Made by a program: the position numbers and the translations under genes. A DNA stretch of 64,000 bases from Acetatifactor sp. (GTDB taxonomy: Bacteria; Bacillota; Clostridia; Lachnospirales; Lachnospiraceae): contig JAFLRO010000001.1 in NCBI GenBank assembly GCA_022511425.1, positions 33,571 to 97,570 on the forward strand, written 5' to 3'. Positions 1-64,000 of this stretch are shown piece by piece. A model generated the notes under the pieces. It had not been told where the DNA came from. It worked only from the letters and a program-made list of their open reading frames with translations, and did no database searches. Every line of letters starts with the position of its first letter. The first letter of the stretch is position 1.

Positions 1-63
1 GAGCACTCCGCCCAAGGTGGGGTGCTTCAAGTTGTCAGGCAGCTGAATGATTACCTGAGATGA
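1..63 (+). CDS. 3' end of an unidentified gene (partial)
   Basis: Frame 1 is open from the window edge to a TGA at 61-63, while the other two forward frames contain stops. The 20 visible residues end in LQVVRQLNDYLR, which reads like a C-terminal helix. The stop lies 10 bases before the MATE gene on the same strand, so the two could be co-transcribed. Too little is visible to name a family, and the reading may be chance. Confidence 0.35.
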   Translation, partial: EHSAQGGVLQVVRQLNDYLR

Positions 64-73
64 TTTAGGGGAG

Positions 74-1456
74 ATGATTGATGTGGATGAAAGCAAAACA
101 TCCAATAAATATGAAATAGATATGTGCAACGGCCCTCTGCTGGGCAAGATTCTGATTTTCTATGTCCCTTTGATGTTGTCCGGTATTTTGCAGCTGCTGT
201 TCAATGCTGCGGATATTGTAGTAGTTGGCCGGTTTGCCGGAAATGAATCACTGGCAGCGGTAGGAGCTACCAGTTCTCTGACAAATCTGATCGTGAATCT
301 GTTTATTGGTCTCTCCGTGGGAGCCAATGTACTGGTGGCCCGGTTTTATGGGGCAGGACAGAAGAACGAATTAAAGAGCATGGTGCAGACAGCTTTGGTG
401 ACTGCTGCCATAAGCGGCATCCTTTTGATCTTCATCGGTTTCTTTGTGTCAAAGCCTGCACTGGGGATGATGGGGACACCGGATGATGTAATTGATCACT
501 CGGTGCTTTATATGCGTATTTATTTTGCCGGCATGCCTTTTATGATGGTATACAACTTTGGCGGAGCTGTACTGCGCGCAGTCGGTGATACCAGACGTCC
601 GCTTTATTATCTGTTAATTGCTGGTGGAGTAAATGTTGTTTTGAATTTGATCTTTGTTATTCTGTTACAAATGGGAGTAGCAGGTGTGGCCACGGCCACC
701 GTAATCTCTCAAGCCATATCTGCAGCACTGGTAGTCCGCTGTCTGCTAATGACCGACAGTGCATATAAGTTGGTGTTGAATGACTTACAGATTGCTCCGG
801 ACAAGTTGATCAAGATGTTCCAGATAGGCATGCCTGCAGGGTTGCAGGGCGCGTTGTTCTCAATATCCAATGTACTGATACAGTCCTCTGTGAATAGCTT
901 TGGTTCTATTGCCATGGCGGGTAACACTGCTGCCAGCAATATAGAAGGTTTTGTGTACACTGCCATGAATGCCTTCCATCAGGCTTCCATAAGTTTTTGC
1001 GGCCAGAATTACGGCGCAAAGAAGTATAAGAGAGTGGGAAAGGTCACTGCTATATGTCTGGGGCTTGTGACTGCTGTGGGGCTTGTCATGGGAAGTGGCG
1101 CATATCTAGCCTCCGGCATCCTGTTGCGGCTTTACTCACCCGATGCGGAAGTGATACGCTATGGCACGCTGCGCATGGCTTATATCTGCATTCCATACTT
1201 TCTCTGTGGCGTTATGGATGTGATGGTGGGAACTTTGCGCGGCATGGGTTATGCGATTATGCCCATGCTGGTGTCGCTGTCGGGAGCATGTTTGTTCAGG
1301 GTGGTTTGGATATACACGCTCTTTCGGCAGTTTCCCACATTGGAATGTCTTTACATTTCATATCCTATCAGCTGGAGCTTGACCTTCCTGGTACACTTGA
1401 TTTGCTTTATGGTTGTGTACCGAAAGCTGCTTACTCCCCAACCTGTGACAACATAG
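74..1456 (+). CDS. MATE family efflux transporter
   Basis: A 460-residue polytopic membrane protein, the usual MATE length, with about twelve hydrophobic segments in two halves. It opens with GPLLGKILIFYVPLMLSGILQ and has LFNAADIVVVGRFAG, typical of the first MATE repeat. The family exports cationic drugs or metabolites in exchange for sodium or protons; the substrate cannot be read from sequence. The Shine-Dalgarno AGGGGAG touches the ATG at 74, so the in-frame GTG at 83, nine bases further on, is a credible alternative start. It precedes ruvA by about 160 bases and is probably transcribed separately, since ruvA has its own LexA-box promoter region. Confidence 0.93.
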   Translation: MIDVDESKTSNKYEIDMCNGPLLGKILIFYVPLMLSGILQLLFNAADIVVVGRFAGNESLAAVGATSSLTNLIVNLFIGLSVGANVLVARFYGAGQKNELKSMVQTALVTAAISGILLIFIGFFVSKPALGMMGTPDDVIDHSVLYMRIYFAGMPFMMVYNFGGAVLRAVGDTRRPLYYLLIAGGVNVVLNLIFVILLQMGVAGVATATVISQAISAALVVRCLLMTDSAYKLVLNDLQIAPDKLIKMFQIGMPAGLQGALFSISNVLIQSSVNSFGSIAMAGNTAASNIEGFVYTAMNAFHQASISFCGQNYGAKKYKRVGKVTAICLGLVTAVGLVMGSGAYLASGILLRLYSPDAEVIRYGTLRMAYICIPYFLCGVMDVMVGTLRGMGYAIMPMLVSLSGACLFRVVWIYTLFRQFPTLECLYISYPISWSLTFLVHLICFMVVYRKLLTPQPVTT

Positions 1457-1513
1457 GAGAGAAAAGAATTAAAGTAGTAAATTCTCAAATCAATATAAAA
1501 AATTAAGAAGCGC

Positions 1514-1542
1514 TTGAAACATATGTTCGGATATGATAAACT
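1514..1542 (+). promoter_or_regulatory. LexA (SOS) box and probable promoter of ruvAB
   Basis: GAAACATATGTTCG at 1516-1529 differs at two positions from the Gram-positive LexA operator CGAACATATGTTCG and is almost palindromic. A TTGAAA at 1514 and TAAACT at 1537 are spaced 17 bases apart, so the box would lie inside the promoter and bound LexA would block it. LexA itself is encoded in this window. SOS control of ruvAB is known in Bacillus; here it is inferred from the site. Confidence 0.65.
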
Positions 1543-1616
1543 GACAAAAGAAGAGCTATTCAGGGAATGACCGCGGATTGGGAATGCCATCCGCCCGGCA
1601 ACAGGAGATACGAACT

Positions 1617-2228
1617 ATGATAGCATATGTAAACGGAATCATTGACGATATCACCGAGGATAATGTGGTGGTCGATGTAGGCGGTGTGGGCATGAATGTA
1701 AAGATATCTGCGGACACTGCAGCGCGACTTCCGGGTGTGGGAGAGCCTGTGAAGCTTTATACTTATACCAGTGTCAGAGAGGATGCATTCTGGCTGTACG
1801 GTTTTTTGAGCCGAAATGATCTGGATATCTTTAAAAAGTGTATCACAGTCAGCGGAATTGGACCCAAGGGCGCACTTTCCATTTTGTCCGTTCTGGATGC
1901 TGATTCCCTGCGTTTTGCCATTGTTTCGGGTGATGCTAAGGCGATTGCCAAAGCACCCGGCGTAGGCGCCAAGACAGCAGAACGGCTTATTTTGGAGCTT
2001 AAAGGCAAACTTAACATCAACGATTCTATGATCAATAAAGAAATTGCTAATTATGGTGAGACTCACGCAGTCGCCATTGATACTCCTCAGAAACGAGAAG
2101 CTGTGGAGGCGCTGGTTTCTTTGGGTTATGGTCAGGCGGAGGCCCTGAAGGCTGTAAATGCTATTGAAAATATAGAAGATATGGATTCCGGCGCTGTTCT
2201 GAAAGCAGCACTGAAGCATTTGTTTTGA
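1617..2228 (+). CDS. ruvA: Holliday junction branch migration protein RuvA
   Basis: A 203-residue RuvA, normal length. It binds four-way DNA junctions as a tetramer and loads the RuvB motor during recombinational repair. The N-terminal OB fold starts MIAYVNGIIDDI, and the central helix-hairpin-helix pair contains VSGIGPKGA and APGVGAKTAERLILELK. The C-terminal RuvB-binding helices follow a linker near residue 145. The ORF track begins at 1578, but ATG 1617 has AGGAG upstream and gives the family N-terminus, so it is preferred. ruvB follows after about 110 bases. A LexA box precedes the gene. Confidence 0.96.
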   Translation: MIAYVNGIIDDITEDNVVVDVGGVGMNVKISADTAARLPGVGEPVKLYTYTSVREDAFWLYGFLSRNDLDIFKKCITVSGIGPKGALSILSVLDADSLRFAIVSGDAKAIAKAPGVGAKTAERLILELKGKLNINDSMINKEIANYGETHAVAIDTPQKREAVEALVSLGYGQAEALKAVNAIENIEDMDSGAVLKAALKHLF

Positions 2229-2259
2229 TTCCTGTGAGCAATTGAGCCAAGTAACCGTT

Positions 2260-2300
2260 CTTGCACGGATATTTGACAAATACCAAGAGGTATTTGATTT
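2260..2300 (+). repeat. intergenic repeat copy with small hairpin (ruvA-ruvB gap)
   Basis: TTGCACGGATATTTG at 2261-2275 recurs exactly at 39542-39556, and similarity continues more loosely for about 20 bases in both copies. Here the downstream part forms an exact 8-bp hairpin, CAAATACC-AAGA-GGTATTTG at 2277-2296, followed by ATTTT. It could act as a weak terminator or processing site between ruvA and ruvB. Confidence 0.55.
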
Positions 2301-2342
2301 TAAGCGCTTTATGGCACATGCTGAAAGAAAGGAATGCTTTCC

Positions 2343-3335
2343 ATGCCCAAGAGAATGATTGAGACTAATATAACAGAAGAAGATATAAAGATCGAAGGTT
2401 CCCTTCGCCCGCAGACCCTGGATGATTACATTGGTCAGACGAAAGTAAAGGAAAATCTGAAGATATATATAGAAGCAGCAAAACAGCGCGGAGATGCCCT
2501 GGATCACGCCCTGTTTTATGGTCCTCCCGGGCTTGGCAAGACCACATTGGCCGGCATTATTGCAAATGAAATGGGGGTACACCTGAAAGTTACCAGTGGT
2601 CCCGCCATTGAAAAGCCAGGGGAAATGGCAGCCATTCTGAACAATTTGGAGGAGGGGGATCTGCTCTTTGTAGATGAGATTCACCGTCTGAATCGTCAGG
2701 TGGAAGAAGTGTTGTATCCGGCTATGGAAGATTACTGTATCGATATTATGATTGGCAAGGGATCCACCGCTCGCTCTGTTCGTCTGGATCTTCCTAAGTT
2801 CACTCTGGTGGGAGCCACCACCAGGGCAGGACTCCTGACGGCTCCTTTGCGTGACCGATTTGGCATGATTTATCATCTGGAATTTTACACGGTGGAGGAA
2901 CTGCAAAGGATTATCCTTCATTCTGCCAGAGTGCTTGAGGTGGAGGTGGAACCGGAGGGAGCCCTTGAGATGGCTCGCAGGAGCCGAGGAACTCCAAGGC
3001 TTGCAAATCGTATTCTGAAGCGGGTTCGTGATTTTGCCCAAGTGAAGTATGATGGTGTGATAACTGAGGATGTAGCAAGAACAGCCTTGGATCTGATGGA
3101 TGTGGACAAGCTGGGACTTGATCACATCGACAGGAATATGCTTGTTACCATGATACAGAAGTTTGACGGCGGGCCGGTAGGTTTGGATACTCTTGCTGCG
3201 GCTATCGGCGAGGATGCCGGTACCATCGAGGATGTTTATGAGCCCTACCTGATCAAAAATGGATTTCTGAACCGTACGCCAAGGGGCAGAGTGGTGACGG
3301 ATCTGGCATACCGTCACCTGGGATTGGGACTATAG
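2343..3335 (+). CDS. ruvB: Holliday junction branch migration helicase RuvB
   Basis: A 330-residue AAA+ motor that drives branch migration with RuvA. Walker A is GPPGLGKT near residue 60, Walker B is LLFVDEIHR near 108, sensor 1 is GATTR near 157, and the C-terminal winged helix includes [16 protein letters not shown]. The start at 2343 is chosen because AGAAAGG sits nine bases upstream; the ORF-track ATG at 2334 directly abuts that ribosome binding site. It forms the expected pair with ruvA, and control by the upstream LexA box is likely. Confidence 0.96.
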
Positions 3336-3380
3336 CCGGCTGATTAGGAGAAGCTGATTAAGAGAAAATATATATTTTAC

Positions 3381-3409
3381 TTGCCTGTATGAATATTTTG
3401 AGATATACT
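3381..3409 (+). promoter_or_regulatory. SigA-type promoter for zapA
   Basis: TTGCCT and TATACT are separated by exactly 17 bases in the gap between ruvB and zapA. The 77 bases to the zapA ATG would be the leader. Inferred from consensus only. Confidence 0.6.
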
Positions 3410-3485
3410 GTACGGGAAGGTTTGTCATGCACCATATAACGGACAGAAATAGGTTAAGAGGCTGAAATACAAAAGGAGTACGAAT

Positions 3486-3887
3486 ATGTCTTCCAAAACA
3501 GATACAGAAGTAATCATTGGCGGCAAGGTTTTTACACTAAGCGGTTACGAGAGCGAGGAATATCTTCAGAAGGTGGCCTCCTATATAAACAATAAGCTCA
3601 ACGAGTACAATAAAGTCGAGAGTTTCCGGAGACAGCCCATGGATACTCAGGGAGTGCTGCTTCAACTTAATATTGCGGACGATTATTTCAAAGCAAAAAG
3701 ACAGATATCGGAGCTGGAAGAGGATCTTCAAGCTAAGGAAAAGGAGCTTTACGACTTAAAACATGAGTTGATTTCGACGCAGATTAAATTGGAAAGTTCT
3801 GAAGAGCAGGTAAAGGAACTTCAGCAGAGCCAGGCAGACGATGCGAAAAAGATTATTCAGCTGGAGACGGAACTGAAAAAGAAGTAA
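3486..3887 (+). CDS. zapA: cell division protein ZapA
   Basis: A 133-residue protein. ZapA binds FtsZ filaments at midcell and promotes their bundling. The N-terminal globular domain has the family pattern TEVIIGGKVFTLSGYESEEYLQKVASYIN, and residues from about 70 onward form a long charged coiled coil (SELEEDLQAKEKELYDLKHE). AAAAGGAG upstream supports the ATG. The gene has its own promoter and a clear terminator just after it. U32 peptidase, SEDS and PBP genes follow, so the neighbourhood is envelope and division related. Confidence 0.88.
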   Translation: MSSKTDTEVIIGGKVFTLSGYESEEYLQKVASYINNKLNEYNKVESFRRQPMDTQGVLLQLNIADDYFKAKRQISELEEDLQAKEKELYDLKHELISTQIKLESSEEQVKELQQSQADDAKKIIQLETELKKK

Positions 3888-3910
3888 TCCTAAAATTGAT
3901 AATTGTGCTG

Positions 3911-3940
3911 GCTGTCCGCTTGTTCGGACAGCTTTTCTTA
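3911..3940 (+). terminator. intrinsic terminator after zapA
   Basis: An exact 8-bp stem, GCTGTCCG / CGGACAGC, with a six-base loop is followed by TTTTCTTATT. It lies 24 bases after the zapA stop and before the U32 gene. The ORF track would start U32 upstream of this hairpin, which is another reason to prefer the later ATG. Confidence 0.85.
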
Positions 3941-3965
3941 TTACTGTTTATATAAGGTATTTCAT

Positions 3966-6272
3966 ATGGAAATTTCAAAAAAAGTGGAACTTTTGGCTCC
4001 TGCGGGCAATCTTCAGGCCTTTTACGGAGCTGTCAACGCTGGAGCGAATGCTGTTTATTTGGGCGGTTCAAAATTTGGAGCCAGAGCTTATGCGGAAAAC
4101 TTAACAGAGGAAGAACTTGTGGCCTGTATCCGATATGGCCGCCTTTTTGGAGTGAAAGTATATCTGACAGTGAATACACTACTGAAGGAGCAGGAAATTC
4201 AAGACCTGCCCGGATATCTTGAACCTTTTTACCGGGCAGGACTGGCTGGAGTCATTGTACAGGATATAGGAGCGCTCACAATAATCCGAGAATCTTTTCC
4301 TTGTTTAGAGCTCCATGCCAGCACCCAGATGACTCTGTGTGCAAGCTACGGTCCTGAGCTTTTAAAAACAATGGGTGTCAATCGGATTGTACCGGCCAGG
4401 GAATTGAGTTTACAGGAACTGATTGACATAAAGCGCCGAACGGGTATGGAACTGGAGACATTTATTCACGGGGCAATGTGCTATTGTTACTCCGGTCAGT
4501 GCCTTTTCAGCAGCATTTTGGGCGGCCGAAGCGGCAACCGGGGAAGATGTGCCCAGCCCTGTCGTCTGCCGTACATAGTGAACAGCAGAAAGAAAGGAGC
4601 TCAGTGTTATCCATTAAGCCTGAAGGATATGTGTACCATTGATTGTATTCCGGATCTGATTGAGGCAGGGATAGACTCATTTAAAATTGAAGGAAGGATG
4701 AAAAAGCCTGAGTACGCTGCAGGCGTCACTGCGATTTACCGGAAATACATAGATTTGTACTATGAACTCAGGCAGAATTTAGGAGCTGAGAAAGCCGCAG
4801 AAATCTATCAGGTAGTTCCGGAAGACAGGAAAGCCTTGAAAACACTGTATGTAAGAAGTCAGCTTCAGGACGGCTATTATTTTAGACGAAACGGCCGGGA
4901 GATGATAACTCTTGCAAATCCTGCCTACAGTGAAACGAAAGATGAATTGCTGGAAAAGATCAACGGAGAGTATTTACAGAATCGGCGGCGACTGGCTGTG
5001 AAAGTAGAGGCTGAATTTCTCGTCGGAAAGCCTGCATCGGTTTCACTTAGCTGCAAAGAAACAGTGGGAAAAGCCACGGGGGAACTGGTACAACCGTCTA
5101 GAAATCAGCCTGTGACAGAGGAAGATTTGCGTCGTCAGCTCGGAAAGCTGGGAGACACTCCATTTGAGGCCTCCGAAATGCAGATATTGTTAGAGGAAAA
5201 TGCTTTTTATCCTCTGAAACAAATGAACGAACTGCGAAGAAAATCTGCGGAAGCACTTGAACAGGAACTAATAAAAGCAAGAGAGTGTAAAAAATCTGAG
5301 GTACAGCAGAAAATATGGTCTGCAAGCAATCGACCTGCTCAGTCAATAAAATGCATTAAAAATAGACCGATTCAGTCAACCGCCTATTCAATATCCGTTG
5401 CTGCCATGGAACAGCTGAGGGTTCTGGCAGAATTTCAGACAGATAAGAAAAGTGAGCAGAAACTTGCTCTTCAGCATGTCTACGTGAACAGCGATTTGCT
5501 GATTGAAAGATATAACGAGTGCCTGGCTCTTATGAAACAGATCAATACAGCAGGAGCAGATGTAACGGCAGAAAAAAATGTAACGTCAGGAACAGAATTA
5601 CTTGCAGCCCTGCCATATGTTATGAGGCAGTCAGATTTGGCTTACATGGAAAAAATCTGGTCATTGGCAGAGAAGGGTGAAATAGACGGATTTTTAGTTC
5701 GATCTTTGGATGAATTAGGATTTCTTCTTAATAGGGAGCAGAAAAGCAAAAAAGGGGTAAAGATACGGACTGATGCTGGTGTTTATATTTGGAATCTGTC
5801 TACAGCCCAAAGCCTTTCAGTGCTAACAGACGGTTTTTGTATTCCCTATGAGTTGAATGCCCATGAACAGCGCAAACTCATTGAAAATTCCTCATCAGAG
5901 GACGGACATTTTTTATCATGGGAGAAAATCATTTATGGCAGGATTCCCATGATGATTACTGCAAATTGTGTGCAAAAGACTACGGATATATGCATTAAGG
6001 ACGGACAGGGCGTTTTATGGATGAAAGACCGCTATCAGACGGACTTTCCCGTGCTTCGTAACTGTGCCCACTGTGTCAATATCATATACAACAGCGTTCC
6101 CCTGGCGCTATTTGGGGAACAGAACCGTGTCAACGGGATTGATGTCCTGCGGCTGGATTTTACCATAGAGACTGAACAGGAGGTTGTTCAGGTCTTGAGG
6201 GCATGTATGGATGGTCTCAGCCTGAAACGGGGCACTTACACTACAGGACATGAGAAGCGCGGTGTGGATTAG
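3966..6272 (+). CDS. U32 family peptidase / RlhA-like RNA hydroxylation protein
   Basis: A 768-residue protein. The U32 signature is clear: ETFIHGAMCYCYSGQC near residues 165-180, followed by GRSGNRGRCAQPCRLPY, where conserved cysteines probably bind an iron-sulfur cluster. The region after about residue 330 fits the DUF3656 extension seen in long U32 proteins. Named relatives (RlhA, TrhP/YrrO) take part in hydroxylation of rRNA or tRNA; which activity this one has cannot be told by eye. The start is MEISKKVELLAPAGN at 3966; the ORF track adds 21 residues that run through the zapA terminator. The gene stops 14 bases before the SEDS gene. Confidence 0.88.
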   Translation: MEISKKVELLAPAGNLQAFYGAVNAGANAVYLGGSKFGARAYAENLTEEELVACIRYGRLFGVKVYLTVNTLLKEQEIQDLPGYLEPFYRAGLAGVIVQDIGALTIIRESFPCLELHASTQMTLCASYGPELLKTMGVNRIVPARELSLQELIDIKRRTGMELETFIHGAMCYCYSGQCLFSSILGGRSGNRGRCAQPCRLPYIVNSRKKGAQCYPLSLKDMCTIDCIPDLIEAGIDSFKIEGRMKKPEYAAGVTAIYRKYIDLYYELRQNLGAEKAAEIYQVVPEDRKALKTLYVRSQLQDGYYFRRNGREMITLANPAYSETKDELLEKINGEYLQNRRRLAVKVEAEFLVGKPASVSLSCKETVGKATGELVQPSRNQPVTEEDLRRQLGKLGDTPFEASEMQILLEENAFYPLKQMNELRRKSAEALEQELIKARECKKSEVQQKIWSASNRPAQSIKCIKNRPIQSTAYSISVAAMEQLRVLAEFQTDKKSEQKLALQHVYVNSDLLIERYNECLALMKQINTAGADVTAEKNVTSGTELLAALPYVMRQSDLAYMEKIWSLAEKGEIDGFLVRSLDELGFLLNREQKSKKGVKIRTDAGVYIWNLSTAQSLSVLTDGFCIPYELNAHEQRKLIENSSSEDGHFLSWEKIIYGRIPMMITANCVQKTTDICIKDGQGVLWMKDRYQTDFPVLRNCAHCVNIIYNSVPLALFGEQNRVNGIDVLRLDFTIETEQEVVQVLRACMDGLSLKRGTYTTGHEKRGVD

Positions 6273-6286
6273 TGAGGATAAGATAG

Positions 6287-7663
6287 ATGCAGTATTATAT
6301 CACCGAATTATCAAAATATGGGATTGCCGCAGCAATGATATTATTTACCATTGTGAGCATACTTGGACTCTTTTTGAAAGAAAGCAGACAGAGGACGCTC
6401 TATGTATGGCAGTGTGTACTGATGTTTCTGGTACAACTCTTATGTTTTCTGAATCTGGCGATTATCAGCGGTAAGTTGGAATATGTGTTCTTTTATGTAT
6501 TTGTCCAGATTTTTCTATTGGTAATGGCTATTATGGTGCCCATGATCTATGAGGATGTGAACAGACCGTTACTTGGCGGCATGAGCATGTTGATGGGAGT
6601 GGGCTTATGTATTGTGTCAAGGCTTAATTTCAACCGGGCGATCAGACAGTATATTATCGCGTTGATTTCTCTGATTTTTGCGCTGCTCATACCGTATCTG
6701 TTTTCGAGGATTCGGTTTTTTAAGAAACTGACATGGGTTTACGGTCTTCTTGGGATCGCTATGCTCAGTGTTGTGCTGATATTGGGAGAGATTACTTACG
6801 GCTCCAAACTTTCCTTTACGGTTTCCTTTGATATTGCTCAAGTGACTTTTCAGCCCTCTGAATTTGTGAAGATTCTGTTCATTTTTTTCCTTGCCGGAGC
6901 CCTGTGGGAGGATGTCTCGTTTGTAAGAGTTGCAATAACTGCCGTGATTGCCGGCATGCATGTGATGATACTGGTGCTCTCCAGGGATTTAGGCAGTGCG
7001 GTGATCTTTTTTATAGGTTATATTTTTATTGTGTTTATAGCAACAAGAAACTATCTATATCTGATGTTCGGAGCAGTGGGGGGATGTGCTGCATCCTGGG
7101 CTGCCTATCAGCTGTTCGCCCATGTCAGGACAAGGGTATTGGCATGGCAGGATCCCTGGACTTATATAGACAATCAAGGTTATGCTATCACCCAGTCATT
7201 GTTTGCCATCGGAAGTGGAAGCTGGTTTGGCATGGGACTCATGCAGGGGAATCCGGATGATATACCGTATGTGATGGAAGATTTCATTTTTTCCTCTATC
7301 TGTGAGGAACTGGGGGTCATATTTGGCATTTGTGTCGTGCTGGTTACAATGGGAATGTTTCTGATGATGATGCAGATCGCTTTGAAGATTCATGACCATT
7401 TTTACCGGATTATTGTATATGGGGTGGGCGTTATGTATATTTTCCAGATTTTTCTCACCGTGGGTGGTGGTATCAAGCTGATTCCACTTACAGGTGTGAC
7501 TCTGCCCTTTATCAGCTACGGCGGCAGTTCTGTAATGGTATCCATGATCATGTTCTTTATTGTTCAGGGAATTTATATCCGGCTAAAACAGGAGGGAACA
7601 AGGCATAATGACAGTAAGAAGCAAAAATCAAAAGTCTCAAAAACAGGGAAGCAAAACCGATAG
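6287..7663 (+). CDS. SEDS peptidoglycan polymerase (FtsW/RodA/SpoVE family)
   Basis: A 458-residue multi-spanning protein. SEDS proteins polymerise glycan strands from lipid II and work with a partner class B PBP. The family signature near the C-terminus is LIPLTGVTLPFISYGGSS, and EDFIFSSICEELG matches the conserved catalytic-loop region. The N-terminus is longer than in Bacillus FtsW, with about two extra hydrophobic segments. The last 56 bases overlap the PBP gene, indicating translational coupling. Whether it serves elongation, division or sporulation is not decidable here. Confidence 0.92.
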   Translation: MQYYITELSKYGIAAAMILFTIVSILGLFLKESRQRTLYVWQCVLMFLVQLLCFLNLAIISGKLEYVFFYVFVQIFLLVMAIMVPMIYEDVNRPLLGGMSMLMGVGLCIVSRLNFNRAIRQYIIALISLIFALLIPYLFSRIRFFKKLTWVYGLLGIAMLSVVLILGEITYGSKLSFTVSFDIAQVTFQPSEFVKILFIFFLAGALWEDVSFVRVAITAVIAGMHVMILVLSRDLGSAVIFFIGYIFIVFIATRNYLYLMFGAVGGCAASWAAYQLFAHVRTRVLAWQDPWTYIDNQGYAITQSLFAIGSGSWFGMGLMQGNPDDIPYVMEDFIFSSICEELGVIFGICVVLVTMGMFLMMMQIALKIHDHFYRIIVYGVGVMYIFQIFLTVGGGIKLIPLTGVTLPFISYGGSSVMVSMIMFFIVQGIYIRLKQEGTRHNDSKKQKSKVSKTGKQNR

Positions 7664-9074
7664 CTGCGAACCGATTTGGATAAGCAGCGCTCTTTTTGTA
7701 TTCATTTTTTCTGTTTTGATTGGCTATCTGGCATATTTTACAGCCACCGGTCAGCAGGATATGATCAACAACAGCTACAATTCCCGACAGGAACTTTTGC
7801 TTTCTCAAAACTACCGCGGCACCATCTACTCAAGGGACGGTGATATTTTGGCAGAGACGGTGCTTGACGCTGCTCAGAATGAGACAAGAACTTATCCCTA
7901 TGGCAGCCTTTTTTCTCATGTAATAGGGTATTCCACACATGGAAGGACAGGAGTGGAGGCCCTGGCAAATTATTATCTTATCAATACCAATATACCGTTA
8001 AGCGGCAAGGTAGCCAACGATATGGCAGGTGTAAAAAATCCCGGTGATAATGTGTATACTACACTGGATGTTGAACTTCAGGAGACAGCCGACAGTCTAT
8101 TAGGGATTTACAAGGGGGCTGTCATTGTGTCAGAAGTACAGACCGGCAAGGTGCTGGCTATGGTGTCACACCCGGATTTTGACCCCAATGAGATTGCAGA
8201 TATCTGGGATACCCTGCTTAAAGATTCGGAGAGTTCCATACTGGTAAACCGGGCAACCCAGGGTTTGTATCCGCCCGGTTCCACTTTTAAGATCGTGACT
8301 GCATTAGAATACATTCGGCAGAATCCGGAAACCTACGATCAGTACTCCTTTAACTGCCCCGGGTTTTACAGCTATGGAGGAAGTCGCATCAACTGTTATC
8401 ATGGGAGTAATCATGGCAATGTAAATTTCATGAGTTCCTTTGCCAAATCCTGCAACGCATCCTTTGCCAACATTGGCATGAGTCTGGACAGGGATAAATT
8501 GCAGGACACTTTGGACGAGCTCCTGTTTGGCAGAGAACTTCCCGTAACAATTCGTTACGCGGAAAGTAGCGTGCATATTTCGGAGAATATCTCGGACAAT
8601 GAAATGATGCAGACGTCTATCGGTCAGGGTAAAACGCTGATCACGCCCATTCACCTGCACCTGATCACAAGCGCTATCGCAAATGACGGAATTCTTATGA
8701 AACCCATCTTTATGGAGCGGGTGGAAAATGACGGGGGAAGCGTGATTAAAGCATTCAAGCCCCAAACTTACGGTAGGCTTATGAGTGAAAATGAAGCTGC
8801 TATACTCAGGGAGATGATGACGGCAGTTGTTGAGAAAGGAACGGCTTCGAAGCTTAGCGGACGGGATTACACTGCAGCCGGAAAGACAGGCTCTGCAGAG
8901 TACAACAATATGAATGACGACAGCCATGCCTGGTTCACAGGGTTTGCCCCGGCGGAAGCTCCTGAAGTCTGTGTAACTATCATTGTTGAGGGGGCCGGCA
9001 GCGGAGGCGATTATGCAGTCCCCATGGCAAGAAGATTATTTGACTGTTATTTTAAAGAAAAAACTGAAGATTAA
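7608..9074 (+). CDS. class B penicillin-binding protein (transpeptidase)
   Basis: A 488-residue bitopic enzyme that cross-links peptidoglycan, probably with the overlapping SEDS protein. One transmembrane helix lies near residues 25-45. Active-site motifs are ordered as expected: S225-TFK, S281-CN and K426-TGS. The short dimerisation region lacks the large PASTA or pedestal parts of some PBPs, giving a compact protein like others paired with FtsW/RodA in clostridia. The ATG lies inside the SEDS gene. It is the last gene of its operon, since a new promoter follows. Confidence 0.94.
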   Translation: MTVRSKNQKSQKQGSKTDSCEPIWISSALFVFIFSVLIGYLAYFTATGQQDMINNSYNSRQELLLSQNYRGTIYSRDGDILAETVLDAAQNETRTYPYGSLFSHVIGYSTHGRTGVEALANYYLINTNIPLSGKVANDMAGVKNPGDNVYTTLDVELQETADSLLGIYKGAVIVSEVQTGKVLAMVSHPDFDPNEIADIWDTLLKDSESSILVNRATQGLYPPGSTFKIVTALEYIRQNPETYDQYSFNCPGFYSYGGSRINCYHGSNHGNVNFMSSFAKSCNASFANIGMSLDRDKLQDTLDELLFGRELPVTIRYAESSVHISENISDNEMMQTSIGQGKTLITPIHLHLITSAIANDGILMKPIFMERVENDGGSVIKAFKPQTYGRLMSENEAAILREMMTAVVEKGTASKLSGRDYTAAGKTGSAEYNNMNDDSHAWFTGFAPAEAPEVCVTIIVEGAGSGGDYAVPMARRLFDCYFKEKTED

Positions 9075-9083
9075 TAATTTTCC

Positions 9084-9112
9084 TTGCGTATCTTGTCCAA
9101 TTAAGCTATACT
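9084..9112 (+). promoter_or_regulatory. SigA-type promoter for the Nudix gene
   Basis: TTGCGT and TATACT with 17-base spacing lie ten bases after the PBP stop. The -35 box is weak and the -10 box good. It precedes the Nudix start by about 43 bases. Confidence 0.5.
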
Positions 9113-9154
9113 GTTCCTAGTTGTTCTTTTTCACACCAGTCAGGAGGAATTGCA

Positions 9155-9607
9155 ATGATAGAAGCAACAAGCTGTGGTGGTGTGGTAATATTTCGTGGAA
9201 AGATTCTGCTTTTGTACAAAAATATAAAAAACAAGTACGAAGGATGGGTCTTGCCGAAGGGCACGGTAGAACAGGACGAGGACTACAAAGACACCGCGCT
9301 GCGTGAGGTGCTGGAGGAATCCGGCGCGAAGGCTACTATTATCAAGTACATCGGAAAAAGCGAATACAGCTTTGTTGTTCCCGAGGACACCGTAAATAAG
9401 GAAGTTCACTGGTACCTGATGATGGCAGACAGTTATTACAGCAAACCACAAAGAGAAGAATTTTTTATGGATTCAGGGTATTACAAGTACCACGAGGCAT
9501 ATCACCTGTTGAAATTTAATAATGAAAAACAGATATTGGAAAAAGCCTACGAGGAATACCAGGAATTAAAGAAAAGCAATTTATGGGGAAGCCGGAAGTA
9601 CTACTAA
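9155..9607 (+). CDS. Nudix hydrolase
   Basis: A 150-residue cytosolic pyrophosphohydrolase. The Nudix box reads GTVEQDEDYKDTALREVLEE near residues 36-55, with the REVLEE metal-binding core intact. GGWVLPKG-like residues (EGWVLPKGTVE) resemble diadenosine polyphosphate hydrolases, but the substrate is not defined. CAGGAGG is well placed before ATG 9155. The stop codon lies inside the terminator hairpin shared with the convergent HD-GYP gene. Confidence 0.9.
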   Translation: MIEATSCGGVVIFRGKILLLYKNIKNKYEGWVLPKGTVEQDEDYKDTALREVLEESGAKATIIKYIGKSEYSFVVPEDTVNKEVHWYLMMADSYYSKPQREEFFMDSGYYKYHEAYHLLKFNNEKQILEKAYEEYQELKKSNLWGSRKYY

Positions 9608-9623
9608 AGTACTCCCGGCTTTT
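9590..9623. terminator. bidirectional terminator between Nudix and HD-GYP genes
   Basis: AGCCGGAAGTACT pairs with AGTACTCCCGGCT with one mismatch and a five-base loop, followed by TTTTC. It includes the Nudix stop codon and sits five bases from the end of the convergent minus-strand gene. Confidence 0.8.
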
Positions 9624-9627
9624 CATC

Positions 9628-10680
9628 TTACATCATCTTAACAATTTCAAGCTCCGGATGTTCTCTCAGATCAAGTGTTTCTTGTTTTGCGTTCTTAAGA
9701 ACGGGACGGGAGAGCTTTGTGGCATGAATATGGGATACTTCCCAAACTGAATCGTCATTCAGGCAGACGGAAGATCCAATTTGGGCATCAGCAATATGTA
9801 TCATCAACGGAATTAGTAATTCCTTGTCATATTGGGCTACATTCTTTTCAAAATTGCCCATGATCTGCAATGGGGTGAGAGCATTTCTATGAGGTCTGGG
9901 GGAAGCCATGGCGATATAAGTATCGATAATAGCAATGTAACGGGCAAAAATGCTAATTTCATCACCCTTTGCATGTTTGGGGTAGCCGCTGCCATCCATA
10001 CGCTCGTGATGCATAAGAACAGCATCCTGAATATGACTGGAAAGCCCGGTATTTCCCAGCATGGCCCAGCCGATAGAAGGATGCTTTTTCACTACATCGA
10101 ATTCCTCCTGGGATAATTTACCCGGCCTCCAAAGTACATCGTAGGGAAGTTTGAGCTTACCGATATCATAATAGAATCCAGATAGAATAAGCTCTTCCCG
10201 GTCTTCCTCCGACATAGCAGTCCATTCGGCGAACACACCGGCCAAAAGCGCAGAGTTCAGAGAATGATTAAAGGTCAGTTCATCCTCATTGGGCATAAGG
10301 TTATAAAGGTAGTCCAACAGAATGGCACCGTTTGAATAGGTTGATCGCAGGTCACTGTAAATCTCCATAAGCGCCTGTGCCGGAATCTGCTTTCCGGAAG
10401 TAGCAAAATCCATCATCAATTTTTTGTATTTGTAAAGATTCTGGGCATGCTTTTGTTCAAAAATTTTAAAATCATGAGAATATCTAAGCCTTTCGTAATG
10501 TGTGGTGGCAAAGTCCACGTCCTCCATTACAGTAACAATCATGATATTATAGCGCTTAAGTCTCTCAATGTTGGCCTGAGATAAAACAGTACCTTCGCTG
10601 AAAAGAATCTTTTCCTGCCATCGCACATCCTCCCCAAGTGTCATACCTGGTTTTAATTCCATTCTGGCAACAGCTTTCAT
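9628..10680 (-). CDS. HD-GYP domain protein with a variant metal site
   Basis: A 350-residue cytosolic protein. The HD-GYP family hydrolyses cyclic-di-GMP or related nucleotides. After an N-terminal domain of about 60 residues (ARMELKPGMTLGEDV) comes the HD-GYP core from about residue 130, with HHERMDGSGYP intact. The usual HDxGK dyad reads YDIGK, so the first histidine is a tyrosine. The later DxFDAM reads DTYIAM. These changes may alter or abolish catalysis and leave a sensor. GGGGAGG upstream supports the start. It is monocistronic and convergent with the Nudix gene. Confidence 0.85.
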   Translation of the reverse strand: MKAVARMELKPGMTLGEDVRWQEKILFSEGTVLSQANIERLKRYNIMIVTVMEDVDFATTHYERLRYSHDFKIFEQKHAQNLYKYKKLMMDFATSGKQIPAQALMEIYSDLRSTYSNGAILLDYLYNLMPNEDELTFNHSLNSALLAGVFAEWTAMSEEDREELILSGFYYDIGKLKLPYDVLWRPGKLSQEEFDVVKKHPSIGWAMLGNTGLSSHIQDAVLMHHERMDGSGYPKHAKGDEISIFARYIAIIDTYIAMASPRPHRNALTPLQIMGNFEKNVAQYDKELLIPLMIHIADAQIGSSVCLNDDSVWEVSHIHATKLSRPVLKNAKQETLDLREHPELEIVKMM

Positions 10681-10880
10681 TTGCTTGCAACCTCCCCTTC
10701 TGAAACATAATCATATTGCATGATTAGAAATTTTCCCCACATACATAAGTATAAAAGATTTTGTCGAATTGTCAACTATCATCCGCTCAACAGTTTTTTG
10801 GTTACAAATTGAAATTAATATGATATACTTATTCAGACAGGAAATAATCCATACCGTGATGCGGAGGCTTCAGAGTACCT

Positions 10881-11204
10881 ATGGCAATTTTGCTAGAGTA
10901 TCATCCAAAGCTGTATCTGGGCGATAGTATCAGCGAAAAAAAACTGGATAGGATTAAGAAAAAGTTGGAGAACAAGCCCCTGACCACGGGCGTTTTTCTG
11001 ATTACCATGTCACGGAATTCCTATGATCAGCTGGATATCTTTTCAGCCAGGCTGCTGGTGCAGAGATATTACGCAAAAAATCCGCCCTATGTGGTAGGAA
11101 TTGCAGGAAACTATGAGGAAGCGGTTGAAATGGTGGAACAGCTTGTTCAAGAATGTCTGAAAGCCCGGGGGGACTGTGCGCTGAAGGAGTACTTGCGATG
11201 TTAG
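10881..11204 (+). CDS. conserved small protein of unknown function
   Basis: A 107-residue soluble protein that I do not recognise. It has a basic helical stretch, SEKKLDRIKKKLENKP, and ends in a helical region rich in glutamate (NYEEAVEMVEQLVQECLKA). A TATACT at 10824-10829 could be its -10 box. Its last seven bases overlap the start of the DUF2953 gene, so it seems to be the first gene of the DUF2953-gerW operon and may share that sporulation-related context. Confidence 0.75.
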   Translation: MAILLEYHPKLYLGDSISEKKLDRIKKKLENKPLTTGVFLITMSRNSYDQLDIFSARLLVQRYYAKNPPYVVGIAGNYEEAVEMVEQLVQECLKARGDCALKEYLRC

Positions 11205-12163
11205 ACGTGATTTTACAGATATTGTCCGTCCTGGGCATCATATTGCTGGTTCTCCTTGCTGTGCTTATAACAGTGTTACTGCTGGTGCTTTTTTTCCCTG
11301 TTTTGTACCGTGTGCGGGGCAGGAAAGATACGGAACATATTGAGCTTGCTGCCAGAGCAGACTGGCTTTTTGGACTGCTGAGACTGCGGTATGCCTATCC
11401 TGAACCGGGAAAACTAACTGTAAAGGTATTGTGGATTACAATCTTTGACAGTTCAAGAAGAGAAGAAAGTGAAGAGAGAGAAGAAAAAGAAGGGAAAGAA
11501 GGGAAAGAAGAAAGAGAAGAAAATAAAGAAGAGGAATCAAAAGAGACTCCGACGGTAGTGACATCTTCGGAAATCGCTGATACGGAAGAAGAACCGGTGC
11601 CAAAAACCTTTGAACAAACAGAAGGAAAACAGAACGAAAAAGAAACGGATGACCAGGATTCGAAAGCCATTGATGAGTCAAAACAAAAAAAATTTATAAA
11701 GATTTCCGAAAAAATTGCAAAGTTAAAGTACACAATCTTGACCATATATGATAAAATAAAAAAGATGTGGCAAAATATATCCTATTACATGGAACTTTTG
11801 AATGATAAAGACACGAAACTGCTTCTTTCGCACGCAAAGATCAGGCTCTGTAAGATCATAAAAAGTATACGCCCAAGAAGATTAGAAGCTGATATAGTTT
11901 TTGGGACAGGAGCGCCGGATACCACAGGATATGCTTACGGTGTGTATGGTATGTTAATGCCGTTTCTTGGTTCGTATGTGGTAGTGACGCCGGATTTTCA
12001 GCAGGCGGTGCTGGAGGGAAACTTTCAGGCATCAGGTCATGTTACTCTTGCCGTGCTGTTATGGCAGGCGATAAGAATAGCCATGGATAAAAAACTTTGG
12101 CAGCTTTTGAATAAACTAAAACGACAAGGTACAACGCAGGATAAGAAAGCAGAAGATAGTTAA
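11198..12163 (+). CDS. DUF2953 membrane protein (YtfI-like)
   Basis: A 321-residue protein with an N-terminal transmembrane helix (ILSVLGIILLVLLAVLITVLL) and the DUF2953 core. The C-terminal part, YGVYGMLMPFLGSYVVVTPDF, matches how this family ends. Between residues about 85 and 120 is a low-complexity acidic/basic tract made of repeated GAA/AAA codons. In Bacillus the relative ytfI precedes ytfJ, and the same order occurs here with GerW. ATG 11198 with AAGGAG upstream is preferred over the ORF-track start at 11153. The function is unknown but linked to spore formation by context. Confidence 0.85.
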   Translation: MLDVILQILSVLGIILLVLLAVLITVLLLVLFFPVLYRVRGRKDTEHIELAARADWLFGLLRLRYAYPEPGKLTVKVLWITIFDSSRREESEEREEKEGKEGKEEREENKEEESKETPTVVTSSEIADTEEEPVPKTFEQTEGKQNEKETDDQDSKAIDESKQKKFIKISEKIAKLKYTILTIYDKIKKMWQNISYYMELLNDKDTKLLLSHAKIRLCKIIKSIRPRRLEADIVFGTGAPDTTGYAYGVYGMLMPFLGSYVVVTPDFQQAVLEGNFQASGHVTLAVLLWQAIRIAMDKKLWQLLNKLKRQGTTQDKKAEDS

Positions 12164-12217
12164 GGACATAGACATTAATAAATGTGAGTCGCTTGAATGC
12201 GGCAGATTGGAGGAGAT

Positions 12218-12637
12218 ATGGCAGACAGGGAAAACCAGTTTCAGGGCGTGGTAGAGGCACTTCTTCAGGGCATGGATACCGTGCTTTCTACAAAGACTGT
12301 AGTTGGTCAGGCAACACAGGTGGGAGATACCATAATTTTGCCTCTGGTTGATGTGAGCTTTGGTGTTGGAGCAGGTGCTGGTTCAAACGGAGAAAAGCAT
12401 TCCTCATCAGGCGCGGGAGGTTTGGGCGGCAAGATGACCCCCAGCGCCGTGATCGTCATAAAAGACGGTTACACAAAGCTTGTAAATATAAAGAATCAGG
12501 ATGCAGTAACCAAGGTTCTGGATATGATTCCGGATCTAGTGGATAAATTTACAAAACCAAAGAGCAAGGACGAGATGTCCGACGATGAAGTGGTTGACAT
12601 TGCATTTCCTGAGAATACGGAAAAATCAGGAAAATGA
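12218..12637 (+). CDS. GerW family sporulation protein (YtfJ-like)
   Basis: A 139-residue protein. GerW/YtfJ is a forespore protein needed for efficient germination in Bacillus. Recognisable stretches are VVGQATQVGDTIILPLVDVSFG, followed by a glycine-rich segment and GGKMTPSAVIVIKDG. The ATG at 12218 has GGAGGAG just upstream, so the seven residues added by the ORF track are dropped. It follows the DUF2953 gene by 54 bases, the same pair as ytfI-ytfJ. Confidence 0.9.
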   Translation: MADRENQFQGVVEALLQGMDTVLSTKTVVGQATQVGDTIILPLVDVSFGVGAGAGSNGEKHSSSGAGGLGGKMTPSAVIVIKDGYTKLVNIKNQDAVTKVLDMIPDLVDKFTKPKSKDEMSDDEVVDIAFPENTEKSGK

Positions 12638-12695
12638 TTCAAAAAAGAGTGATTGTTTGCATATATTGAGAGTAAGATAAGTCTTTCAGGGTGTT

Positions 12696-12836
12696 ATGAA
12701 AAAGATTATAGGACTCGCCTGCTTTTTTATAGCGATTGGCATGCTGATCATGCTGATTACCCACAATCGTCTGGTGGGCCTGATTATCATTGCTCTGTTA
12801 TTATTTTTGGGATATAATTGTTTTTGCAGCGACTAG
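12696..12836 (+). CDS. 46-residue membrane peptide (hypothetical)
   Basis: Too short for the ORF track. The reading frame from ATG 12696 to TAG 12836 encodes 46 residues starting MKKIIGLACFFIAIGMLIML, a second hydrophobic segment GLIIIALLLFLG, and a short tail. The two hydrophobic stretches around a polar THNR turn suggest a helical hairpin in the membrane. The ribosome binding site is only a modest CAGGGTG. It sits in the operon just after gerW and before the J-domain gene. Real gene status is inferred. Confidence 0.6.
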   Translation: MKKIIGLACFFIAIGMLIMLITHNRLVGLIIIALLLFLGYNCFCSD

Positions 12837-12897
12837 CGTGGAATTATTTCCGCGCATTTTGTGGCGTTTTAGACAGATGATCGGAAGGTTGATTCAA

Positions 12898-13428
12898 ATG
12901 ATTGATTGGGAAGAGATTAACAGAGCAGAAGAAATGGACGAACTCAAGGAAGCTAAGATCTGGCTTTTTCAGGAGAACATTCGGTTAGAGAATGCGCGCA
13001 AGGAGCTTGCGATCTCTCAGGAACGTTTTATGAATGAAAGCGGACAACTGCGCAAGGAACTGGAGGAGTTGCACCATCGCACAGTTCAGGAGCGGAAGCG
13101 CCTGAAGGAAGAGAATCTGTTTTTTGAGAAAAAACTGGCAATTCTTCAGGACGGTTTTCGTAAGTTGGATGAGGACAAGCGTGATTTCGAACGTCAGAGA
13201 AGGGCATTGGAGGAGCGGACAAGACATGCCGTTCAGGATGAGCCTAAGGGTCTGGTAATGGAGGAGTCTGTGCGCCTGCTATTCCGCGGAGCGAACAATC
13301 CATTAGCTCTCCGTAAGCGGTATAAAGACTTGGTGAAGATATTTCACCCGGACAACCTATTCGGAGACGAAGAATTGGCTCAAAGTATTAACAGGGAGTA
13401 TCTGCGGCGGAAGGGCAGAGAAGAGTAA
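12898..13428 (+). CDS. J-domain protein with N-terminal coiled coil
   Basis: A 176-residue protein. Residues 1 to about 110 form a charged coiled coil (RKELEELHHRTVQERKRLKEE), and the C-terminal 45 residues form a J-domain containing the HPD motif (LVKIFHPDN). J-domains stimulate Hsp70 ATPase, so this is probably a DnaK co-chaperone with a dedicated client. The start at 12898 has GGAAGG ten bases upstream; ATG 12877 is an alternative. The ORF-track start at 12790 would overlap the 46-residue peptide gene. A terminator follows. Confidence 0.75.
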   Translation: MIDWEEINRAEEMDELKEAKIWLFQENIRLENARKELAISQERFMNESGQLRKELEELHHRTVQERKRLKEENLFFEKKLAILQDGFRKLDEDKRDFERQRRALEERTRHAVQDEPKGLVMEESVRLLFRGANNPLALRKRYKDLVKIFHPDNLFGDEELAQSINREYLRRKGREE

Positions 13429-13508
13429 CACGATAGTATATCGGATACAAATTTCATGAAAAATGGAAACTTTGTTGAATCAAAGCGCCAAAAGAAGATA
13501 TAAAGCAT

Positions 13509-13541
13509 AAAAAAGAGTAGGATAAATGCCTACTCTTTTAA
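13509..13541. terminator. bidirectional terminator between J-domain gene and rpmB
   Basis: AAAAGAGTAGG at 13511-13521 pairs exactly with CCTACTCTTTT at 13529-13539, with a seven-base loop. A-runs on the left and T-runs on the right allow use from both strands by the two convergent genes. Confidence 0.85.
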
Positions 13542-13578
13542 TGATTAGTGTTCATGTGTTTTTTCATCAGCGACAAAC

Positions 13579-13764
13579 TTAAGCTCTTTCAACCCTGCCG
13601 GACTTTAAGCATCTGGTGCACACATGCATTCTTTTGGAACCGCCGTTTACTTTGCATTTAACGTTCTTTACGTTAGAGTTCCAAATCGCATTGCTTCTTC
13701 TATGAGAATGGCTTACATTATTACCAAAATGAACACCCTTTCCGCAAACATCACACTTAGCCAT
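13579..13764 (-). CDS. rpmB: 50S ribosomal protein bL28
   Basis: A 61-residue ribosomal protein, MAKCDVCGKGVHFGNNVSHSHRRS. It is the zinc-ribbon (C+) version, with CDVC at the start and CTRC near the end. A GGAGGTG-type ribosome binding site lies upstream on the minus strand. It is divergent from the asp23-fakA genes, the same arrangement as rpmB and yloU-yloV in Bacillus. Confidence 0.97.
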   Translation of the reverse strand: MAKCDVCGKGVHFGNNVSHSHRRSNAIWNSNVKNVKCKVNGGSKRMHVCTRCLKSGRVERA

Positions 13765-13931
13765 CTTGACACCTCCTCGACACCTTCATTTTCTTTAAAT
13801 AAACCGGCAATTCGCCCGCAACATTGATATACTAACAGAAATATGCAGAAAAAGCAAGCAAAAAAAAATCTTTTTTTATTTTTTGCTTTTAATGTTTCCT
13901 TTTTATGGGAAAGATGATAAGATAGATTACA

Positions 13932-13999
13932 GTTCAGGCACGGCTTTGCGAATGGCGCGTCCTGAACGTCATTCGCAAAGCAATCCAACTTTGCGAATG
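13932..13999 (+). promoter_or_regulatory. leader element with mutually exclusive hairpins before the asp23-like gene
   Basis: Three segments are involved: CTTTGCGAATG at 13944-13954, its exact complement CATTCGCAAAG at 13970-13980, and a second CTTTGCGAATG at 13989-13999. The middle segment can pair with either flank, each time by 11 bp. A further GTTCAGG/CCTGAAC pair (13932-13938 and 13961-13967) overlaps the first arrangement. The element ends 12 bases before the AGAAAGGAAAG ribosome binding site. Pairing is seen directly; a switching role is inferred. Confidence 0.55.
13945..13971 (+). repeat. dispersed intergenic repeat, copy 1
   Basis: A 27-base segment beginning TTTGCGAATGGCG recurs at 60329-60355 with 25 of 27 bases identical. 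Both copies are intergenic and both lie beside hairpin-forming DNA. Here the repeat is part of the leader of the asp23-like gene. Confidence 0.6.
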
Positions 14000-14028
14000 A
14001 AAAATCATTAGAAAGGAAAGATATTGCT

Positions 14029-14388
14029 ATGAAAGGTTCTTCTATGAATACCCATATGGGAAATATAGTTATTGACAATGATGTGATTGCCCAGTATGCA
14101 GGCAGCGTTGCCGTAGAATGCTTTGGTATCGTTGGAATGGCAGGTGTCAGCGTCAAAGACGGCCTCGTCAGACTTCTTAAACGTGACAGCATAACCAGAG
14201 GAATCAGTGTGGGCCTGGTCAATAATAAGCTTGTTCTGGATTTTCATGTCATTGTTTCTTACGGAGTCAGTATTCTGGCGGTGGCAGACAATCTTGTCAG
14301 CAGTGTGAAGTACAAGGTAGAGGAGTTTACCGGCATTGAAATTGAAAAAATTAACATCTATGTAGATGGTGTCAGAGTGATTGATTAA
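14029..14388 (+). CDS. Asp23/Gls24 family envelope stress response protein (YloU-like)
   Basis: A 119-residue protein with the Asp23 pattern NIVIDNDVIAQYAGSVAVE and a C-terminal GIEIEKINIYVDGVRV. The family includes alkaline-shock and cell-envelope homeostasis proteins that associate with the membrane. It precedes the fatty acid kinase gene by 12 bases, as yloU does yloV. The leader carries a hairpin-switch-like element and GAAAGGA before the ATG. Confidence 0.9.
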   Translation: MKGSSMNTHMGNIVIDNDVIAQYAGSVAVECFGIVGMAGVSVKDGLVRLLKRDSITRGISVGLVNNKLVLDFHVIVSYGVSILAVADNLVSSVKYKVEEFTGIEIEKINIYVDGVRVID

Positions 14389-14400
14389 GGAGGATATGTC

Positions 14401-16089
14401 GTGGGATTACAACAAATCGATGCTAAGATGCTTTCTAAGATGTTCTTGGCCGGTGCAAAAAATCTGGAAAATAAAAAAGAGTGGATCAACGAACTGAACG
14501 TTTTTCCCGTTCCCGATGGCGATACAGGTACCAACATGACCATGACGATTATGTCCGCTGCAAAAGAGGTGGTTGCTCTTGGGGAAAATCCAAGCATGGA
14601 AGCCGTATGTAAGGCTATTTCCAGCGGTTCTCTGAGAGGCGCAAGGGGCAATTCGGGCGTGATTTTATCCCAGATATTCCGGGGATTTACCAAACGTCTT
14701 AAGAGCGAACAGATACTCACTGTTCCCGTAATGGCGGAGTCTTTTGAGAAAGCAGTTGAAACAGCTTATAAAGCTGTCATGAAGCCCAAGGAAGGTACCA
14801 TTCTCACCGTAGCCAGGGGCATTGCAGAGAAGGGCCGCGAACTGGTGGACGACGGTGTTGAGGATATGGAGACATATCTTAATGCCGTGATAGAACATGC
14901 TAAGTATGTTCTGAGCCAAACACCCGAGATGCTTCCAGTATTAAAGCAGGCTGGCGTAGTGGATTCCGGTGGACAGGGATTAGTTGAGGTAATTACCGGA
15001 TTCTATGACGCTTATCTGGGCAAGGAACTTACATTGGATTTTGACGCTGCTGCAGGGCAGAGCGTCAGCAGGAAGTCCTCCAGGGAAGCCCAGGCAGAGG
15101 CGGAAATCAAGTTTGGCTATTGTACGGAATTTATTATTATGCTGAACAAGACTTTCAATGTCAAGAGTGAGATGGATTTCAAGGCATATTTGGAGTCCAT
15201 CGGAGATTCCATTGTATGCGTGGCTGATGACGATGTGGTCAAGGTGCACGTACATACCAATGATCCAGGATTGGCCATCCAGAAGGCATTGAAGTACGGC
15301 GCACTTTCCAATATAAAAATAGATAATATGCGCCTGGAGCATCAGGAGAAGCTCTTTAAAATGGCAGAAAAGGAAAACGCAGAAAAAGAAAAGAAAGAAC
15401 CTGAGCCGACTACCCCGGCGGAACCGCCTAAGGATTTTGGCTTTATAGCTGTTTCCGCAGGCAAGGGCATGAGCGAAATTTTTAAGAGTCTGGGCGTAGA
15501 TTATATCATTGAAGGCGGTCAGACCATGAATCCCAGCACTGCTGATATTCTGGATGCAGTGGATAAGGTGAATGCAAAGACTGTATTCATTCTGCCCAAC
15601 AACAAGAATATTATTCTTGCGGCAAACCAGGCGGCTGAGCTGACCACGGAGAAAGATTTGCTGGTGATTCCCACCAAGACCATTCCTCAAGGCATCACTG
15701 CTGTTATTAACTTTGTTCCAGAATTGTCTGCTGACGAAAATGAAGAAACTATGATTCAGGAGATCAGCACAGTAAGGAGCGGCGAAGTAACCTATGCAGT
15801 CCGTGATACAATGATCGATGACAAAGAGATCAAAAAAGATGATTATATGGGCATTGGCGACAAGGGACTTCTGGCAGTGGGACAGAGTCTGGAACAAGTT
15901 GCGGAGGAAACCATTGATGGGTTGATGCGTGATGATGCTGAACTGATCAGCATCTATTATGGAGAAGATATAAAGCAAGAGGATGCAGAAGCATTCAGCG
16001 AAAAGATTTCTGAGAAGTATGGCAGTTGTGATGTGGAACTGCAATATGGCGGCCAGCCCATCTACTACTATGTGATGTCGGTGGAATAG
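14401..16089 (+). CDS. fakA: fatty acid kinase catalytic subunit FakA (DAK2 domain)
   Basis: A 562-residue kinase. FakA phosphorylates fatty acids held by a FakB (DegV-family) partner, feeding phospholipid synthesis. The N-terminal DAK2 kinase domain has NVFPVPDGDTGTNMTMT, where the aspartates bind magnesium-ATP, and GARGNSGVILSQIFRG. The C-terminal half, after a charged linker near residue 325, is the FakA middle and C-terminal domain. It starts with GTG after AAGGAGGA. A DegV-type gene lies 2.3 kb downstream beyond recG, a plausible FakB partner. Confidence 0.92.
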   Translation: MGLQQIDAKMLSKMFLAGAKNLENKKEWINELNVFPVPDGDTGTNMTMTIMSAAKEVVALGENPSMEAVCKAISSGSLRGARGNSGVILSQIFRGFTKRLKSEQILTVPVMAESFEKAVETAYKAVMKPKEGTILTVARGIAEKGRELVDDGVEDMETYLNAVIEHAKYVLSQTPEMLPVLKQAGVVDSGGQGLVEVITGFYDAYLGKELTLDFDAAAGQSVSRKSSREAQAEAEIKFGYCTEFIIMLNKTFNVKSEMDFKAYLESIGDSIVCVADDDVVKVHVHTNDPGLAIQKALKYGALSNIKIDNMRLEHQEKLFKMAEKENAEKEKKEPEPTTPAEPPKDFGFIAVSAGKGMSEIFKSLGVDYIIEGGQTMNPSTADILDAVDKVNAKTVFILPNNKNIILAANQAAELTTEKDLLVIPTKTIPQGITAVINFVPELSADENEETMIQEISTVRSGEVTYAVRDTMIDDKEIKKDDYMGIGDKGLLAVGQSLEQVAEETIDGLMRDDAELISIYYGEDIKQEDAEAFSEKISEKYGSCDVELQYGGQPIYYYVMSVE

Positions 16090-16138
16090 GATAGAATGGT
16101 CTATTTTTTGAAATGATATGAAAACGGTGTGATAGTGT

Positions 16139-16214
16139 CGGCCGGGAAATCACAGGAGGCTCTTTTTCTAAATTCTTTGCTTACGAAAAAGAGCCTCCTG
16201 CACTTTCCCGGCCG
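16139..16214. repeat. 76-base imperfect palindrome in front of recG
   Basis: Two 30-base arms, 16139-16168 and 16185-16214, are reverse complements except for three central bases, with a 16-base loop. The arms carry CGGCCGGGAAA outside and CAGGAGGCTCTTTTTC inside. No T-run follows the structure on either strand, so it does not look like a normal terminator. A ribosome-binding-like CAGGAGG is buried in the left arm. Confidence 0.75.
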
Positions 16215-16257
16215 CTGTTTCCACATATTTTCATTTTTGAGTATGAGGTACTGGAAC

Positions 16258-18315
16258 ATGGACAGAAATACATCCATTTTGGAGTTGAAGGGCGTAGGAG
16301 AGAAATCTCAGAAGCTCTTTGCAAAACTGGATATCCGAACGGTTGGAGACTTGCTTGCCCATTCTCCCAGGGATTATGAAGTTTTTGAGGAGCCTGTCAA
16401 GATCGCACAGGCAGCTACGGGAGCTGTCTGTGCTGTTTATGCAGCAGTTACCGGGATTCCCAATGAGCGCAAAGTACGGAAGCTTCACATTCTCAATGTA
16501 AGTATTTCTGACGGTTCCGGAACGATGCAGCTGACCTTTTTTAACATGCCTTTCCTGAAAAAGGTGTTAAAACAGGGCGGCTATTATCTTTTTCGCGGTA
16601 CCGTTCAAAGCCGTGGCATCACAAAAATCATGGAGCAACCCAAGCTTTTCTCTATCGAGGAATACCGAAAACAAACCAATAAACTGATCCCCAAGTATTC
16701 GCTGACAAAAGGATTGACAAATCAAGCGATTCAGAAAGCAGTAAAACAAGCGCTGAACCATTGTTCCTTTGAAGAGGAATATTATGACAGCAACATTCTT
16801 AAGTCCTGTGCTCTCATACCGGAGAGGGAAGCAGTGGAAACCATCCATTTCCCATCTGATCGGGAAGCGCTGCTTAAGGCGAGGCACAGACTTGTGTTTG
16901 ACGAGTTTTTCTCATTTATGTATCTGCTTAGGCGCAATAAGCAGATAGGGGAGGGGCTGGAAAACGGTTATCAGATGTTTGAAACCGCGGATACAGTGCG
17001 CTTTCTGGAACAGCTCCCATTTCCGCTGACAAAAGCGCAGGCAAAGGTCTGGCAGGAGATTCGAAACGATATGGGGAGTTCTGTGTGCATGAACCGCTTG
17101 ATTCAGGGTGATGTTGGATCTGGCAAGACTATTCTTGCAGTGCTGGCGCTGTTGATGACAGCAGCCAACGGCTATCAGGGAGCGCTTATGGCACCCACGG
17201 AAGTGTTGGCTGTACAGCACTTTGAGACTATTCAGGGCTATGTGCAAAAGTATCATATCTGCTTTCAACCCGTTCTGCTTGTGGGCTCTATGACAGCCAA
17301 GGAGAAACGGGAGGCATATGCAAGAATTGTCGCCGGCGAGGCAAATCTGATCATTGGTACACACGCGCTGATACAGGAGAAGGTGCAATATAAGTCGCTG
17401 GCTCTGGTGGTCACGGACGAACAGCACCGTTTCGGCGTCCGTCAGAGAGAACATCTGGCGGAAAAAGGTGAAAGTCCTCATATTCTGGTCATGAGCGCAA
17501 CGCCAATTCCCAGGACACTTGCCATTATCCTATATGGCGACCTGCATATCTCTGTAGTGGACGAGCTGCCCCAGGGAAGACTGCCCATTAAAAACTGTGT
17601 TGTAAATACTTCATATCGGCCAACCGCCTATAAATTCATTGCCGGTCAGGTAGCAGAAGGCCGACAGGTCTATGTGATTTGCCCCCAGGTGGAGGAAGGC
17701 GAGATGGAAGATCTGGAAAATGTGGTGGATTACACGGAGAAGCTAAAGAGCGCTCTACCTCCAAGTGTTCAGGTGTCATATTTACATGGAAAGATGCGTC
17801 CTGCGGATAAAAATCGAATTATGGAGGAGTTTTCAGCTCATTCCATTGATGTACTGGTGTCAACCACTGTTATTGAGGTTGGTATCAACGTACCCAACGC
17901 CACGGTGATGATGGTGGAGAATTCGGAGCGGTTCGGCTTGGCCCAGCTCCATCAGTTGAGAGGCCGTGTAGGGCGGGGCGAGCATCAGAGCTACTGTATT
18001 TTTGTGTGTACCAAAGAAGATCAGGAGACCATGGAGCGGCTCCAGATCTTAAATAAATCAAACGACGGCTTCTATATTGCCTCTGAGGATCTTAAGCTAA
18101 GAGGCCCCGGCGACTTGTTCGGTGTGCGTCAGAGCGGCGAATTCGCCTTTCGGATGGGCGATATCTACACGGATGCAGCTGTCCTCAAGCAGGCATCTGA
18201 TGCTATTGATCAGCTGATGGCACAGGATCCGGAGCTTGTTCAAAACGAGCATCAAGCCTTGAAACGTCACCTTTTGGATACAGCCGCAAATACAGTTGAC
18301 TTTCGCTCCATTTAA
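16258..18315 (+). CDS. recG: ATP-dependent DNA helicase RecG
   Basis: A 685-residue helicase, the family's usual length, which reverses stalled forks and processes recombination intermediates. The N-terminal wedge/OB domain precedes a helicase core with Walker A GDVGSGKT near residue 284, DEQHRFG near 387, MSATPIPRTL and the terminal LRGRVGRG motif. The ORF track begins at 16129, but that would translate the palindrome; ATG 16258 (MDRNTSILELKGVG) fits the family. It follows fakA, as in many Firmicutes. Confidence 0.95.
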   Translation: MDRNTSILELKGVGEKSQKLFAKLDIRTVGDLLAHSPRDYEVFEEPVKIAQAATGAVCAVYAAVTGIPNERKVRKLHILNVSISDGSGTMQLTFFNMPFLKKVLKQGGYYLFRGTVQSRGITKIMEQPKLFSIEEYRKQTNKLIPKYSLTKGLTNQAIQKAVKQALNHCSFEEEYYDSNILKSCALIPEREAVETIHFPSDREALLKARHRLVFDEFFSFMYLLRRNKQIGEGLENGYQMFETADTVRFLEQLPFPLTKAQAKVWQEIRNDMGSSVCMNRLIQGDVGSGKTILAVLALLMTAANGYQGALMAPTEVLAVQHFETIQGYVQKYHICFQPVLLVGSMTAKEKREAYARIVAGEANLIIGTHALIQEKVQYKSLALVVTDEQHRFGVRQREHLAEKGESPHILVMSATPIPRTLAIILYGDLHISVVDELPQGRLPIKNCVVNTSYRPTAYKFIAGQVAEGRQVYVICPQVEEGEMEDLENVVDYTEKLKSALPPSVQVSYLHGKMRPADKNRIMEEFSAHSIDVLVSTTVIEVGINVPNATVMMVENSERFGLAQLHQLRGRVGRGEHQSYCIFVCTKEDQETMERLQILNKSNDGFYIASEDLKLRGPGDLFGVRQSGEFAFRMGDIYTDAAVLKQASDAIDQLMAQDPELVQNEHQALKRHLLDTAANTVDFRSI

Positions 18316-18375
18316 CGTTAAAATGGTCATAAGTTTTTTCTCAATACATAGGGATTTTGGAAAGGTTGGATAAAA

Positions 18376-19251
18376 ATGTCTAAAGTAGCAATTGTGACAG
18401 ACAGCAACAGCGGTATCACTCAGGCTGCGGGCAAGGAGATGGGAGTGTTTGTGCTTCCCATGCCCTTTATGATAGGTGATGAGACCTTTTATGAGGATAT
18501 CAGCCTGACTCAGGAGGAGTTTTATTTAAGACTTGCCGCCGGTGCCAACATCAGCACCAGCCAGCCTTCACCGGAGTCGGTGTTAGAACTGTGGGATAAG
18601 GTTTTGAGTGAGTATGACGAGCTGGTTCACATACCCATGAGCAGCGGTCTGTCCGGTTCCTGTCAGAGTGCCATCATGCTGTCGGAGGATTACGACGGAA
18701 AGGTACAGGTGGTGAATAACCAGCGTATTTCCGTGACACAGCGACAGTCCTGCCTGGATGCTCTTGCCTTGGCGGAAAAGGGCATGAGTGCAAAAGAGAT
18801 TAAAGAATTTCTTGAGGCAGATAAATTTAACAGCAGTATTTATATCATGCTGGATACCCTGTATTATCTGAAAAAAGGAGGACGTATTACACCTGCGGCA
18901 GCGGCTTTGGGAACAATTCTTAAGTTGAAGCCTGTGCTTCAGATACAGGGCGAGAAGCTGGACGCCTTTGCCAAGGCACGAACAACAGCTCAAGGTAAGT
19001 CCATCATGATAAGCGCTATTAAGAGCGATATTGAGAACCGTTTTGGCGGTCTCACTGAAGATAAGCATATATGGCTTGAAATAGCACATACAGCCAACCA
19101 GGAGGCAGCAGAGGCATACAAGCAGGAGATCCTGGAGGTATTTCCCGGCTACGATATTCATATTGATCCGCTTTCCTTAAGCGTAGCCTGCCATATCGGC
19201 CCCGGTGCGCTGGCATTTGCGTGCAGTAGGAAGATTCCGGAGAGGATGTAG
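18376..19251 (+). CDS. DegV family fatty acid-binding protein (FakB-like)
   Basis: A 291-residue soluble protein. The DegV fold binds a fatty acid and presents it to FakA for phosphorylation. Typical features are VAIVTDSNSGIT at the N-terminus, STSQPSPE near residue 58, and PMSSGLSGS for head-group binding. It lies 60 bases after recG on the same strand as fakA, so the kinase and a carrier are encoded close together. FakB assignment is inferred from family and context. Confidence 0.88.
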   Translation: MSKVAIVTDSNSGITQAAGKEMGVFVLPMPFMIGDETFYEDISLTQEEFYLRLAAGANISTSQPSPESVLELWDKVLSEYDELVHIPMSSGLSGSCQSAIMLSEDYDGKVQVVNNQRISVTQRQSCLDALALAEKGMSAKEIKEFLEADKFNSSIYIMLDTLYYLKKGGRITPAAAALGTILKLKPVLQIQGEKLDAFAKARTTAQGKSIMISAIKSDIENRFGGLTEDKHIWLEIAHTANQEAAEAYKQEILEVFPGYDIHIDPLSLSVACHIGPGALAFACSRKIPERM

Positions 19252-19271
19252 GATTAAACGAAAGGATCATT

Positions 19272-19970
19272 ATGAAGAAAAAATTAATTTTATTTGCGAT
19301 ACTTATATTAGTCATGTTTGGAACAAGCGGCTGTATGGAAAATTACGGAGTGGCACGGGGAAGCATGAAATCATATCTCAAAGATAAGTATAATGCCAAG
19401 TTTACTTATGTTTCCGCAGGTCGCCTTGGTTGGCCGGCTAAAGACGTATATACTGTTTTTAAGGATGAAGACGGCAATGAGTTAAAAATTCATTCTTATG
19501 TCGGTGATTCTATATTTACAAAGAAATACAGCGATAATTACTATTCTGTAATTTATGATAAACAAGTGCAAGACCAGCTTCAGCTTCAGATGGACTCACA
19601 GTATAAAATATTTATAAGCACTAAAAGAGAATTTACCATCGGAAAGGAAAAGTATGACAATGCTGAAGATTATATGAGAGATTGCTTATATGTATACATA
19701 GCAATTTGTACAACAGAAGACCCCGACTTTGATAAAATCTATGAATTATTATTGAATGAAATGAGTGACGTAAATATGTCAGTTAGTGTTTATACTTTAA
19801 CGGAGGAAGGATTCGACACTGTTTCCGAATACCCTGATTATGTCAAATATGGGATCAAACAATCGGATATTATTTACAGGGATTCATTTGTGATAAAAGA
19901 AAATGAGGTACAAGATATTAACAGGGAGTCATTTGTGATAAAAGAAAATGATGTACAAGATATTAACTGA
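19272..19970 (+). CDS. predicted lipoprotein of unknown function
   Basis: A 232-residue exported protein. A basic start and hydrophobic core are followed by a lipobox-like TSGC with cysteine at residue 21, so it should be lipid-anchored outside the membrane. The body is rich in Tyr, Asp and Lys and has no motif I recognise. The last 30 residues are a tandem duplication, SFVIKENEVQDIN then SFVIKENDVQDIN. It is 20 bases downstream of the DegV gene and ends before a terminator. Its function is unknown. Confidence 0.75.
   Translation: MKKKLILFAILILVMFGTSGCMENYGVARGSMKSYLKDKYNAKFTYVSAGRLGWPAKDVYTVFKDEDGNELKIHSYVGDSIFTKKYSDNYYSVIYDKQVQDQLQLQMDSQYKIFISTKREFTIGKEKYDNAEDYMRDCLYVYIAICTTEDPDFDKIYELLLNEMSDVNMSVSVYTLTEEGFDTVSEYPDYVKYGIKQSDIIYRDSFVIKENEVQDINRESFVIKENDVQDIN
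19876..19965 (+). repeat. two-copy 45-base tandem repeat in the lipoprotein gene
   Basis: 19876-19920 and 19921-19965 are 45-base units differing at two positions. The second copy runs almost to the stop codon. The unit keeps the reading frame and duplicates 15 residues, consistent with a recent slippage or duplication. Confidence 0.9.
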
Positions 19971-20000
19971 AAATCAGTCTGTTGTTGAAACAGAAATGGC

Positions 20001-20031
20001 AGGACGTTTCCAGCACGGAAGCGTCCTTTTC
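20001..20031 (+). terminator. intrinsic terminator after the lipoprotein gene
   Basis: AGGACGTTTCC pairs with GGAAGCGTCCT, with one G-T wobble and a five-base loop, followed by TTTTC. Confidence 0.85.
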
Positions 20032-20129
20032 ATATTTTATAACTTTTGGGCACAATACGAATAATTGGTCTCGTCATGAAAAAGATGTAGATATTTTACA
20101 AGATATGTGCAAGATATAGTAGTTTTTAC

Positions 20130-20159
20130 TTGTACAAAGCACAAAATGTATGATATAAT
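20130..20159 (+). promoter_or_regulatory. SigA-type promoter for the topoisomerase B subunit gene
   Basis: TTGTAC and a perfect TATAAT are spaced 18 bases apart. The ATG used by the ORF track (20160) touches the -10 box, so translation must begin later, at 20211. Confidence 0.65.
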
Positions 20160-20210
20160 ATGCTTAATTATGTAAAGTTTTTCCATAAGAGCAAGGAGTG
20201 TTTACCCAAA

Positions 20211-22139
20211 ATGGCTAATACAAATAATTACGACGCTTCCAGTATTATGGTCCTGGAGGGGTTGGAGGCTGTGCGGAAGCGGCCCGGAATGTACATTGGC
20301 AGCGTATCCACAAAGGGGTTGAACCATCTGATCTACGAGATAGTTGATAACTCTGTGGACGAGCATTTGGCAGGCTTCTGTGACACTATTACCGTGACAT
20401 TGGAAGCCGATGGTTCAGCCACTATATCCGACAACGGCAGAGGTATTCCCGTGGGAATGCATGAAAAGGGAATCAGCGCAGAACGGCTGGTATTCACCAC
20501 CCTTCATGCCGGCGGTAAATTTGACAACGGCGCCTATAAGACCAGCGGAGGACTGCACGGTGTGGGTTCTTCGGTGGTAAATGCCCTGTCTACCAGATTG
20601 ACTGTAACGGTCAAGACGGGCGGTTTTATATATGAGGACAGCTATGAGAGAGGAAACCCTACAGTGGAACTGGAAAAGGGTCTTTTGCCGGTGAAGGGTA
20701 AGACCCGGGAAACCGGCACTACCATCAACTTCCTGCCCGATGATACTATCTTTGACAGAACCAGGTTCAAGGAGGACGACGTAAAGAGCCGTCTCCATGA
20801 GACTGCTTACTTAAACCCCAATTTGACAATCATCTTTAAGGATCTTCGCAAAGAGGAGCCTGAAACTGTCACATACCACGAACCCGAAGGAATCACAGGA
20901 TTTATAAAGGACATGAACAAATCCCAGGAGTCGATTCACGATGTGATTTATTTCTCCGGGGAGAGCGAGGGTATCTCAGTAGAGGTGGCATTCCAGTATA
21001 TTAATGAGTTCCATGAAAATGTATTGGGTTTCTGTAACAATATTTATAACTCCGAGGGCGGCACTCATCTGACGGGCTTTAAGACCATGTTCACAAATGT
21101 GATCAATACTTACGCCAGAGATCTTGGAATCCTGAAGGAGAAGGACGTGAACTTTACCGGCGCTGATGTGCGTAACGGCATGACTGCCGTGGTGTCTATC
21201 AAGCATCCGGACCCAAGGTTTGAGGGCCAGACCAAGACGAAACTGGACAACCAGGACGCGGCAAAGGTAGTCAGCAAAATTACCGGAGACGAGGTTGTCA
21301 GATTCTTTGACAGAAATTTGGAGACCCTGAAAAATATTATTAGCTGCGCGGAAAAAGCGGCTAAAATCCGCAAGACGGAAGAAAGGGCAAAGACGAACCT
21401 CCTCACAAAGCAGAAGTTTTCTTTTGATTCCAACGGAAAGCTGGCAAACTGTGAGTCCAAGGATCCATCCAAGTGCGAAATCTTCATCGTAGAGGGTGAT
21501 TCCGCAGGAGGCAGCGCAAAGATGGCCCGAAACAGGATGTACCAGGCGATTCTTCCTATCCGAGGAAAGATTCTGAACGTGGAGAAGGCAAGCATTGACA
21601 AGGTGCTGGCAAATGCGGAGATCAAGACCATGATCAACGCATTTGGTTGTGGTTTCTCCGAAGGATACGGAAATGACTTTGACATAAACAAGTTACGCTA
21701 TGACAAGATTGTGATCATGGCCGATGCGGATGTGGACGGAGCCCATATATCCACGCTGCTTTTGACATTGTTTTATCGGTTTATGCCGGAATTGATCTTT
21801 GAAGGACATGTCTATATTGCCATGCCGCCTTTGTATAAGGCGATGCCTTCCAAGGGCGCGGAGGAGTATCTGTATGATGACAAGGCACTTGAAAAGTATA
21901 GAAAGACCCATAAAGGCGCCTTTACGCTTCAGAGATACAAGGGGCTTGGTGAGATGGATGCGGATCAGCTTTGGGAGACTACACTGAATCCGGAGACCAG
22001 ACGGATGAAACTTGTGGAGATCGAGGATGCCAGAATGGCGTCGGAGATGACTGAACTTTTGATGGGAACAGAGGTTCCGCCCCGGAAGGAGTTTATATAT
22101 AAACATGCTACGGATGCGGAGTTGGATATGCAAGCGTGA
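20211..22139 (+). CDS. type IIA DNA topoisomerase subunit B (ParE/GyrB-like)
   Basis: A 642-residue ATPase subunit. The GHKL ATP site has EIVDNSVDEHLAG and ISDNGRGIPVGMH plus GGLHGVGSSVVNAL. The TOPRIM domain has EGDSAGGSAK and MADADVDGAHIS, which bind magnesium at the cleavage site. It cleaves and reseals DNA with the A subunit encoded one gene downstream. Sequence alone does not separate gyrase from topoisomerase IV for this subunit; the partner lacks an obvious GyrA box, favouring a ParE-like role. AAGGAG precedes ATG 20211. Confidence 0.9.
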   Translation: MANTNNYDASSIMVLEGLEAVRKRPGMYIGSVSTKGLNHLIYEIVDNSVDEHLAGFCDTITVTLEADGSATISDNGRGIPVGMHEKGISAERLVFTTLHAGGKFDNGAYKTSGGLHGVGSSVVNALSTRLTVTVKTGGFIYEDSYERGNPTVELEKGLLPVKGKTRETGTTINFLPDDTIFDRTRFKEDDVKSRLHETAYLNPNLTIIFKDLRKEEPETVTYHEPEGITGFIKDMNKSQESIHDVIYFSGESEGISVEVAFQYINEFHENVLGFCNNIYNSEGGTHLTGFKTMFTNVINTYARDLGILKEKDVNFTGADVRNGMTAVVSIKHPDPRFEGQTKTKLDNQDAAKVVSKITGDEVVRFFDRNLETLKNIISCAEKAAKIRKTEERAKTNLLTKQKFSFDSNGKLANCESKDPSKCEIFIVEGDSAGGSAKMARNRMYQAILPIRGKILNVEKASIDKVLANAEIKTMINAFGCGFSEGYGNDFDINKLRYDKIVIMADADVDGAHISTLLLTLFYRFMPELIFEGHVYIAMPPLYKAMPSKGAEEYLYDDKALEKYRKTHKGAFTLQRYKGLGEMDADQLWETTLNPETRRMKLVEIEDARMASEMTELLMGTEVPPRKEFIYKHATDAELDMQA

Positions 22140-22203
22140 TAGGGTAATTTAGTTCCATTTTACATTTGTATTGTAATATAATCGGAACTTGGTGGAGGTA
22201 AAT

Positions 22204-22605
22204 ATGCGTGATTGTATATTCTGCAAAATAATAGAAGGGTTTGTACCCTGCATGAAAATATATGAGGATGAACACACATATTCATTCATGGATATTGCAA
22301 AAGATGTTGACGGTCATATACTGGTTGTTCCCAAAATACATAAGAAAAATATATTGGATTGTGATGAAGAAACCTTAATAAATCTTATGAGGACAGTCAA
22401 AAGGATATCAAATCATTTGGTAGACAACTGCGGCTATGATGGTGTTAATATTCTCAACGCAAGTGACGAAAGTGCAGGTCAATCGGTTCCCCATTTCCAC
22501 ATTCATATTATTCCAAGGAGAAAGAATGATGGAATCGATGCATGGCCTAAGTTTGAGGGAGCAAAAGAGGAAATAACCGAAATCTGGGAAAAGATAAAGC
22601 TGTAA
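22204..22605 (+). CDS. HIT family nucleotide-binding protein
   Basis: A 133-residue histidine-triad protein. The catalytic motif is HFHIHIIPRR near residues 98-107. The N-terminal CIFCKI cysteines are common in HIT proteins that bind zinc. Members hydrolyse nucleotide phosphoramidates or dinucleoside polyphosphates. GGAGG is five bases before ATG 22204, so the five-residue extension in the ORF track is not needed. It is inserted between the two topoisomerase genes on the same strand, an arrangement worth noting. Confidence 0.92.
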   Translation: MRDCIFCKIIEGFVPCMKIYEDEHTYSFMDIAKDVDGHILVVPKIHKKNILDCDEETLINLMRTVKRISNHLVDNCGYDGVNILNASDESAGQSVPHFHIHIIPRRKNDGIDAWPKFEGAKEEITEIWEKIKL

Positions 22606-22663
22606 ATTCTTATTTTATCGTAGGAACACTTTTTAAAGAGAGAAAATTTAAAGGAATATCAAT

Positions 22664-24904
22664 ATGGAAGACAACAGAATCATTAAAACCGAATATTCCG
22701 AGGAGATGCAGAAGGCGTTTATTGATTACGCCATGAGCGTTATCATCGCCAGGGCGCTGCCGGATGTAAGAGATGGGCTGAAACCGGTGCAGAGGCGCGT
22801 GCTGTATGATATGTATGAGCTGGGCATCCGATGGGACAGACCTTACAGGAAGAGCGCCCGTATCGTGGGTGACACCATGGGTAAATACCATCCCCACGGC
22901 GACAGCTCCATCTATGACTCGCTGGTGGTCATGAGTCAGGATTTCAAGAAGGGACTGCCCCTGATAGACGGACACGGTAACTTCGGAAATATCGAGGGAG
23001 ACGGTGCCGCTGCCATGCGTTACACGGAAGCAAGGCTTCAGAAGGTAACACAGGAGGCTTTTCTGGGAGATTTGGACAAAGATGTGGTGGACTTTGCGCC
23101 CAACTTTGACGAGACTGAAAAAGAACCAGTGGTGCTGCCGGTGCGGATTCCCAATTTTCTTGTGAACGGTTCTGAGGGTATCGCCGTGGGTATGGCAACC
23201 AACACCCCTCCCCACAATTTAGGTGAAGTCATCGATGCCATGAAGGCATTTATGCTGAACGAAAGCATTACCACGAGAGAGCTGATGCGTTATTTGAAAG
23301 GTCCCGATTTCCCCACCGGAGGCATTGTCATCAATAAAGATGAATTGCCGGAGATCTACGAGACCGGTGTGGGCAAGATCAAGATCAGAGGCAAGGTGGA
23401 ATTTGAACATGTCAAGGGCGGCAAGACCAACGTTGTGATCACAGAGATCCCATATACCATGATTGGCTCCGGAATCTCAAAATTCCTGTCCGACGTAGCA
23501 GCCCTTGTGGAGACCAAGAAAACCCAGGATGTGGTAGATATCTCCAATCAATCCTCAAAAGAAGGCATCCGTATCGTCATCGAGCTGAAAAAAGATGCCG
23601 ATGCAGAGAATTTTGTGAACCTGCTTTACAAAAAGACCAGGCTGGAGGACACCTTCGGCGTGAACATGCTGGCTATCTGCGACGGCAGACCCGAGACCAT
23701 GGGTCTGAAGCAGATCCTTAAGGCCAATGTGGACTTTCAGTATGAGATAGCCACCAGAAAATATACCAATCTCTTGGCAAAAGAAATGGAGCGCAAGGAA
23801 ATTCAGGAAGGCTTGATCAAAGCCTGTAACGTCATCGATCTGATCATCGAGATTCTGCGGGGATCCAAGGATCGGAACATGGCGAAAGCCTGTCTGGTGG
23901 AAGGCAAAGTTGATGGAATCAAGTTCAAGACCAAGGAATCCAAGATTATGGCTACTCAGCTTATGTTCTCCGAGAAACAGGCTAACGCCATCCTTGAGAT
24001 GCGGCTGTATAAGTTGATTGGATTGGAGATTGAAGCTCTGATCAACGAACATGAGGAGACCATGGCAAACATCTATCGCTATGAGGATATTCTGGAGCGA
24101 AGAGATTCCATGGCACAGGTCATTATTAATGAGCTGGATGAATATAAAAAAGAGTACGGAAGAAAACGCCGCACTGCCATTGAGAATGCCGAGGAGGCTG
24201 TGTACAGGGAGAAGGAAATCGAGGAGACAGATGTCTGTATTCTTGTGGATCGCTTCGGCTACATCAAGACTATAGACACTGCAACCTACGAGCGCAATAA
24301 GGAAGCGGCGGATGCTGAGAACCGCTTTGTATTCTACTGTAAGAACACGGGAAGGGTCTGTGTATTTACCGATACGGGGCAGCTTCATACCATCAAGGTC
24401 ATGGATATTCCCTTCGGCAAATTCCGTGACAAGGGAACACCTTTGGACAATATCAGCAATTATAATTCCGAGAAGGAACAGATTGTCTATATTACCAGCC
24501 AGACAGAGCTGAACCTGAGGCAGGTAGTGTTTGTCACCGCCCAGTCCATGATGAAATTGGTGGACGGAGGCGAATTCGACGTATCAAAACGAACTGTGGC
24601 TGCTACAAAACTGGCGGACGGCGATTCCGTCGTCAGCGTCGTAACTCTTCTGGAACAGAGAAATATTGTTCTTCAGACAAAGGATGGCTTTTTCCTGAAG
24701 TTTTCCCTAGAGGAGATTCCCGAGAAAAAGAAGGGTGCCATTGGCGTCCGAGGAATGAAGCTGGGGACGAAGGATGCTGTTGAGAATGTATATTATACCA
24801 TGGTGCTGGACAATTCGGAGATCGAATATAAAGGCAAGATAATTGTCTTGAATGATTTAAAGAGTGGAAGGCGTGACAGCAAGGGAACAAAGATTCGTGT
24901 ATAA
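22664..24904 (+). CDS. type IIA DNA topoisomerase subunit A (ParC/GyrA-like)
   Basis: A 746-residue DNA-cleaving subunit. The quinolone-resistance region reads KYHPHGDSSIYDSLVVM, and the active tyrosine is in AAAMRYTEARL near residue 120. The C-terminal DNA-wrapping region is present, but I see no QRRGGKG-type GyrA box; the nearest stretch reads FGKFRDKGTPLDNIS. A degenerate or missing box argues for topoisomerase IV-like relaxation or decatenation rather than supercoiling. It is 58 bases after the HIT gene. Confidence 0.9.
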   Translation: MEDNRIIKTEYSEEMQKAFIDYAMSVIIARALPDVRDGLKPVQRRVLYDMYELGIRWDRPYRKSARIVGDTMGKYHPHGDSSIYDSLVVMSQDFKKGLPLIDGHGNFGNIEGDGAAAMRYTEARLQKVTQEAFLGDLDKDVVDFAPNFDETEKEPVVLPVRIPNFLVNGSEGIAVGMATNTPPHNLGEVIDAMKAFMLNESITTRELMRYLKGPDFPTGGIVINKDELPEIYETGVGKIKIRGKVEFEHVKGGKTNVVITEIPYTMIGSGISKFLSDVAALVETKKTQDVVDISNQSSKEGIRIVIELKKDADAENFVNLLYKKTRLEDTFGVNMLAICDGRPETMGLKQILKANVDFQYEIATRKYTNLLAKEMERKEIQEGLIKACNVIDLIIEILRGSKDRNMAKACLVEGKVDGIKFKTKESKIMATQLMFSEKQANAILEMRLYKLIGLEIEALINEHEETMANIYRYEDILERRDSMAQVIINELDEYKKEYGRKRRTAIENAEEAVYREKEIEETDVCILVDRFGYIKTIDTATYERNKEAADAENRFVFYCKNTGRVCVFTDTGQLHTIKVMDIPFGKFRDKGTPLDNISNYNSEKEQIVYITSQTELNLRQVVFVTAQSMMKLVDGGEFDVSKRTVAATKLADGDSVVSVVTLLEQRNIVLQTKDGFFLKFSLEEIPEKKKGAIGVRGMKLGTKDAVENVYYTMVLDNSEIEYKGKIIVLNDLKSGRRDSKGTKIRV

Positions 24905-24919
24905 CAGCATAGTTACATC

Positions 24920-24947
24920 AGGATTGATTCGAATACGAAAGAATCCT
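24920..24947 (+). terminator. possible weak terminator after the topoisomerase A gene
   Basis: AGGATT/AATCCT outer pairs enclose TTCG-AATA-CGAA inner pairs separated by a two-base bulge on each side, then TTTGGG. The stem is interrupted and the T-run is short. Confidence 0.4.
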
Positions 24948-25032
24948 TTGGGAATGCTACAAAGCCAGTAAAACACAATAAACTTGTAAGAACACGGCAA
25001 AAACTGTCAGAATGTGGCAGAAGGGAGACAGC

Positions 25033-25584
25033 ATGAGGGTAATTGCAGGAACGGCCAGAAGCCTGCCGTTAAAGACACCTGAGGGTCTTGACACCAGACC
25101 TACCACAGACAGAATCAAGGAGACCCTTTTCAACATATTGCAGGGGGATGTACAGGGGAGTGTATTTGTAGACCTTTTCAGCGGCAGCGGCGCTATAGGC
25201 ATTGAGGCTTTGAGCCGGGGCGCCCGGAAAGCTTACTTTGTGGAGACAGCTTCCAGAGCTTTAGACTGTATACAGCAAAATCTTACATTTACGAAACTGC
25301 AGAACCGTGCTATATTAATAAAGCAGGAAGCCTGCAGCGCTTTGTCAAGTATTGTCGAGGAGGCTGTGGACATTATCTTTATGGATCCACCATACGATAA
25401 GGGACATGAAAAATCCGTTCTTGCAGTGTTGCAGAATAAGGCGTATGTGACAAAGGATACCCTGATTATTATAGAGGCCTCGCTGGACACGGATTTTTCC
25501 TGGCTTGAGGAACTGGGATTTCTATTGGAAAAAGAAAAAAGGTATAAGACAAATAAGCATATGTTTATTCGAAAGGCATGGTGA
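25033..25584 (+). CDS. rsmD: 16S rRNA (guanine966-N2)-methyltransferase RsmD
   Basis: A 183-residue SAM-dependent methyltransferase that modifies G966 of 16S rRNA. It has DLFSGSGAIGIEALSRGA for SAM binding and the catalytic MDPPYDKG motif. The N-terminal RVIAGTARSLPLKTP and TRPTTDRIKETLFNIL are family hallmarks. AGAAGGGAG precedes ATG 25033. It is followed after three bases by coaD, the same order as ylbH-coaD in Bacillus. Confidence 0.95.
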   Translation: MRVIAGTARSLPLKTPEGLDTRPTTDRIKETLFNILQGDVQGSVFVDLFSGSGAIGIEALSRGARKAYFVETASRALDCIQQNLTFTKLQNRAILIKQEACSALSSIVEEAVDIIFMDPPYDKGHEKSVLAVLQNKAYVTKDTLIIIEASLDTDFSWLEELGFLLEKEKRYKTNKHMFIRKAW

Positions 25585-25587
25585 AAG

Positions 25588-26076
25588 ATGAAAAGAGCGG
25601 TTTATCCCGGAAGTTTTGATCCTGTTACATATGGACACCTGGATATTATCAGGCGTGCCTCAGAAATATTTGATGAACTGATTGTAAGTGTTTTGAATAA
25701 TAAAGAGAAAACTCCGTTGTTTTCTGTGGAAGAACGTGTTAAGATACTTAAGGAGGCTACTAAGGATATTCCCAATGTACATGTGGAAAGTTTTAGCGGA
25801 TTGCTGATCAATTACGCCGCTGAAAATAATCTGCACATAGCGGTCAGGGGATTGCGGGCTATCACCGATTTTGAGTATGAGCTTCAGATTGCTCAGACGA
25901 ACCGCAAGCTTTCTAATGAGAAACTGGATACGATGTTCCTTACGACCAGTCTGGAATATGCATACCTCAGTTCTTCCAGTGTAAAGGAAATTGCAAGCTT
26001 TGGCGGCGATATCAGTCAATGCGTGCCCGACTTTGTGGCGGATTTGATTTATGAAAAGTATCAGATAAAAAGATAA
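25588..26076 (+). CDS. coaD: phosphopantetheine adenylyltransferase
   Basis: A 162-residue enzyme for the penultimate step of coenzyme A synthesis, transferring AMP to 4'-phosphopantetheine. The nucleotidyltransferase signature is [15 protein letters not shown], with the TxGH-type motif, and the C-terminal loop [34 protein letters not shown] is highly characteristic. The length is normal. It is translationally close to rsmD upstream and the coiled-coil gene downstream. Confidence 0.97.
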
Positions 26077-26090
26077 AGGAGTGATCACCT

Positions 26091-26699
26091 ATGAGCAGCA
26101 GAATAGAGCAGTTAATAGACGAGTTAGAAGAATACATCGAGAGTTGTAAGCCAAAGTTCATGTCAAATTCAGAGATTATTGTCAATAAAGATGAAATCGA
26201 CGAGCTGCTTCGTGAGCTGCGTATGAAGACTCCGGATGAGATTAAGCGCTATCAAAAGATTATCAGCAACAAAGAGGCTATTTTAAACGATGCCAGAGCT
26301 AAGGCAGAAGCGCTGATCAATGAGGCGACAATACATACTAACGAATTGATCAGTGAACATGAGATCATGCAGCAAGCCTATGCTCAGGCTAACGAGGTGG
26401 TTACTCAGGCGGCACAACAGGCCCAGGATATTTTGGACAAAGCCACCATGGAAGCCAATGAGCTGCGTATGCAGGCAGCTCAGTATACGGAGGATCGGCT
26501 GGCTGAGCTGGAGAGTATTATCCTGTCATCTATTCAGTCTGCCACCGCAAATTACAGTACGCTGATAAACTCATTGAACCAGTATAAAGACGTAATCCAG
26601 TCTAACCGCCGAGCCCTGTATCCTTCGGAAGAAGATATTGTTGAATCGCTACCGCTGGAGACTTCTGCGGACGGAAGCGGACTGGATGTGATCCAATGA
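26091..26699 (+). CDS. coiled-coil protein of unknown function (DivIVA/ATPase-subunit-like)
   Basis: A 202-residue, largely helical protein with long alanine-, glutamate- and glutamine-rich heptads (NEVVTQAAQQAQDILDKATM). It resembles DivIVA-type or peripheral-stalk ATPase subunits in composition only. It lies between coaD and a cell-wall amidase whose ATG overlaps its stop codon (ATGA), so it is translationally coupled to a cell-wall enzyme. GGAGTGATCACCT precedes the start. Its role is not known to me. Confidence 0.8.
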   Translation: MSSRIEQLIDELEEYIESCKPKFMSNSEIIVNKDEIDELLRELRMKTPDEIKRYQKIISNKEAILNDARAKAEALINEATIHTNELISEHEIMQQAYAQANEVVTQAAQQAQDILDKATMEANELRMQAAQYTEDRLAELESIILSSIQSATANYSTLINSLNQYKDVIQSNRRALYPSEEDIVESLPLETSADGSGLDVIQ

Positions 26700-28063
26700 G
26701 CAGAAAAACCGGTTTTCGCAAGGGAGCCGGTTTTTTTACACTGATGACAACTCTCCTGATATTTTTGCTGCCGATTCAGCCCGTACAGGCAGCGGAGAGG
26801 CTGCAGGATGTTGGAGATAAGGTGGTTATTGTCATAGATCCCGGTCACGGTGGCGAGAATCTGGGTACGACTGAAAACGGCCACGAGGAAAAACTCATGA
26901 CCATGACTACGGCGCTTGCCATGTACGAAGAACTCTTGCTTTATGATGATGTGGAGGTCTATCTGACAAGGACTGAAGATGTGGAGAAGGATATCAAACT
27001 TGAGGACCGCGCCGCATTTGCAGCATCTGTGGAGGCGGATTTTCTTTTCAGCATCCACTATAACGCATCGGAAAACCATGATTTTTTCGGATCAGAGGTA
27101 TGGGTATCAGCTTTTGCTCCTTTCAATGGCTATGGCTATCAGTTCGGCAATGAATTGCTAAGTGACATGAGGAACATAGGTCTGTTTATTCGAGGCGTCA
27201 AAACACGGCTTGGAAATAGTGGGAACAATTATTATGGTATTATCCGATATTCAGAGGCTGTGGGCGTTCCGGCTGTGATCATTGAACACTGCCATGTGGA
27301 TGAGTCAAGGGATGAGGGCTACTGTGATAACGATGAGAAACTTAAGGAGTTCGGCCGCATGGATGCCACGGCAGTGGCCCGGTATTTCGGCTTGAAAAGC
27401 TCTGTACTTGGGGTGGATTACTCGAACTACTCCCTGGCAGAATCAAACGACACCATGCCGGTGAGCTTCACAGTCCGCGATAGCACCGCACCGGAAGTGT
27501 GCCAGATCGAGTTTGTTGAAACCGACTATGATACAGGCCTTTTAAGCCTGAAAGTAACGGCCGCGGATTATGATACGCCTCTTTTGTATTATACATACAG
27601 CCTGGACGGAGGTCAGACCTTTCTGCCAAGGGAGCCCTGGCCCGGGAGTGATGCACTGACTGGCCGCTATTCGGATACCTTTACCCTAAATCTTACGATT
27701 CCAACTGATACCACACCAAATGTGATTTTGCGTGCTTATAACATGTATGATATGTACACGGAGAGTAATACATATATAAGCCCGCAAGTATATCACTATC
27801 CGGATTCCGAAGAGATAGTGGAGGTTCTGGCGCCTGTTCAGGATACGGAAGATTCAGAAAACGCCCCTGACAGTGATATAGATACAATTCCTATCGAAAA
27901 CAATGATGTTAGTGAAAATAATGTTTCTGATAACCAAGAGGAAAGAGAAGTCAGTTTTCTCTCTTTTCTGGTAATCTGTCTTGTGGTAGTATTTGTTTTT
28001 TTCATCATTCTATTGATTTCTCAGGCCATAGCAGGTCTCAATCGACGCAGATATAAGCGTTAG
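26696..28063 (+). CDS. N-acetylmuramoyl-L-alanine amidase (Amidase_3), membrane anchored
   Basis: A 455-residue exported zinc amidase that cuts the bond between muramic acid and the stem peptide. A signal-like segment covers residues 10-30, then VVIVIDPGHGGENLG provides the first zinc histidine; FSIHYNAS and VIIEHCHVDESRDE carry the others. A beta-rich region (about 240-380) and an acidic Asn/Asp-rich stretch precede a C-terminal transmembrane helix. The gene starts inside the previous stop codon. Its 3' end overlaps the convergent ylbJ-like gene by four bases. A terminator-like hairpin lies in its first codons. Confidence 0.88.
   Translation: MSRKTGFRKGAGFFTLMTTLLIFLLPIQPVQAAERLQDVGDKVVIVIDPGHGGENLGTTENGHEEKLMTMTTALAMYEELLLYDDVEVYLTRTEDVEKDIKLEDRAAFAASVEADFLFSIHYNASENHDFFGSEVWVSAFAPFNGYGYQFGNELLSDMRNIGLFIRGVKTRLGNSGNNYYGIIRYSEAVGVPAVIIEHCHVDESRDEGYCDNDEKLKEFGRMDATAVARYFGLKSSVLGVDYSNYSLAESNDTMPVSFTVRDSTAPEVCQIEFVETDYDTGLLSLKVTAADYDTPLLYYTYSLDGGQTFLPREPWPGSDALTGRYSDTFTLNLTIPTDTTPNVILRAYNMYDMYTESNTYISPQVYHYPDSEEIVEVLAPVQDTEDSENAPDSDIDTIPIENNDVSENNVSDNQEEREVSFLSFLVICLVVVFVFFIILLISQAIAGLNRRRYKR
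26704..26737 (+). terminator. terminator-like hairpin inside the first codons of the amidase gene
   Basis: AAAAACCGG (26704-26712) pairs with CCGGTTTTT (26727-26735), with a 14-base loop and a run of seven T in all. It sits 5 bases past the stop of the coiled-coil gene, within codons 3-14 of the amidase. It could reduce read-through; the pairing is seen, the role is inferred. Confidence 0.4.
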
Positions 28064-29118
28064 AGCAGAAACGTTGAGGGCGACAGCAGAAACCAGCACA
28101 TATAGAATCCGGCATTCAGCAGTGTCAGAATGACTTTGTGGGAAATATAATCTGCCAATGAAAGATCTGTGTTTTTAATACAGCTATATGTCTGGGCAAT
28201 GCAGGAAAGTCCTCCAAAAGACAGTACAAGCAGGCTGTACAGCGGCAGACTTGTCTGTAGAAGACCAAGACCGCCCGTAATCTCCAGAATAGGGCCAAGA
28301 AGTTCCACAGGCCTGCCAAGAATTACATGTGGGATAAGGTTCATGATATTGAACAGAATCATATACCCGCCCAATATCAAGATGCTCTGTATGGAGGCTT
28401 GCACGGACTGTTCTGTCGCATTTAAAATCCGAAGCCAGAGGGAATTTCCCTTGGATTTTCCCTTCTGAGGAAGTTCGCAGCTGTGAAGCTCATGTCTGTG
28501 AAGTGCAAAGTTATGAAGCTCGCAACTATGAAGCTCATTTTTGTGAAGTTCCGTTTGGTTCTGCCTCTTGATATATGCCTTGATTACGGAGGATGATGCT
28601 ATCTTATTTGAAAATGTGACACCAATGTCATTGTAGACAGTATAACGCAGCACAAGCCCATATAGCAGTGGAATTCCGTACATGCCAAAAAGATATGGGA
28701 ATACCAGACGACGACTCAGCAGTGGAAGTACAAAACTGCAAAAATACACAGGACCTATGTTGTTACAGAAAGCCAAGAGGTATTGGGCTTCCCGGGCAGT
28801 GAGAAGGTTTCGTTCCCGAAGGTCTGCCGTTACTCTGGCACCCATGGGAAAACCACAGAGAAAGCCCAACAACATGCAGTAACACACATTTTTCCGTACC
28901 CTGTATAAAGGTCCCACTGCAGGATAAACTGCCATGGACATTTTTTCCGTTAAATTCAACCGCACCATGATGCCGGAGAGAATCATAAAAGGAAGCAGTG
29001 AGGGAATCATCTTATGCAGCCACAATTCCAGCCCAAGCTCCGCATAGGTGAGACTCTGAGCGGAATGAGTCAGGATACATCCGGTGAGAAGCAGGAAGAA
29101 TAACGTAAGAAGTTTCAT
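28060..29118 (-). CDS. YlbJ-like sporulation integral membrane protein (nucleoside recognition/Gate domain)
   Basis: A 352-residue multi-spanning protein. GFLCGFPMGARVTADL and FCNNIGPVYFCSFV are typical of YlbJ/SpoIIM-type Gate domains. Bacillus ylbJ, which follows coaD, is needed for spore cortex formation. A hydrophilic loop contains six pentapeptide repeats (ELHKN-ELHSC-ELHNF-ALHRH-ELHSC-ELPQK). The ORF track begins with TTG 29145; ATG 29118 has CAGGG six bases upstream and is preferred. It is convergent with the amidase gene and divergent from the pseudouridine synthase. Confidence 0.8.
   Translation of the reverse strand: MKLLTLFFLLLTGCILTHSAQSLTYAELGLELWLHKMIPSLLPFMILSGIMVRLNLTEKMSMAVYPAVGPLYRVRKNVCYCMLLGFLCGFPMGARVTADLRERNLLTAREAQYLLAFCNNIGPVYFCSFVLPLLSRRLVFPYLFGMYGIPLLYGLVLRYTVYNDIGVTFSNKIASSSVIKAYIKRQNQTELHKNELHSCELHNFALHRHELHSCELPQKGKSKGNSLWLRILNATEQSVQASIQSILILGGYMILFNIMNLIPHVILGRPVELLGPILEITGGLGLLQTSLPLYSLLVLSFGGLSCIAQTYSCIKNTDLSLADYISHKVILTLLNAGFYMCWFLLSPSTFLL
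28462..28551 (-). repeat. six 15-base repeats in the ylbJ-like gene
   Basis: Ninety bases encode six pentapeptides of pattern ELHxx. The DNA repeats are imperfect copies of GAGCTTCATxxxxxx on the minus strand. They add a His-, Glu- and Cys-bearing stretch to a loop between membrane segments. Confidence 0.85.
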
Positions 29119-29169
29119 AGTAACCCTGAAAAATTTCTTTGTCAAAATATATGAGGCATATGTAAGTTT

Positions 29170-29874
29170 ATGCGTTTGGACAAATTTCTATGTGACAGGA
29201 ATATAGGCACCAGAAGTCAGGTGAAGACCTATATACGGAAAGGCCTGGTCACCGTGAACGGTAAGATTGCGACGGCTGTAGACCTAAAAATTGACGAAGC
29301 CTCCGACATTGTGACTTACCAAGGCTGTCAATTGCATTCTCAGGGCTATGTCTATTATATGCTGAATAAGCCTCAGGGCGTGGTTTCAGCCACACAGGAT
29401 AATACTGCAAAAACTGTAGTGGAACTTCTTAAGGACTGTAATTTGCCGAGACATGGCATTTTCCCTGTTGGCAGACTCGACAAAGATACGGAAGGTCTTT
29501 TGCTCCTTACAGACGACGGAGAGCTGGCACATCGGCTTCTTTCCCCAAAAAGACACGTGGACAAAACCTATCTTGTGACGGCAGAACACCCTATATCACC
29601 GGAGGATATTGAAAGACTTGAGCAGGGAGTGGACATCGGAGATGAGCAAATTACACGTCCGGCGAAAGTGGTGCCTGAGACGGATTTTATATTTTACCTG
29701 ACCATCCATGAGGGTAGATATCATCAGATAAAGCGGATGCTTCAGGCAGTAAACAATCGAGTGGCAGCCCTGAAGCGTATAACTTTTGGCGGAATTACAT
29801 TGGATGAGGGGCTTAAGCCCGGAGAGTACAGAGAACTGACAGAACAGGAGGTTGATAAACTGCATGAAGCATGA
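29170..29874 (+). CDS. RsuA/RluB family rRNA pseudouridine synthase
   Basis: A 234-residue enzyme that isomerises uridine in rRNA. An N-terminal S4 RNA-binding domain (MRLDKFLCDRNIGTRSQVKTYIRKG) precedes the catalytic domain with GRLDKDTEGLLLLTDDG, where the aspartate of RLDKDT is the nucleophile. The length and S4 domain fit RsuA (16S position 516) better than the shorter RluE. The next gene starts inside its last codons. It is divergent from the ylbJ-like gene with a 51-base gap. Confidence 0.9.
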   Translation: MRLDKFLCDRNIGTRSQVKTYIRKGLVTVNGKIATAVDLKIDEASDIVTYQGCQLHSQGYVYYMLNKPQGVVSATQDNTAKTVVELLKDCNLPRHGIFPVGRLDKDTEGLLLLTDDGELAHRLLSPKRHVDKTYLVTAEHPISPEDIERLEQGVDIGDEQITRPAKVVPETDFIFYLTIHEGRYHQIKRMLQAVNNRVAALKRITFGGITLDEGLKPGEYRELTEQEVDKLHEA

Positions 29875-30523
29875 GATGCTGGATGGGATAGAGGCAGTGA
29901 TCTTTGATCTGGATGGCTCGCTGGTGGATTCCATGTGGATGTGGAGGGCTATTGATATCGAGTACCTTGGCCGATTTGGAATTCCGCTTCCGGAGGATCT
30001 CCAGTCGAAGATCGAGGGCATGAGCTTCAACGAGACAGCAATATACTTTAAGGAGAATTTTCACATTCCGGATTCCCTTGACAGGATCAAGGATGACTGG
30101 AATAAGATGGCTTGGGATAAATATGCGAATGAAGTGCCTCTAAAGCCCGGAATACCGGAATTTCTGGAAAAATGCCGGACCAATGACATCAAGCTTGGCA
30201 TTGCCACCAGCAATTCCAGGGAATTGGTCGAGAACATTGCTCTGGTGCATGGGCTCAAGGATTATTTTTCCTGCATTATGACCGGATGTGATGTGGGAAA
30301 AGGAAAACCTGCGCCGGATATTTATCTGGCTGTGGCAAAGGAACTTGGTGTAAATCCGGACAGATGCCTTGTATTTGAGGATATCATTCCCGGTATACAG
30401 GCAGGATTAAGCGCCGGGATGCGGGTCTGTGCCGTAGATGACGCTTACTCTGTTCCTCAGAGAGAGGCAAAACGCGGACTGGCAAACTATTACATTGAGG
30501 ATTATTATGGATTATTCTTCTAA
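29864..30523 (+). CDS. HAD superfamily hydrolase (beta-phosphoglucomutase-like)
   Basis: A 219-residue HAD phosphatase of subfamily IA. Motif I is VIFDLDGSLVDS, motif II GIATSNSR, motif III lysine in GKGKPAPD, and motif IV VFEDIIPGI. The substrate is unknown; relatives act on sugar phosphates or pyridoxal phosphate. It overlaps the pseudouridine synthase by 11 bases and uses ATG 29864. The ORF-track start at 29852 is a TTG immediately after the ribosome binding site, so it is less likely. Confidence 0.9.
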   Translation: MKHEMLDGIEAVIFDLDGSLVDSMWMWRAIDIEYLGRFGIPLPEDLQSKIEGMSFNETAIYFKENFHIPDSLDRIKDDWNKMAWDKYANEVPLKPGIPEFLEKCRTNDIKLGIATSNSRELVENIALVHGLKDYFSCIMTGCDVGKGKPAPDIYLAVAKELGVNPDRCLVFEDIIPGIQAGLSAGMRVCAVDDAYSVPQREAKRGLANYYIEDYYGLFF

Positions 30524-30549
30524 ATTATTTAGCAGAAAGGATATTTGAG

Positions 30550-31323
30550 ATGAATGTTATTGTAATCACCGGAGCGTCTTCCGGAATGGGAATGGAATTT
30601 GCCAGGCAGATGGATCTTGCTTTCAGCAATATCGACGAATTTTGGCTGGTGGCAAGAAGCCGCGACAAGCTGGCACAACTTGCCGGAGAACTGGTGCATA
30701 AGACAAGGGTTTTTGCCATGGATGTAACAGATAAAGCGGGAATGGACCGTTTAGAGGAGGCGTTGAAGGAGCAAAAAGCGATTGTCAGAATTTTAATCAA
30801 CTGCGCGGGCTATGGCATTATGGGGTCTTTTGAAAATCTGGACAGATCGCAGACCCTTGGCATGGTGCGTTTAAACTGCGAGGCGCTGACGGACATGACC
30901 TATCGATTGCTTCCTTTTATGCGTCAGAACAGCCGCATCATCCAGCTGGCTTCCAGCGCTGCCTTTATTCCACAGCCGGACTTCGCAGTCTATGCCGCCA
31001 GTAAAGCCTATGTGCACAGCTTTTCTAGAGCGATTGGCGCAGAGCTTAAGGAACGTGGCATTTATGTGACCAGTGTATGCCCCGGTCCTGTTGATACCCC
31101 CTTCTTTGACATTGCAGAAAAAGACGGTAAGACCTTAGCGGTAAAGAAACTGACTATGGTAAAACCGGAGAAAGTAGTAGATTTAGCACTGCGGGATTCT
31201 TATTACAAACGCCCAGTTTCGGTCTGCTCCCTTCCTATCAAGACTTTTAACGTTGCCGCAAAGATAGTACCGCATGGCTTGATACTAAAAGGAATTAATA
31301 TATTAAAAAATATGACTATCTAA
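30550..31323 (+). CDS. SDR family oxidoreductase
   Basis: A 257-residue short-chain dehydrogenase. The Rossmann signature is VITGASSGMGMEFA, NCAGYG follows, and the active site has SSAAFIPQPDFAVYAASKAYV with the YxxxK pair. The substrate is unassigned. It lies 26 bases after the HAD gene with GAAAGGA before the ATG, so the two are probably co-transcribed. Confidence 0.9.
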   Translation: MNVIVITGASSGMGMEFARQMDLAFSNIDEFWLVARSRDKLAQLAGELVHKTRVFAMDVTDKAGMDRLEEALKEQKAIVRILINCAGYGIMGSFENLDRSQTLGMVRLNCEALTDMTYRLLPFMRQNSRIIQLASSAAFIPQPDFAVYAASKAYVHSFSRAIGAELKERGIYVTSVCPGPVDTPFFDIAEKDGKTLAVKKLTMVKPEKVVDLALRDSYYKRPVSVCSLPIKTFNVAAKIVPHGLILKGINILKNMTI

Positions 31324-31394
31324 AAAACTGATATATGAAAAACAGACTGACATCTGATGAGAGAAATGACATCTGACAGAAGGGTTGATATACC

Positions 31395-32042
31395 ATGCAA
31401 TTAGTACGAATGTTTTCAACTTCCAAGGTAAAGGGAACCAGAGATTACCTTAATACGCAAAAGAAGTATGAACTGCTAAGGACTTTCCTTTATTTCGCCA
31501 TACCAATCACCTTGTTCATAGCGGGCATCATGCAGACTGAGGCTGGCATTTCTGAAGATTTAAAGGGTTTTTCTCTATTACTCGCCGGACTTGCCAATTC
31601 GGAGAGTAGAGTGAATCTGCTCAGTATTGTAGCAGTACTGGGATTGCTGCCTGCCAGCAAGAGTCTGGTGGGCGCGATCATGTTTCTGCGCTTCCACAGC
31701 TTTACCGGTGAGGTTGCAGATCAGGTACAAGCAGCCAGTCAGGAGCTTGAAACCCTTTATGACTGTGTTTTTACCTCTTACAAGAAGAACTTTGTGGTGG
31801 CTCACATGACGGTGCGCGGAAACACTGTGTGCGGTTATACGGAAAATGATAGATTTGAAGAAAACGAGTTTTATAAGCACATAGGAGATATCCTTAAATT
31901 GGACGGTCACAAGGAGGTCACAGTGAAGATCTTCACGGATCTGAAAAAATATACGGAACGTATGGGACAAATGGCTTCTCTGGAAGAGAATTCCGAGAAA
32001 ACATCGGCTATTGTGGATACCCTTAAAAGCGTGATGCTGTAA
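31395..32042 (+). CDS. membrane protein of unknown function
   Basis: A 215-residue protein with two hydrophobic segments, FLYFAIPITLFIAGIM near residues 32-47 and LLSIVAVLGLLPASKSLVGAIMF near 75-97. A soluble C-terminal part follows, with LETLYDCVFTSYKKNFVVAHM. I do not recognise the family. AGAAGGG lies before ATG 31395. It is between the SDR and an RluA-type gene on the same strand. Confidence 0.75.
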   Translation: MQLVRMFSTSKVKGTRDYLNTQKKYELLRTFLYFAIPITLFIAGIMQTEAGISEDLKGFSLLLAGLANSESRVNLLSIVAVLGLLPASKSLVGAIMFLRFHSFTGEVADQVQAASQELETLYDCVFTSYKKNFVVAHMTVRGNTVCGYTENDRFEENEFYKHIGDILKLDGHKEVTVKIFTDLKKYTERMGQMASLEENSEKTSAIVDTLKSVML

Positions 32043-32117
32043 ACGGTCAATTCCCGATAGGCCTGTAAACTGTCTTAATGTATTCTCCTTTAAGCCAAGC
32101 TGTATAATGGGGGTACT

Positions 32118-33239
32118 ATGCAATCAGTGATAATCAATAGTAATCAGGCCGGACAGCGGCTTGATAAATTTCTTCGCAAATATCTTCCGGAAGCCGGAAC
32201 AGGTTTCCTGTACAAGATGTTACGAAAGAAAAACATTACTCTGAACGGGAAAAAGGCGGAAGGATCGGAGCTGTTATATCAGGGCGATCAGGTCAGTTTC
32301 TTTTTCTCTGATGAAACTTTTGCGAAATTTTCGGGCAGGAATGGCGTAAGTGTCGGCAGGATTGCCGGTGAAGACATTATTTCCTGTAACCGACAAGGAT
32401 TCAGGGATGCATCGGAACTTGCGGAATACAACAGGGCTTACCGGGAACTTACAGGTATTGATGTGGTTTATGAAGACGAACATGTGCTGATTTTGAATAA
32501 ACCTGTGGGAATCCTGACCCAGAAGGCCGAAGAAAAAGGTTCAAGCTTGAATGAGTGGATGATAGGATACCTGCTGTACAGTGTTCCGGACTTCGAGACC
32601 CAATTGGAAGGCTTTCGCCCCTCCGTATGTAACCGTCTGGATCGGAATACCTCCGGTCTTGTGCTCTGCGGCAAATCCCTTCCAGGACTTCAATTCTTGA
32701 GCCGATGTATTCGGGAGCGAAGCATCCGAAAGTTCTACCGGACTATCTGCCTTGGACAGCTGCGAGAACCTAAGCTGGTGAAGGGATACTTGCAGAAGGA
32801 CGTTAACAGGAATCGTGTAAGTATTGTTCCTGTAGAATCGAAACAAAATATTTCGTCGGAACATGCAGGAGAGTACATCGAGACAGCTTACAGGCCTATT
32901 TGTGTGGGAGAAGAATACACCTTGCTGGAGGTGGAGTTAATTACCGGCAAACCTCACCAGATTCGCGCACATCTTGCCGGACTGGGGCATCCGATTATCG
33001 GCGATTTTAAGTACGGAAATACTGTGGTGAATAAAGAAATGCAACAGGCTTATGGTTTGAAGTATCAGATTCTGCATGCATTTCGCGTGGAATTCCCGGA
33101 AAAAGAAGAGATAAAGGGGAGTGCGGAGACCGCAAAGACTGCGGAAACAGCAGGCCTGAATCTCAGCGGTAAAACTTTCACAGTTCCCTGTCCAAAGCAG
33201 TTTCAGCAGCTTCAGATTAAGTTAGGGTTGTCAGATTAA
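32118..33239 (+). CDS. RluA/RluD family pseudouridine synthase
   Basis: A 373-residue enzyme. An S4-like N-terminus (AGQRLDKFLRKYLPEAG) precedes the catalytic domain with CNRLDRNTSGLVLCGKS. The extra 40 residues before the catalytic part and a repetitive C-terminal tail (SAETAKTAETAG) make it longer than typical RluD. A TATAAT at 32103-32108 lies only ten bases before the ATG, so transcripts from it would be nearly leaderless. The RNA target is unknown. Confidence 0.88.
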   Translation: MQSVIINSNQAGQRLDKFLRKYLPEAGTGFLYKMLRKKNITLNGKKAEGSELLYQGDQVSFFFSDETFAKFSGRNGVSVGRIAGEDIISCNRQGFRDASELAEYNRAYRELTGIDVVYEDEHVLILNKPVGILTQKAEEKGSSLNEWMIGYLLYSVPDFETQLEGFRPSVCNRLDRNTSGLVLCGKSLPGLQFLSRCIRERSIRKFYRTICLGQLREPKLVKGYLQKDVNRNRVSIVPVESKQNISSEHAGEYIETAYRPICVGEEYTLLEVELITGKPHQIRAHLAGLGHPIIGDFKYGNTVVNKEMQQAYGLKYQILHAFRVEFPEKEEIKGSAETAKTAETAGLNLSGKTFTVPCPKQFQQLQIKLGLSD

Positions 33240-33301
33240 TTTTTGCATCTAATTCGAACGACTCAATATCGGTGACAAGTATAAAAAAGAGTATTAAGAA
33301 A

Positions 33302-33362
33302 AAGAATATCAGGATTAGAATATCAGAATCAGAATATCAGGATTAGAATATAAGGATCAGAA
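33302..33362 (+). repeat. short tandem repeats in the leader of recU
   Basis: The 14-15-base unit AGAATATCAGGATT occurs about four times in degenerating copies up to the recU start. There is no separate ribosome binding site other than AAGGATCAG within the last copy. Confidence 0.8.
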
Positions 33363-33365
33363 AAA

Positions 33366-33899
33366 ATGGCAACATGGAATTCCCGCGGCCTTAGGGGCTC
33401 CACACTGGAGGACATGATAAACCGCACAAATGAAAAATACAGAGAATCAGGGCTGGCATTGATCCAGAAAGTGCCCACACCCATCACACCTATCAAGATG
33501 GACAAGCAACATCACCAGATTACTCTGGCCTATTTTGACCAAAAAAGCACCGTGGACTATATCGGCGCTGTTCAAGGATATCCTGTCTGTTTCGATGCAA
33601 AAGAGTGCGCTACAGACACTTTCGCCCTTCAGAACATCCATGAGCATCAGGTAACATTTATGCAGGACTTTGAAAAGCAGGGCGGAATCTCTTTTTTTCT
33701 AATCTATTACACCCATAAAGACATCCTCTATTATCTGCCCCTTGAAATGCTTCTGTATTTTTGGAACAGATCAAAAGAGGGCGGCAGAAAAAGCTTTCGT
33801 TATGAGGAGCTGAATCCCGAATATGTGCTGCCCAAGAAGCATGGTATTCTCGTTCCTTATCTGGATGTGCTTCAAAAAGATTTGGAGGATAGGGAATGA
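33366..33899 (+). CDS. recU: Holliday junction resolvase RecU
   Basis: A 177-residue nuclease that resolves four-way junctions, cooperating with RuvAB in Firmicutes. Family stretches include MATWNSRGLRGSTLEDMIN, DYIGAVQGYPVCFDAKEC and the helical ALQNIHEHQ. The catalytic acidic and lysine residues appear in place. The leader is made of tandem repeats. In Bacillus recU sits with ponA; here it precedes the histidine genes instead. RuvAB is encoded 30 kb upstream in the window. Confidence 0.92.
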   Translation: MATWNSRGLRGSTLEDMINRTNEKYRESGLALIQKVPTPITPIKMDKQHHQITLAYFDQKSTVDYIGAVQGYPVCFDAKECATDTFALQNIHEHQVTFMQDFEKQGGISFFLIYYTHKDILYYLPLEMLLYFWNRSKEGGRKSFRYEELNPEYVLPKKHGILVPYLDVLQKDLEDRE

Positions 33900-33936
33900 G
33901 ATAATGATTCTTCCATAAATATAACAAAAATTATTC

Positions 33937-33966
33937 TTGACAAGGAGTATATGTTTTCGCTATACT
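33937..33966 (+). promoter_or_regulatory. SigA-type promoter of the his cluster
   Basis: A perfect TTGACA and TATACT are 18 bases apart. The 75-base leader that follows can fold through TTTACTT/AAGTAAA and GTTACCATGGTAGC pairs. I could not identify a T-box. Confidence 0.7.
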
Positions 33967-34045
33967 ACACCTAGTTTACTTCTCTGCCATGTTACCATGG
34001 TAGCACTTTAAAGTGATAAAGTAAAGAAAGAGAGCAAAGAGGAAA

Positions 34046-35164
34046 ATGAGTAAGAGATTATTACATACCCCCGAGGGGGTGAGAGACATATATGGCAGAG
34101 AATACGCAAGGAAACTGCAGGTAGAAGAGAAGCTACAGGAGAGCATTCGTCTTTATGGCTACCAAGATATCCAGACGCCTACTTTTGAATTCTTTGACGT
34201 GTTTTCCAGAGAGATTGGCACCACGCCCAGTAAGGAGTTATACAAGTTCTTTGACAAAGAGGGAAATACCCTGGTACTGCGTCCGGATTTTACTCCTTCC
34301 ATCGCGCGCTGTGCTGCTAAATACTTTGGTGAGAACTTAAAACCCCTACGATTTCATTATGTTGGTAACACATTCACGAACACCTCCAACCTACAGGGGA
34401 AATTGAAGGAGGTAACACAGATGGGCGCGGAGTTGGTAGGTGATCCTTCTGTGGAGGCAGATGCGGAGATGATCAGCCTGGTGATAAAAGCATTGCTGAA
34501 CGCAGGTCTTCAGCGCTTTCAAATTAGCATCGGACAGGTGGAATACTTCAAGGGACTCTGTGAGGAGGCTGGTTTGGATGAGGAGACGGAATATGATCTG
34601 CGTTCTTGTATCTCCGGAAAGAATTACTTTGCAGCTCAGGAGCTTTTGATAGAAAGAGGCGTTAAAGAACCCTATCAGAGCAGGCTCTTAAAGGTGGCTG
34701 ACATGTTTGGGGATATGTTCTCTCTGGAAGAAGCAAGAGAGATGGCAGAGAATGAGCGTTCTGTCGGTGCCATTCAACGGCTTGAGAAGATTTATGAAGT
34801 ACTGAAGCTTTACGACGTTGCAGATTTTGTGTCTTTTGACCTTGGAATGCTAAGTAAATACAATTATTACACGGGTGTCATTTTCAGGGCTTATACATAT
34901 GGTGTAGGTGACGCGGTCGTCAAGGGTGGAAGATATGATAATCTATTGAGGCAGTTCGGCAAAAATGCACCTGCGGTGGGATTTGCAATTGTGGTAGACA
35001 GTATACTTGAGGCACTGGCACGCCAGAAGGTTGAGATTAGCCTTCCAAAAGAACCTGAGGTCATTACTTACAGTCCTGAAACTTACCGGGAATGTCTGGC
35101 AGAGGCACAAAAGCTGCGAGAACAGGGAATCTCGGTCTCATTAATACCGGATGACAAGGTATAG
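34046..35164 (+). CDS. hisZ: ATP phosphoribosyltransferase regulatory subunit HisZ
   Basis: A 372-residue paralogue of histidyl-tRNA synthetase that activates the short HisG. It begins LLHTPEGVRDIYG and has LRPDFTPSIARCAAKYF and GKDAP-like FGKNAPAVGFA near the C-terminus. It lacks a convincing tRNA-binding domain and is followed by hisG, so HisZ rather than HisS is the call. It stops at IPDDKV, soon after the C-terminal domain begins, which appears early. It is the first gene of the cluster and has its own promoter. Confidence 0.88.
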   Translation: MSKRLLHTPEGVRDIYGREYARKLQVEEKLQESIRLYGYQDIQTPTFEFFDVFSREIGTTPSKELYKFFDKEGNTLVLRPDFTPSIARCAAKYFGENLKPLRFHYVGNTFTNTSNLQGKLKEVTQMGAELVGDPSVEADAEMISLVIKALLNAGLQRFQISIGQVEYFKGLCEEAGLDEETEYDLRSCISGKNYFAAQELLIERGVKEPYQSRLLKVADMFGDMFSLEEAREMAENERSVGAIQRLEKIYEVLKLYDVADFVSFDLGMLSKYNYYTGVIFRAYTYGVGDAVVKGGRYDNLLRQFGKNAPAVGFAIVVDSILEALARQKVEISLPKEPEVITYSPETYRECLAEAQKLREQGISVSLIPDDKV

Positions 35165-35180
35165 GAATCGTACGAACCGG

Positions 35181-35232
35181 ACAAGTGCCATAAGATGTAG
35201 GAGTGCCATAAGACGGAAAATGCCATAAGGCT
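35181..35232 (+). repeat. three TGCCATAAG repeats before hisG
   Basis: TGCCATAAG occurs three times between hisZ and hisG, spaced about 16-18 bases apart. They are direct repeats in a non-coding gap and have no obvious dyad symmetry. Confidence 0.75.
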
Positions 35233-35281
35233 GCTTGTTATGGAACTTAGAGAAAAAGATTGTGATAAGGGATTAAGAGAA

Positions 35282-35962
35282 ATGAGTGAAGATAAATATA
35301 TAAGTGAAGACAAATATTTAACCTTTGCCCTGGGCAAGGGAAGGCTGGCAAATAAAACACTGGAACTGTTTGAAGAGATCGGTATCACCTGTGAGGAAAT
35401 GAAGGACAAGAACTCCCGAAAGCTGATTTTTGTAAATGAGGAATTTAAGTTCAAATTCTTTCTGGCAAAAGGTCCTGATGTGCCCACCTATGTAGAATAT
35501 GGTGCTGCAGATATAGGAGTAGTTGGCAGGGATACCATTTTGGAGGAGAATCGGAATGTCTACGAAGTATTGGACTTAGGCTTTGGGAAATGCCGGATGT
35601 GCGTCTGCGGACCGGAATCCGCCAGAGAATTGCTTAAGCATCATGAACGCATCAGAGTCGCCAGCAAATATCCCAACATTGCCAAAGAATATTTTTACAA
35701 CAAAAAGCATCAGACTGTTGATATCATTAAACTAAACGGCTCCGTGGAGCTGGGACCTCTGGTTGAGCTGTCGGATGTGATCGTGGATATTGTGGAGACC
35801 GGTTCCACGCTTCGGGAGAACGGACTGGGAGTTCTGGAGGAAATATGCTCGTTGTCCGCAAGGATGATCGTAAATCCGGTGAGCATGCAGATGGAGACTG
35901 AGCGTATCAAAAGCCTGGTGAATAATATCCAGAAAAAACTTCAAACGAAAATGATATCGTAA
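35282..35962 (+). CDS. hisG: ATP phosphoribosyltransferase HisG (short form)
   Basis: A 226-residue catalytic subunit for the first step of histidine synthesis. It has ALGKGRLANKT, VGRDTILEE and the PRPP-binding loop DVIVDIVETGSTLRENGL. The short form needs HisZ, which is adjacent. The start at 35282 has AAGGG ten bases upstream; the ORF-track ATG at 35240 has none. Residues 2-12 are a tandem duplication, SEDKYISEDKY, ahead of the normal N-terminus. Confidence 0.92.
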   Translation: MSEDKYISEDKYLTFALGKGRLANKTLELFEEIGITCEEMKDKNSRKLIFVNEEFKFKFFLAKGPDVPTYVEYGAADIGVVGRDTILEENRNVYEVLDLGFGKCRMCVCGPESARELLKHHERIRVASKYPNIAKEYFYNKKHQTVDIIKLNGSVELGPLVELSDVIVDIVETGSTLRENGLGVLEEICSLSARMIVNPVSMQMETERIKSLVNNIQKKLQTKMIS

Positions 35963-36071
35963 ACATGGTGAAAAAAGTAGGAAGTAAAAAAGTTGAAAAA
36001 GATTTTAGATTTATGAAATATTGAAAAGAAAGAACATGGATTAAGATGTAAGGATTAAGGAGTAAGGATGG

Positions 36072-37385
36072 ATGAAATATGATAATAAAGGCGTCATGCG
36101 CATAGTAGAACTGACCGGCGAGACAAAGCAGAGCATTCTTGATGATCTATTGAAAAGAAGCCCTAACAATTATTCCCAATATGAGGAAAAAGTAAATGAA
36201 ATAATCGGAAAGGTAAAAACAGAAAGAGACCAGGCTCTGTTTGAATATACCTTAAAATTTGACAAATTTGTCCTGACAGAGGATAATATTAAAGTGACCG
36301 GACAGGAAATTGACGAGGCTTATAAAAAACTTGATCCCAAGCTGGTGGATGTCATTCGGAAATCAGCAGAAAACATCAGAACTTTCCACACAAAACAGCT
36401 GCGTAACAGTTGGTTTGATGCCCGTGAGGACGGTACGATTTTAGGCATGAAAATCACCCCCATTGCAAAGGCAGGTGTCTATGTGCCCGGCGGAAAAGCC
36501 GCCTATCCCTCCAGCGTATTGATGAACGTGATTCCTGCCAAAGTAGCGGGAGTAGGGGAGATCATCATGACGACCCCTCCGGGATCTGATGGCTCTGTAA
36601 ATCCCGGCACACTGGTTGCTGCTGACATTGCTGGAGTGGATGCAATCTATAAGGTGGGCGGAGCTCAGGCCATCGCTGCTATGGCTTTTGGCACTCAGTC
36701 CATTCCCAAGGTTGACAAGATTACCGGCCCCGGCAATATATTTGTGGCTTTGGCCAAGAAAGCCGTATACGGTTATGTGAGTATTGATTCCATCGCCGGT
36801 CCCAGTGAAATACTGGTTCTGGCGGATGAGACGGCAAATCCCCGGTATGTGGCAGCGGATTTGCTTTCTCAGGCGGAGCACGACGAACTGGCAAGCGCCA
36901 TTTTGATCACTACCTCCAGGCAGTTGGCGGAGCAAGTATCCGTACAGGTGGGAGAGTTTGTGGAACAGCTTTCCAGAACGGAAATAATGCGGAAATCCCT
37001 GGATAATTACGGTTATATCCTTGTTGCGGATAACATGAGAGATGCTATTGATGCAGTGAATGAGATTGCTTCCGAACACTTGGAGATTCTGACCGCAAAT
37101 CCCTTCGAGGTTATGACAAAGATAAAGAATGCCGGAGCCATTTTCCTGGGTGAGTATGCCTCCGAGCCTCTGGGAGATTATTTTGCAGGCCCTAACCATA
37201 TTCTGCCGACGAACGGCACTGCAAAGTTCTTCTCGCCGGTGAATGTGGATGACTTTATAAAAAAGACCAGCATCATATCATATTCCCGGGAAGCCCTTGA
37301 GAAGGTGCACAGGGATATTGAGAAATTTGCGGAGAGCGAGGGTCTGACGGCTCACGCGAACAGTATTAAGGTTCGTTTTGAATAA
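36072..37385 (+). CDS. hisD: histidinol dehydrogenase
   Basis: A 437-residue zinc enzyme for the last two steps, oxidising histidinol to histidine with NAD. It has AGVYVPGGKAAYPSSVLMN, VGGAQAIAAMA, GPGNIFVALAKK and the zinc-binding SQAEHDELA. ATG 36072 has AAGGAG nine bases upstream. The leader contains short TAAGGATTAAG repeats. hisB follows after 54 bases. Confidence 0.95.
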   Translation: MKYDNKGVMRIVELTGETKQSILDDLLKRSPNNYSQYEEKVNEIIGKVKTERDQALFEYTLKFDKFVLTEDNIKVTGQEIDEAYKKLDPKLVDVIRKSAENIRTFHTKQLRNSWFDAREDGTILGMKITPIAKAGVYVPGGKAAYPSSVLMNVIPAKVAGVGEIIMTTPPGSDGSVNPGTLVAADIAGVDAIYKVGGAQAIAAMAFGTQSIPKVDKITGPGNIFVALAKKAVYGYVSIDSIAGPSEILVLADETANPRYVAADLLSQAEHDELASAILITTSRQLAEQVSVQVGEFVEQLSRTEIMRKSLDNYGYILVADNMRDAIDAVNEIASEHLEILTANPFEVMTKIKNAGAIFLGEYASEPLGDYFAGPNHILPTNGTAKFFSPVNVDDFIKKTSIISYSREALEKVHRDIEKFAESEGLTAHANSIKVRFE

Positions 37386-37439
37386 ATTATTAATAATTGA
37401 TTCAAAAAATGCCATAAACAGGCGGAATGAGAGGAATAA

Positions 37440-38030
37440 ATGACAAACAGGATAGCAAAAATAACCCGGAAGACAAAAGAAACTGACATATCTGTCACGA
37501 TTAATCTGGACGGCAGTGGAAATTCTGAGATTTCAACGGGTATAGGCTTTTTTGACCACATGTTGGAGGGATTTGCGAAGCACGGCTTTTTTGACTTAAA
37601 GTGCAATGTGAAGGGAGATCTTCAGGTGGATGGGCATCACACCGTTGAAGATGCGGGAATTGTACTGGGACAGGCCATTGCAAAGGCTGTTGGAGACAAG
37701 AAGGGCATCAGCAGATACGGCTTTTTTCTTCTGCCCATGGATGACGCTCTGGCTCTCTGTGCCGTGGATTTCTGCGGCAGACCGTACCTGAATTTCGACT
37801 GTAATTTCCCTACGGAGCGGGTGGGTGAACTGGACACAGAGCTGGTGCGGGAGTTCTTTTATGCAGTAAGCTACAGCGCAGGAATAAATCTTCACATAAA
37901 AATGCTGGATGGCATCAATTCCCATCACATGATCGAAGCTGCCTTTAAATCATTTGCTAAGGCTTTGGAACAGGCCGTGGGCTTTGACCCCAGAGTGACA
38001 GATGTATTGAGCACCAAGGGAACATTATAA
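37440..38030 (+). CDS. hisB: imidazoleglycerol-phosphate dehydratase
   Basis: A 196-residue manganese enzyme, monofunctional like most Firmicute HisB. Metal-binding histidines are in GIGFFDHMLEGFAKH, VDGHHTVEDAGI and NSHHMIEAAFK. The length is normal. It follows hisD on the same strand and is followed, after 164 bases, by the HisI-HisE fusion. Confidence 0.96.
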   Translation: MTNRIAKITRKTKETDISVTINLDGSGNSEISTGIGFFDHMLEGFAKHGFFDLKCNVKGDLQVDGHHTVEDAGIVLGQAIAKAVGDKKGISRYGFFLLPMDDALALCAVDFCGRPYLNFDCNFPTERVGELDTELVREFFYAVSYSAGINLHIKMLDGINSHHMIEAAFKSFAKALEQAVGFDPRVTDVLSTKGTL

Positions 38031-38194
38031 AAGATTTAACATTTAGGCTTGACTTTTACATCAAAATGTATAGCTACCATCTTGCAACACGATTGTTCAA
38101 TTCAAATGATATCAAAGATAGGATTTTTGAAAATTAATATCAATATAATGTTTATGAAATTTTTAATCATGGAAAAACTATATGAGGAAAACTT

Positions 38195-39481
38195 ATGATA
38201 ATCAAAAAATTCGTACCCTGTATCTATCTGTATAACGGTCATGCAGTAAAGAACCTGACGGACAAAAGCGTGGTGGAGACAGACCCTCTGAGGATGGTTC
38301 ATCTTTACAATGAGAACAATGCCGACGAACTGATCGTGTTCGATATGTCCGAGGATGACGCAGAACATGATGCTGCACTGGAGATGATCAAGGAAATCTG
38401 CGCAATGGCAGAGATTGATGTGATCGGTGCAGGAAACATCAAGCGCATGGAGGATGTAAAAAAGCTGCTTTATGCCGGCTGTAAGCGCGCTATTTTAGAC
38501 TATGAGATGGCAGGCAATATTGCAGCCACCGAAGAGATCTCCCTGAAATTCGGACGTGACAAGCTATTAGCTTCATACAATGACCCTGCGGTTATAACTG
38601 AGAATAAAGAACTTCTGGAAAAATATATATCGGGACTGGTACTGATGAATCCTCATCAGATCCGGGAGACACAGGAGATCATCGGCCTGCCTTTTTATGT
38701 ACAGATCAACAATATCGCCCTCAACAAGCTGATGGAGATTTTCGCATACGATAATGTCTGCGGTGTTACTGGCAATGCCATCAATGACAACTACAAGGAA
38801 ATCCTGGCGCTTAAGACTCTCTGCAAAGAAAACGGTATTCAGGTGGAGACCTTTGAGGCTGCTTTCAAATGGGAGGATTTTAAGAAAAACAGCGACGGCC
38901 ATGTACCTGTAATCGTACAGGATTACCGCACCCGCGAAGTACTACAGATGGCTTACATGAATGAGGAGTCATATGACCAGACCATCCGCACAGGCAAGAT
39001 GACTTATTTCAGCAGAAGCAGACAGGAATTGTGGGTTAAGGGAGAGACCAGCGGTCACTATCAGTATGTGAAAAGTCTTACAGCCGACTGCGACATGGAC
39101 ACCATCTTAGCCAAGGTATCACAGGTGGGCGCAGCCTGCCACACAGGCGCCAGAAGCTGTTTTTTTAACGAGATTACCAAGAAGGATTATCAGGAAGCCG
39201 AGAATCCCCTCCAGGTATTCCAGGAGGTCTACGACGTAATCAAGGATAGAAAGATACACCCCAGAGAAGGCTCCTATACCAATTATCTCTTTGACAAGGG
39301 CATCGACAAGATCCTGAAAAAGCTGGGCGAGGAAGCCACAGAGATTGTCATTGCCGCCAAGAACCCCGGTGCCGGCGAGGTCAAATACGAAATCAGCGAT
39401 TTTCTGTACCACATGATGGTACTTATGGCAGAGAAAGACATTTCCTGGGAGGAGATTACAACAGAGTTGGCAAACAGGTAA
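38195..39481 (+). CDS. HisA/F-like barrel fused to HisI and HisE
   Basis: A 428-residue fusion. Residues 1 to about 225 resemble the HisF/HisA barrel (FVPCIYLYNGHAVKNL), residues about 234-335 are the HisI cyclohydrolase (LTADCDMDTILAKVSQVGAACHTG), and about 340-428 are the HisE pyrophosphohydrolase (LGEEATEIVIAAKN). HisI and HisE cover the second and third steps of the pathway. In the barrel the usual CID aspartate is tyrosine (CIY), so cyclase or isomerase activity is doubtful. hisH and separate hisA and hisF are not in the window. This is the last gene of the cluster. Confidence 0.9.
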   Translation: MIIKKFVPCIYLYNGHAVKNLTDKSVVETDPLRMVHLYNENNADELIVFDMSEDDAEHDAALEMIKEICAMAEIDVIGAGNIKRMEDVKKLLYAGCKRAILDYEMAGNIAATEEISLKFGRDKLLASYNDPAVITENKELLEKYISGLVLMNPHQIRETQEIIGLPFYVQINNIALNKLMEIFAYDNVCGVTGNAINDNYKEILALKTLCKENGIQVETFEAAFKWEDFKKNSDGHVPVIVQDYRTREVLQMAYMNEESYDQTIRTGKMTYFSRSRQELWVKGETSGHYQYVKSLTADCDMDTILAKVSQVGAACHTGARSCFFNEITKKDYQEAENPLQVFQEVYDVIKDRKIHPREGSYTNYLFDKGIDKILKKLGEEATEIVIAAKNPGAGEVKYEISDFLYHMMVLMAEKDISWEEITTELANR

Positions 39482-39540
39482 AAAAGCAACGCTCCAGTCT
39501 TTGCCTGTGCATTAGTTGTAGGAAAGGAAGCGACGCAGAG

Positions 39541-39580
39541 CTTGCACGGATATTTGTCGAATGCTGCGAAGGTCTTTGAT
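39541..39580 (+). repeat. second copy of the intergenic repeat from 2260
   Basis: TTGCACGGATATTTG (39542-39556) matches the ruvA-ruvB gap exactly, and TTTGATT recurs at a similar offset. Unlike the first copy, the downstream part does not form the 8-bp hairpin. Confidence 0.55.
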
Positions 39581-39619
39581 TACGTACGAATTAAAGCAAT
39601 AAATAATAAACGAAAATGC

Positions 39620-39655
39620 AAAAAGAAGTTGTCGGTATACGGCAACTTCTTTTTA
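39620..39655 (+). terminator. intrinsic terminator after the his cluster
   Basis: AAAAAGAAGTTGTCG pairs with CGGCAACTTCTTTTT, with one G-T wobble and a five-base loop. The T-run is part of the stem. It ends about 115 bases before the HelD gene. Confidence 0.85.
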
Positions 39656-39768
39656 GTACGACTTGCGTCTAATATATTATCATATCTAAAAATAAAAGTC
39701 TAGTATTATTTTTTGTTTTTTATATACTTATATTTGTCACTCATAAACACCTCAGAAAGGAGAATCAC

Positions 39769-42700
39769 ATGAGAAAAGAACACATTCAGGGAACCTCCCG
39801 TCTGGATGAGGAGAAGCACCTGGAGGAGACACTTGCCGTAATCCGTGACAACATGGAGGAATACGGCCGCCAGGTCGGGAAAATGCAGGCCGACATCGAT
39901 GAGATGTTGGAGCATTACCACGACAATGACGTAGAAGTGTACACGATCCTGAGCAACACCATCACCATGCACGATCACATGAAGCGTGCGCTTTTGAGGA
40001 ATGAAAAGGCCTCGGACAAGCCCTATTTTGGCAGAATCGTCTTTCACGATCATGCTACAGACCGGGAAGAATCCCTCTACATCGGACGGGGCGGTATTTC
40101 CCGTGACACAACCCATCAACAAGTAGTGGATTGGCGTGCACCGGTGGCAACCGCCTATTATGAGAACGGGCTGGGAGAATGCTCGTACTCCGCACCGGAC
40201 GGAGAACCTGTGGAAATTGATCTAAAACTGAAACGCACCTACGAAATTGTAAAGGGACAACTGCAGGATTATTTTGACAGCGAAGTGATTTCTAACGACG
40301 AGCTGCTCACAAAGTATCTGGCGAGAAACAAACAGGCCGTTCTGGGTGAGATTGTTGCCACCATACAGAAGGAGCAGAATGAGATCATCCGCCGCTCCCC
40401 TTACCACAACACCATAGTCCAGGGAGTGGCAGGCTCCGGTAAGACCACTGTTGCAATGCACAGAATATCCTTCATTCTTTACAACTATGCAGAACGATTC
40501 CGGCCGGAGGATTTCTATATTGTGGGAAGTAACAGGATTCTATTGAACTACATCACCGGAGTACTGCCAGATCTGGACGTGTACGGAGTGCGACAGATGA
40601 CCATGGAGCAGTTGTTCGTCCGTCTGCTCTATGAGGACTGGGATGACAAGAAATATCGCATTAAAATGGGGATTTCGGCTTCTGACCGCGGGGATTCTGT
40701 CTCAGGAAACGGCGGAACGGTCTATGGTCGGAGTGAGCGGAAAGGAACCGCCGACTGGTTTAGGGAACTGCAAAAATTCTGTGATGACCTGGAGCGCGCA
40801 TCCATCTCCACAGAATCCATCTACCTGAATCCGAAACAGTTCGTTGAAGGTATCCAGGACGGAAAGAATGGAGTTTACGACAGAAGTACCGGAAAAGATG
40901 CGTTGATTCAGCTTGTGGACGGTGAGGCGGTGGAAAGGTATATTTCACAGAATCCCACGATATCTATCCAAAGCAAGATCAACATGCTAAACGATCGGCT
41001 GATGATAAAAATACATGATGAATTCCTGGGAAAAGGAATCAAATATACGGAAGAGGAGAGAAAGGCCATTTTGAAGGCCTATCGAAACAGATACGGAAGT
41101 AAGGTCTGGAAGCAGTCAACCTATGAGCTGTATCGGGAATTTCTTTTGAAACAGACAGAGACTGGGATAGAAATTACTCTGCCCGATAAGGAATTCGACG
41201 TATATGACTTGGCTGCCCTTGCTTACATCTACAAGCGTACTAAAGAAACGGAGGTAATAAGCGAGGCACACCATATTGTCATTGACGAGGCACAGGACTT
41301 CGGAATGATGATTTATCATTGCCTGCATGCCTGCATTAATGGCTGTACCTACACGGTTATGGGTGATGTCTCTCAGAACATACATTTCGGAGTAGGACTG
41401 AATGACTGGGAACCTCTCAGAAATCTGATTCTTACAGATCCAATGGATCATTTCGACACTTTGAAAAAGAGCTACCGGAACACGGTGGAAATTTCCAACT
41501 TTGCCACAGAAATCCTCCACCACGGAAGGTTTTTCCATTATCCTGTGGAGCCCATTATCCGCCATGGAAAAGAAGTTCAGGTAGAACAGATTAACGAAAA
41601 TACGTTTTATAAAAGAAGCGCTGAAATATGTCGTGACTGGCAGGAGAGAGGCCTTATGACGATAGCCTTGGTATGCAGGAATGCAAAGCAGGCGGAAATT
41701 GCAGCAAAAGCCCTTTCTCCCATGATCGACATTATGGAAACAGATTTGGAAAAAGCTGAATTTGGCAACGGTATCATGGTACTTCCGGTGGAATACACAA
41801 AAGGTTTGGAATTTGATGCAGTGCTGGTTCTTGACCCCACCAAGGAAGAGTATCCGGTTGATGACGGTCATGCAAAGCTACTCTATGTGGCTGCTACCAG
41901 GGCCCTGCATGAGCTCTGCATCCTTCACAGGGGAAATCTTACCGGACTGATTGCCGATCCTGTGCCTAAGGAAGATGGAGAAAGAAGCATTGATGAGCCC
42001 ACGGTTTCAGAAACTTCATCGGGCGAAGAGAGTACAATATCTGCAAAAAACACCTCCGCCATTGCTGACGTAGCTGCGCCCGTCAGCGTCACCGCCACAG
42101 TTCCAGTGCCAAAGCAACGCCCAGTTCCAGCGCCAAAACAACGCCCGAGAGCCACAATAGTTCTCAAGTCCAATCCCACGCCTGAGACACCGGCTCACGT
42201 AAAGCCCATGACCTCATATGCCGCTCACCCCGTGCAGCCCATACCCGGTTCTGCCGGGAAACCAAAAGCAAGCACATCCTCAGACCTTCCGAAGTTCGGA
42301 GCAGAAGTGCCTTCAGAAAAACTTCGGCTCTCGGGCCATACCAAGATTGACCTGTCCGTCCGCTGGATCACAAAGAACCCCGACGGACTTTACCTGCATA
42401 GTCGTTATGGCATTTTGCGCCTGAGCCCAATAAACAGCAATATCATCCGCATTACCTTTGCCAAGGGCGGCAGCCTTGCAAAGGTGCGCCATCCTTTGAT
42501 TGCAGTGGACAGACTGGAGCGCTTCTGGACTTACAAAGACGCCGGAGGAGTAGTGGAACTGGCAACAGACGAACTGTTGCTCAGAGCCGAAAAAACTTCC
42601 GGAAGCTTAAGTTTTTATAACCGCGACAAAAAACTTCTTCTGACGGAGCGCGACAGAGAGTGCCGACAGATAGAATACATCTCTCAGGAAACGACAAGAT

Positions 42701-43011
42701 GCTGGATTATCCTGAATACTGCAAAAAAGGAACAGCTCTTCGCATTGGAGAATACAGGTACGGAACCCATCTCTCTAAACGGCGTTGCACGGTATATCAA
42801 CGTTTCATGGAATGACAGTCTCCCTTTCCTGTTTTCCGACAGGGGCTGGGGGCTGCTGATTCCCACAGACGGGACTGTCATTTGCAATCCGGCCTCCCAG
42901 GGTACATGTCTCTGCGTGGAAGGCCAGGAGCAAATGGATATGTACTTTATCGCAGGTAACGATGTCGGGACAATGAAAAACGCTTGTAAATTCTTATATG
43001 GAAGGCTGTGA
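39769..43011 (+). CDS. HelD-type RNA polymerase-recycling ATPase fused to a GH31-N-like domain
   Basis: A 1080-residue protein, about 300 longer than typical HelD. HelD, a UvrD-like ATPase, frees stalled or idle RNA polymerase. The N-terminal coiled arm (1-150) is followed by Walker A GVAGSGKTT near 219, VIDEAQD near 503, GDVSQNIHFG, and LLYVAATRALHEL near 704. After an acidic, proline-rich linker (about 725-845, with VPKQRPVPAPKQRP) comes a roughly 230-residue region with LPFLFSDRGWGLLIP and YFIAGNDVGTMKNACKFLYG. Those phrases match the beta-sandwich that precedes the GH31 barrel; the barrel itself is absent. The 3' end overlaps the convergent gene by 18 bases. Confidence 0.85.
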   Translation: MRKEHIQGTSRLDEEKHLEETLAVIRDNMEEYGRQVGKMQADIDEMLEHYHDNDVEVYTILSNTITMHDHMKRALLRNEKASDKPYFGRIVFHDHATDREESLYIGRGGISRDTTHQQVVDWRAPVATAYYENGLGECSYSAPDGEPVEIDLKLKRTYEIVKGQLQDYFDSEVISNDELLTKYLARNKQAVLGEIVATIQKEQNEIIRRSPYHNTIVQGVAGSGKTTVAMHRISFILYNYAERFRPEDFYIVGSNRILLNYITGVLPDLDVYGVRQMTMEQLFVRLLYEDWDDKKYRIKMGISASDRGDSVSGNGGTVYGRSERKGTADWFRELQKFCDDLERASISTESIYLNPKQFVEGIQDGKNGVYDRSTGKDALIQLVDGEAVERYISQNPTISIQSKINMLNDRLMIKIHDEFLGKGIKYTEEERKAILKAYRNRYGSKVWKQSTYELYREFLLKQTETGIEITLPDKEFDVYDLAALAYIYKRTKETEVISEAHHIVIDEAQDFGMMIYHCLHACINGCTYTVMGDVSQNIHFGVGLNDWEPLRNLILTDPMDHFDTLKKSYRNTVEISNFATEILHHGRFFHYPVEPIIRHGKEVQVEQINENTFYKRSAEICRDWQERGLMTIALVCRNAKQAEIAAKALSPMIDIMETDLEKAEFGNGIMVLPVEYTKGLEFDAVLVLDPTKEEYPVDDGHAKLLYVAATRALHELCILHRGNLTGLIADPVPKEDGERSIDEPTVSETSSGEESTISAKNTSAIADVAAPVSVTATVPVPKQRPVPAPKQRPRATIVLKSNPTPETPAHVKPMTSYAAHPVQPIPGSAGKPKASTSSDLPKFGAEVPSEKLRLSGHTKIDLSVRWITKNPDGLYLHSRYGILRLSPINSNIIRITFAKGGSLAKVRHPLIAVDRLERFWTYKDAGGVVELATDELLLRAEKTSGSLSFYNRDKKLLLTERDRECRQIEYISQETTRCWIILNTAKKEQLFALENTGTEPISLNGVARYINVSWNDSLPFLFSDRGWGLLIPTDGTVICNPASQGTCLCVEGQEQMDMYFIAGNDVGTMKNACKFLYGRL

Positions 43012-43347
43012 GACATCCGTTGCCCATGTCTCTATCACCTCTTCAAAGTCGGCCGAGATTGCCTGGAAGATTCTTTCAGCGGTGATCCCGGCCACACTTA
43101 TGCCGTTTACATCCATGAAAATCACAAATCCCAAAAGTCCCGCCGCCAGAGCCAGACGCACACGGAAAAATGCGGGATTCTCCGGCACCGTGCCTTCCTC
43201 CTGCGGTGTTTCCAGCCCCTCCACAGGCCGACTGCTTCTTCCGTAAAGGATTTTCTCCCGGTTGGACATATCATACTGATTCTCATTATACCTGGAGCGT
43301 ATCTGTTTCAACAGTTGCAATCTTTTCTCCGTACTAGCATCACTCAT
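42994..43347 (-). CDS. small membrane protein of unknown function
   Basis: A 117-residue protein. A charged N-terminus (EKRLQLLKQIRSRYNENQ) leads to one transmembrane segment near residues 64-82 (VRLALAAGLLGFVIFMDV) and a short acidic tail outside or inside the cell. The family is not recognised. It is divergent from the MoxR operon and convergent with, and overlapping, the 3' end of HelD. Confidence 0.7.
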   Translation of the reverse strand: MSDASTEKRLQLLKQIRSRYNENQYDMSNREKILYGRSSRPVEGLETPQEEGTVPENPAFFRVRLALAAGLLGFVIFMDVNGISVAGITAERIFQAISADFEEVIETWATDVSQPSI

Positions 43348-43484
43348 ACCATCATACCCGTCCCAAAAGATTTACTATAAAATATGCAAAGCTAGGCTTT
43401 TTAGAACCTCCATGCGTCCTGTCATCCGCTGCTATTGCCATTTTTCTGTAGTAATTCAGGCTCCGTTGTGCTATACTATCCGTA

Positions 43485-43513
43485 AAAGGCGCAGCCTTCG
43501 AGGCTCTGCCTTT
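43485..43513 (+). promoter_or_regulatory. 5' stem-loop at the start of the moxR mRNA
   Basis: AAAGGC-GC-AGCCT pairs with AGGCT-CT-GCCTTT around a three-base TCG loop. A TATACT at 43472-43477 would start transcription just before the hairpin, which would then cap the mRNA and sit next to the GAAAGG ribosome binding site. Confidence 0.45.
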
Positions 43514-43533
43514 AGAAAGGAATTCGCCCAACC

Positions 43534-44484
43534 ATGGAACACAACGGCAAGCAGATAAACGATCGTATCCTTGAAAATATTTCAAAAGTCATCGTGGGAA
43601 AGGAACAGACTGCAAGACTTCTTCTGACGGCGCTCTTGGCTGACGGCCACGTACTACTGGAGGATGTGCCCGGCACTGGCAAGACAAAGTTAGCGAAGAC
43701 TTTAGCAAAGACTATTGACGCGGCCTTTTCCAGAATTCAGTTCACCCCCGACCTTCTTCCCAGCGATATCACGGGTCTTAACATCTATGACCGCCGTGAA
43801 AATGAATTTGTGTTGCGCAGAGGTCCCGTCTTCACCAATATTCTGCTGGCGGACGAGATCAATCGCGCCACTCCAAGGACACAGGCGGGACTTCTGGAGT
43901 GTATGGAAGAACATCAGGTCACCATCGACGGCGAAACGCTGCCCCTTGACAGTCCCTTCTTTGTCATTGCAACGCAAAATCCGGTAGAGACTGCCGGTAC
44001 ATTTCCCTTGCCGGAAGCCCAGCTTGACCGCTTTGTCATGAAGCTTTCCATGGGATTGCCCGACAGGGAACAGGAACTTGCAATTTTGGACCGTTACATG
44101 GAGATTGAGCCATTAGACAACCTTACAAGTGTGCTGACATTAGAAGAACTGGCTAAAGCGCGCAGAGAAGCAAACAAGATATTTGTTCACACCTGTGTAA
44201 GAGAGTACTTGATTGATGTGGTGTCCGCCACCAGATCGGGAGCACAGGTAATCATGGGCGCAAGCCCCAGGGGAAGCCTGGCTTTACTTCGCTGTGCCAA
44301 GGCATATGCCTTTCTGGACGGGAGAGGATATGTGACGCCGGACGATATTAAAGCTCTGGCTGTGCCTGTGCTGGCACACCGCATTGTGCTGGGATTCGGC
44401 TCCGGAGGCCCGGACAGGGCAACGGCTCTGATAGAACGCATCCTTTCCACCACACCTGTACCCACTGAGGATTTCACTGCATGA
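43534..44484 (+). CDS. MoxR family AAA+ ATPase
   Basis: A 316-residue AAA+ chaperone. Walker A is EDVPGTGKTKLAKTLA, Walker B is ILLADEINRATPRTQ, and the arginine-finger region and VTPDDIKALAVPVLAHRI complete the fold. MoxR proteins help mature or load partners encoded next to them. The gene overlaps the DUF58 gene by four bases, a very common pair. The specific partner is unknown. Confidence 0.93.
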   Translation: MEHNGKQINDRILENISKVIVGKEQTARLLLTALLADGHVLLEDVPGTGKTKLAKTLAKTIDAAFSRIQFTPDLLPSDITGLNIYDRRENEFVLRRGPVFTNILLADEINRATPRTQAGLLECMEEHQVTIDGETLPLDSPFFVIATQNPVETAGTFPLPEAQLDRFVMKLSMGLPDREQELAILDRYMEIEPLDNLTSVLTLEELAKARREANKIFVHTCVREYLIDVVSATRSGAQVIMGASPRGSLALLRCAKAYAFLDGRGYVTPDDIKALAVPVLAHRIVLGFGSGGPDRATALIERILSTTPVPTEDFTA

Positions 44485-45599
44485 TCAAGATATTGATAAT
44501 CGGTATTCTGTTTTTTCTGCTCTACATGCTGCAGCTTAATGTGTACAAGCGTCTCTGGCACAAGAATCTGAACGTGAATCTCTCTTTTGCCAGAGACCAT
44601 ATTTTCCAAGGCGAGCAGGGCGAATTACAGGAGATTATAGAAAATAGAAAACACCTGCCCCTGGCTATGCTTAAGGTAAAATTTCAGACTGACAGAAACT
44701 TGGATTTCGGTTCCGCCAAAGGATCCCGCACCACAGATCAGTATTACCGCAATGACGTGTTTCGGATCGGTGGCGGTGAGAAAGTCACCCGCACCTTGAA
44801 ATTTCAGGGCAAAAAGCGGGGATATTACACTATTGAGGGAGCGGACCTGGTGGCGGCAGATCTGCTTTTGACAGCCAGTTTCGTGACAGAAGCGCAAACT
44901 CAGACCGCCCTTTATGTCTATCCTATGCCCTACGACAGCGAGGAACTGCGCCGGTCTCTGATCAGACTGAGCGGTGAGATTCTCACAAGACAGCACCTTC
45001 TAGAAGATCCCTTTGAGTTCCGTGGCATCCGTGAATACCAGCCCTATGATAATATGCGCACCATCAACTGGAAAGCCACAGCTAGGACGGGCGACCTGAA
45101 AGTCAACCGCAAGAACTATACTTCCTTAAAATACGTCCGCATCTTTTTTAATATTCAGGATGACGGCATTCTAAAGAAAGAAGACTGTGTGGAAGCCTGC
45201 CTCAGCATTGTGGCCGGAATCAGCAGCGGTTTCTTGAGCCAGGGCCTCCAGGTTTCCTGTCAGGGAAACGGAATGGATCTTGTGACAGAAAGCTATGTGA
45301 CCGTTCCTGCAAGAGGCGGTGAGGGTCAGATAGATAATATCTATCGAGCGCTGGCAAGAATTGATTTGGATAAGACACCGGTAAATTTTACTGAAACCTT
45401 CCGGGAAAAGATTCTCCTTCAGTCAGGTGACATGATCACCTGTTTTGTTGCGCCGAACCAGTATGATGACTTTCTTGAACTTCTCAGGGAATACCGGGAC
45501 AGCGGCAGGGATTATCGCTGGTTTTATCCGGTGTCCGGGAACAGTGATCCGGAGTTGCCCGGAGACCTAAAAAGCCATATCCAGATCATTCATATCTAA
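44481..45599 (+). CDS. DUF58 domain membrane protein
   Basis: A 372-residue protein with an N-terminal hydrophobic segment and the DUF58 signature DPFEFRGIREYQPYDNMRTINWKATART near residues 175-200. DUF58 proteins are partners of MoxR ATPases, often with a VWA-like fold. The start codon overlaps the MoxR stop. The role in envelope or protein maturation is inferred only from this association. Confidence 0.9.
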   Translation: MIKILIIGILFFLLYMLQLNVYKRLWHKNLNVNLSFARDHIFQGEQGELQEIIENRKHLPLAMLKVKFQTDRNLDFGSAKGSRTTDQYYRNDVFRIGGGEKVTRTLKFQGKKRGYYTIEGADLVAADLLLTASFVTEAQTQTALYVYPMPYDSEELRRSLIRLSGEILTRQHLLEDPFEFRGIREYQPYDNMRTINWKATARTGDLKVNRKNYTSLKYVRIFFNIQDDGILKKEDCVEACLSIVAGISSGFLSQGLQVSCQGNGMDLVTESYVTVPARGGEGQIDNIYRALARIDLDKTPVNFTETFREKILLQSGDMITCFVAPNQYDDFLELLREYRDSGRDYRWFYPVSGNSDPELPGDLKSHIQIIHI

Positions 45600-45605
45600 A
45601 CACCC

Positions 45606-46895
45606 ATGAAGGGAAAGAGAACAGCATATATGAGATTCAGAAAACTTGACCTATTGCACGAATTTCTTGCAGAACAGATGAACCATTGGCTGCTGTTTCC
45701 GGCAGTTCTTATGGTCATGGGCTTGTCAGGCGCTTACTTGCGGCGCGGCACGCCTAACATATTGTTATGGGTACTGTGCGGACTTTTGCCTCCCTTATTT
45801 TTTCTTGTGAGAGATAGGGTCAGGCATTTTTTCCCCTTTCTGCTGCTGCATATAGCAGTGGCTGCTCCGGCTTTTCTTTTCCCTTTTAGAAACTCTATTG
45901 AGCGTTTTATTTGTGCTGCTTGCAGCATAGGATACTTGCTCCATTCCTTTTATGTCCGCATGAAGGGAAAAAGTCCTTACACAGCTTCTTTTCATCCCGG
46001 TGTGGGCATCATCCTGGCTATTATCTCTATCATACTGCAGCATTATCAGGGGGAGAAAGGTTGGGATATTTACTATGTGATTTCCCTGGCAGCTTCACTT
46101 GCGATATATGCCTTGGTCATGTACATCCAACAATACAAGGATTTTCTTGCAATCAATGAGAGCAGTACGGGATTTCTGCCCGCTGCGGAAATGTTCCGTT
46201 CGGGATTTCTGTTAGTACTTTTCTATGTAATCCCGGGTGCCTTCTTGTTGATCCTCTGTGCAAGCATTGGTGATTTGGAGAATTTCTGGGCTGCAGTCAA
46301 AAACAGGTTGATTTTATTGTTGCGCAGTTTGTTCACCCGTTTCAATCAGGAGGGTCAGTTGGCAGACCCCTTACCCGATACGGAAATGCCTTTGGAAGAG
46401 TTTACGCCTCAGATAATGGATGCTTCAAAAACCTGGATGATATGGCGTGTTCTGGAAATAATTGCTTTTGTTGTTATGTCTCTGGCACTGGTGATTTTCC
46501 TGGTATGGGCAACAATTGCTGTGATACAGTTTATTCGCAGCCGATTTGCTCATGGCTTTCGCCATAAAAAGAATGTCCGGGATGATGAGGAGGATATTGA
46601 TTTTCGGGAAAAATGTGAGATGGAATCAATCCCGTTTCGAAGACGCCGCTTGACGGAGTTTTTAAGCCCCGCCCAACGGATCAGAAGATTATATAAGAAA
46701 AGGCTGCTTGCCGATGTGCAGTTCCTGGCGGACGGCAACCTGCAAAGACTCGGCCTGCTCACCCCCAAGGAATGCGGGGAACGCCTGGAGGAGCAGCAGA
46801 TGGCGCGAATTTATGAACAGGTACGGTATTCTGATAAAGAAGCCACCCATGACACACTGCGGCAGATGAAAAACTCACTGCAGCAAAAGAATTGA
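45606..46895 (+). CDS. membrane protein of the MoxR-DUF58 operon (DUF4129-like)
   Basis: A 429-residue protein with about seven membrane segments in the first 230 residues, another near 290, and a soluble basic tail. The tail pattern RIRRLYKKRLL ... TPKECGERLEE ... QVRYSD resembles DUF4129 domains seen after transglutaminases in such operons, but no transglutaminase triad is visible. It follows DUF58 by six bases. The family call for the tail is tentative. Confidence 0.75.
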   Translation: MKGKRTAYMRFRKLDLLHEFLAEQMNHWLLFPAVLMVMGLSGAYLRRGTPNILLWVLCGLLPPLFFLVRDRVRHFFPFLLLHIAVAAPAFLFPFRNSIERFICAACSIGYLLHSFYVRMKGKSPYTASFHPGVGIILAIISIILQHYQGEKGWDIYYVISLAASLAIYALVMYIQQYKDFLAINESSTGFLPAAEMFRSGFLLVLFYVIPGAFLLILCASIGDLENFWAAVKNRLILLLRSLFTRFNQEGQLADPLPDTEMPLEEFTPQIMDASKTWMIWRVLEIIAFVVMSLALVIFLVWATIAVIQFIRSRFAHGFRHKKNVRDDEEDIDFREKCEMESIPFRRRRLTEFLSPAQRIRRLYKKRLLADVQFLADGNLQRLGLLTPKECGERLEEQQMARIYEQVRYSDKEATHDTLRQMKNSLQQKN

Positions 46896-46953
46896 TTTTT
46901 TGATATGGGGCTTAATTTCTCTAAAGATATCATTTCTCCAAAGGAGACTCATT

Positions 46954-48858
46954 ATGTTTGACAAACTTGCACTCTCAGACGATATATTATTAAAGATTGA
47001 AAAGCCGGAGCGCTATATTGGTCACGAGGTCAATTCCGTGGTCAAGGATTTAAGCGCGGTTCGCGTGCGTTTTGCCATGTGTTTTCCCGACGTCTATGAA
47101 ATCGGCATGTCACATTTGGGCATTCAGATTCTCTATGATATGTTCAATTCCATGCCCGATGTTTGGTGTGAGAGAGTTTATTCTCCCTGGGTGGATCTGG
47201 ACGCCATTATGAGAGAACAGAAGATTCCGTTGTTCGCCCTGGAATCCCAGGATCCTATAAAGAATTTTGACTTTCTTGGCATCACCATCCAGTACGAAAT
47301 GTGCTATACCAATATCCTTCAGGTGTTGGATCTGGCTCAGATTCCTTTAAACGCCGCTGACCGGGGAGAGGATTGCCCTATTGTGATCGGCGGTGGACCC
47401 TGTACCTACAACCCGGAGCCGCTGGCGGACTTTTTCGATATCTTTTACATAGGCGAGGGAGAGACCCAGTATGAAAATCTATTAAACCTCTACAAGGAAT
47501 GTAAGGATAAAGGTCTGGGAAGAAAAGAGTTCCTTCGCAGGACAGCCAAGGAGATACCCGGCATGTATGTGCCCTGTTTTTATGAGGCTTCGTACAATGA
47601 GGACGGTACGTTGAAAAGCTTTGCACCTACAGAAAATGACATCCCTGTCATCATCCGCAAGGAGATTGTTTCAGACATGTCAGATGCCTGTTACCCCATG
47701 AAGCCCGTGGTGCCATTTATCAAGATTACACAGGACAGAGTAGTACTGGAAATTCAGCGGGGTTGTATCCGCGGATGCCGCTTCTGTCAGGCCGGGCAGC
47801 TCTATCGGCCCATTCGTGAGCGGGATGTGGACACCCTGAAACAATATGCTCTAGAAATGCTGAAAAACACCGGTCAGGAGGAAATCTCGCTGAGTTCCTT
47901 AAGCTCCAGCGACTACTCAAAGCTTCCTGAGCTGGTGAATTTCCTAATTGAGGAGTGCTCCAGACAACACACCAATATTTCACTGCCTTCTCTGCGTATT
48001 GATGCCTTTTCCCTGGATGTGATGAGCAAGGTTCAGGATGTGAAAAAATCCAGTCTCACCTTTGCTCCGGAAGCGGGCAGTCAGAGGCTTAGAAACGTGA
48101 TAAATAAGGGGTTGACGGAGGATGTGATCCTGAAAGGAGCGGCACTTGCCTTTGAGGGCGGCTGGACCAGGGTAAAGCTTTATTTCATGCTGGGATTGCC
48201 CACGGAGACGGAAGAAGACATCCGGGGCATCGCGGATCTTTCCAATAAGATTGCCGCTGTGTTTTTTGAGACTGTTCCCAAGGAGAAGCGGGTAAACGGT
48301 AAAGTCCAGATTGTGGCAAGCACTTCCTTTTTTGTGCCGAAACCCTTTACTCCCTTCCAGTGGGCTGGGCAGTGCACGAAGGAGGAGTTTCTCCACAAGG
48401 CCTACCTGACCAGGACTGCCATATCTGAGCAGCTGAATCAAAAGAGCATCAAGTATAACTGGCATGAAGCTGATGCCAGCGTTATGGAAGGAGTGCTGGC
48501 AAGGGGCGACAGAAGGCTGTGTCAGGTAATCAGGAAGGTTTATGAGAAGGGCAGTTTTTACGATGCCTGGAGCGAATATTACGACAATGCCAGATGGCTG
48601 GAAACCATGGCTGAGTGTGGTTTGACACCGGAATTTTATACTCACAGAGAGCGGCCAACGGATGAGCATTTACCATGGGATTTCATTGACTGCGGAGTCA
48701 GTAAGGAGTTTTTGAAGCGGGAATGGGAGAGGGCGAAGCGGGAGGAGGTCTCTGAGAACTGTAAAGTGAAATGCCAGGGGTGCGGTGCGGCAGGATTTGG
48801 GTGCGGGATTTGTGTTGTGCCGCGAGTAGAAAGAGTTGCTATGGATGCAGGGTGTTGA
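46954..48858 (+). CDS. TIGR03960 family B12-binding radical SAM protein
   Basis: A 634-residue protein. The cluster-binding motif is RGCIRGCRFC near residue 270, with the usual CxxxCxxC spacing, after a B12-binding-like N-terminal domain (MSHLGIQILYDMF, IGGGPCTYNPEP). The C-terminus has an extra cysteine-rich stretch (KCQGCGAAGFGCGICVV). The reaction is not established to my knowledge. It is followed by TIGR03936 and RNase E/G, its customary neighbours. AAAGGAG supports ATG 46954. Confidence 0.92.
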   Translation: MFDKLALSDDILLKIEKPERYIGHEVNSVVKDLSAVRVRFAMCFPDVYEIGMSHLGIQILYDMFNSMPDVWCERVYSPWVDLDAIMREQKIPLFALESQDPIKNFDFLGITIQYEMCYTNILQVLDLAQIPLNAADRGEDCPIVIGGGPCTYNPEPLADFFDIFYIGEGETQYENLLNLYKECKDKGLGRKEFLRRTAKEIPGMYVPCFYEASYNEDGTLKSFAPTENDIPVIIRKEIVSDMSDACYPMKPVVPFIKITQDRVVLEIQRGCIRGCRFCQAGQLYRPIRERDVDTLKQYALEMLKNTGQEEISLSSLSSSDYSKLPELVNFLIEECSRQHTNISLPSLRIDAFSLDVMSKVQDVKKSSLTFAPEAGSQRLRNVINKGLTEDVILKGAALAFEGGWTRVKLYFMLGLPTETEEDIRGIADLSNKIAAVFFETVPKEKRVNGKVQIVASTSFFVPKPFTPFQWAGQCTKEEFLHKAYLTRTAISEQLNQKSIKYNWHEADASVMEGVLARGDRRLCQVIRKVYEKGSFYDAWSEYYDNARWLETMAECGLTPEFYTHRERPTDEHLPWDFIDCGVSKEFLKREWERAKREEVSENCKVKCQGCGAAGFGCGICVVPRVERVAMDAGC

Positions 48859-48875
48859 TTTTATCTGAGAGTTAC

Positions 48876-49004
48876 GGCAACGTGCGGCGGCATGCCTATG
48901 TGCACGCGGCAACGCTCCGCTGAACTAACTGCCAACTTTAGTGGGCATGTCGGCATAAGTGCGCCGCTGAATTGTGCTCATAGGCATGCCCGCCGCGCGT
49001 TGCC
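48876..49004. repeat. 129-base compound inverted repeat between TIGR03960 and TIGR03936 genes
   Basis: The outer arms, 48876-48905 and 48974-49004, are near-exact complements with about one gap and two or three mismatches (GGCAACGTGCGGCGG and its partner). The internal 68 bases carry a further CCGCTGAA direct repeat and GCGG/CCGC pairings. The region has much higher G+C than the surrounding gap. No transposase or T-run is attached. Confidence 0.75.
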
Positions 49005-49152
49005 TGTATGCTGAATTTCATGAAATATAGAGGTCGGATTATTGCTATACTTATTCTGACAGCTCAAACAGAAAAATGTATTATTCCTTATTAGCAGTAA
49101 GGGATATTATCCATAAATACATTGTAGCAAGTAGGAAGGATTATAGAACGGC

Positions 49153-50031
49153 ATGAAGCTTCGTATAAAATTTAAAAAATATGGCCCGGTGCGATTTATA
49201 GGGCATTTGGATGTGATGCGTTTTTTCCAGAAGGCAATACGTCGGGCGGGGATTGATGTGACGTACAGTACGGGGTTTAGTCCTCACCAGATCATGTCTT
49301 TTGCTGCGCCTTTGGGAGTTGGGCTTACCAGCAATGGGGAGTATATGGATATTCAGGTAAATTCGCTTCCGGCACCTGGGAATGGACTTACAGCTTGTCA
49401 GGTGTTGGTGGAGCAGTTGAATTCTGCAAGTGTAAAGGGGTTGGATGTGGTATCGGCCAGGGTACTGCCGGAGACAGCGGGTAATGCCATGGCGAGTGTG
49501 GCGGCAGCTTCCTATACTGTTAGATTCCGTGAGGGCAGGGAGCCACGTATGCTTAGAGATATTGCAAGTTTTTCGGAATCTTCAGCAGCTTCAGAAGATT
49601 TCGTAACTTCAGTAGCCTCAGTGGTTTCAGAAGTTCCAGATACTTCGTTATGCAGGAAATCCATACGGGATGCTGTCAGATCCTTCTTGGAGAGGGATGA
49701 TATTCTGATTACTAAGGAGACGAAGAAGGGAACAAGGGAGGTAAATCTTCGTCCGGGTATCTATGAACTCACCTGGGAGAAGGATGCCTTTTATATGCTG
49801 GTGGATGCCTCCAGTGCAGGAAATATCAAGCCCATACAGGTGATTACCGCGTTGCTTGCAGACTGCGGAGAAACACTGCAGGAGAATGCCCTGTTGATCA
49901 CACGGGAAGACTTGTTCACGGATAATAATGTCATGGAGAACGATGTGACGGAGGGTGATACCAGGAATTTTATCTCCCTGGGAGAGATTGGCTGGGAGCA
50001 TGTTGACGTCGCAAGCGGAGGTGTTAGATGA
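49153..50031 (+). CDS. TIGR03936 family radical SAM-associated protein (DUF2344)
   Basis: A 292-residue protein starting KLRIKFKKYGPVRFIGHLDVMRFFQKA, the DUF2344 hallmark. STGFSPHQIMSFAAPLGVGL follows. It is thought to act with the adjacent radical SAM protein, but its function is unknown. A Ser- and Val-rich repeat-like stretch near 130-160 is unusual. Its end overlaps the RNase E/G start by four bases. Confidence 0.92.
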   Translation: MKLRIKFKKYGPVRFIGHLDVMRFFQKAIRRAGIDVTYSTGFSPHQIMSFAAPLGVGLTSNGEYMDIQVNSLPAPGNGLTACQVLVEQLNSASVKGLDVVSARVLPETAGNAMASVAAASYTVRFREGREPRMLRDIASFSESSAASEDFVTSVASVVSEVPDTSLCRKSIRDAVRSFLERDDILITKETKKGTREVNLRPGIYELTWEKDAFYMLVDASSAGNIKPIQVITALLADCGETLQENALLITREDLFTDNNVMENDVTEGDTRNFISLGEIGWEHVDVASGGVR

Positions 50032-51374
50032 GCCGCAATATTCCCGCAAAGCACTCTGTCACTATCACGGATAATGAGCGCGGTCTGCGGGATACCGAGA
50101 GTGGAAAACTGATTTTTACCGAGTACAGAGGCCGTAGGTGCGCCTTGCTTCTGAGGGGCGGAAGGCTCACTGCGGCTTCCTTCCTTACAGATACCGACGT
50201 AAACGCTATTGGCGCTATTTACATCGGTAAAATAAAAAATATTGCAAGAAATATAGATGCCTGTTTTGTGGAAATAGGAGAAGGTCAAATCTGCTTTCTT
50301 CCCCTGAAGAAGGCCGCCACCCCTTTCCTGACAAACCGCACCTACGACGGCCGTCTGTTGGAAGGGGACGAACTGCTGGTACAAATAGAGCGGGATGCCC
50401 AAAAGACTAAGCAGCCTTCCGTTACTGCTAATATCTCCATATCCAACGATTATTTTGCCCTTATGCTGGGGTCCACCCGTTTGGGCTTTTCTGCAAAGCT
50501 GGAGCGGAATAGAAAGGAGGCTCTCGTAAGGCTTTTCACAGAAAAGGCAATACTGCGCGACGGCTGTCTGATGAATGATCCGTCAGCCCTGTTGAACATG
50601 AACAGCAGAGAGGAGCTTTTAGCCTGGAAACAGTCCGGCATAGACCTTCCTCCCGTTGGTGCCATCGCAAGAACCCGACTGGGTGAGGAACAAGTCAATG
50701 CAGACATTGTCCTGAATAATTTCTTCCAGCTTACAGAACAAATGTGTCATCTGCTGCAAACAGCCCTTACCAGAAGTTGCTATACATGTCTGCTGACAGC
50801 TCCTGCACCATGGGAGGCTGTTATTAATAGCTTAGCTTTTCCGGAGGAATACCGGGAAATTGTCACCGATAGCCCTGAACTGTATCAGGAGCTGGATGCC
50901 TATTGTCATGCGCACCTGCCGGAGAAGGAACTACGCCTGTATCAGGACAACCATCTTTCCCTTGCAAATCTCTATTCCTTGGAAACACGCCTTGATACGG
51001 CCTTAAAGCCAAGGGTATGGCTGAAATCAGGAGGATACCTGGTCATCGAGCCCACGGAAGCTTTGACTGTCATCGACGTGAACTCTGGCAAGAATGATAC
51101 AGGCCGGAATGCGACAGAAGCTCTGCGAAAACTAAACCACGAGGCTGCCGAAGAGATTGCCCTTCAACTCAGACTTCGAAATCTTTCCGGTATCATTCTG
51201 GTTGATTTTATCAACATGGCAAACCAGAAGAGCGGAATAGAGCTCTTAGAGCATCTGCGTGAGCTGGTTCGTTTCGATAGGGTCAAGACCACCGTAGTGG
51301 ACATCACGCCACTTGGCCTCGTAGAAATCACCCGCAAGAAAACAAGCCCGCCCCTGGCGGAACAATTTGATTGA
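50028..51374 (+). CDS. ribonuclease E/G family endoribonuclease
   Basis: A 448-residue ribonuclease. The S1-like domain contains YIGKIKNIARNIDACFVEIGEG, and the DNase I-like catalytic part has TVIDVNSGKND and GIILVDFINM with the two catalytic aspartates. It ends ITRKKTSPPLAEQ. The length and lack of a long C-terminal tail fit RNase G. In related genomes rplU-prp-rpmA-obgE follow; here they do not, and the rpmA-obgE block is inverted 12 kb away. Confidence 0.92.
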   Translation: MSRNIPAKHSVTITDNERGLRDTESGKLIFTEYRGRRCALLLRGGRLTAASFLTDTDVNAIGAIYIGKIKNIARNIDACFVEIGEGQICFLPLKKAATPFLTNRTYDGRLLEGDELLVQIERDAQKTKQPSVTANISISNDYFALMLGSTRLGFSAKLERNRKEALVRLFTEKAILRDGCLMNDPSALLNMNSREELLAWKQSGIDLPPVGAIARTRLGEEQVNADIVLNNFFQLTEQMCHLLQTALTRSCYTCLLTAPAPWEAVINSLAFPEEYREIVTDSPELYQELDAYCHAHLPEKELRLYQDNHLSLANLYSLETRLDTALKPRVWLKSGGYLVIEPTEALTVIDVNSGKNDTGRNATEALRKLNHEAAEEIALQLRLRNLSGIILVDFINMANQKSGIELLEHLRELVRFDRVKTTVVDITPLGLVEITRKKTSPPLAEQFD

Positions 51375-51504
51375 TATGCCTAACTAAGAACCATTAAAAT
51401 GAGAAAATATATTACTTTAGCAAGCTTGCAGACAAGCTCCAGCGCGGAGTAGAGAGTACAGAAAAATAATTGTTATGATAGTTACCTACACGAAAGGCAA
51501 GAAC

Positions 51505-52068
51505 ATGGAATGTATCAGATTTGAAAAGGTAAGAGACGGAAAATATTTAAAGAATTACGAGATAACCTACCTGAACAGGCAGGGTAAAGAAAAGAAATAC
51601 GAGATTGTGAGCCGCCGGGAGCTGAGCGGTGTGGAAGATCTGGGTGCAAAGCCCAGTGGCGTCTCCATCGTGGCGACCTGTCAGGACAAACTGCTGTTGC
51701 TCCACGAATTTCGCATGGGTGTGAACCGTAGTATCTACAATCTCTGCGCTGGAATGCTGGAGCCAGGTGAAACGCTAGAAGACTGCATCGCCAGAGAGCT
51801 GATGGAAGAGACCGGTATGCGGTTGATCCGCATCAAAAAAATCCTTCCGCCATCCTTTGCCGCGGTTGCCATCTCCGATACCACTACATATATCGCCTTT
51901 GCAGAGGTGGAAGGCGAACCCTGCAGCAGCGGAAACTCTGCCAATGAAGAGATCCAAGCCGACCTTTACAGCCAGGAACAAGTAAAAGCACTGCTTGAGA
52001 CCGCAGAATTCAGTTCACGAGCCCAGATGGCAGCTTATTATTTTACAGAAATTAATGATTTTTTCTGA
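51505..52068 (+). CDS. Nudix hydrolase (ADP-sugar pyrophosphatase-like)
   Basis: A 187-residue enzyme. The Nudix box is GMLEPGETLEDCIARELMEE, with the REL(M)EE core. The N-terminal beta-rich region and NLCAGMLEPGE match ADP-ribose pyrophosphatases, so hydrolysis of an ADP-sugar is likely but not proved. AAAGG lies before ATG 51505; the ORF-track start at 51475 has no site. It is monocistronic. Confidence 0.88.
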   Translation: MECIRFEKVRDGKYLKNYEITYLNRQGKEKKYEIVSRRELSGVEDLGAKPSGVSIVATCQDKLLLLHEFRMGVNRSIYNLCAGMLEPGETLEDCIARELMEETGMRLIRIKKILPPSFAAVAISDTTTYIAFAEVEGEPCSSGNSANEEIQADLYSQEQVKALLETAEFSSRAQMAAYYFTEINDFF

Positions 52069-52327
52069 CCATTTAATGGTTTTAAATGATTAGATAGATA
52101 AATATAACACTCTATATTATGATCGACAATAATAAATTATCTAATAATGCTTGATTGAAAATTGGGAACAGGTATGCTACTGGGGAGATAGATGCAACTA
52201 TGCGCAAAACAACAGTTTAACGAATAGTTGGCTCGGTAACAATATATATTATTGAAATAATTTGCCTAATTTCATTGCATATAATAGGCTGTAATATGCT
52301 TATTAGTAAGTATTTAATGCTAAAATT

Positions 52328-53278
52328 TTATTCTATAATGTCCAAAAATTCATCCATCATTGTATCAGTATCCATATACCATGCCTTTTTTTCAGAGCTT
52401 GTAAGGTATGCGTTGTCTGAATTAATATATGGTTGATAAATTCGAGTGATTGCCACTGGTTTTTTCAAGATATCATTAACTTTTTCCAAGGGTGCTTCAT
52501 ATTTTATACATAATTCGTCTGATAATTTATTTTGATGAAAAAACCACTCTATATAATCTTTAGAAAAATTCTTATATTCCGGTAATGTAATTGAATTAAA
52601 TTCTTGCTCAGAAAAAATATGTTTAGCGAGTATAAGCAATCCATATGCATTTTGACATTGTATTTTCATATATGCTGCAATATTCATTTTATTATAACTT
52701 TCACATACATTTTGTAAGTTTTTGGATAATCCGGAAACATCGTGTTCCATAATCGCCAATAAACAGGAAATCACTGAGCGTTCCCACATTGGTTGCTTTG
52801 ATTTAGCATATTTTTCTGCTTTTGCTGTTACTTTGTCCTTCGCATATGGCGCATTATCCTCATTATTATATAACAGACAAAGCAGTATATTAATTCCATT
52901 GACATTCATCGCATAACCATTTGATGAAAGCGGCAATTCCTTTGGAAGTATTCTATAAATATTATCTATTTCTGTACATGACAACAAATCTAACAAAGGC
53001 CATAGCCTATTACAATGGTCACAACCGCTGGAACTACATGGCAGAAGCTTAACTTTCGCTGCGTGATAAAATACACTCTTTAATGTAGCAAAATCATTTC
53101 CTTTTAATGCGTCCACAATTTGATTCTCATACACAGCCTGTAAGTATGTATGGTTTGCATAAATAGCATATAAAATCTTCTTAATGTATGTCGGACTGTT
53201 TTCACCGTATTTCTCTTTTGTATTTTCGCTGCATTCAAGTATTTTATTCATGTATTTATCAATTTCTGCATTTAACAA
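52328..53278 (-). CDS. A+T-rich orphan protein of unknown function
   Basis: A 316-residue, largely helical soluble protein I do not recognise. Codon use and base composition are visibly more A+T-rich than the neighbours. It contains a cysteine group (PCSSSGCDHC) near residue 90. The only good ribosome binding site, AGGAGG at 53288-53293, is nine bases before a TTG at 53278; ATG 53308 has none, so TTG is preferred. The A+T-rich gene and its flanks suggest transfer. A role as, for example, an immunity protein is possible but not supported by a motif. Confidence 0.65.
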   Translation of the reverse strand: MLNAEIDKYMNKILECSENTKEKYGENSPTYIKKILYAIYANHTYLQAVYENQIVDALKGNDFATLKSVFYHAAKVKLLPCSSSGCDHCNRLWPLLDLLSCTEIDNIYRILPKELPLSSNGYAMNVNGINILLCLLYNNEDNAPYAKDKVTAKAEKYAKSKQPMWERSVISCLLAIMEHDVSGLSKNLQNVCESYNKMNIAAYMKIQCQNAYGLLILAKHIFSEQEFNSITLPEYKNFSKDYIEWFFHQNKLSDELCIKYEAPLEKVNDILKKPVAITRIYQPYINSDNAYLTSSEKKAWYMDTDTMMDEFLDIIE

Positions 53279-53322
53279 GAATGATTTCCTCCTAAGTTCC
53301 ATGAACATTTAATTTCAAGAAC

Positions 53323-53360
53323 AAGGGATCAAAGTGAATTTGACCTTTGATCCCTTTTCA
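53323..53360. terminator. terminator between the flotillin gene and the A+T-rich orphan
   Basis: A perfect 12-bp stem, AAGGGATCAAAG / CTTTGATCCCTT, with a ten-base loop. T-run is better on the plus strand (TTTTCA) than on the minus strand, but the flotillin gene ends about 57 bases away on the minus strand. Confidence 0.75.
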
Positions 53361-53416
53361 CACGTACTAATTAATCTATATTATTTATTTGTGCTCTCCC
53401 TATCACTACTCTCCTG

Positions 53417-54922
53417 TCACTCTTCTGGTTGATCTTTCTTGGTTACAGTTCCTGTACTTCTAGGAGCGCCTTTGGAGCCTTGGGCATCTGCTTGAGTACT
53501 TGCCACCTTACCTGCCAGGAATCCGGACAGCACAGCTTGAAGATCTACACCGGTAGCCTCCTTGAGACCGTCTGTGATCTGTACAACGGTTCCCATCACG
53601 TCCTTCATCAGCTTCGCTGAATTGCCATCTCCGTACATGGTAATTCGATCCACACTTGATAAGGGTTCAGCAGCATTCTTAACCACCTCAGGAAGGGCTT
53701 TAAAGTACATTTCCAGCACTGCAGCTTCACCCATCTTCTGCATGGCTTCAGCTTTCTTCTCAATACCTTCAGCCTCTGCCACAGCCTTTGCACGGATAGC
53801 TTCAGCCTCTGCAAGACCTCTGGTACGGATACCGTCTGCTTCCTGTTCCATGGTATATCTCTTCGCTTCAGCCTGAGCCCTCATAGCCTCAGCTTCCTTC
53901 TCAGTCTCAAATTTTTTAGCTTCAGCCTCACGCTGGCGCTCATAGAGGATAGCATCTGCCTGTTGCTGTTTCGCAAACTTGTCAGCCTCAGCCTTCTTCT
54001 TCACCTGAGCGTCAAGAGCCTGCTCCATAACTTCAGCTTCACGCTGCTTTAAGAGGATTTCTTTCTCCTGTTTTGCAATATTGGCATTAGCTGTGGTAAT
54101 TTCTACCGTTTTACGCTGTTCCTCTTCCTGTATACGGTAAGCAGCATCTGCCTCAGCATTCTTGATATCAGCTTCCTTCTTCAATTCTGCACGTTGAATT
54201 GCCAGTTCATTCTGTTTCTTAGCAATTTCAGACTCTGCGTTCACTTCGGCTTCGTTTGCTTCACGTTTTGCATAAGCCTGTGCCTTTGCGATTTCCTTCT
54301 CGCTTTCTGCTCTGGAGATAGCCGCGTTTTTCTGAATCTTTACGATGTTATCCACACCCAGGTTTTCGATGACACCGTTGCCATCAACGAAATTCTGCAC
54401 ATTGAAGCTTATGATGTCTAGACCCATTGCTGCCAGATCCGGCTCTGCGTTCTCCTTCACCAGAAAAGCAAACTTCTGTCGGTCGGAAACCATCTCCTCC
54501 AGAGCCATCTTGCCGACGATCTCACGGACGTTACCTTCAAGCACTTCCCTCGCCACCCGGCCGATGTACTCGGCATTCTTGTTCAGAAAGTTCTGAGCAG
54601 CCAGCTTCAAACGTTCTTCATTATCGCTGATCTTAACGTTCACTGTGGCATCCACATTGATGTTTATGTAGTCCGCTGTGGGAACGGCATTGGATGTCTT
54701 CACATCAATTGGAATCAGCTGAAGGTTCAGTTCATCCTTTCTCTCAAGGAAAGGTATCTTGATACCGGCCTTACCGATTAAAACCTTGGGATTTTTCCTC
54801 AGACCCGAGATGATGATGGCAGTATCAGGAGATGCCTTCACATAGCCTGTCAAAAAGATCAGGATGAGAATCAGCACAACTACTGCCACAACAATGCCAA
54901 CAATAGCCATTTCGTCTAACAT
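53417..54922 (-). CDS. flotillin-like SPFH protein
   Basis: A 501-residue membrane scaffold. One N-terminal helix (IVGIVVAVVVLILILIFLTG) leads to the SPFH domain (about 30-190, PNPKVLIGKAGIKIPF-like), then a long Ala/Glu-rich coiled coil, and a C-terminal globular part ending in a Gly/Ser tail. Flotillins such as FloT organise membrane regions. GGAGG lies before the ATG. The gene is followed by the orphan region and preceded by dtd and an AI-2E transporter, all minus strand. Confidence 0.92.
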   Translation of the reverse strand: MLDEMAIVGIVVAVVVLILILIFLTGYVKASPDTAIIISGLRKNPKVLIGKAGIKIPFLERKDELNLQLIPIDVKTSNAVPTADYININVDATVNVKISDNEERLKLAAQNFLNKNAEYIGRVAREVLEGNVREIVGKMALEEMVSDRQKFAFLVKENAEPDLAAMGLDIISFNVQNFVDGNGVIENLGVDNIVKIQKNAAISRAESEKEIAKAQAYAKREANEAEVNAESEIAKKQNELAIQRAELKKEADIKNAEADAAYRIQEEEQRKTVEITTANANIAKQEKEILLKQREAEVMEQALDAQVKKKAEADKFAKQQQADAILYERQREAEAKKFETEKEAEAMRAQAEAKRYTMEQEADGIRTRGLAEAEAIRAKAVAEAEGIEKKAEAMQKMGEAAVLEMYFKALPEVVKNAAEPLSSVDRITMYGDGNSAKLMKDVMGTVVQITDGLKEATGVDLQAVLSGFLAGKVASTQADAQGSKGAPRSTGTVTKKDQPEE

Positions 54923-54950
54923 TTCTTTTTCCTCCGTTTTTTAATAATAT

Positions 54951-55415
54951 TTATGAACCAATTTGTGAAAAAATATCTTCTGAATCCAGTAGTATTGTGA
55001 AGGGACCGTCATTCACAAGGGAGACCTTCATGTCTGCACCGAAGCATCCCTCTTCCACCACCGGAACCTCCCTGCGGCATTGCTCCAATATGTACTGATA
55101 AAGGTCATTTGCCATACCGGGTTCCCCGGCATTGATAAATGAGGGGCGATTTCCCTTCCTACAGTCTGCATAGAGAGTAAACTGGGAAATAATCAACAGC
55201 TGTCCCTCAATTGTCTTCAGATCCAAGTTGGTCTTTCCATTCTCATCCTCAAAGATACGCAGACTGATCATTTTTTTTACCATTTTATCTGCCACTGCTC
55301 TGGTGTCCGATTGTGCAATGCCAACAAGTACCAAAAAACCACTGCCAATTCGTCCTATCTCTTCACCATCAACAGAAACAGCTGCCTCTTTCACCCTTTG
55401 TATCACAAATCTCAT
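54951..55415 (-). CDS. dtd: D-aminoacyl-tRNA deacylase
   Basis: A 154-residue enzyme that removes D-amino acids from tRNA. The two conserved active-site stretches are [12 protein letters not shown] and [14 protein letters not shown]; the second has Phe where NxGPVT is more usual. The start codon overlaps the AI-2E transporter stop (TAATG), and it has no good ribosome binding site, so it is translated by coupling. Confidence 0.93.
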
Positions 55416-56821
55416 TATTTTGTATCCTTTGAATCATTCTTTTCAGCGTCAGTCAAGGCTTTTCCAGAGTGCCCGAAAGCGTCATCTCCTGCATTCTCAG
55501 AAGTATTCTCAAGCTTTTTGGAGCGTTTCCAACGTTTGTTCTTCTCCGCAAGCTTTTTCACAACAGATTCTGAAAGCTGTTCATGATCATGAAAGCCCTC
55601 GTCATCCACATATTCCAATTTTTCATACTTATCAGTATCTATGGACAATTCTTTTTTGACCAACGCAGTGTTCACGAGAGATTTAATAGCTGCATAAATC
55701 ACCGCAAAAATAGGTACACCAACAATCATGCCCACAACCCCGAAAAGGCCTCCAAAGAAGGTAATGGCAAAAATCACCCAAAAACTGGTGAGGCCTGTAG
55801 AACTGCCAAGAATCTTAGGCCCAAGAATATTGCCGTCAAATTGCTGAAGCACTAAGATAAATATCAGGAAGTAAACACAGTTCAGTGGATGTAGAGGATC
55901 TACAATCAATACCAGAATCGCACTGGGTATGGCACCCAAATACGGTCCAAAAAAGGGAATCACATTCGTTACACCAATTATGATACTGATCAATGCACCA
56001 TAAGGCGTGCGCATCAATGTTACGCCAATAAAGCAAAGAAGCCCAATAATGATGGAATCGGCAATTTTTCCTCCAAGAAAACCTATGAAGGTTTTATGGG
56101 TAAAGCGGAAATTACTGATAATAATATTTGCCGTATCACGTTCAAACAAGGCATAAGTAATCTTTTTTGCCTGGGCCTTAAACTTCTCCTTGCTTATCAT
56201 CACATAGATAGAGATAATAAAGCCGATAATGAAATTCCATAATACGCCCAGAATATTTGTGGCAGTGTTAGTAACCGTCCGGAGCCAGATTCTTGCATTG
56301 GCAGGAAGCTGCTTGATCAACTCATCCAACTGTTCTGAGTATTGATTGACTGTTTGAAGCGCATAATTCCTTACATCAGGGTTGTCATCCAATAGACGGT
56401 TGATCCAGCTCATGACATTCCCTGTATATCGGTCGAAATTGTTGATAATATTCTGGATACTAGGTACCAGCTGGGATATCAGCATATAAAACAGCATATA
56501 GATTAAGCCAAGAAAAACAAATGCTGTCAGGAATACGCTAATCCCTCGAACAATAGAATCACGGCGCTTTGTTTTTTTGATCCCACATTTCTCGCATATA
56601 GGAATAATAATTCTTCTCTCAATATAATTGAGTACAGGTGACAACAAATAGGCCATAGCAAGGCCGACCACCACCGGCATCAAAATGTTGGTAAGCCTAT
56701 TCAGTCCTGCCAGGATATTATTGCTGTGAAATACAAAATAATAAAAGAGAATTGCCGCTGCAATCACTAAAAAGGCTGTCACACCCCAGCGGACATATTT
56801 GTTGTTTAGTTTAAACTTCAT
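55415..56821 (-). CDS. AI-2E family transporter
   Basis: A 468-residue membrane protein with about eight hydrophobic segments ([21 protein letters not shown] near the start). The family exports small molecules; AI-2 is only one proposed substrate. The C-terminus has an unusual lysine- and aspartate-rich tail of about 60 residues. GGGGGG is placed nine bases before the ATG. It is the first gene of a minus operon with dtd and divergent from the recombinase. Confidence 0.9.
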
Positions 56822-57137
56822 TTGCTTATCCCCCCCAATTCTCCTCTTTATGTCTTTACATATATCATACTATCAATAAGCCAACATAACAAGCAAATTT
56901 TGGTTATTTCTAATGTAAAAATGTGTTTATTTACACCCGATCAATTGCACATCCACTCCAGTTCAACATCTGATACAAAAAGTATTCCTTCCTCCCATAT
57001 TCCAACTTTTATAAATGGTTATATTTTCAAGTAAAAGTTTATCCTGGCGGAATAAAAATATAATTTCTATTGTCATTATTTTACAAAAATACTAAAATAG
57101 AGATAGTACAATCTGGTGCATAATCAATTGAGAAAGG
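56822..57137. other. 316-base divergent intergenic region
   Basis: The gap between the AI-2E transporter and the recombinase is A+T-rich. It holds the promoter of the recombinase (57070-57098) and no convincing gene. A stretch CGGAATAAAAATATAATTTCT at 57055-57075 resembles an A+T-rich recombinase core site in composition only. Nothing else stands out. Confidence 0.6.
57070..57098 (+). promoter_or_regulatory. SigA-type promoter for the tyrosine recombinase
   Basis: TTGTCA and TAAAAT with exactly 17 bases between them lie 40 bases before the start codon. Confidence 0.55.
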
Positions 57138-58217
57138 ATGGGCAACTCCTTGGCAATTATAAATTCAAACAATTATCATGATGAACAGAATAAGCAGAAT
57201 ATTCTGAAGATGCGTGCTGTGTTGGAAACTCTTCCCTCTTTCTGCAGAACCTATTTTCGTGGCATTGAGGAGTATACATCCGCTCGCACGAGACTGGCTT
57301 ATGCCTATGATATCCGGCTCTTTTTTGAATTTCTACACGAAAAAAATCCAATTTGTTCAAAACTTGAAATCATAGACTACCCTCTCTCTATCCTGGATCA
57401 ACTGACCCGTATTGACATTGAAGAGTATCTGGAATATATGTCTCTTTATCAAAAAGACGGTAGAGAGATCACTAACGATGAACGTGGAAAAGCCCGAAAG
57501 CTGGCAGCACTTCGCAGCTTCTACAACTATTTCTATCAGAATGAGATGATAACAAAAAATCCGGCATCCCTGGTTCCCCTTCCTAAACAGCACGAAAAGG
57601 CAATTATCCGACTTGAGCCTAATGAGGTTGCCATTCTTCTGGATCAGGTGGAAGATGGAACAAAATTGACTAAAAAGGAACTGGAGTACCACAAGAAAAC
57701 TAAAATCCGCGACATAGCCTTGCTGACGCTGCTCTTAGGCACGGGAATCCGTGTATCCGAGTGTGTTGGTCTGGATGTGTCAGACGTGAATTTTGACGTT
57801 GGCGGAATTAAGGTAAGACGCAAAGGCGGATATGAAGCAATCATCTATTTTGGTGAAGAAGTAGAAACAGCACTGTTGGACTATCTTGAACAGAGAGAAT
57901 TGGTCATACCGGCTGAAGGTCATGAGGATGCGCTTTTCCTGTCGCTCCAGAATCGGCGTATTGCCGTGCGTTCCGTAGAAAACCTTGTGAAAAAATATAC
58001 TTCCCGAGTGACTCCTCTTAAGAAAATTACGCCTCACAAGCTGAGGAGTACCTATGGCACTACTCTCTATCAGGAATCAGGGGACATATATCTGGTTGCA
58101 GATGTTTTAGGTCATAAAGATGTTAATACCACTCGTAAGCATTATGCAGCACAGGCGGATGAACGCCGCAGAAAAGCTGCAAAATATGTGCGTCTACGGG
58201 AAGACACGGAACAATAG
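57138..58217 (+). CDS. tyrosine recombinase, XerS-like
   Basis: A 359-residue site-specific recombinase. Catalytic residues are all visible: Arg in GTGIRVSE, Lys in VRRKGGY, His and Arg in TPHKLRSTYG, His in VLGHKD and the Tyr in TTRKHYAA. The length and N-terminal layout resemble the single-chain XerS type that acts alone at a chromosome-dimer site, rather than the 300-residue XerC/XerD. The ATG touches GAAAGG; the TTG at 57150 is an alternative start. Its target site and host function are not known. It neighbours lexA. Confidence 0.82.
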   Translation: MGNSLAIINSNNYHDEQNKQNILKMRAVLETLPSFCRTYFRGIEEYTSARTRLAYAYDIRLFFEFLHEKNPICSKLEIIDYPLSILDQLTRIDIEEYLEYMSLYQKDGREITNDERGKARKLAALRSFYNYFYQNEMITKNPASLVPLPKQHEKAIIRLEPNEVAILLDQVEDGTKLTKKELEYHKKTKIRDIALLTLLLGTGIRVSECVGLDVSDVNFDVGGIKVRRKGGYEAIIYFGEEVETALLDYLEQRELVIPAEGHEDALFLSLQNRRIAVRSVENLVKKYTSRVTPLKKITPHKLRSTYGTTLYQESGDIYLVADVLGHKDVNTTRKHYAAQADERRRKAAKYVRLREDTEQ

Positions 58218-58252
58218 AGCAAGATGTTTGTTGCTTATCGCACATATTACTC

Positions 58253-58645
58253 TTATCGAACATACTCCTGGGAGTAATAAGGAAGAATCAACATCTGCCC
58301 TGCAGTTATGGCATTTTCGTCAGCCAGATGGTTGATACTGCATACTTCTGCAATATAGCTTTCACGGCTGTCATAGTGTACTCCGTCCACATACTCTTCT
58401 GCCAGCACCCACAGAGACTCTCCTGCCTCCACAGTAACGCTGGTGTAATATTTGAAACCGTCATTTGCACTGGAATTGATTGAGCCGTAAGACACAGAGC
58501 AGATAAGAATCATTCCCACGGCTGCAAGCAATGCTATAAATGCTGAAAGACACTTTCTTCTGCGCTCTCTTTGAAGACGCAGCATTCTGGCGTATCTCTT
58601 TGCTTCTCTCTCATTCATCTCATATTGGTTTCTCTGTGTTCTCAT
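58253..58645 (-). CDS. LysM-domain protein, YneA-like division inhibitor candidate
   Basis: A 130-residue protein. A basic N-terminus, one transmembrane helix near residues 33-54 and a LysM domain after residue 70 (TVEAGESLWVLAEEY) place it in the cell wall. YneA in Bacillus has the same size and architecture, blocks division during SOS, and is divergent from lexA, as this gene is. Several LexA boxes lie between the two. The role is inferred from architecture and context. Confidence 0.82.
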   Translation of the reverse strand: MRTQRNQYEMNEREAKRYARMLRLQRERRRKCLSAFIALLAAVGMILICSVSYGSINSSANDGFKYYTSVTVEAGESLWVLAEEYVDGVHYDSRESYIAEVCSINHLADENAITAGQMLILPYYSQEYVR

Positions 58646-58728
58646 TCTTTCATTCCTTTCCTAATCAACTATCTTATTAACACTCGGTTTGCAATGATAT
58701 CAACTATCTTTCTGACGCCCCAGTTCAC

Positions 58729-58834
58729 AATCATATGTTCGAGAACATCTGTTCTGATTGTATGTTAACACAAGAACATCTGTTTGTCAACATAAAAATC
58801 GAACATATTTTTGGAATATATGTTTGCTTTTTTT
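58729..58834. promoter_or_regulatory. cluster of LexA boxes between lexA and the LysM gene
   Basis: AGAACATCTGTTCT (58742-58755), AGAACATCTGTTTG (58773-58786) and CGAACATATTTTTG (58800-58813) match the GAAC-N4-GTTC operator to different degrees. Further weaker matches lie at 58729 (CATATGTTCG, read on the minus strand as CGAACATATG) and near 58820 (reverse strand CAAACATATATTCC). This fits autoregulation of lexA and control of the divergent LysM gene. Confidence 0.75.
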
Positions 58835-58932
58835 AAAGGACTATGTTAAAATTATGGAAAGAAACATAAATATTCAGGGGAATAACTTTAAAACCCCTTT
58901 TGCGCCAAAAAAGGCAGAATGGGAGGCAATAT

Positions 58933-59550
58933 ATGGGATTTGGTAAGATCACACCAAAGCAGCAGGAAATTCTCAATTATATTAAGGATGAAATATTGCG
59001 CAAAGGCTATCCGCCTACAGTTCGAGAAATCTGTGAGACTGTCAACCTGAAGTCCACATCTTCTGTTCACTCTCATTTGGAAACTCTTGAAAAGAACGGC
59101 TATATACGCCGTGACCCAACCAAGCCAAGAGCTATTGAAATTTGTGACGACAATTTTCAGATGGTACGTACGGAGATGGTGAGTCTGCCCATAGTTGGAA
59201 ATGTAGCCGCCGGACAGCCCATTCTGGCTGAAGAAAACATTCAGGATTACTTTCCTGTTCCAGCAGACGTTGTTCCCAGAGGCGAATCTTTTATTTTGAA
59301 TGTGAGAGGCGATTCCATGATAAATGCCGGAATCTTCAACGGAGACCGAGTCTTTGTCAACGTATGCTCCACTGCAAATAACGGCGAGATTGTTGTTGCT
59401 TTAATTGATGACTCTGCAACAGTAAAAACATTTTATAAAGAAAACGGTCATATCCGCCTGCAGCCAGAGAATGATACTATGGATCCCATTATCGTAGATG
59501 ACTGTCAAATACTTGGTAAAGTATTCGGTGTATTCCGTTTCTATCGTTGA
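58933..59550 (+). CDS. lexA: LexA repressor
   Basis: A 205-residue SOS repressor. The winged helix includes [22 protein letters not shown], the self-cleavage site is AAGQP (Ala-Gly), and the catalytic dyad is Ser in RGDSMINAG and Lys in [15 protein letters not shown] supports ATG 58933, so the 11 residues added by the ORF track are dropped. RecA is not in the window. Likely targets here are ruvAB, itself and the LysM gene. Confidence 0.96.
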
Positions 59551-59625
59551 CATAGAGACAAACCCTATATTTCACAACCTATATTTCCAAAAATTTAATA
59601 TAGTGATGTTTTTATGACAAAAAAT

Positions 59626-59700
59626 TACGGATATTCCTTTATTCGCCAGCAGCCGACGTGCTGATTACAGCAAAATCAAAGGGAATGTCCGTGTTTTTTT
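59626..59700 (+). terminator. branched terminator after lexA
   Basis: ACGGATATTCCTTT pairs with AAAGGGAATGTCCGT with a bulge and wobble. Inside it, CAGCA-N7-TGCTG makes a second stem. TTTTTTT follows. It is longer than most intrinsic terminators. Confidence 0.7.
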
Positions 59701-59836
59701 GGTAATACTACATTTTAGCCCCTGTATAAAATAAAATATTTTGCAGAAATTAATACAGCCGGTCCTGTAAAAGCCGTGTGGAAACTTTAGAATGAAAGGT
59801 CAAACAGCCGCTAAAGCGGCAGAAATGAGGGAAAAT

Positions 59837-60058
59837 ATGGGAAATAAATTTTTGGACAGTACTGCGCTGACCATCGCAATCATCGGTGCTATCAACTGGG
59901 CGCTGATTGGTCTGTTCCGCTTTGACCTGGTGGCTTATATCTTCGGAAACATGTCATGGTTTTCCAGGATTGTCTACACACTTGTAGGTATCTGCGGACT
60001 CTATCTGATCAGCTTCTTTATGCACCTGGCTGACAGACACAACGAGACCACAGTATAG
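59837..60058 (+). CDS. DUF378 membrane protein
   Basis: A 73-residue protein with two transmembrane segments (ALTIAIIGAINWALIGLF and IVYTLVGICGLYLISFF), the DUF378 layout. AATGAGGG precedes ATG 59837, so the longer ORF-track start at 59792 is not favoured. Function is unknown. A terminator and a long palindrome follow, separating it from the convergent rsfS block. Confidence 0.82.
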   Translation: MGNKFLDSTALTIAIIGAINWALIGLFRFDLVAYIFGNMSWFSRIVYTLVGICGLYLISFFMHLADRHNETTV

Positions 60059-60124
60059 CGAATTGGCAGCATAAACTGCATACAATAGAAAATACGCTCC
60101 GCGAATCTTCTATTGTTAAGAACG

Positions 60125-60168
60125 AAAAAGAAAGTTCCAAGACAACGCTCTTGAAACTTTCTTTTTTT
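60125..60168. terminator. terminator after the DUF378 gene
   Basis: AAAAAGAAAGTTCCAAG pairs with CTTGAAACTTTCTTTTT with one mismatch and an eight-base loop; the T-run extends past the stem. It could also serve the minus strand. Confidence 0.85.
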
Positions 60169-60184
60169 ACCCCAACAGTTCACG

Positions 60185-60245
60185 CGTCGATACATACGTA
60201 AAAAGCTTATGCTTGCATAAAAGCTTTTTTACGTATGTATCGACG
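60185..60245. repeat. 61-base near-perfect palindrome
   Basis: CGTCGATACATACGTAAAAAGC pairs with its complement across a short loop, with one extra base in the right arm. The loop ATGC-TT-GCAT can pair as well, so the structure is essentially continuous. There is no T-run beyond the arms. Confidence 0.8.
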
Positions 60246-60328
60246 AAGTGAGTGCCACTCTATGAGCCAGAGGGTGTTTACACCCCTCTTTAGGAGCTGC
60301 AACGCAGCGGGAAGCGCCGGAGGCGCGT

Positions 60329-60355
60329 TTTGCGAATGGCGTGTCGTGAACGTCA
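60329..60355 (+). repeat. dispersed intergenic repeat, copy 2
   Basis: This segment matches 25 of 27 bases at 13945-13971 (TTTGCGAATGGCG ... GAACGTCA). The hairpin partners that flank copy 1 are missing here. Confidence 0.6.
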
Positions 60356-60378
60356 CTTTTATTAGTTCTTTCAAAAGA

Positions 60379-60732
60379 TTACAAATCCTTCACATCAATC
60401 TGTTTCCCATCCCTCCAGATACGCTCCAGGTCATACAACAGCCGGTTTTCCTTGTCAAAAATGTGAACGATCACATCACCAAAATCAAGCAAAATCCAAT
60501 TTGCTGTGTCATACCCTTCAATTTGGCGTACCGGACAGCCCGCTCTGCCGAGTTTTTCCTCCACATAATCACTAAGTGCCTGTATCTGGCTCTGATTCCC
60601 GCCTCCGGCTATGATAAAGTAATCCGCCAGCACAGATACCTGGCTGATATCAATCACCCGGATATCCTCGGCTTTCTTATCTTCCAAAGCCGAAATTGCC
60701 AGCTTTGTCATCTCCAATGATTTATTATCCAT
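60379..60732 (-). CDS. rsfS: ribosome silencing factor RsfS
   Basis: A 117-residue protein that binds bL14 and blocks joining of ribosomal subunits under stress. It begins MDNKSLEMTKLAISALEDKKAEDI and has VLADYFIIAGGGNQSQIQAL and WILLDFGDVIVHIFD, the family core. AGGTGG supports ATG 60732; the ORF track adds six residues. It is the last gene of the minus operon obgE-yhbY-nadD-yqeK-rsfS. Confidence 0.94.
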   Translation of the reverse strand: MDNKSLEMTKLAISALEDKKAEDIRVIDISQVSVLADYFIIAGGGNQSQIQALSDYVEEKLGRAGCPVRQIEGYDTANWILLDFGDVIVHIFDKENRLLYDLERIWRDGKQIDVKDL

Positions 60733-60764
60733 AAAATTCCACCTTTCCAAAATAACAGTAATCT

Positions 60765-61385
60765 TTAGACCATCTTATGTTCGGATGTTTTCTGCTCCAC
60801 GTATGCTTTGTAATAGTTCCATGTCTCCACTGTCCTGGAATCGATTGTCCATCCGTTCGATTTCAAGTGTGAAAGTGTTCCTTCCAGAATCTGCAACAAT
60901 GCCTTATCCAAATCCTGAAAGGCTAATTCCCTCAATTCCCCCAAATAGGGTGCACGATTTCTTCCCGGCTCTATATAGTCTGCTACAAATACAATTTTTT
61001 CAAGCAGACTCATGTCTTCTCTTCCCATGGTGTGATAAAGAATGGCATTTATTACATCTTGATTGCGGATACCATACTTATTTTCTGCCAGAAAGCCACC
61101 AACTTTGCCATGGAGCAGAAACGGAAGCTGACGCTCAGTTTCCGTCACCGGAATGCCCTGTTTTTCACAGATATTAAGCAATTTCTCATCTGACATGCAC
61201 TTGGCGCAGTCGTGTAAAAGCCCTGCCAATACAGCATCCTGTACGTTTGCTCCATAGCGCATGGCCAGGGCAGCTGCCGTGTATTCTACGCCCAAAGTGT
61301 GTTCATAACGCTTAGCATTCTGCGCTTTCCGAATAGCTTTTCGCAGCTTTTTCAAGGACAGTTTTTTTACTTTCCCCTCACTCAT
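60765..61385 (-). CDS. yqeK: bis(5'-nucleosyl)-tetraphosphatase YqeK (HD domain)
   Basis: A 206-residue HD-domain hydrolase that cleaves Ap4A in Firmicutes. The metal site has AGLLHDCAK and ILYHTMGR, plus IVFVADYIEPGR. The ATG at 61385 lies inside nadD's last codons (ATGAGTGA), so the 23-residue ORF-track extension is not needed. It stays in the conserved order between nadD and rsfS. Confidence 0.92.
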   Translation of the reverse strand: MSEGKVKKLSLKKLRKAIRKAQNAKRYEHTLGVEYTAAALAMRYGANVQDAVLAGLLHDCAKCMSDEKLLNICEKQGIPVTETERQLPFLLHGKVGGFLAENKYGIRNQDVINAILYHTMGREDMSLLEKIVFVADYIEPGRNRAPYLGELRELAFQDLDKALLQILEGTLSHLKSNGWTIDSRTVETWNYYKAYVEQKTSEHKMV

Positions 61386-61983
61386 GATACAACCCCATAT
61401 GCTGAATATATTGAAGCACCTTGTCCGGAACCATATAGCGCACGCTCTCTCCACAACTTAGACGCCTTCGTATCTCCGTGGAAGAAATGGATATTTGAAG
61501 AAACGGCATCAGCTGTATTTCACCGCCATAACGCGCAAGAAGTTCTGTCCGCTTTTCTTCTAATTTCTGAATCGAGACATCTCCCCGCACCGCCGCCAGT
61601 ATAGTACAGCCAGCCAAAAGACGTTCAGGGCATTTCCAATTCTCCATGGTAAAGAGACAGTCTGCACCCTCGATAAAGTAAAACTGATGCTCCGGATACA
61701 GTTCATGCAGCTCCTCTACGGTTTCATAACTATATGTGTAGCCCCCTCTTTTAATCTCCAGGTCCAGGCATTTCAGTCTGTCGTTCCCATCTATGGCCAG
61801 CCTGACCATATGCAGCCGCTCATTTCCCGGCAGTATACTCCTGTCAGCCTTCATATAGGACTGACCTGTAGGTATGAGCCATACCTGTTCCAGTCCTGCG
61901 GCATCTGCAGCCCACTCTGCCAGCATCAAGTGAGCTATATGGATTGGATCGAAAGTACCTCCCATGATACCAATCTTGCTCAT
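61378..61983 (-). CDS. nadD: nicotinate-nucleotide adenylyltransferase
   Basis: A 201-residue enzyme of NAD synthesis that adenylates nicotinate mononucleotide. The nucleotidyltransferase signature is GGTFDPIHIAHLMLAEWA, and the C-terminal ISSTEIRRRL is present. The length is normal. It follows yhbY by 12 bases and overlaps yqeK by 8. Confidence 0.95.
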   Translation of the reverse strand: MSKIGIMGGTFDPIHIAHLMLAEWAADAAGLEQVWLIPTGQSYMKADRSILPGNERLHMVRLAIDGNDRLKCLDLEIKRGGYTYSYETVEELHELYPEHQFYFIEGADCLFTMENWKCPERLLAGCTILAAVRGDVSIQKLEEKRTELLARYGGEIQLMPFLQISISSTEIRRRLSCGESVRYMVPDKVLQYIQHMGLYHE

Positions 61984-61995
61984 AAAAATACTCCT

Positions 61996-62286
61996 TTAGT
62001 TGGGCAGCTGTATCTTGGGCTTGTCCTTGTCAGGCTTGTACAGCACAAATTTCTTTCCGATCACCTGCACTACCTGAGAATGGGTACGGTCTGCAACCGT
62101 CTGGGCAATCTCCCTGGGGTCATCCAGACAGTTTTTCAGCACAGCAACCTTAATCAGCTCATTGTTGTTAAAAAACTCACCGATAGCTTCCGTAAGTTCT
62201 GGAGTCAAACTTGACTTACCCACCTGAAAAACGGGATCCAGCTTACTTGCAAGACTCTTTAAATATGCTCTCTGCTTGCTTGTCAT
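61996..62286 (-). CDS. yhbY: YhbY family RNA-binding protein
   Basis: A 96-residue CRM-domain protein associated with the large ribosomal subunit. It begins MTSKQRAYLKSLASKLDPVFQVGKSSLTPELTEAI and has IGKKFVLYKP near the end. It is 120 bases after obgE in the same operon. Confidence 0.93.
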   Translation of the reverse strand: MTSKQRAYLKSLASKLDPVFQVGKSSLTPELTEAIGEFFNNNELIKVAVLKNCLDDPREIAQTVADRTHSQVVQVIGKKFVLYKPDKDKPKIQLPN

Positions 62287-62406
62287 TATCTTTTACCTCA
62301 CTTTTACCCCTTAACAAACTTTATACCCTGTTAATTTATAACCTGTTAACTTGCTGGGGTATTTGACTGTCACACATTCTGCCTACACCATTCAGCAGTT
62401 TATTTC

Positions 62407-63720
<1,314 letters not shown>

Positions 63721-63804
63721 TCACACATCCCGTCATGCCGCCTATGACAGCACAAACAATCACCGAAAAGTATCGCTGTCCTTGCTTTTCACACTTTTCA
63801 CACT

Positions 63805-63836
63805 GAGAAAAGGCTCCAGGCAGCGCCTGAAGCCTT
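63805..63836 (-). terminator. terminator or attenuator between rpmA and obgE
   Basis: On the minus strand AAGGCTTCAGGC pairs with GCCTGGAGCCTT with a three-base loop and one wobble, then TTTTC. It follows the rpmA stop by about 16 bases and precedes obgE, so partial read-through would be needed for obgE expression unless it has its own promoter. Confidence 0.75.
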
Positions 63837-63851
63837 GAATCACTCGTAAGC

Positions 63852-64000
63852 TTATTTCTCTACAGGATACACAGAAGCCTGCTTCCTGTCGCGGCCCTTT
63901 CTCTCAAAACGAAGAACACCGTCAACCAATGCAAACAGGGTATCATCTCCGCCGATGCCAACATTGACACCGGGATGGATCTTGGTACCGCGCTGTCTGT
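63852..64000 (-). CDS. rpmA: 50S ribosomal protein bL27, 3' part (cut by the window edge)
   Basis: The minus strand encodes [20 protein letters not shown], then [19 protein letters not shown] and ASVYPVEK before TAA. This is the conserved C-terminal half of bL27; the start lies beyond the window. Together with obgE it marks the standard rplU-prp-rpmA-obgE operon. It is not in the ORF track because it is short and partial. Confidence 0.95.

Follow-up and report, generated by a model that had tools for sequence, protein, structure and literature searches.

The HelD-tail gene and its surroundings

The window, by which we mean the whole 64,000-nucleotide stretch of DNA analysed here, contains a gene whose product joins a HelD core to a folded C-terminal tail through a disordered linker, with the following features:

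39769..43011, forward strand, the whole HelD-tail gene, 1080 amino acids plus stop, its frame open and uninterrupted
39769..41955, forward strand, HelD core, residues 1-729, with a Gre-like N-terminal coiled coil, a UvrD-like ATPase, and an inserted helical part, the candidate arm
40423..40446, forward strand, Walker A GVAGSGKT, residues 219-226, invariant or near-invariant in 28 aligned orthologues
41284..41295, forward strand, Walker B / motif II DEAQ, residues 506-509, invariant in 28 aligned orthologues
41956..42294, forward strand, A/P/S/K-rich disordered linker, residues 730-842 (AF2 pLDDT about 28-33 over residues 733-838)
42295..42354, forward strand, tail-specific motif F-G-(D)-x-P-x-x-E-x-L-x-P-x-G-H-x-K-I-D, residues 843-862, immediately before the sandwich
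42322..43008, forward strand, GH31-N-type beta-sandwich tail, residues 852-1080, from profile, Pfam, and fold matches
42790..42816, forward strand, degenerate remnant of the GH31 'N-loop', RYINVSWND here and YLHQANxK in GH31 relatives
42964..42996, forward strand, C-terminal helix, residues 1066-1076, corresponding to the 'Y..LTGK' element of GH31s, after which the barrel follows

HelD clears stalled RNA polymerase (RNAP) and gives protection from rifampicin in model Gram-positives, with the HelD literature, to our knowledge, almost entirely devoted to B. subtilis and mycobacteria. The 1080-residue protein matches the NCBIfam model HelD_BACSU (4.8e-96, 322.4 bits) without reaching its curated equivalog cut-off of 419 bits, which makes it a homologue of B. 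subtilis HelD but no strict equivalog, and a PDB search returns the B. subtilis enzyme itself (6wvk, 1.7e-65), with the alignment beginning at residue 60. The SF1 ATPase motifs GVAGSGKT, DEAQ, GDxSQ, YRNT, YTKGLEFDAV, and ATRALHE are intact, with most of their residues invariant across the 28 orthologues, and the UvrD Pfam domains of the core score over cut-off. In the full-length AF2 model, predicted helices at residues 11-49 and 55-83 form the Gre-like coiled coil (the secondary channel arm), followed by a small beta domain at 88-170, and helices 328-464 are inserted between the two ATPase halves as a candidate bumper/clamp arm, their sequence being too divergent for alignment. These features show the protein to be, by homology, a HelD-type RNA-polymerase-recycling motor of Lachnospiraceae with an added tail, predicted on that same basis to bind RNAP and release nucleic acids. 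An earlier note on this DNA had described a complete HelD with a tail at 42316-43011 (residues 850-1080), and both are present, together with the three motifs quoted there.

The gene is preceded by hisD, hisB, and a HisIE fusion, and followed by a converging small ORF and then by MoxR, DUF58, a DUF4129-like membrane gene, and a TIGR03960 radical-SAM gene, with the order his, HelD, MoxR/DUF58 common to many relatives. The converging ORF (42994-43347, reverse strand) encodes 117 residues with a probable membrane segment, overlaps the 3' end of HelD by 18 bp, and holds a conserved position in many relatives; no Pfam model matches it. Upstream (38195-39481, forward strand), a truncated HisA/HisF-like domain (PF00977 positions 3-126 of 228 only, E = 1.1e-15) stands ahead of HisIE in a fused protein, a further instance, next door to HelD, of a domain taken from an enzyme and joined to a housekeeping protein. 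A phage-type integrase gene (PF00589, 6e-32) lies at 57138-58217 on the forward strand.

Homology of the tail to the GH31 N-terminal domain

Searched as a single sequence, the window tail has no match among the Pfam and NCBIfam models, and its sole PDB match is a weak one to BoGH31A (E = 0.33). A profile of the tail (A1), built from an alignment of 40 orthologous tails obtained by genome searches, matches the GH31 alpha-xylosidases 5jou (2.7e-16), 7kmp (5.2e-14), and 2xvg (6.3e-12), with 25 of the 40 tails also matching PF13802, the GH31 N-terminal galactose-mutarotase-like domain (best 1.3e-8). When modelled by AF2 (pLDDT 91.3, pTM 0.90), the tail has GH31 N-domains as its best Foldseek matches (E = 9e-11), and the top-ranked entries in VIA-align are likewise GH31 enzymes, with residues 25-258 of 6jr6 superposing at Z 26.4 and an rmsd of 2.6 over 215 residues. 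In a tree, all tails form one group against the GH31 N-domains (support 99/90). Taken together, the profile and the predicted fold show the tail to be a true homologue of the GH31 N-terminal beta-sandwich, of an alpha-xylosidase-like subfamily. The earlier note had named this domain and proposed comparing a predicted structure with it; profile, fold, and phylogeny all bear the identification out.

Full-length GH31s of ~795 residues from the window's order match the tail profile at up to 2.4e-51, with the two that were checked, L174 and L178, each carrying PF13802, PF01055, PF21365, and PF17137. In L174 the alignment to the tail profile stops at residue 272 and the PF01055 barrel starts at 274, so the window tail terminates at the domain boundary of the enzyme. 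No (beta/alpha)8 barrel (PF01055) is found by Pfam in the window ORF, which finishes at that boundary, in agreement with the earlier suggestion that the sequence ends just where a barrel would start and includes no glycosidase. The presence of a GH31 N-domain on HelD explains why databases attach a sugar-enzyme label to proteins unable to be glycosidases. The C-terminal helix that corresponds to the lead into the barrel is absent from one divergent group of orthologues.

The window linker spans ~110 residues, with folding resuming from residue 843 in the full-length AF2 model; across orthologues its length, counted up to residue 852, ranges from 82 to 266 (median 123.5). The full-length model, computed from an alignment of 28 sequences, has a pTM of 0.42, so the tail is without a predicted place on the core and we claim no domain interface. 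These observations bear on the main rival to the function proposed below, in which the tail works inside HelD as an intramolecular regulator, either by packing against the ATPase body or against the arms, or by dimerising HelD. The flexible tie to the ATPase body, the inheritance of the tail with one HelD clade, and the dimeric RNAP complexes, linked to hibernation, that B. subtilis HelD makes (PMC7749165) are all consistent with such a regulator, however no fixed placement of the tail is predicted, AF2 with 28 sequences being weak here, and GH31 accessory domains make no oligomeric contacts according to the authors of the XacXyl31 study (PMC8245568). We consider an intramolecular role rather unlikely.

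Distribution and history of the fusion

A scan of named genomes with A2, a closer subset of the tail alignment, located 80 loci with the tail, in Acetatifactor, Eisenbergiella, Blautia (a MAG), and other Lachnospiraceae or Clostridia, which answers the earlier call for a search for further tailed HelDs with many Lachnospiraceae species. Tail and HelD core lie within one ORF at 77 of these loci, with two of the others cut by contig ends and one frame-split. Fused ORFs of >1000 residues were recovered from six genera in an order-wide search of 392 genomes, all belonging to the window's family, and a class-wide search of 391 genomes found no fusion outside that family, the Lachnospiraceae. The window's own genome is a draft of 198 contigs, which might suggest that the fusion is an artefact of assembly or sequencing, or a HelD-glycosidase chimera turned pseudogene. 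The same fusion recurs, however, in independent assemblies and in isolates grown in culture, namely Acetatifactor muris DSM 23669, Eisenbergiella porci, Lachnospiraceae bacterium 10-1, and bacteria D16-50 and 1xD8-48, and we reject this explanation, whose probability we take to be negligible; the sequencing fusion that the earlier note had raised against its own reading can be set aside likewise.

HelDs that are at most 50% identical, in the window's genus and others, are mostly tailless, with ORFs of about 700 residues, and many species of Lachnospiraceae and of Lachnospirales have tailless HelDs. On the HelD-core tree, the tail is gained once, where a clade of 52 rows begins, and lost once, a result subject to the rooting and to long branches, with treekit warning of long branches that meet outside the clade. 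The loss is seen in L072 (genome G042), where a HelD 73% identical is cleanly without the tail, with linker and downstream gene retained; this locus offers a natural tail deletion for comparison. A tailless HelD also occupies the same locus in a member of the window's genus (L086), with HisIE upstream and the converging ORF and MoxR downstream. This HelD is only 39% identical to the window core, as would follow from replacement at the locus or from tail loss with fast divergence.

Among informative pairs, dN/dS is about 0.05-0.30 for tails and 0.04-0.19 for cores, with several pairs synonymously saturated and the near-identical pair L169/L170 uninformative for the tail. Tails evolve faster than the core, with the window and L032 sharing 60% identity in the tail and 86% in the core. 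In the trees built from the sampled sequences, the GH31-N fusion arose once, and purifying selection has kept the tail in a large HelD clade.

A search of 61 genomes of the window's order found no RNAP delta subunit, with delta detected in the B. subtilis and L. lactis controls. We also considered the tail as a replacement for delta and rejected the idea: delta is missing throughout the order as searched, in species with and without tails, and its absence by itself therefore cannot explain the tail.

Changes in the tail and possible functions

Comparison of 49 tails with 18 GH31 N-domains reveals the loss of several elements. The LGQ motif is present in 16 of the 18 N-domains and in none of the tails, the xDG hairpin, some 38 residues long and scored by pattern, in 15 of 18 and in a single tail, and the xQxN active-site loop in 15 of 18 and again in no tail. 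From our reading of the alignment, this last element corresponds to the GH31 N-loop, in which Q and N are conserved in 100% and K in 94% of the GH31 relatives. In GH31 glucosidase II the N-loop is part of the active-site pocket, with an Asp in the loop contacting the +1 sugar (PMC4742823). The full-length enzyme L178 (G452:C18) also lacks most of the ~38-residue hairpin, with an N-domain of 235 compared with about 262 residues, and resembles the tails in this respect, yet its HQAN loop is kept.

These losses bear on the proposal that the tail senses a carbohydrate or other ligand and so couples nutrient state to HelD activity. Such a sensor would be in keeping with the homology of the tail to a glycosidase accessory domain of galactose-mutarotase-like fold, and with the abundance of glycosidases in gut bacteria. 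However, all or nearly all tails have lost the N-loop (QxN), LGQ, and hairpin that the GH31 relatives conserve, and in XacXyl31 the DUF4968 domain lies outside the active-site interface, in which the PA14 domain alone takes part according to the authors (PMC8245568). Furthermore, the HelD genes adjoin his, MoxR/DUF58, and radical-SAM genes, with no sugar-pathway genes found in the HelD neighbourhood of the window or its relatives. With the sugar-facing residues of GH31 lost from the tails, a sugar sensor is disfavoured, though sequence comparison could miss a new site, and we regard a sensing role as very unlikely. The function that the earlier note had put first is thus unsupported, whilst the alternative it offered, a reused fold for binding polymerase, fits the sequence data better.

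The tails have also acquired features of their own. The motif at residues 843-862 is strongly conserved among 104 tails (F 97%, G 99%, L 99%, G 96%, H 93%), compared with a mean conservation of 17% in the 15 residues that precede it, and no counterpart of this FG-D-x-P...GH motif was found in the GH31 relatives. Additionally, net charge per 100 residues shifts from -2.1 in GH31 N-domains to +3.1 in the tails (Mann-Whitney p 1.6e-10, a statistic that ignores the kinship of the sequences). At the position of K986, all tails have a basic residue and 72% of GH31s an acidic one, with K923 similarly basic in 96% of tails and acidic in 61% of GH31s; R865 is basic in 94% of tails compared with 11% of GH31s, and R1008 in 88% compared with 0%. 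The basic charge of the tails could be a mere side effect.

Whether the tail might be a passenger, retained to aid folding, stability, or solubility and having no partner of its own, can be judged against the same features. The faster evolution of the tail, its loss in G042, and the missing last helix in one orthologue group agree with a passenger, however dN/dS lies well below 1, only a single loss is seen among the 52 sampled HelDs of the clade, and neither the near-invariant new motif nor the fixed charge reversals would be expected of one. We consider a passenger unlikely, and more so than a regulator acting within HelD.

Our preferred reading, which we hold tentatively and regard as plausible if short of probable, is that the GH31-N fold has been reused as a tethered docking module for RNAP or nucleic acid. 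We infer this from a tail that is folded, tethered, and selected, that has lost its sugar-facing parts, and that has gained basic residues and a motif. The net-basic tail, bearing the new motif together with R865, K923, K986, and R1008, would extend on its disordered leash from the HelD ATPase body to a second site on RNAP or, alternatively, to DNA or RNA under displacement. Docking of this kind may concentrate HelD locally at stalled complexes, or may steady the open clamp. In B. subtilis the C-terminal end of HelD, at residue 774, lies in D2, with D1/D2 reaching around the beta2 lobe (PMC7749165), so a large part of the polymerase surface, or displaced nucleic acid, could lie within range of a leashed tail. 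Against docking, the faster evolution of the tail is a poor fit with the binding of a large, strongly conserved polymerase surface. The orthologue group without the helix and the tail loss in G042 indicate that the function of the tail is not indispensable.

As a selected, folded module at a flexible end, the tail would be a natural handle on the recruitment or release of HelD without delta, in abundant gut anaerobes. It is possible, though we put this less firmly than docking itself, that in gut Lachnospiraceae a whole HelD subfamily employs a glycosidase domain, now decommissioned, as an RNAP- or nucleic-acid-docking arm or as a ligand-gated switch, giving lineage-specific recycling in delta-less bacteria. 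The fusion is also a clear example of an accessory domain being freed from its glycosidase and reused, with its closest enzyme relatives identified.

The tailed architecture has been met before. The Methods of Newing et al. 2020 name a 'DUF4968 domain-containing protein' category among HelD-like sequences (PMC7749167), and DUF4968 is the GH31 N-domain, comprising residues 38-219 and 372-391 of XacXyl31, or 7kmp (PMC8245568), the second-best PDB match of the tail profile; these proteins almost certainly have the same architecture. The main text of that paper discusses no identity, function, or distribution of DUF4968 HelDs, and the text of a 2021 survey of HelD diversity (PMC8655204) is without the tailed architecture. 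The earlier view that such a protein had not been described therefore stands as regards discussion in these texts but not as regards the hits themselves, and the architecture, already seen as a database category, is not wholly new. The present analysis adds an identification from profile and fold, the distribution, a history with a single gain, the test of selection, the losses at the enzyme site, and the tail-specific motif.

With class I HelD (B. subtilis; PDB 6WVK, 6ZCA; NCBIfam NF041464), the window protein shares a UvrD-like ATPase with intact motifs, a Gre-like N-terminal coiled coil, and probably a helical arm inserted in D1, and differs from B. subtilis HelD in having an extra linker and GH31-N domain beyond D2. 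The N-domains of the GH31 alpha-xylosidases BoGH31A, XacXyl31, CjXyl31A, and MeXyl31, and of Lachnospirales GH31s such as L174, share the fold of the tail end to end and are clearly homologous to it in sequence, however the window protein has no barrel, and the tails are without the active-site N-loop and hairpin, with the N-terminal motif and basic charge being new. Docking by the tail would resemble that of PcrA, whose C-terminal Tudor domain, a linker-tethered beta fold, docks this SF1 helicase on RNAP (PMC8318588). The Tudor domain of PcrA/UvrD is likewise small, beta-rich, and carried on a disordered C-terminal leash by an SF1-type, RNAP-bound motor (PMC8318588), but it has an unrelated fold, is about a quarter to a third the size of the window tail, and has as its partner in PcrA the helicase interaction motif of RpoB, making its likeness to the HelD tail a functional analogy only.
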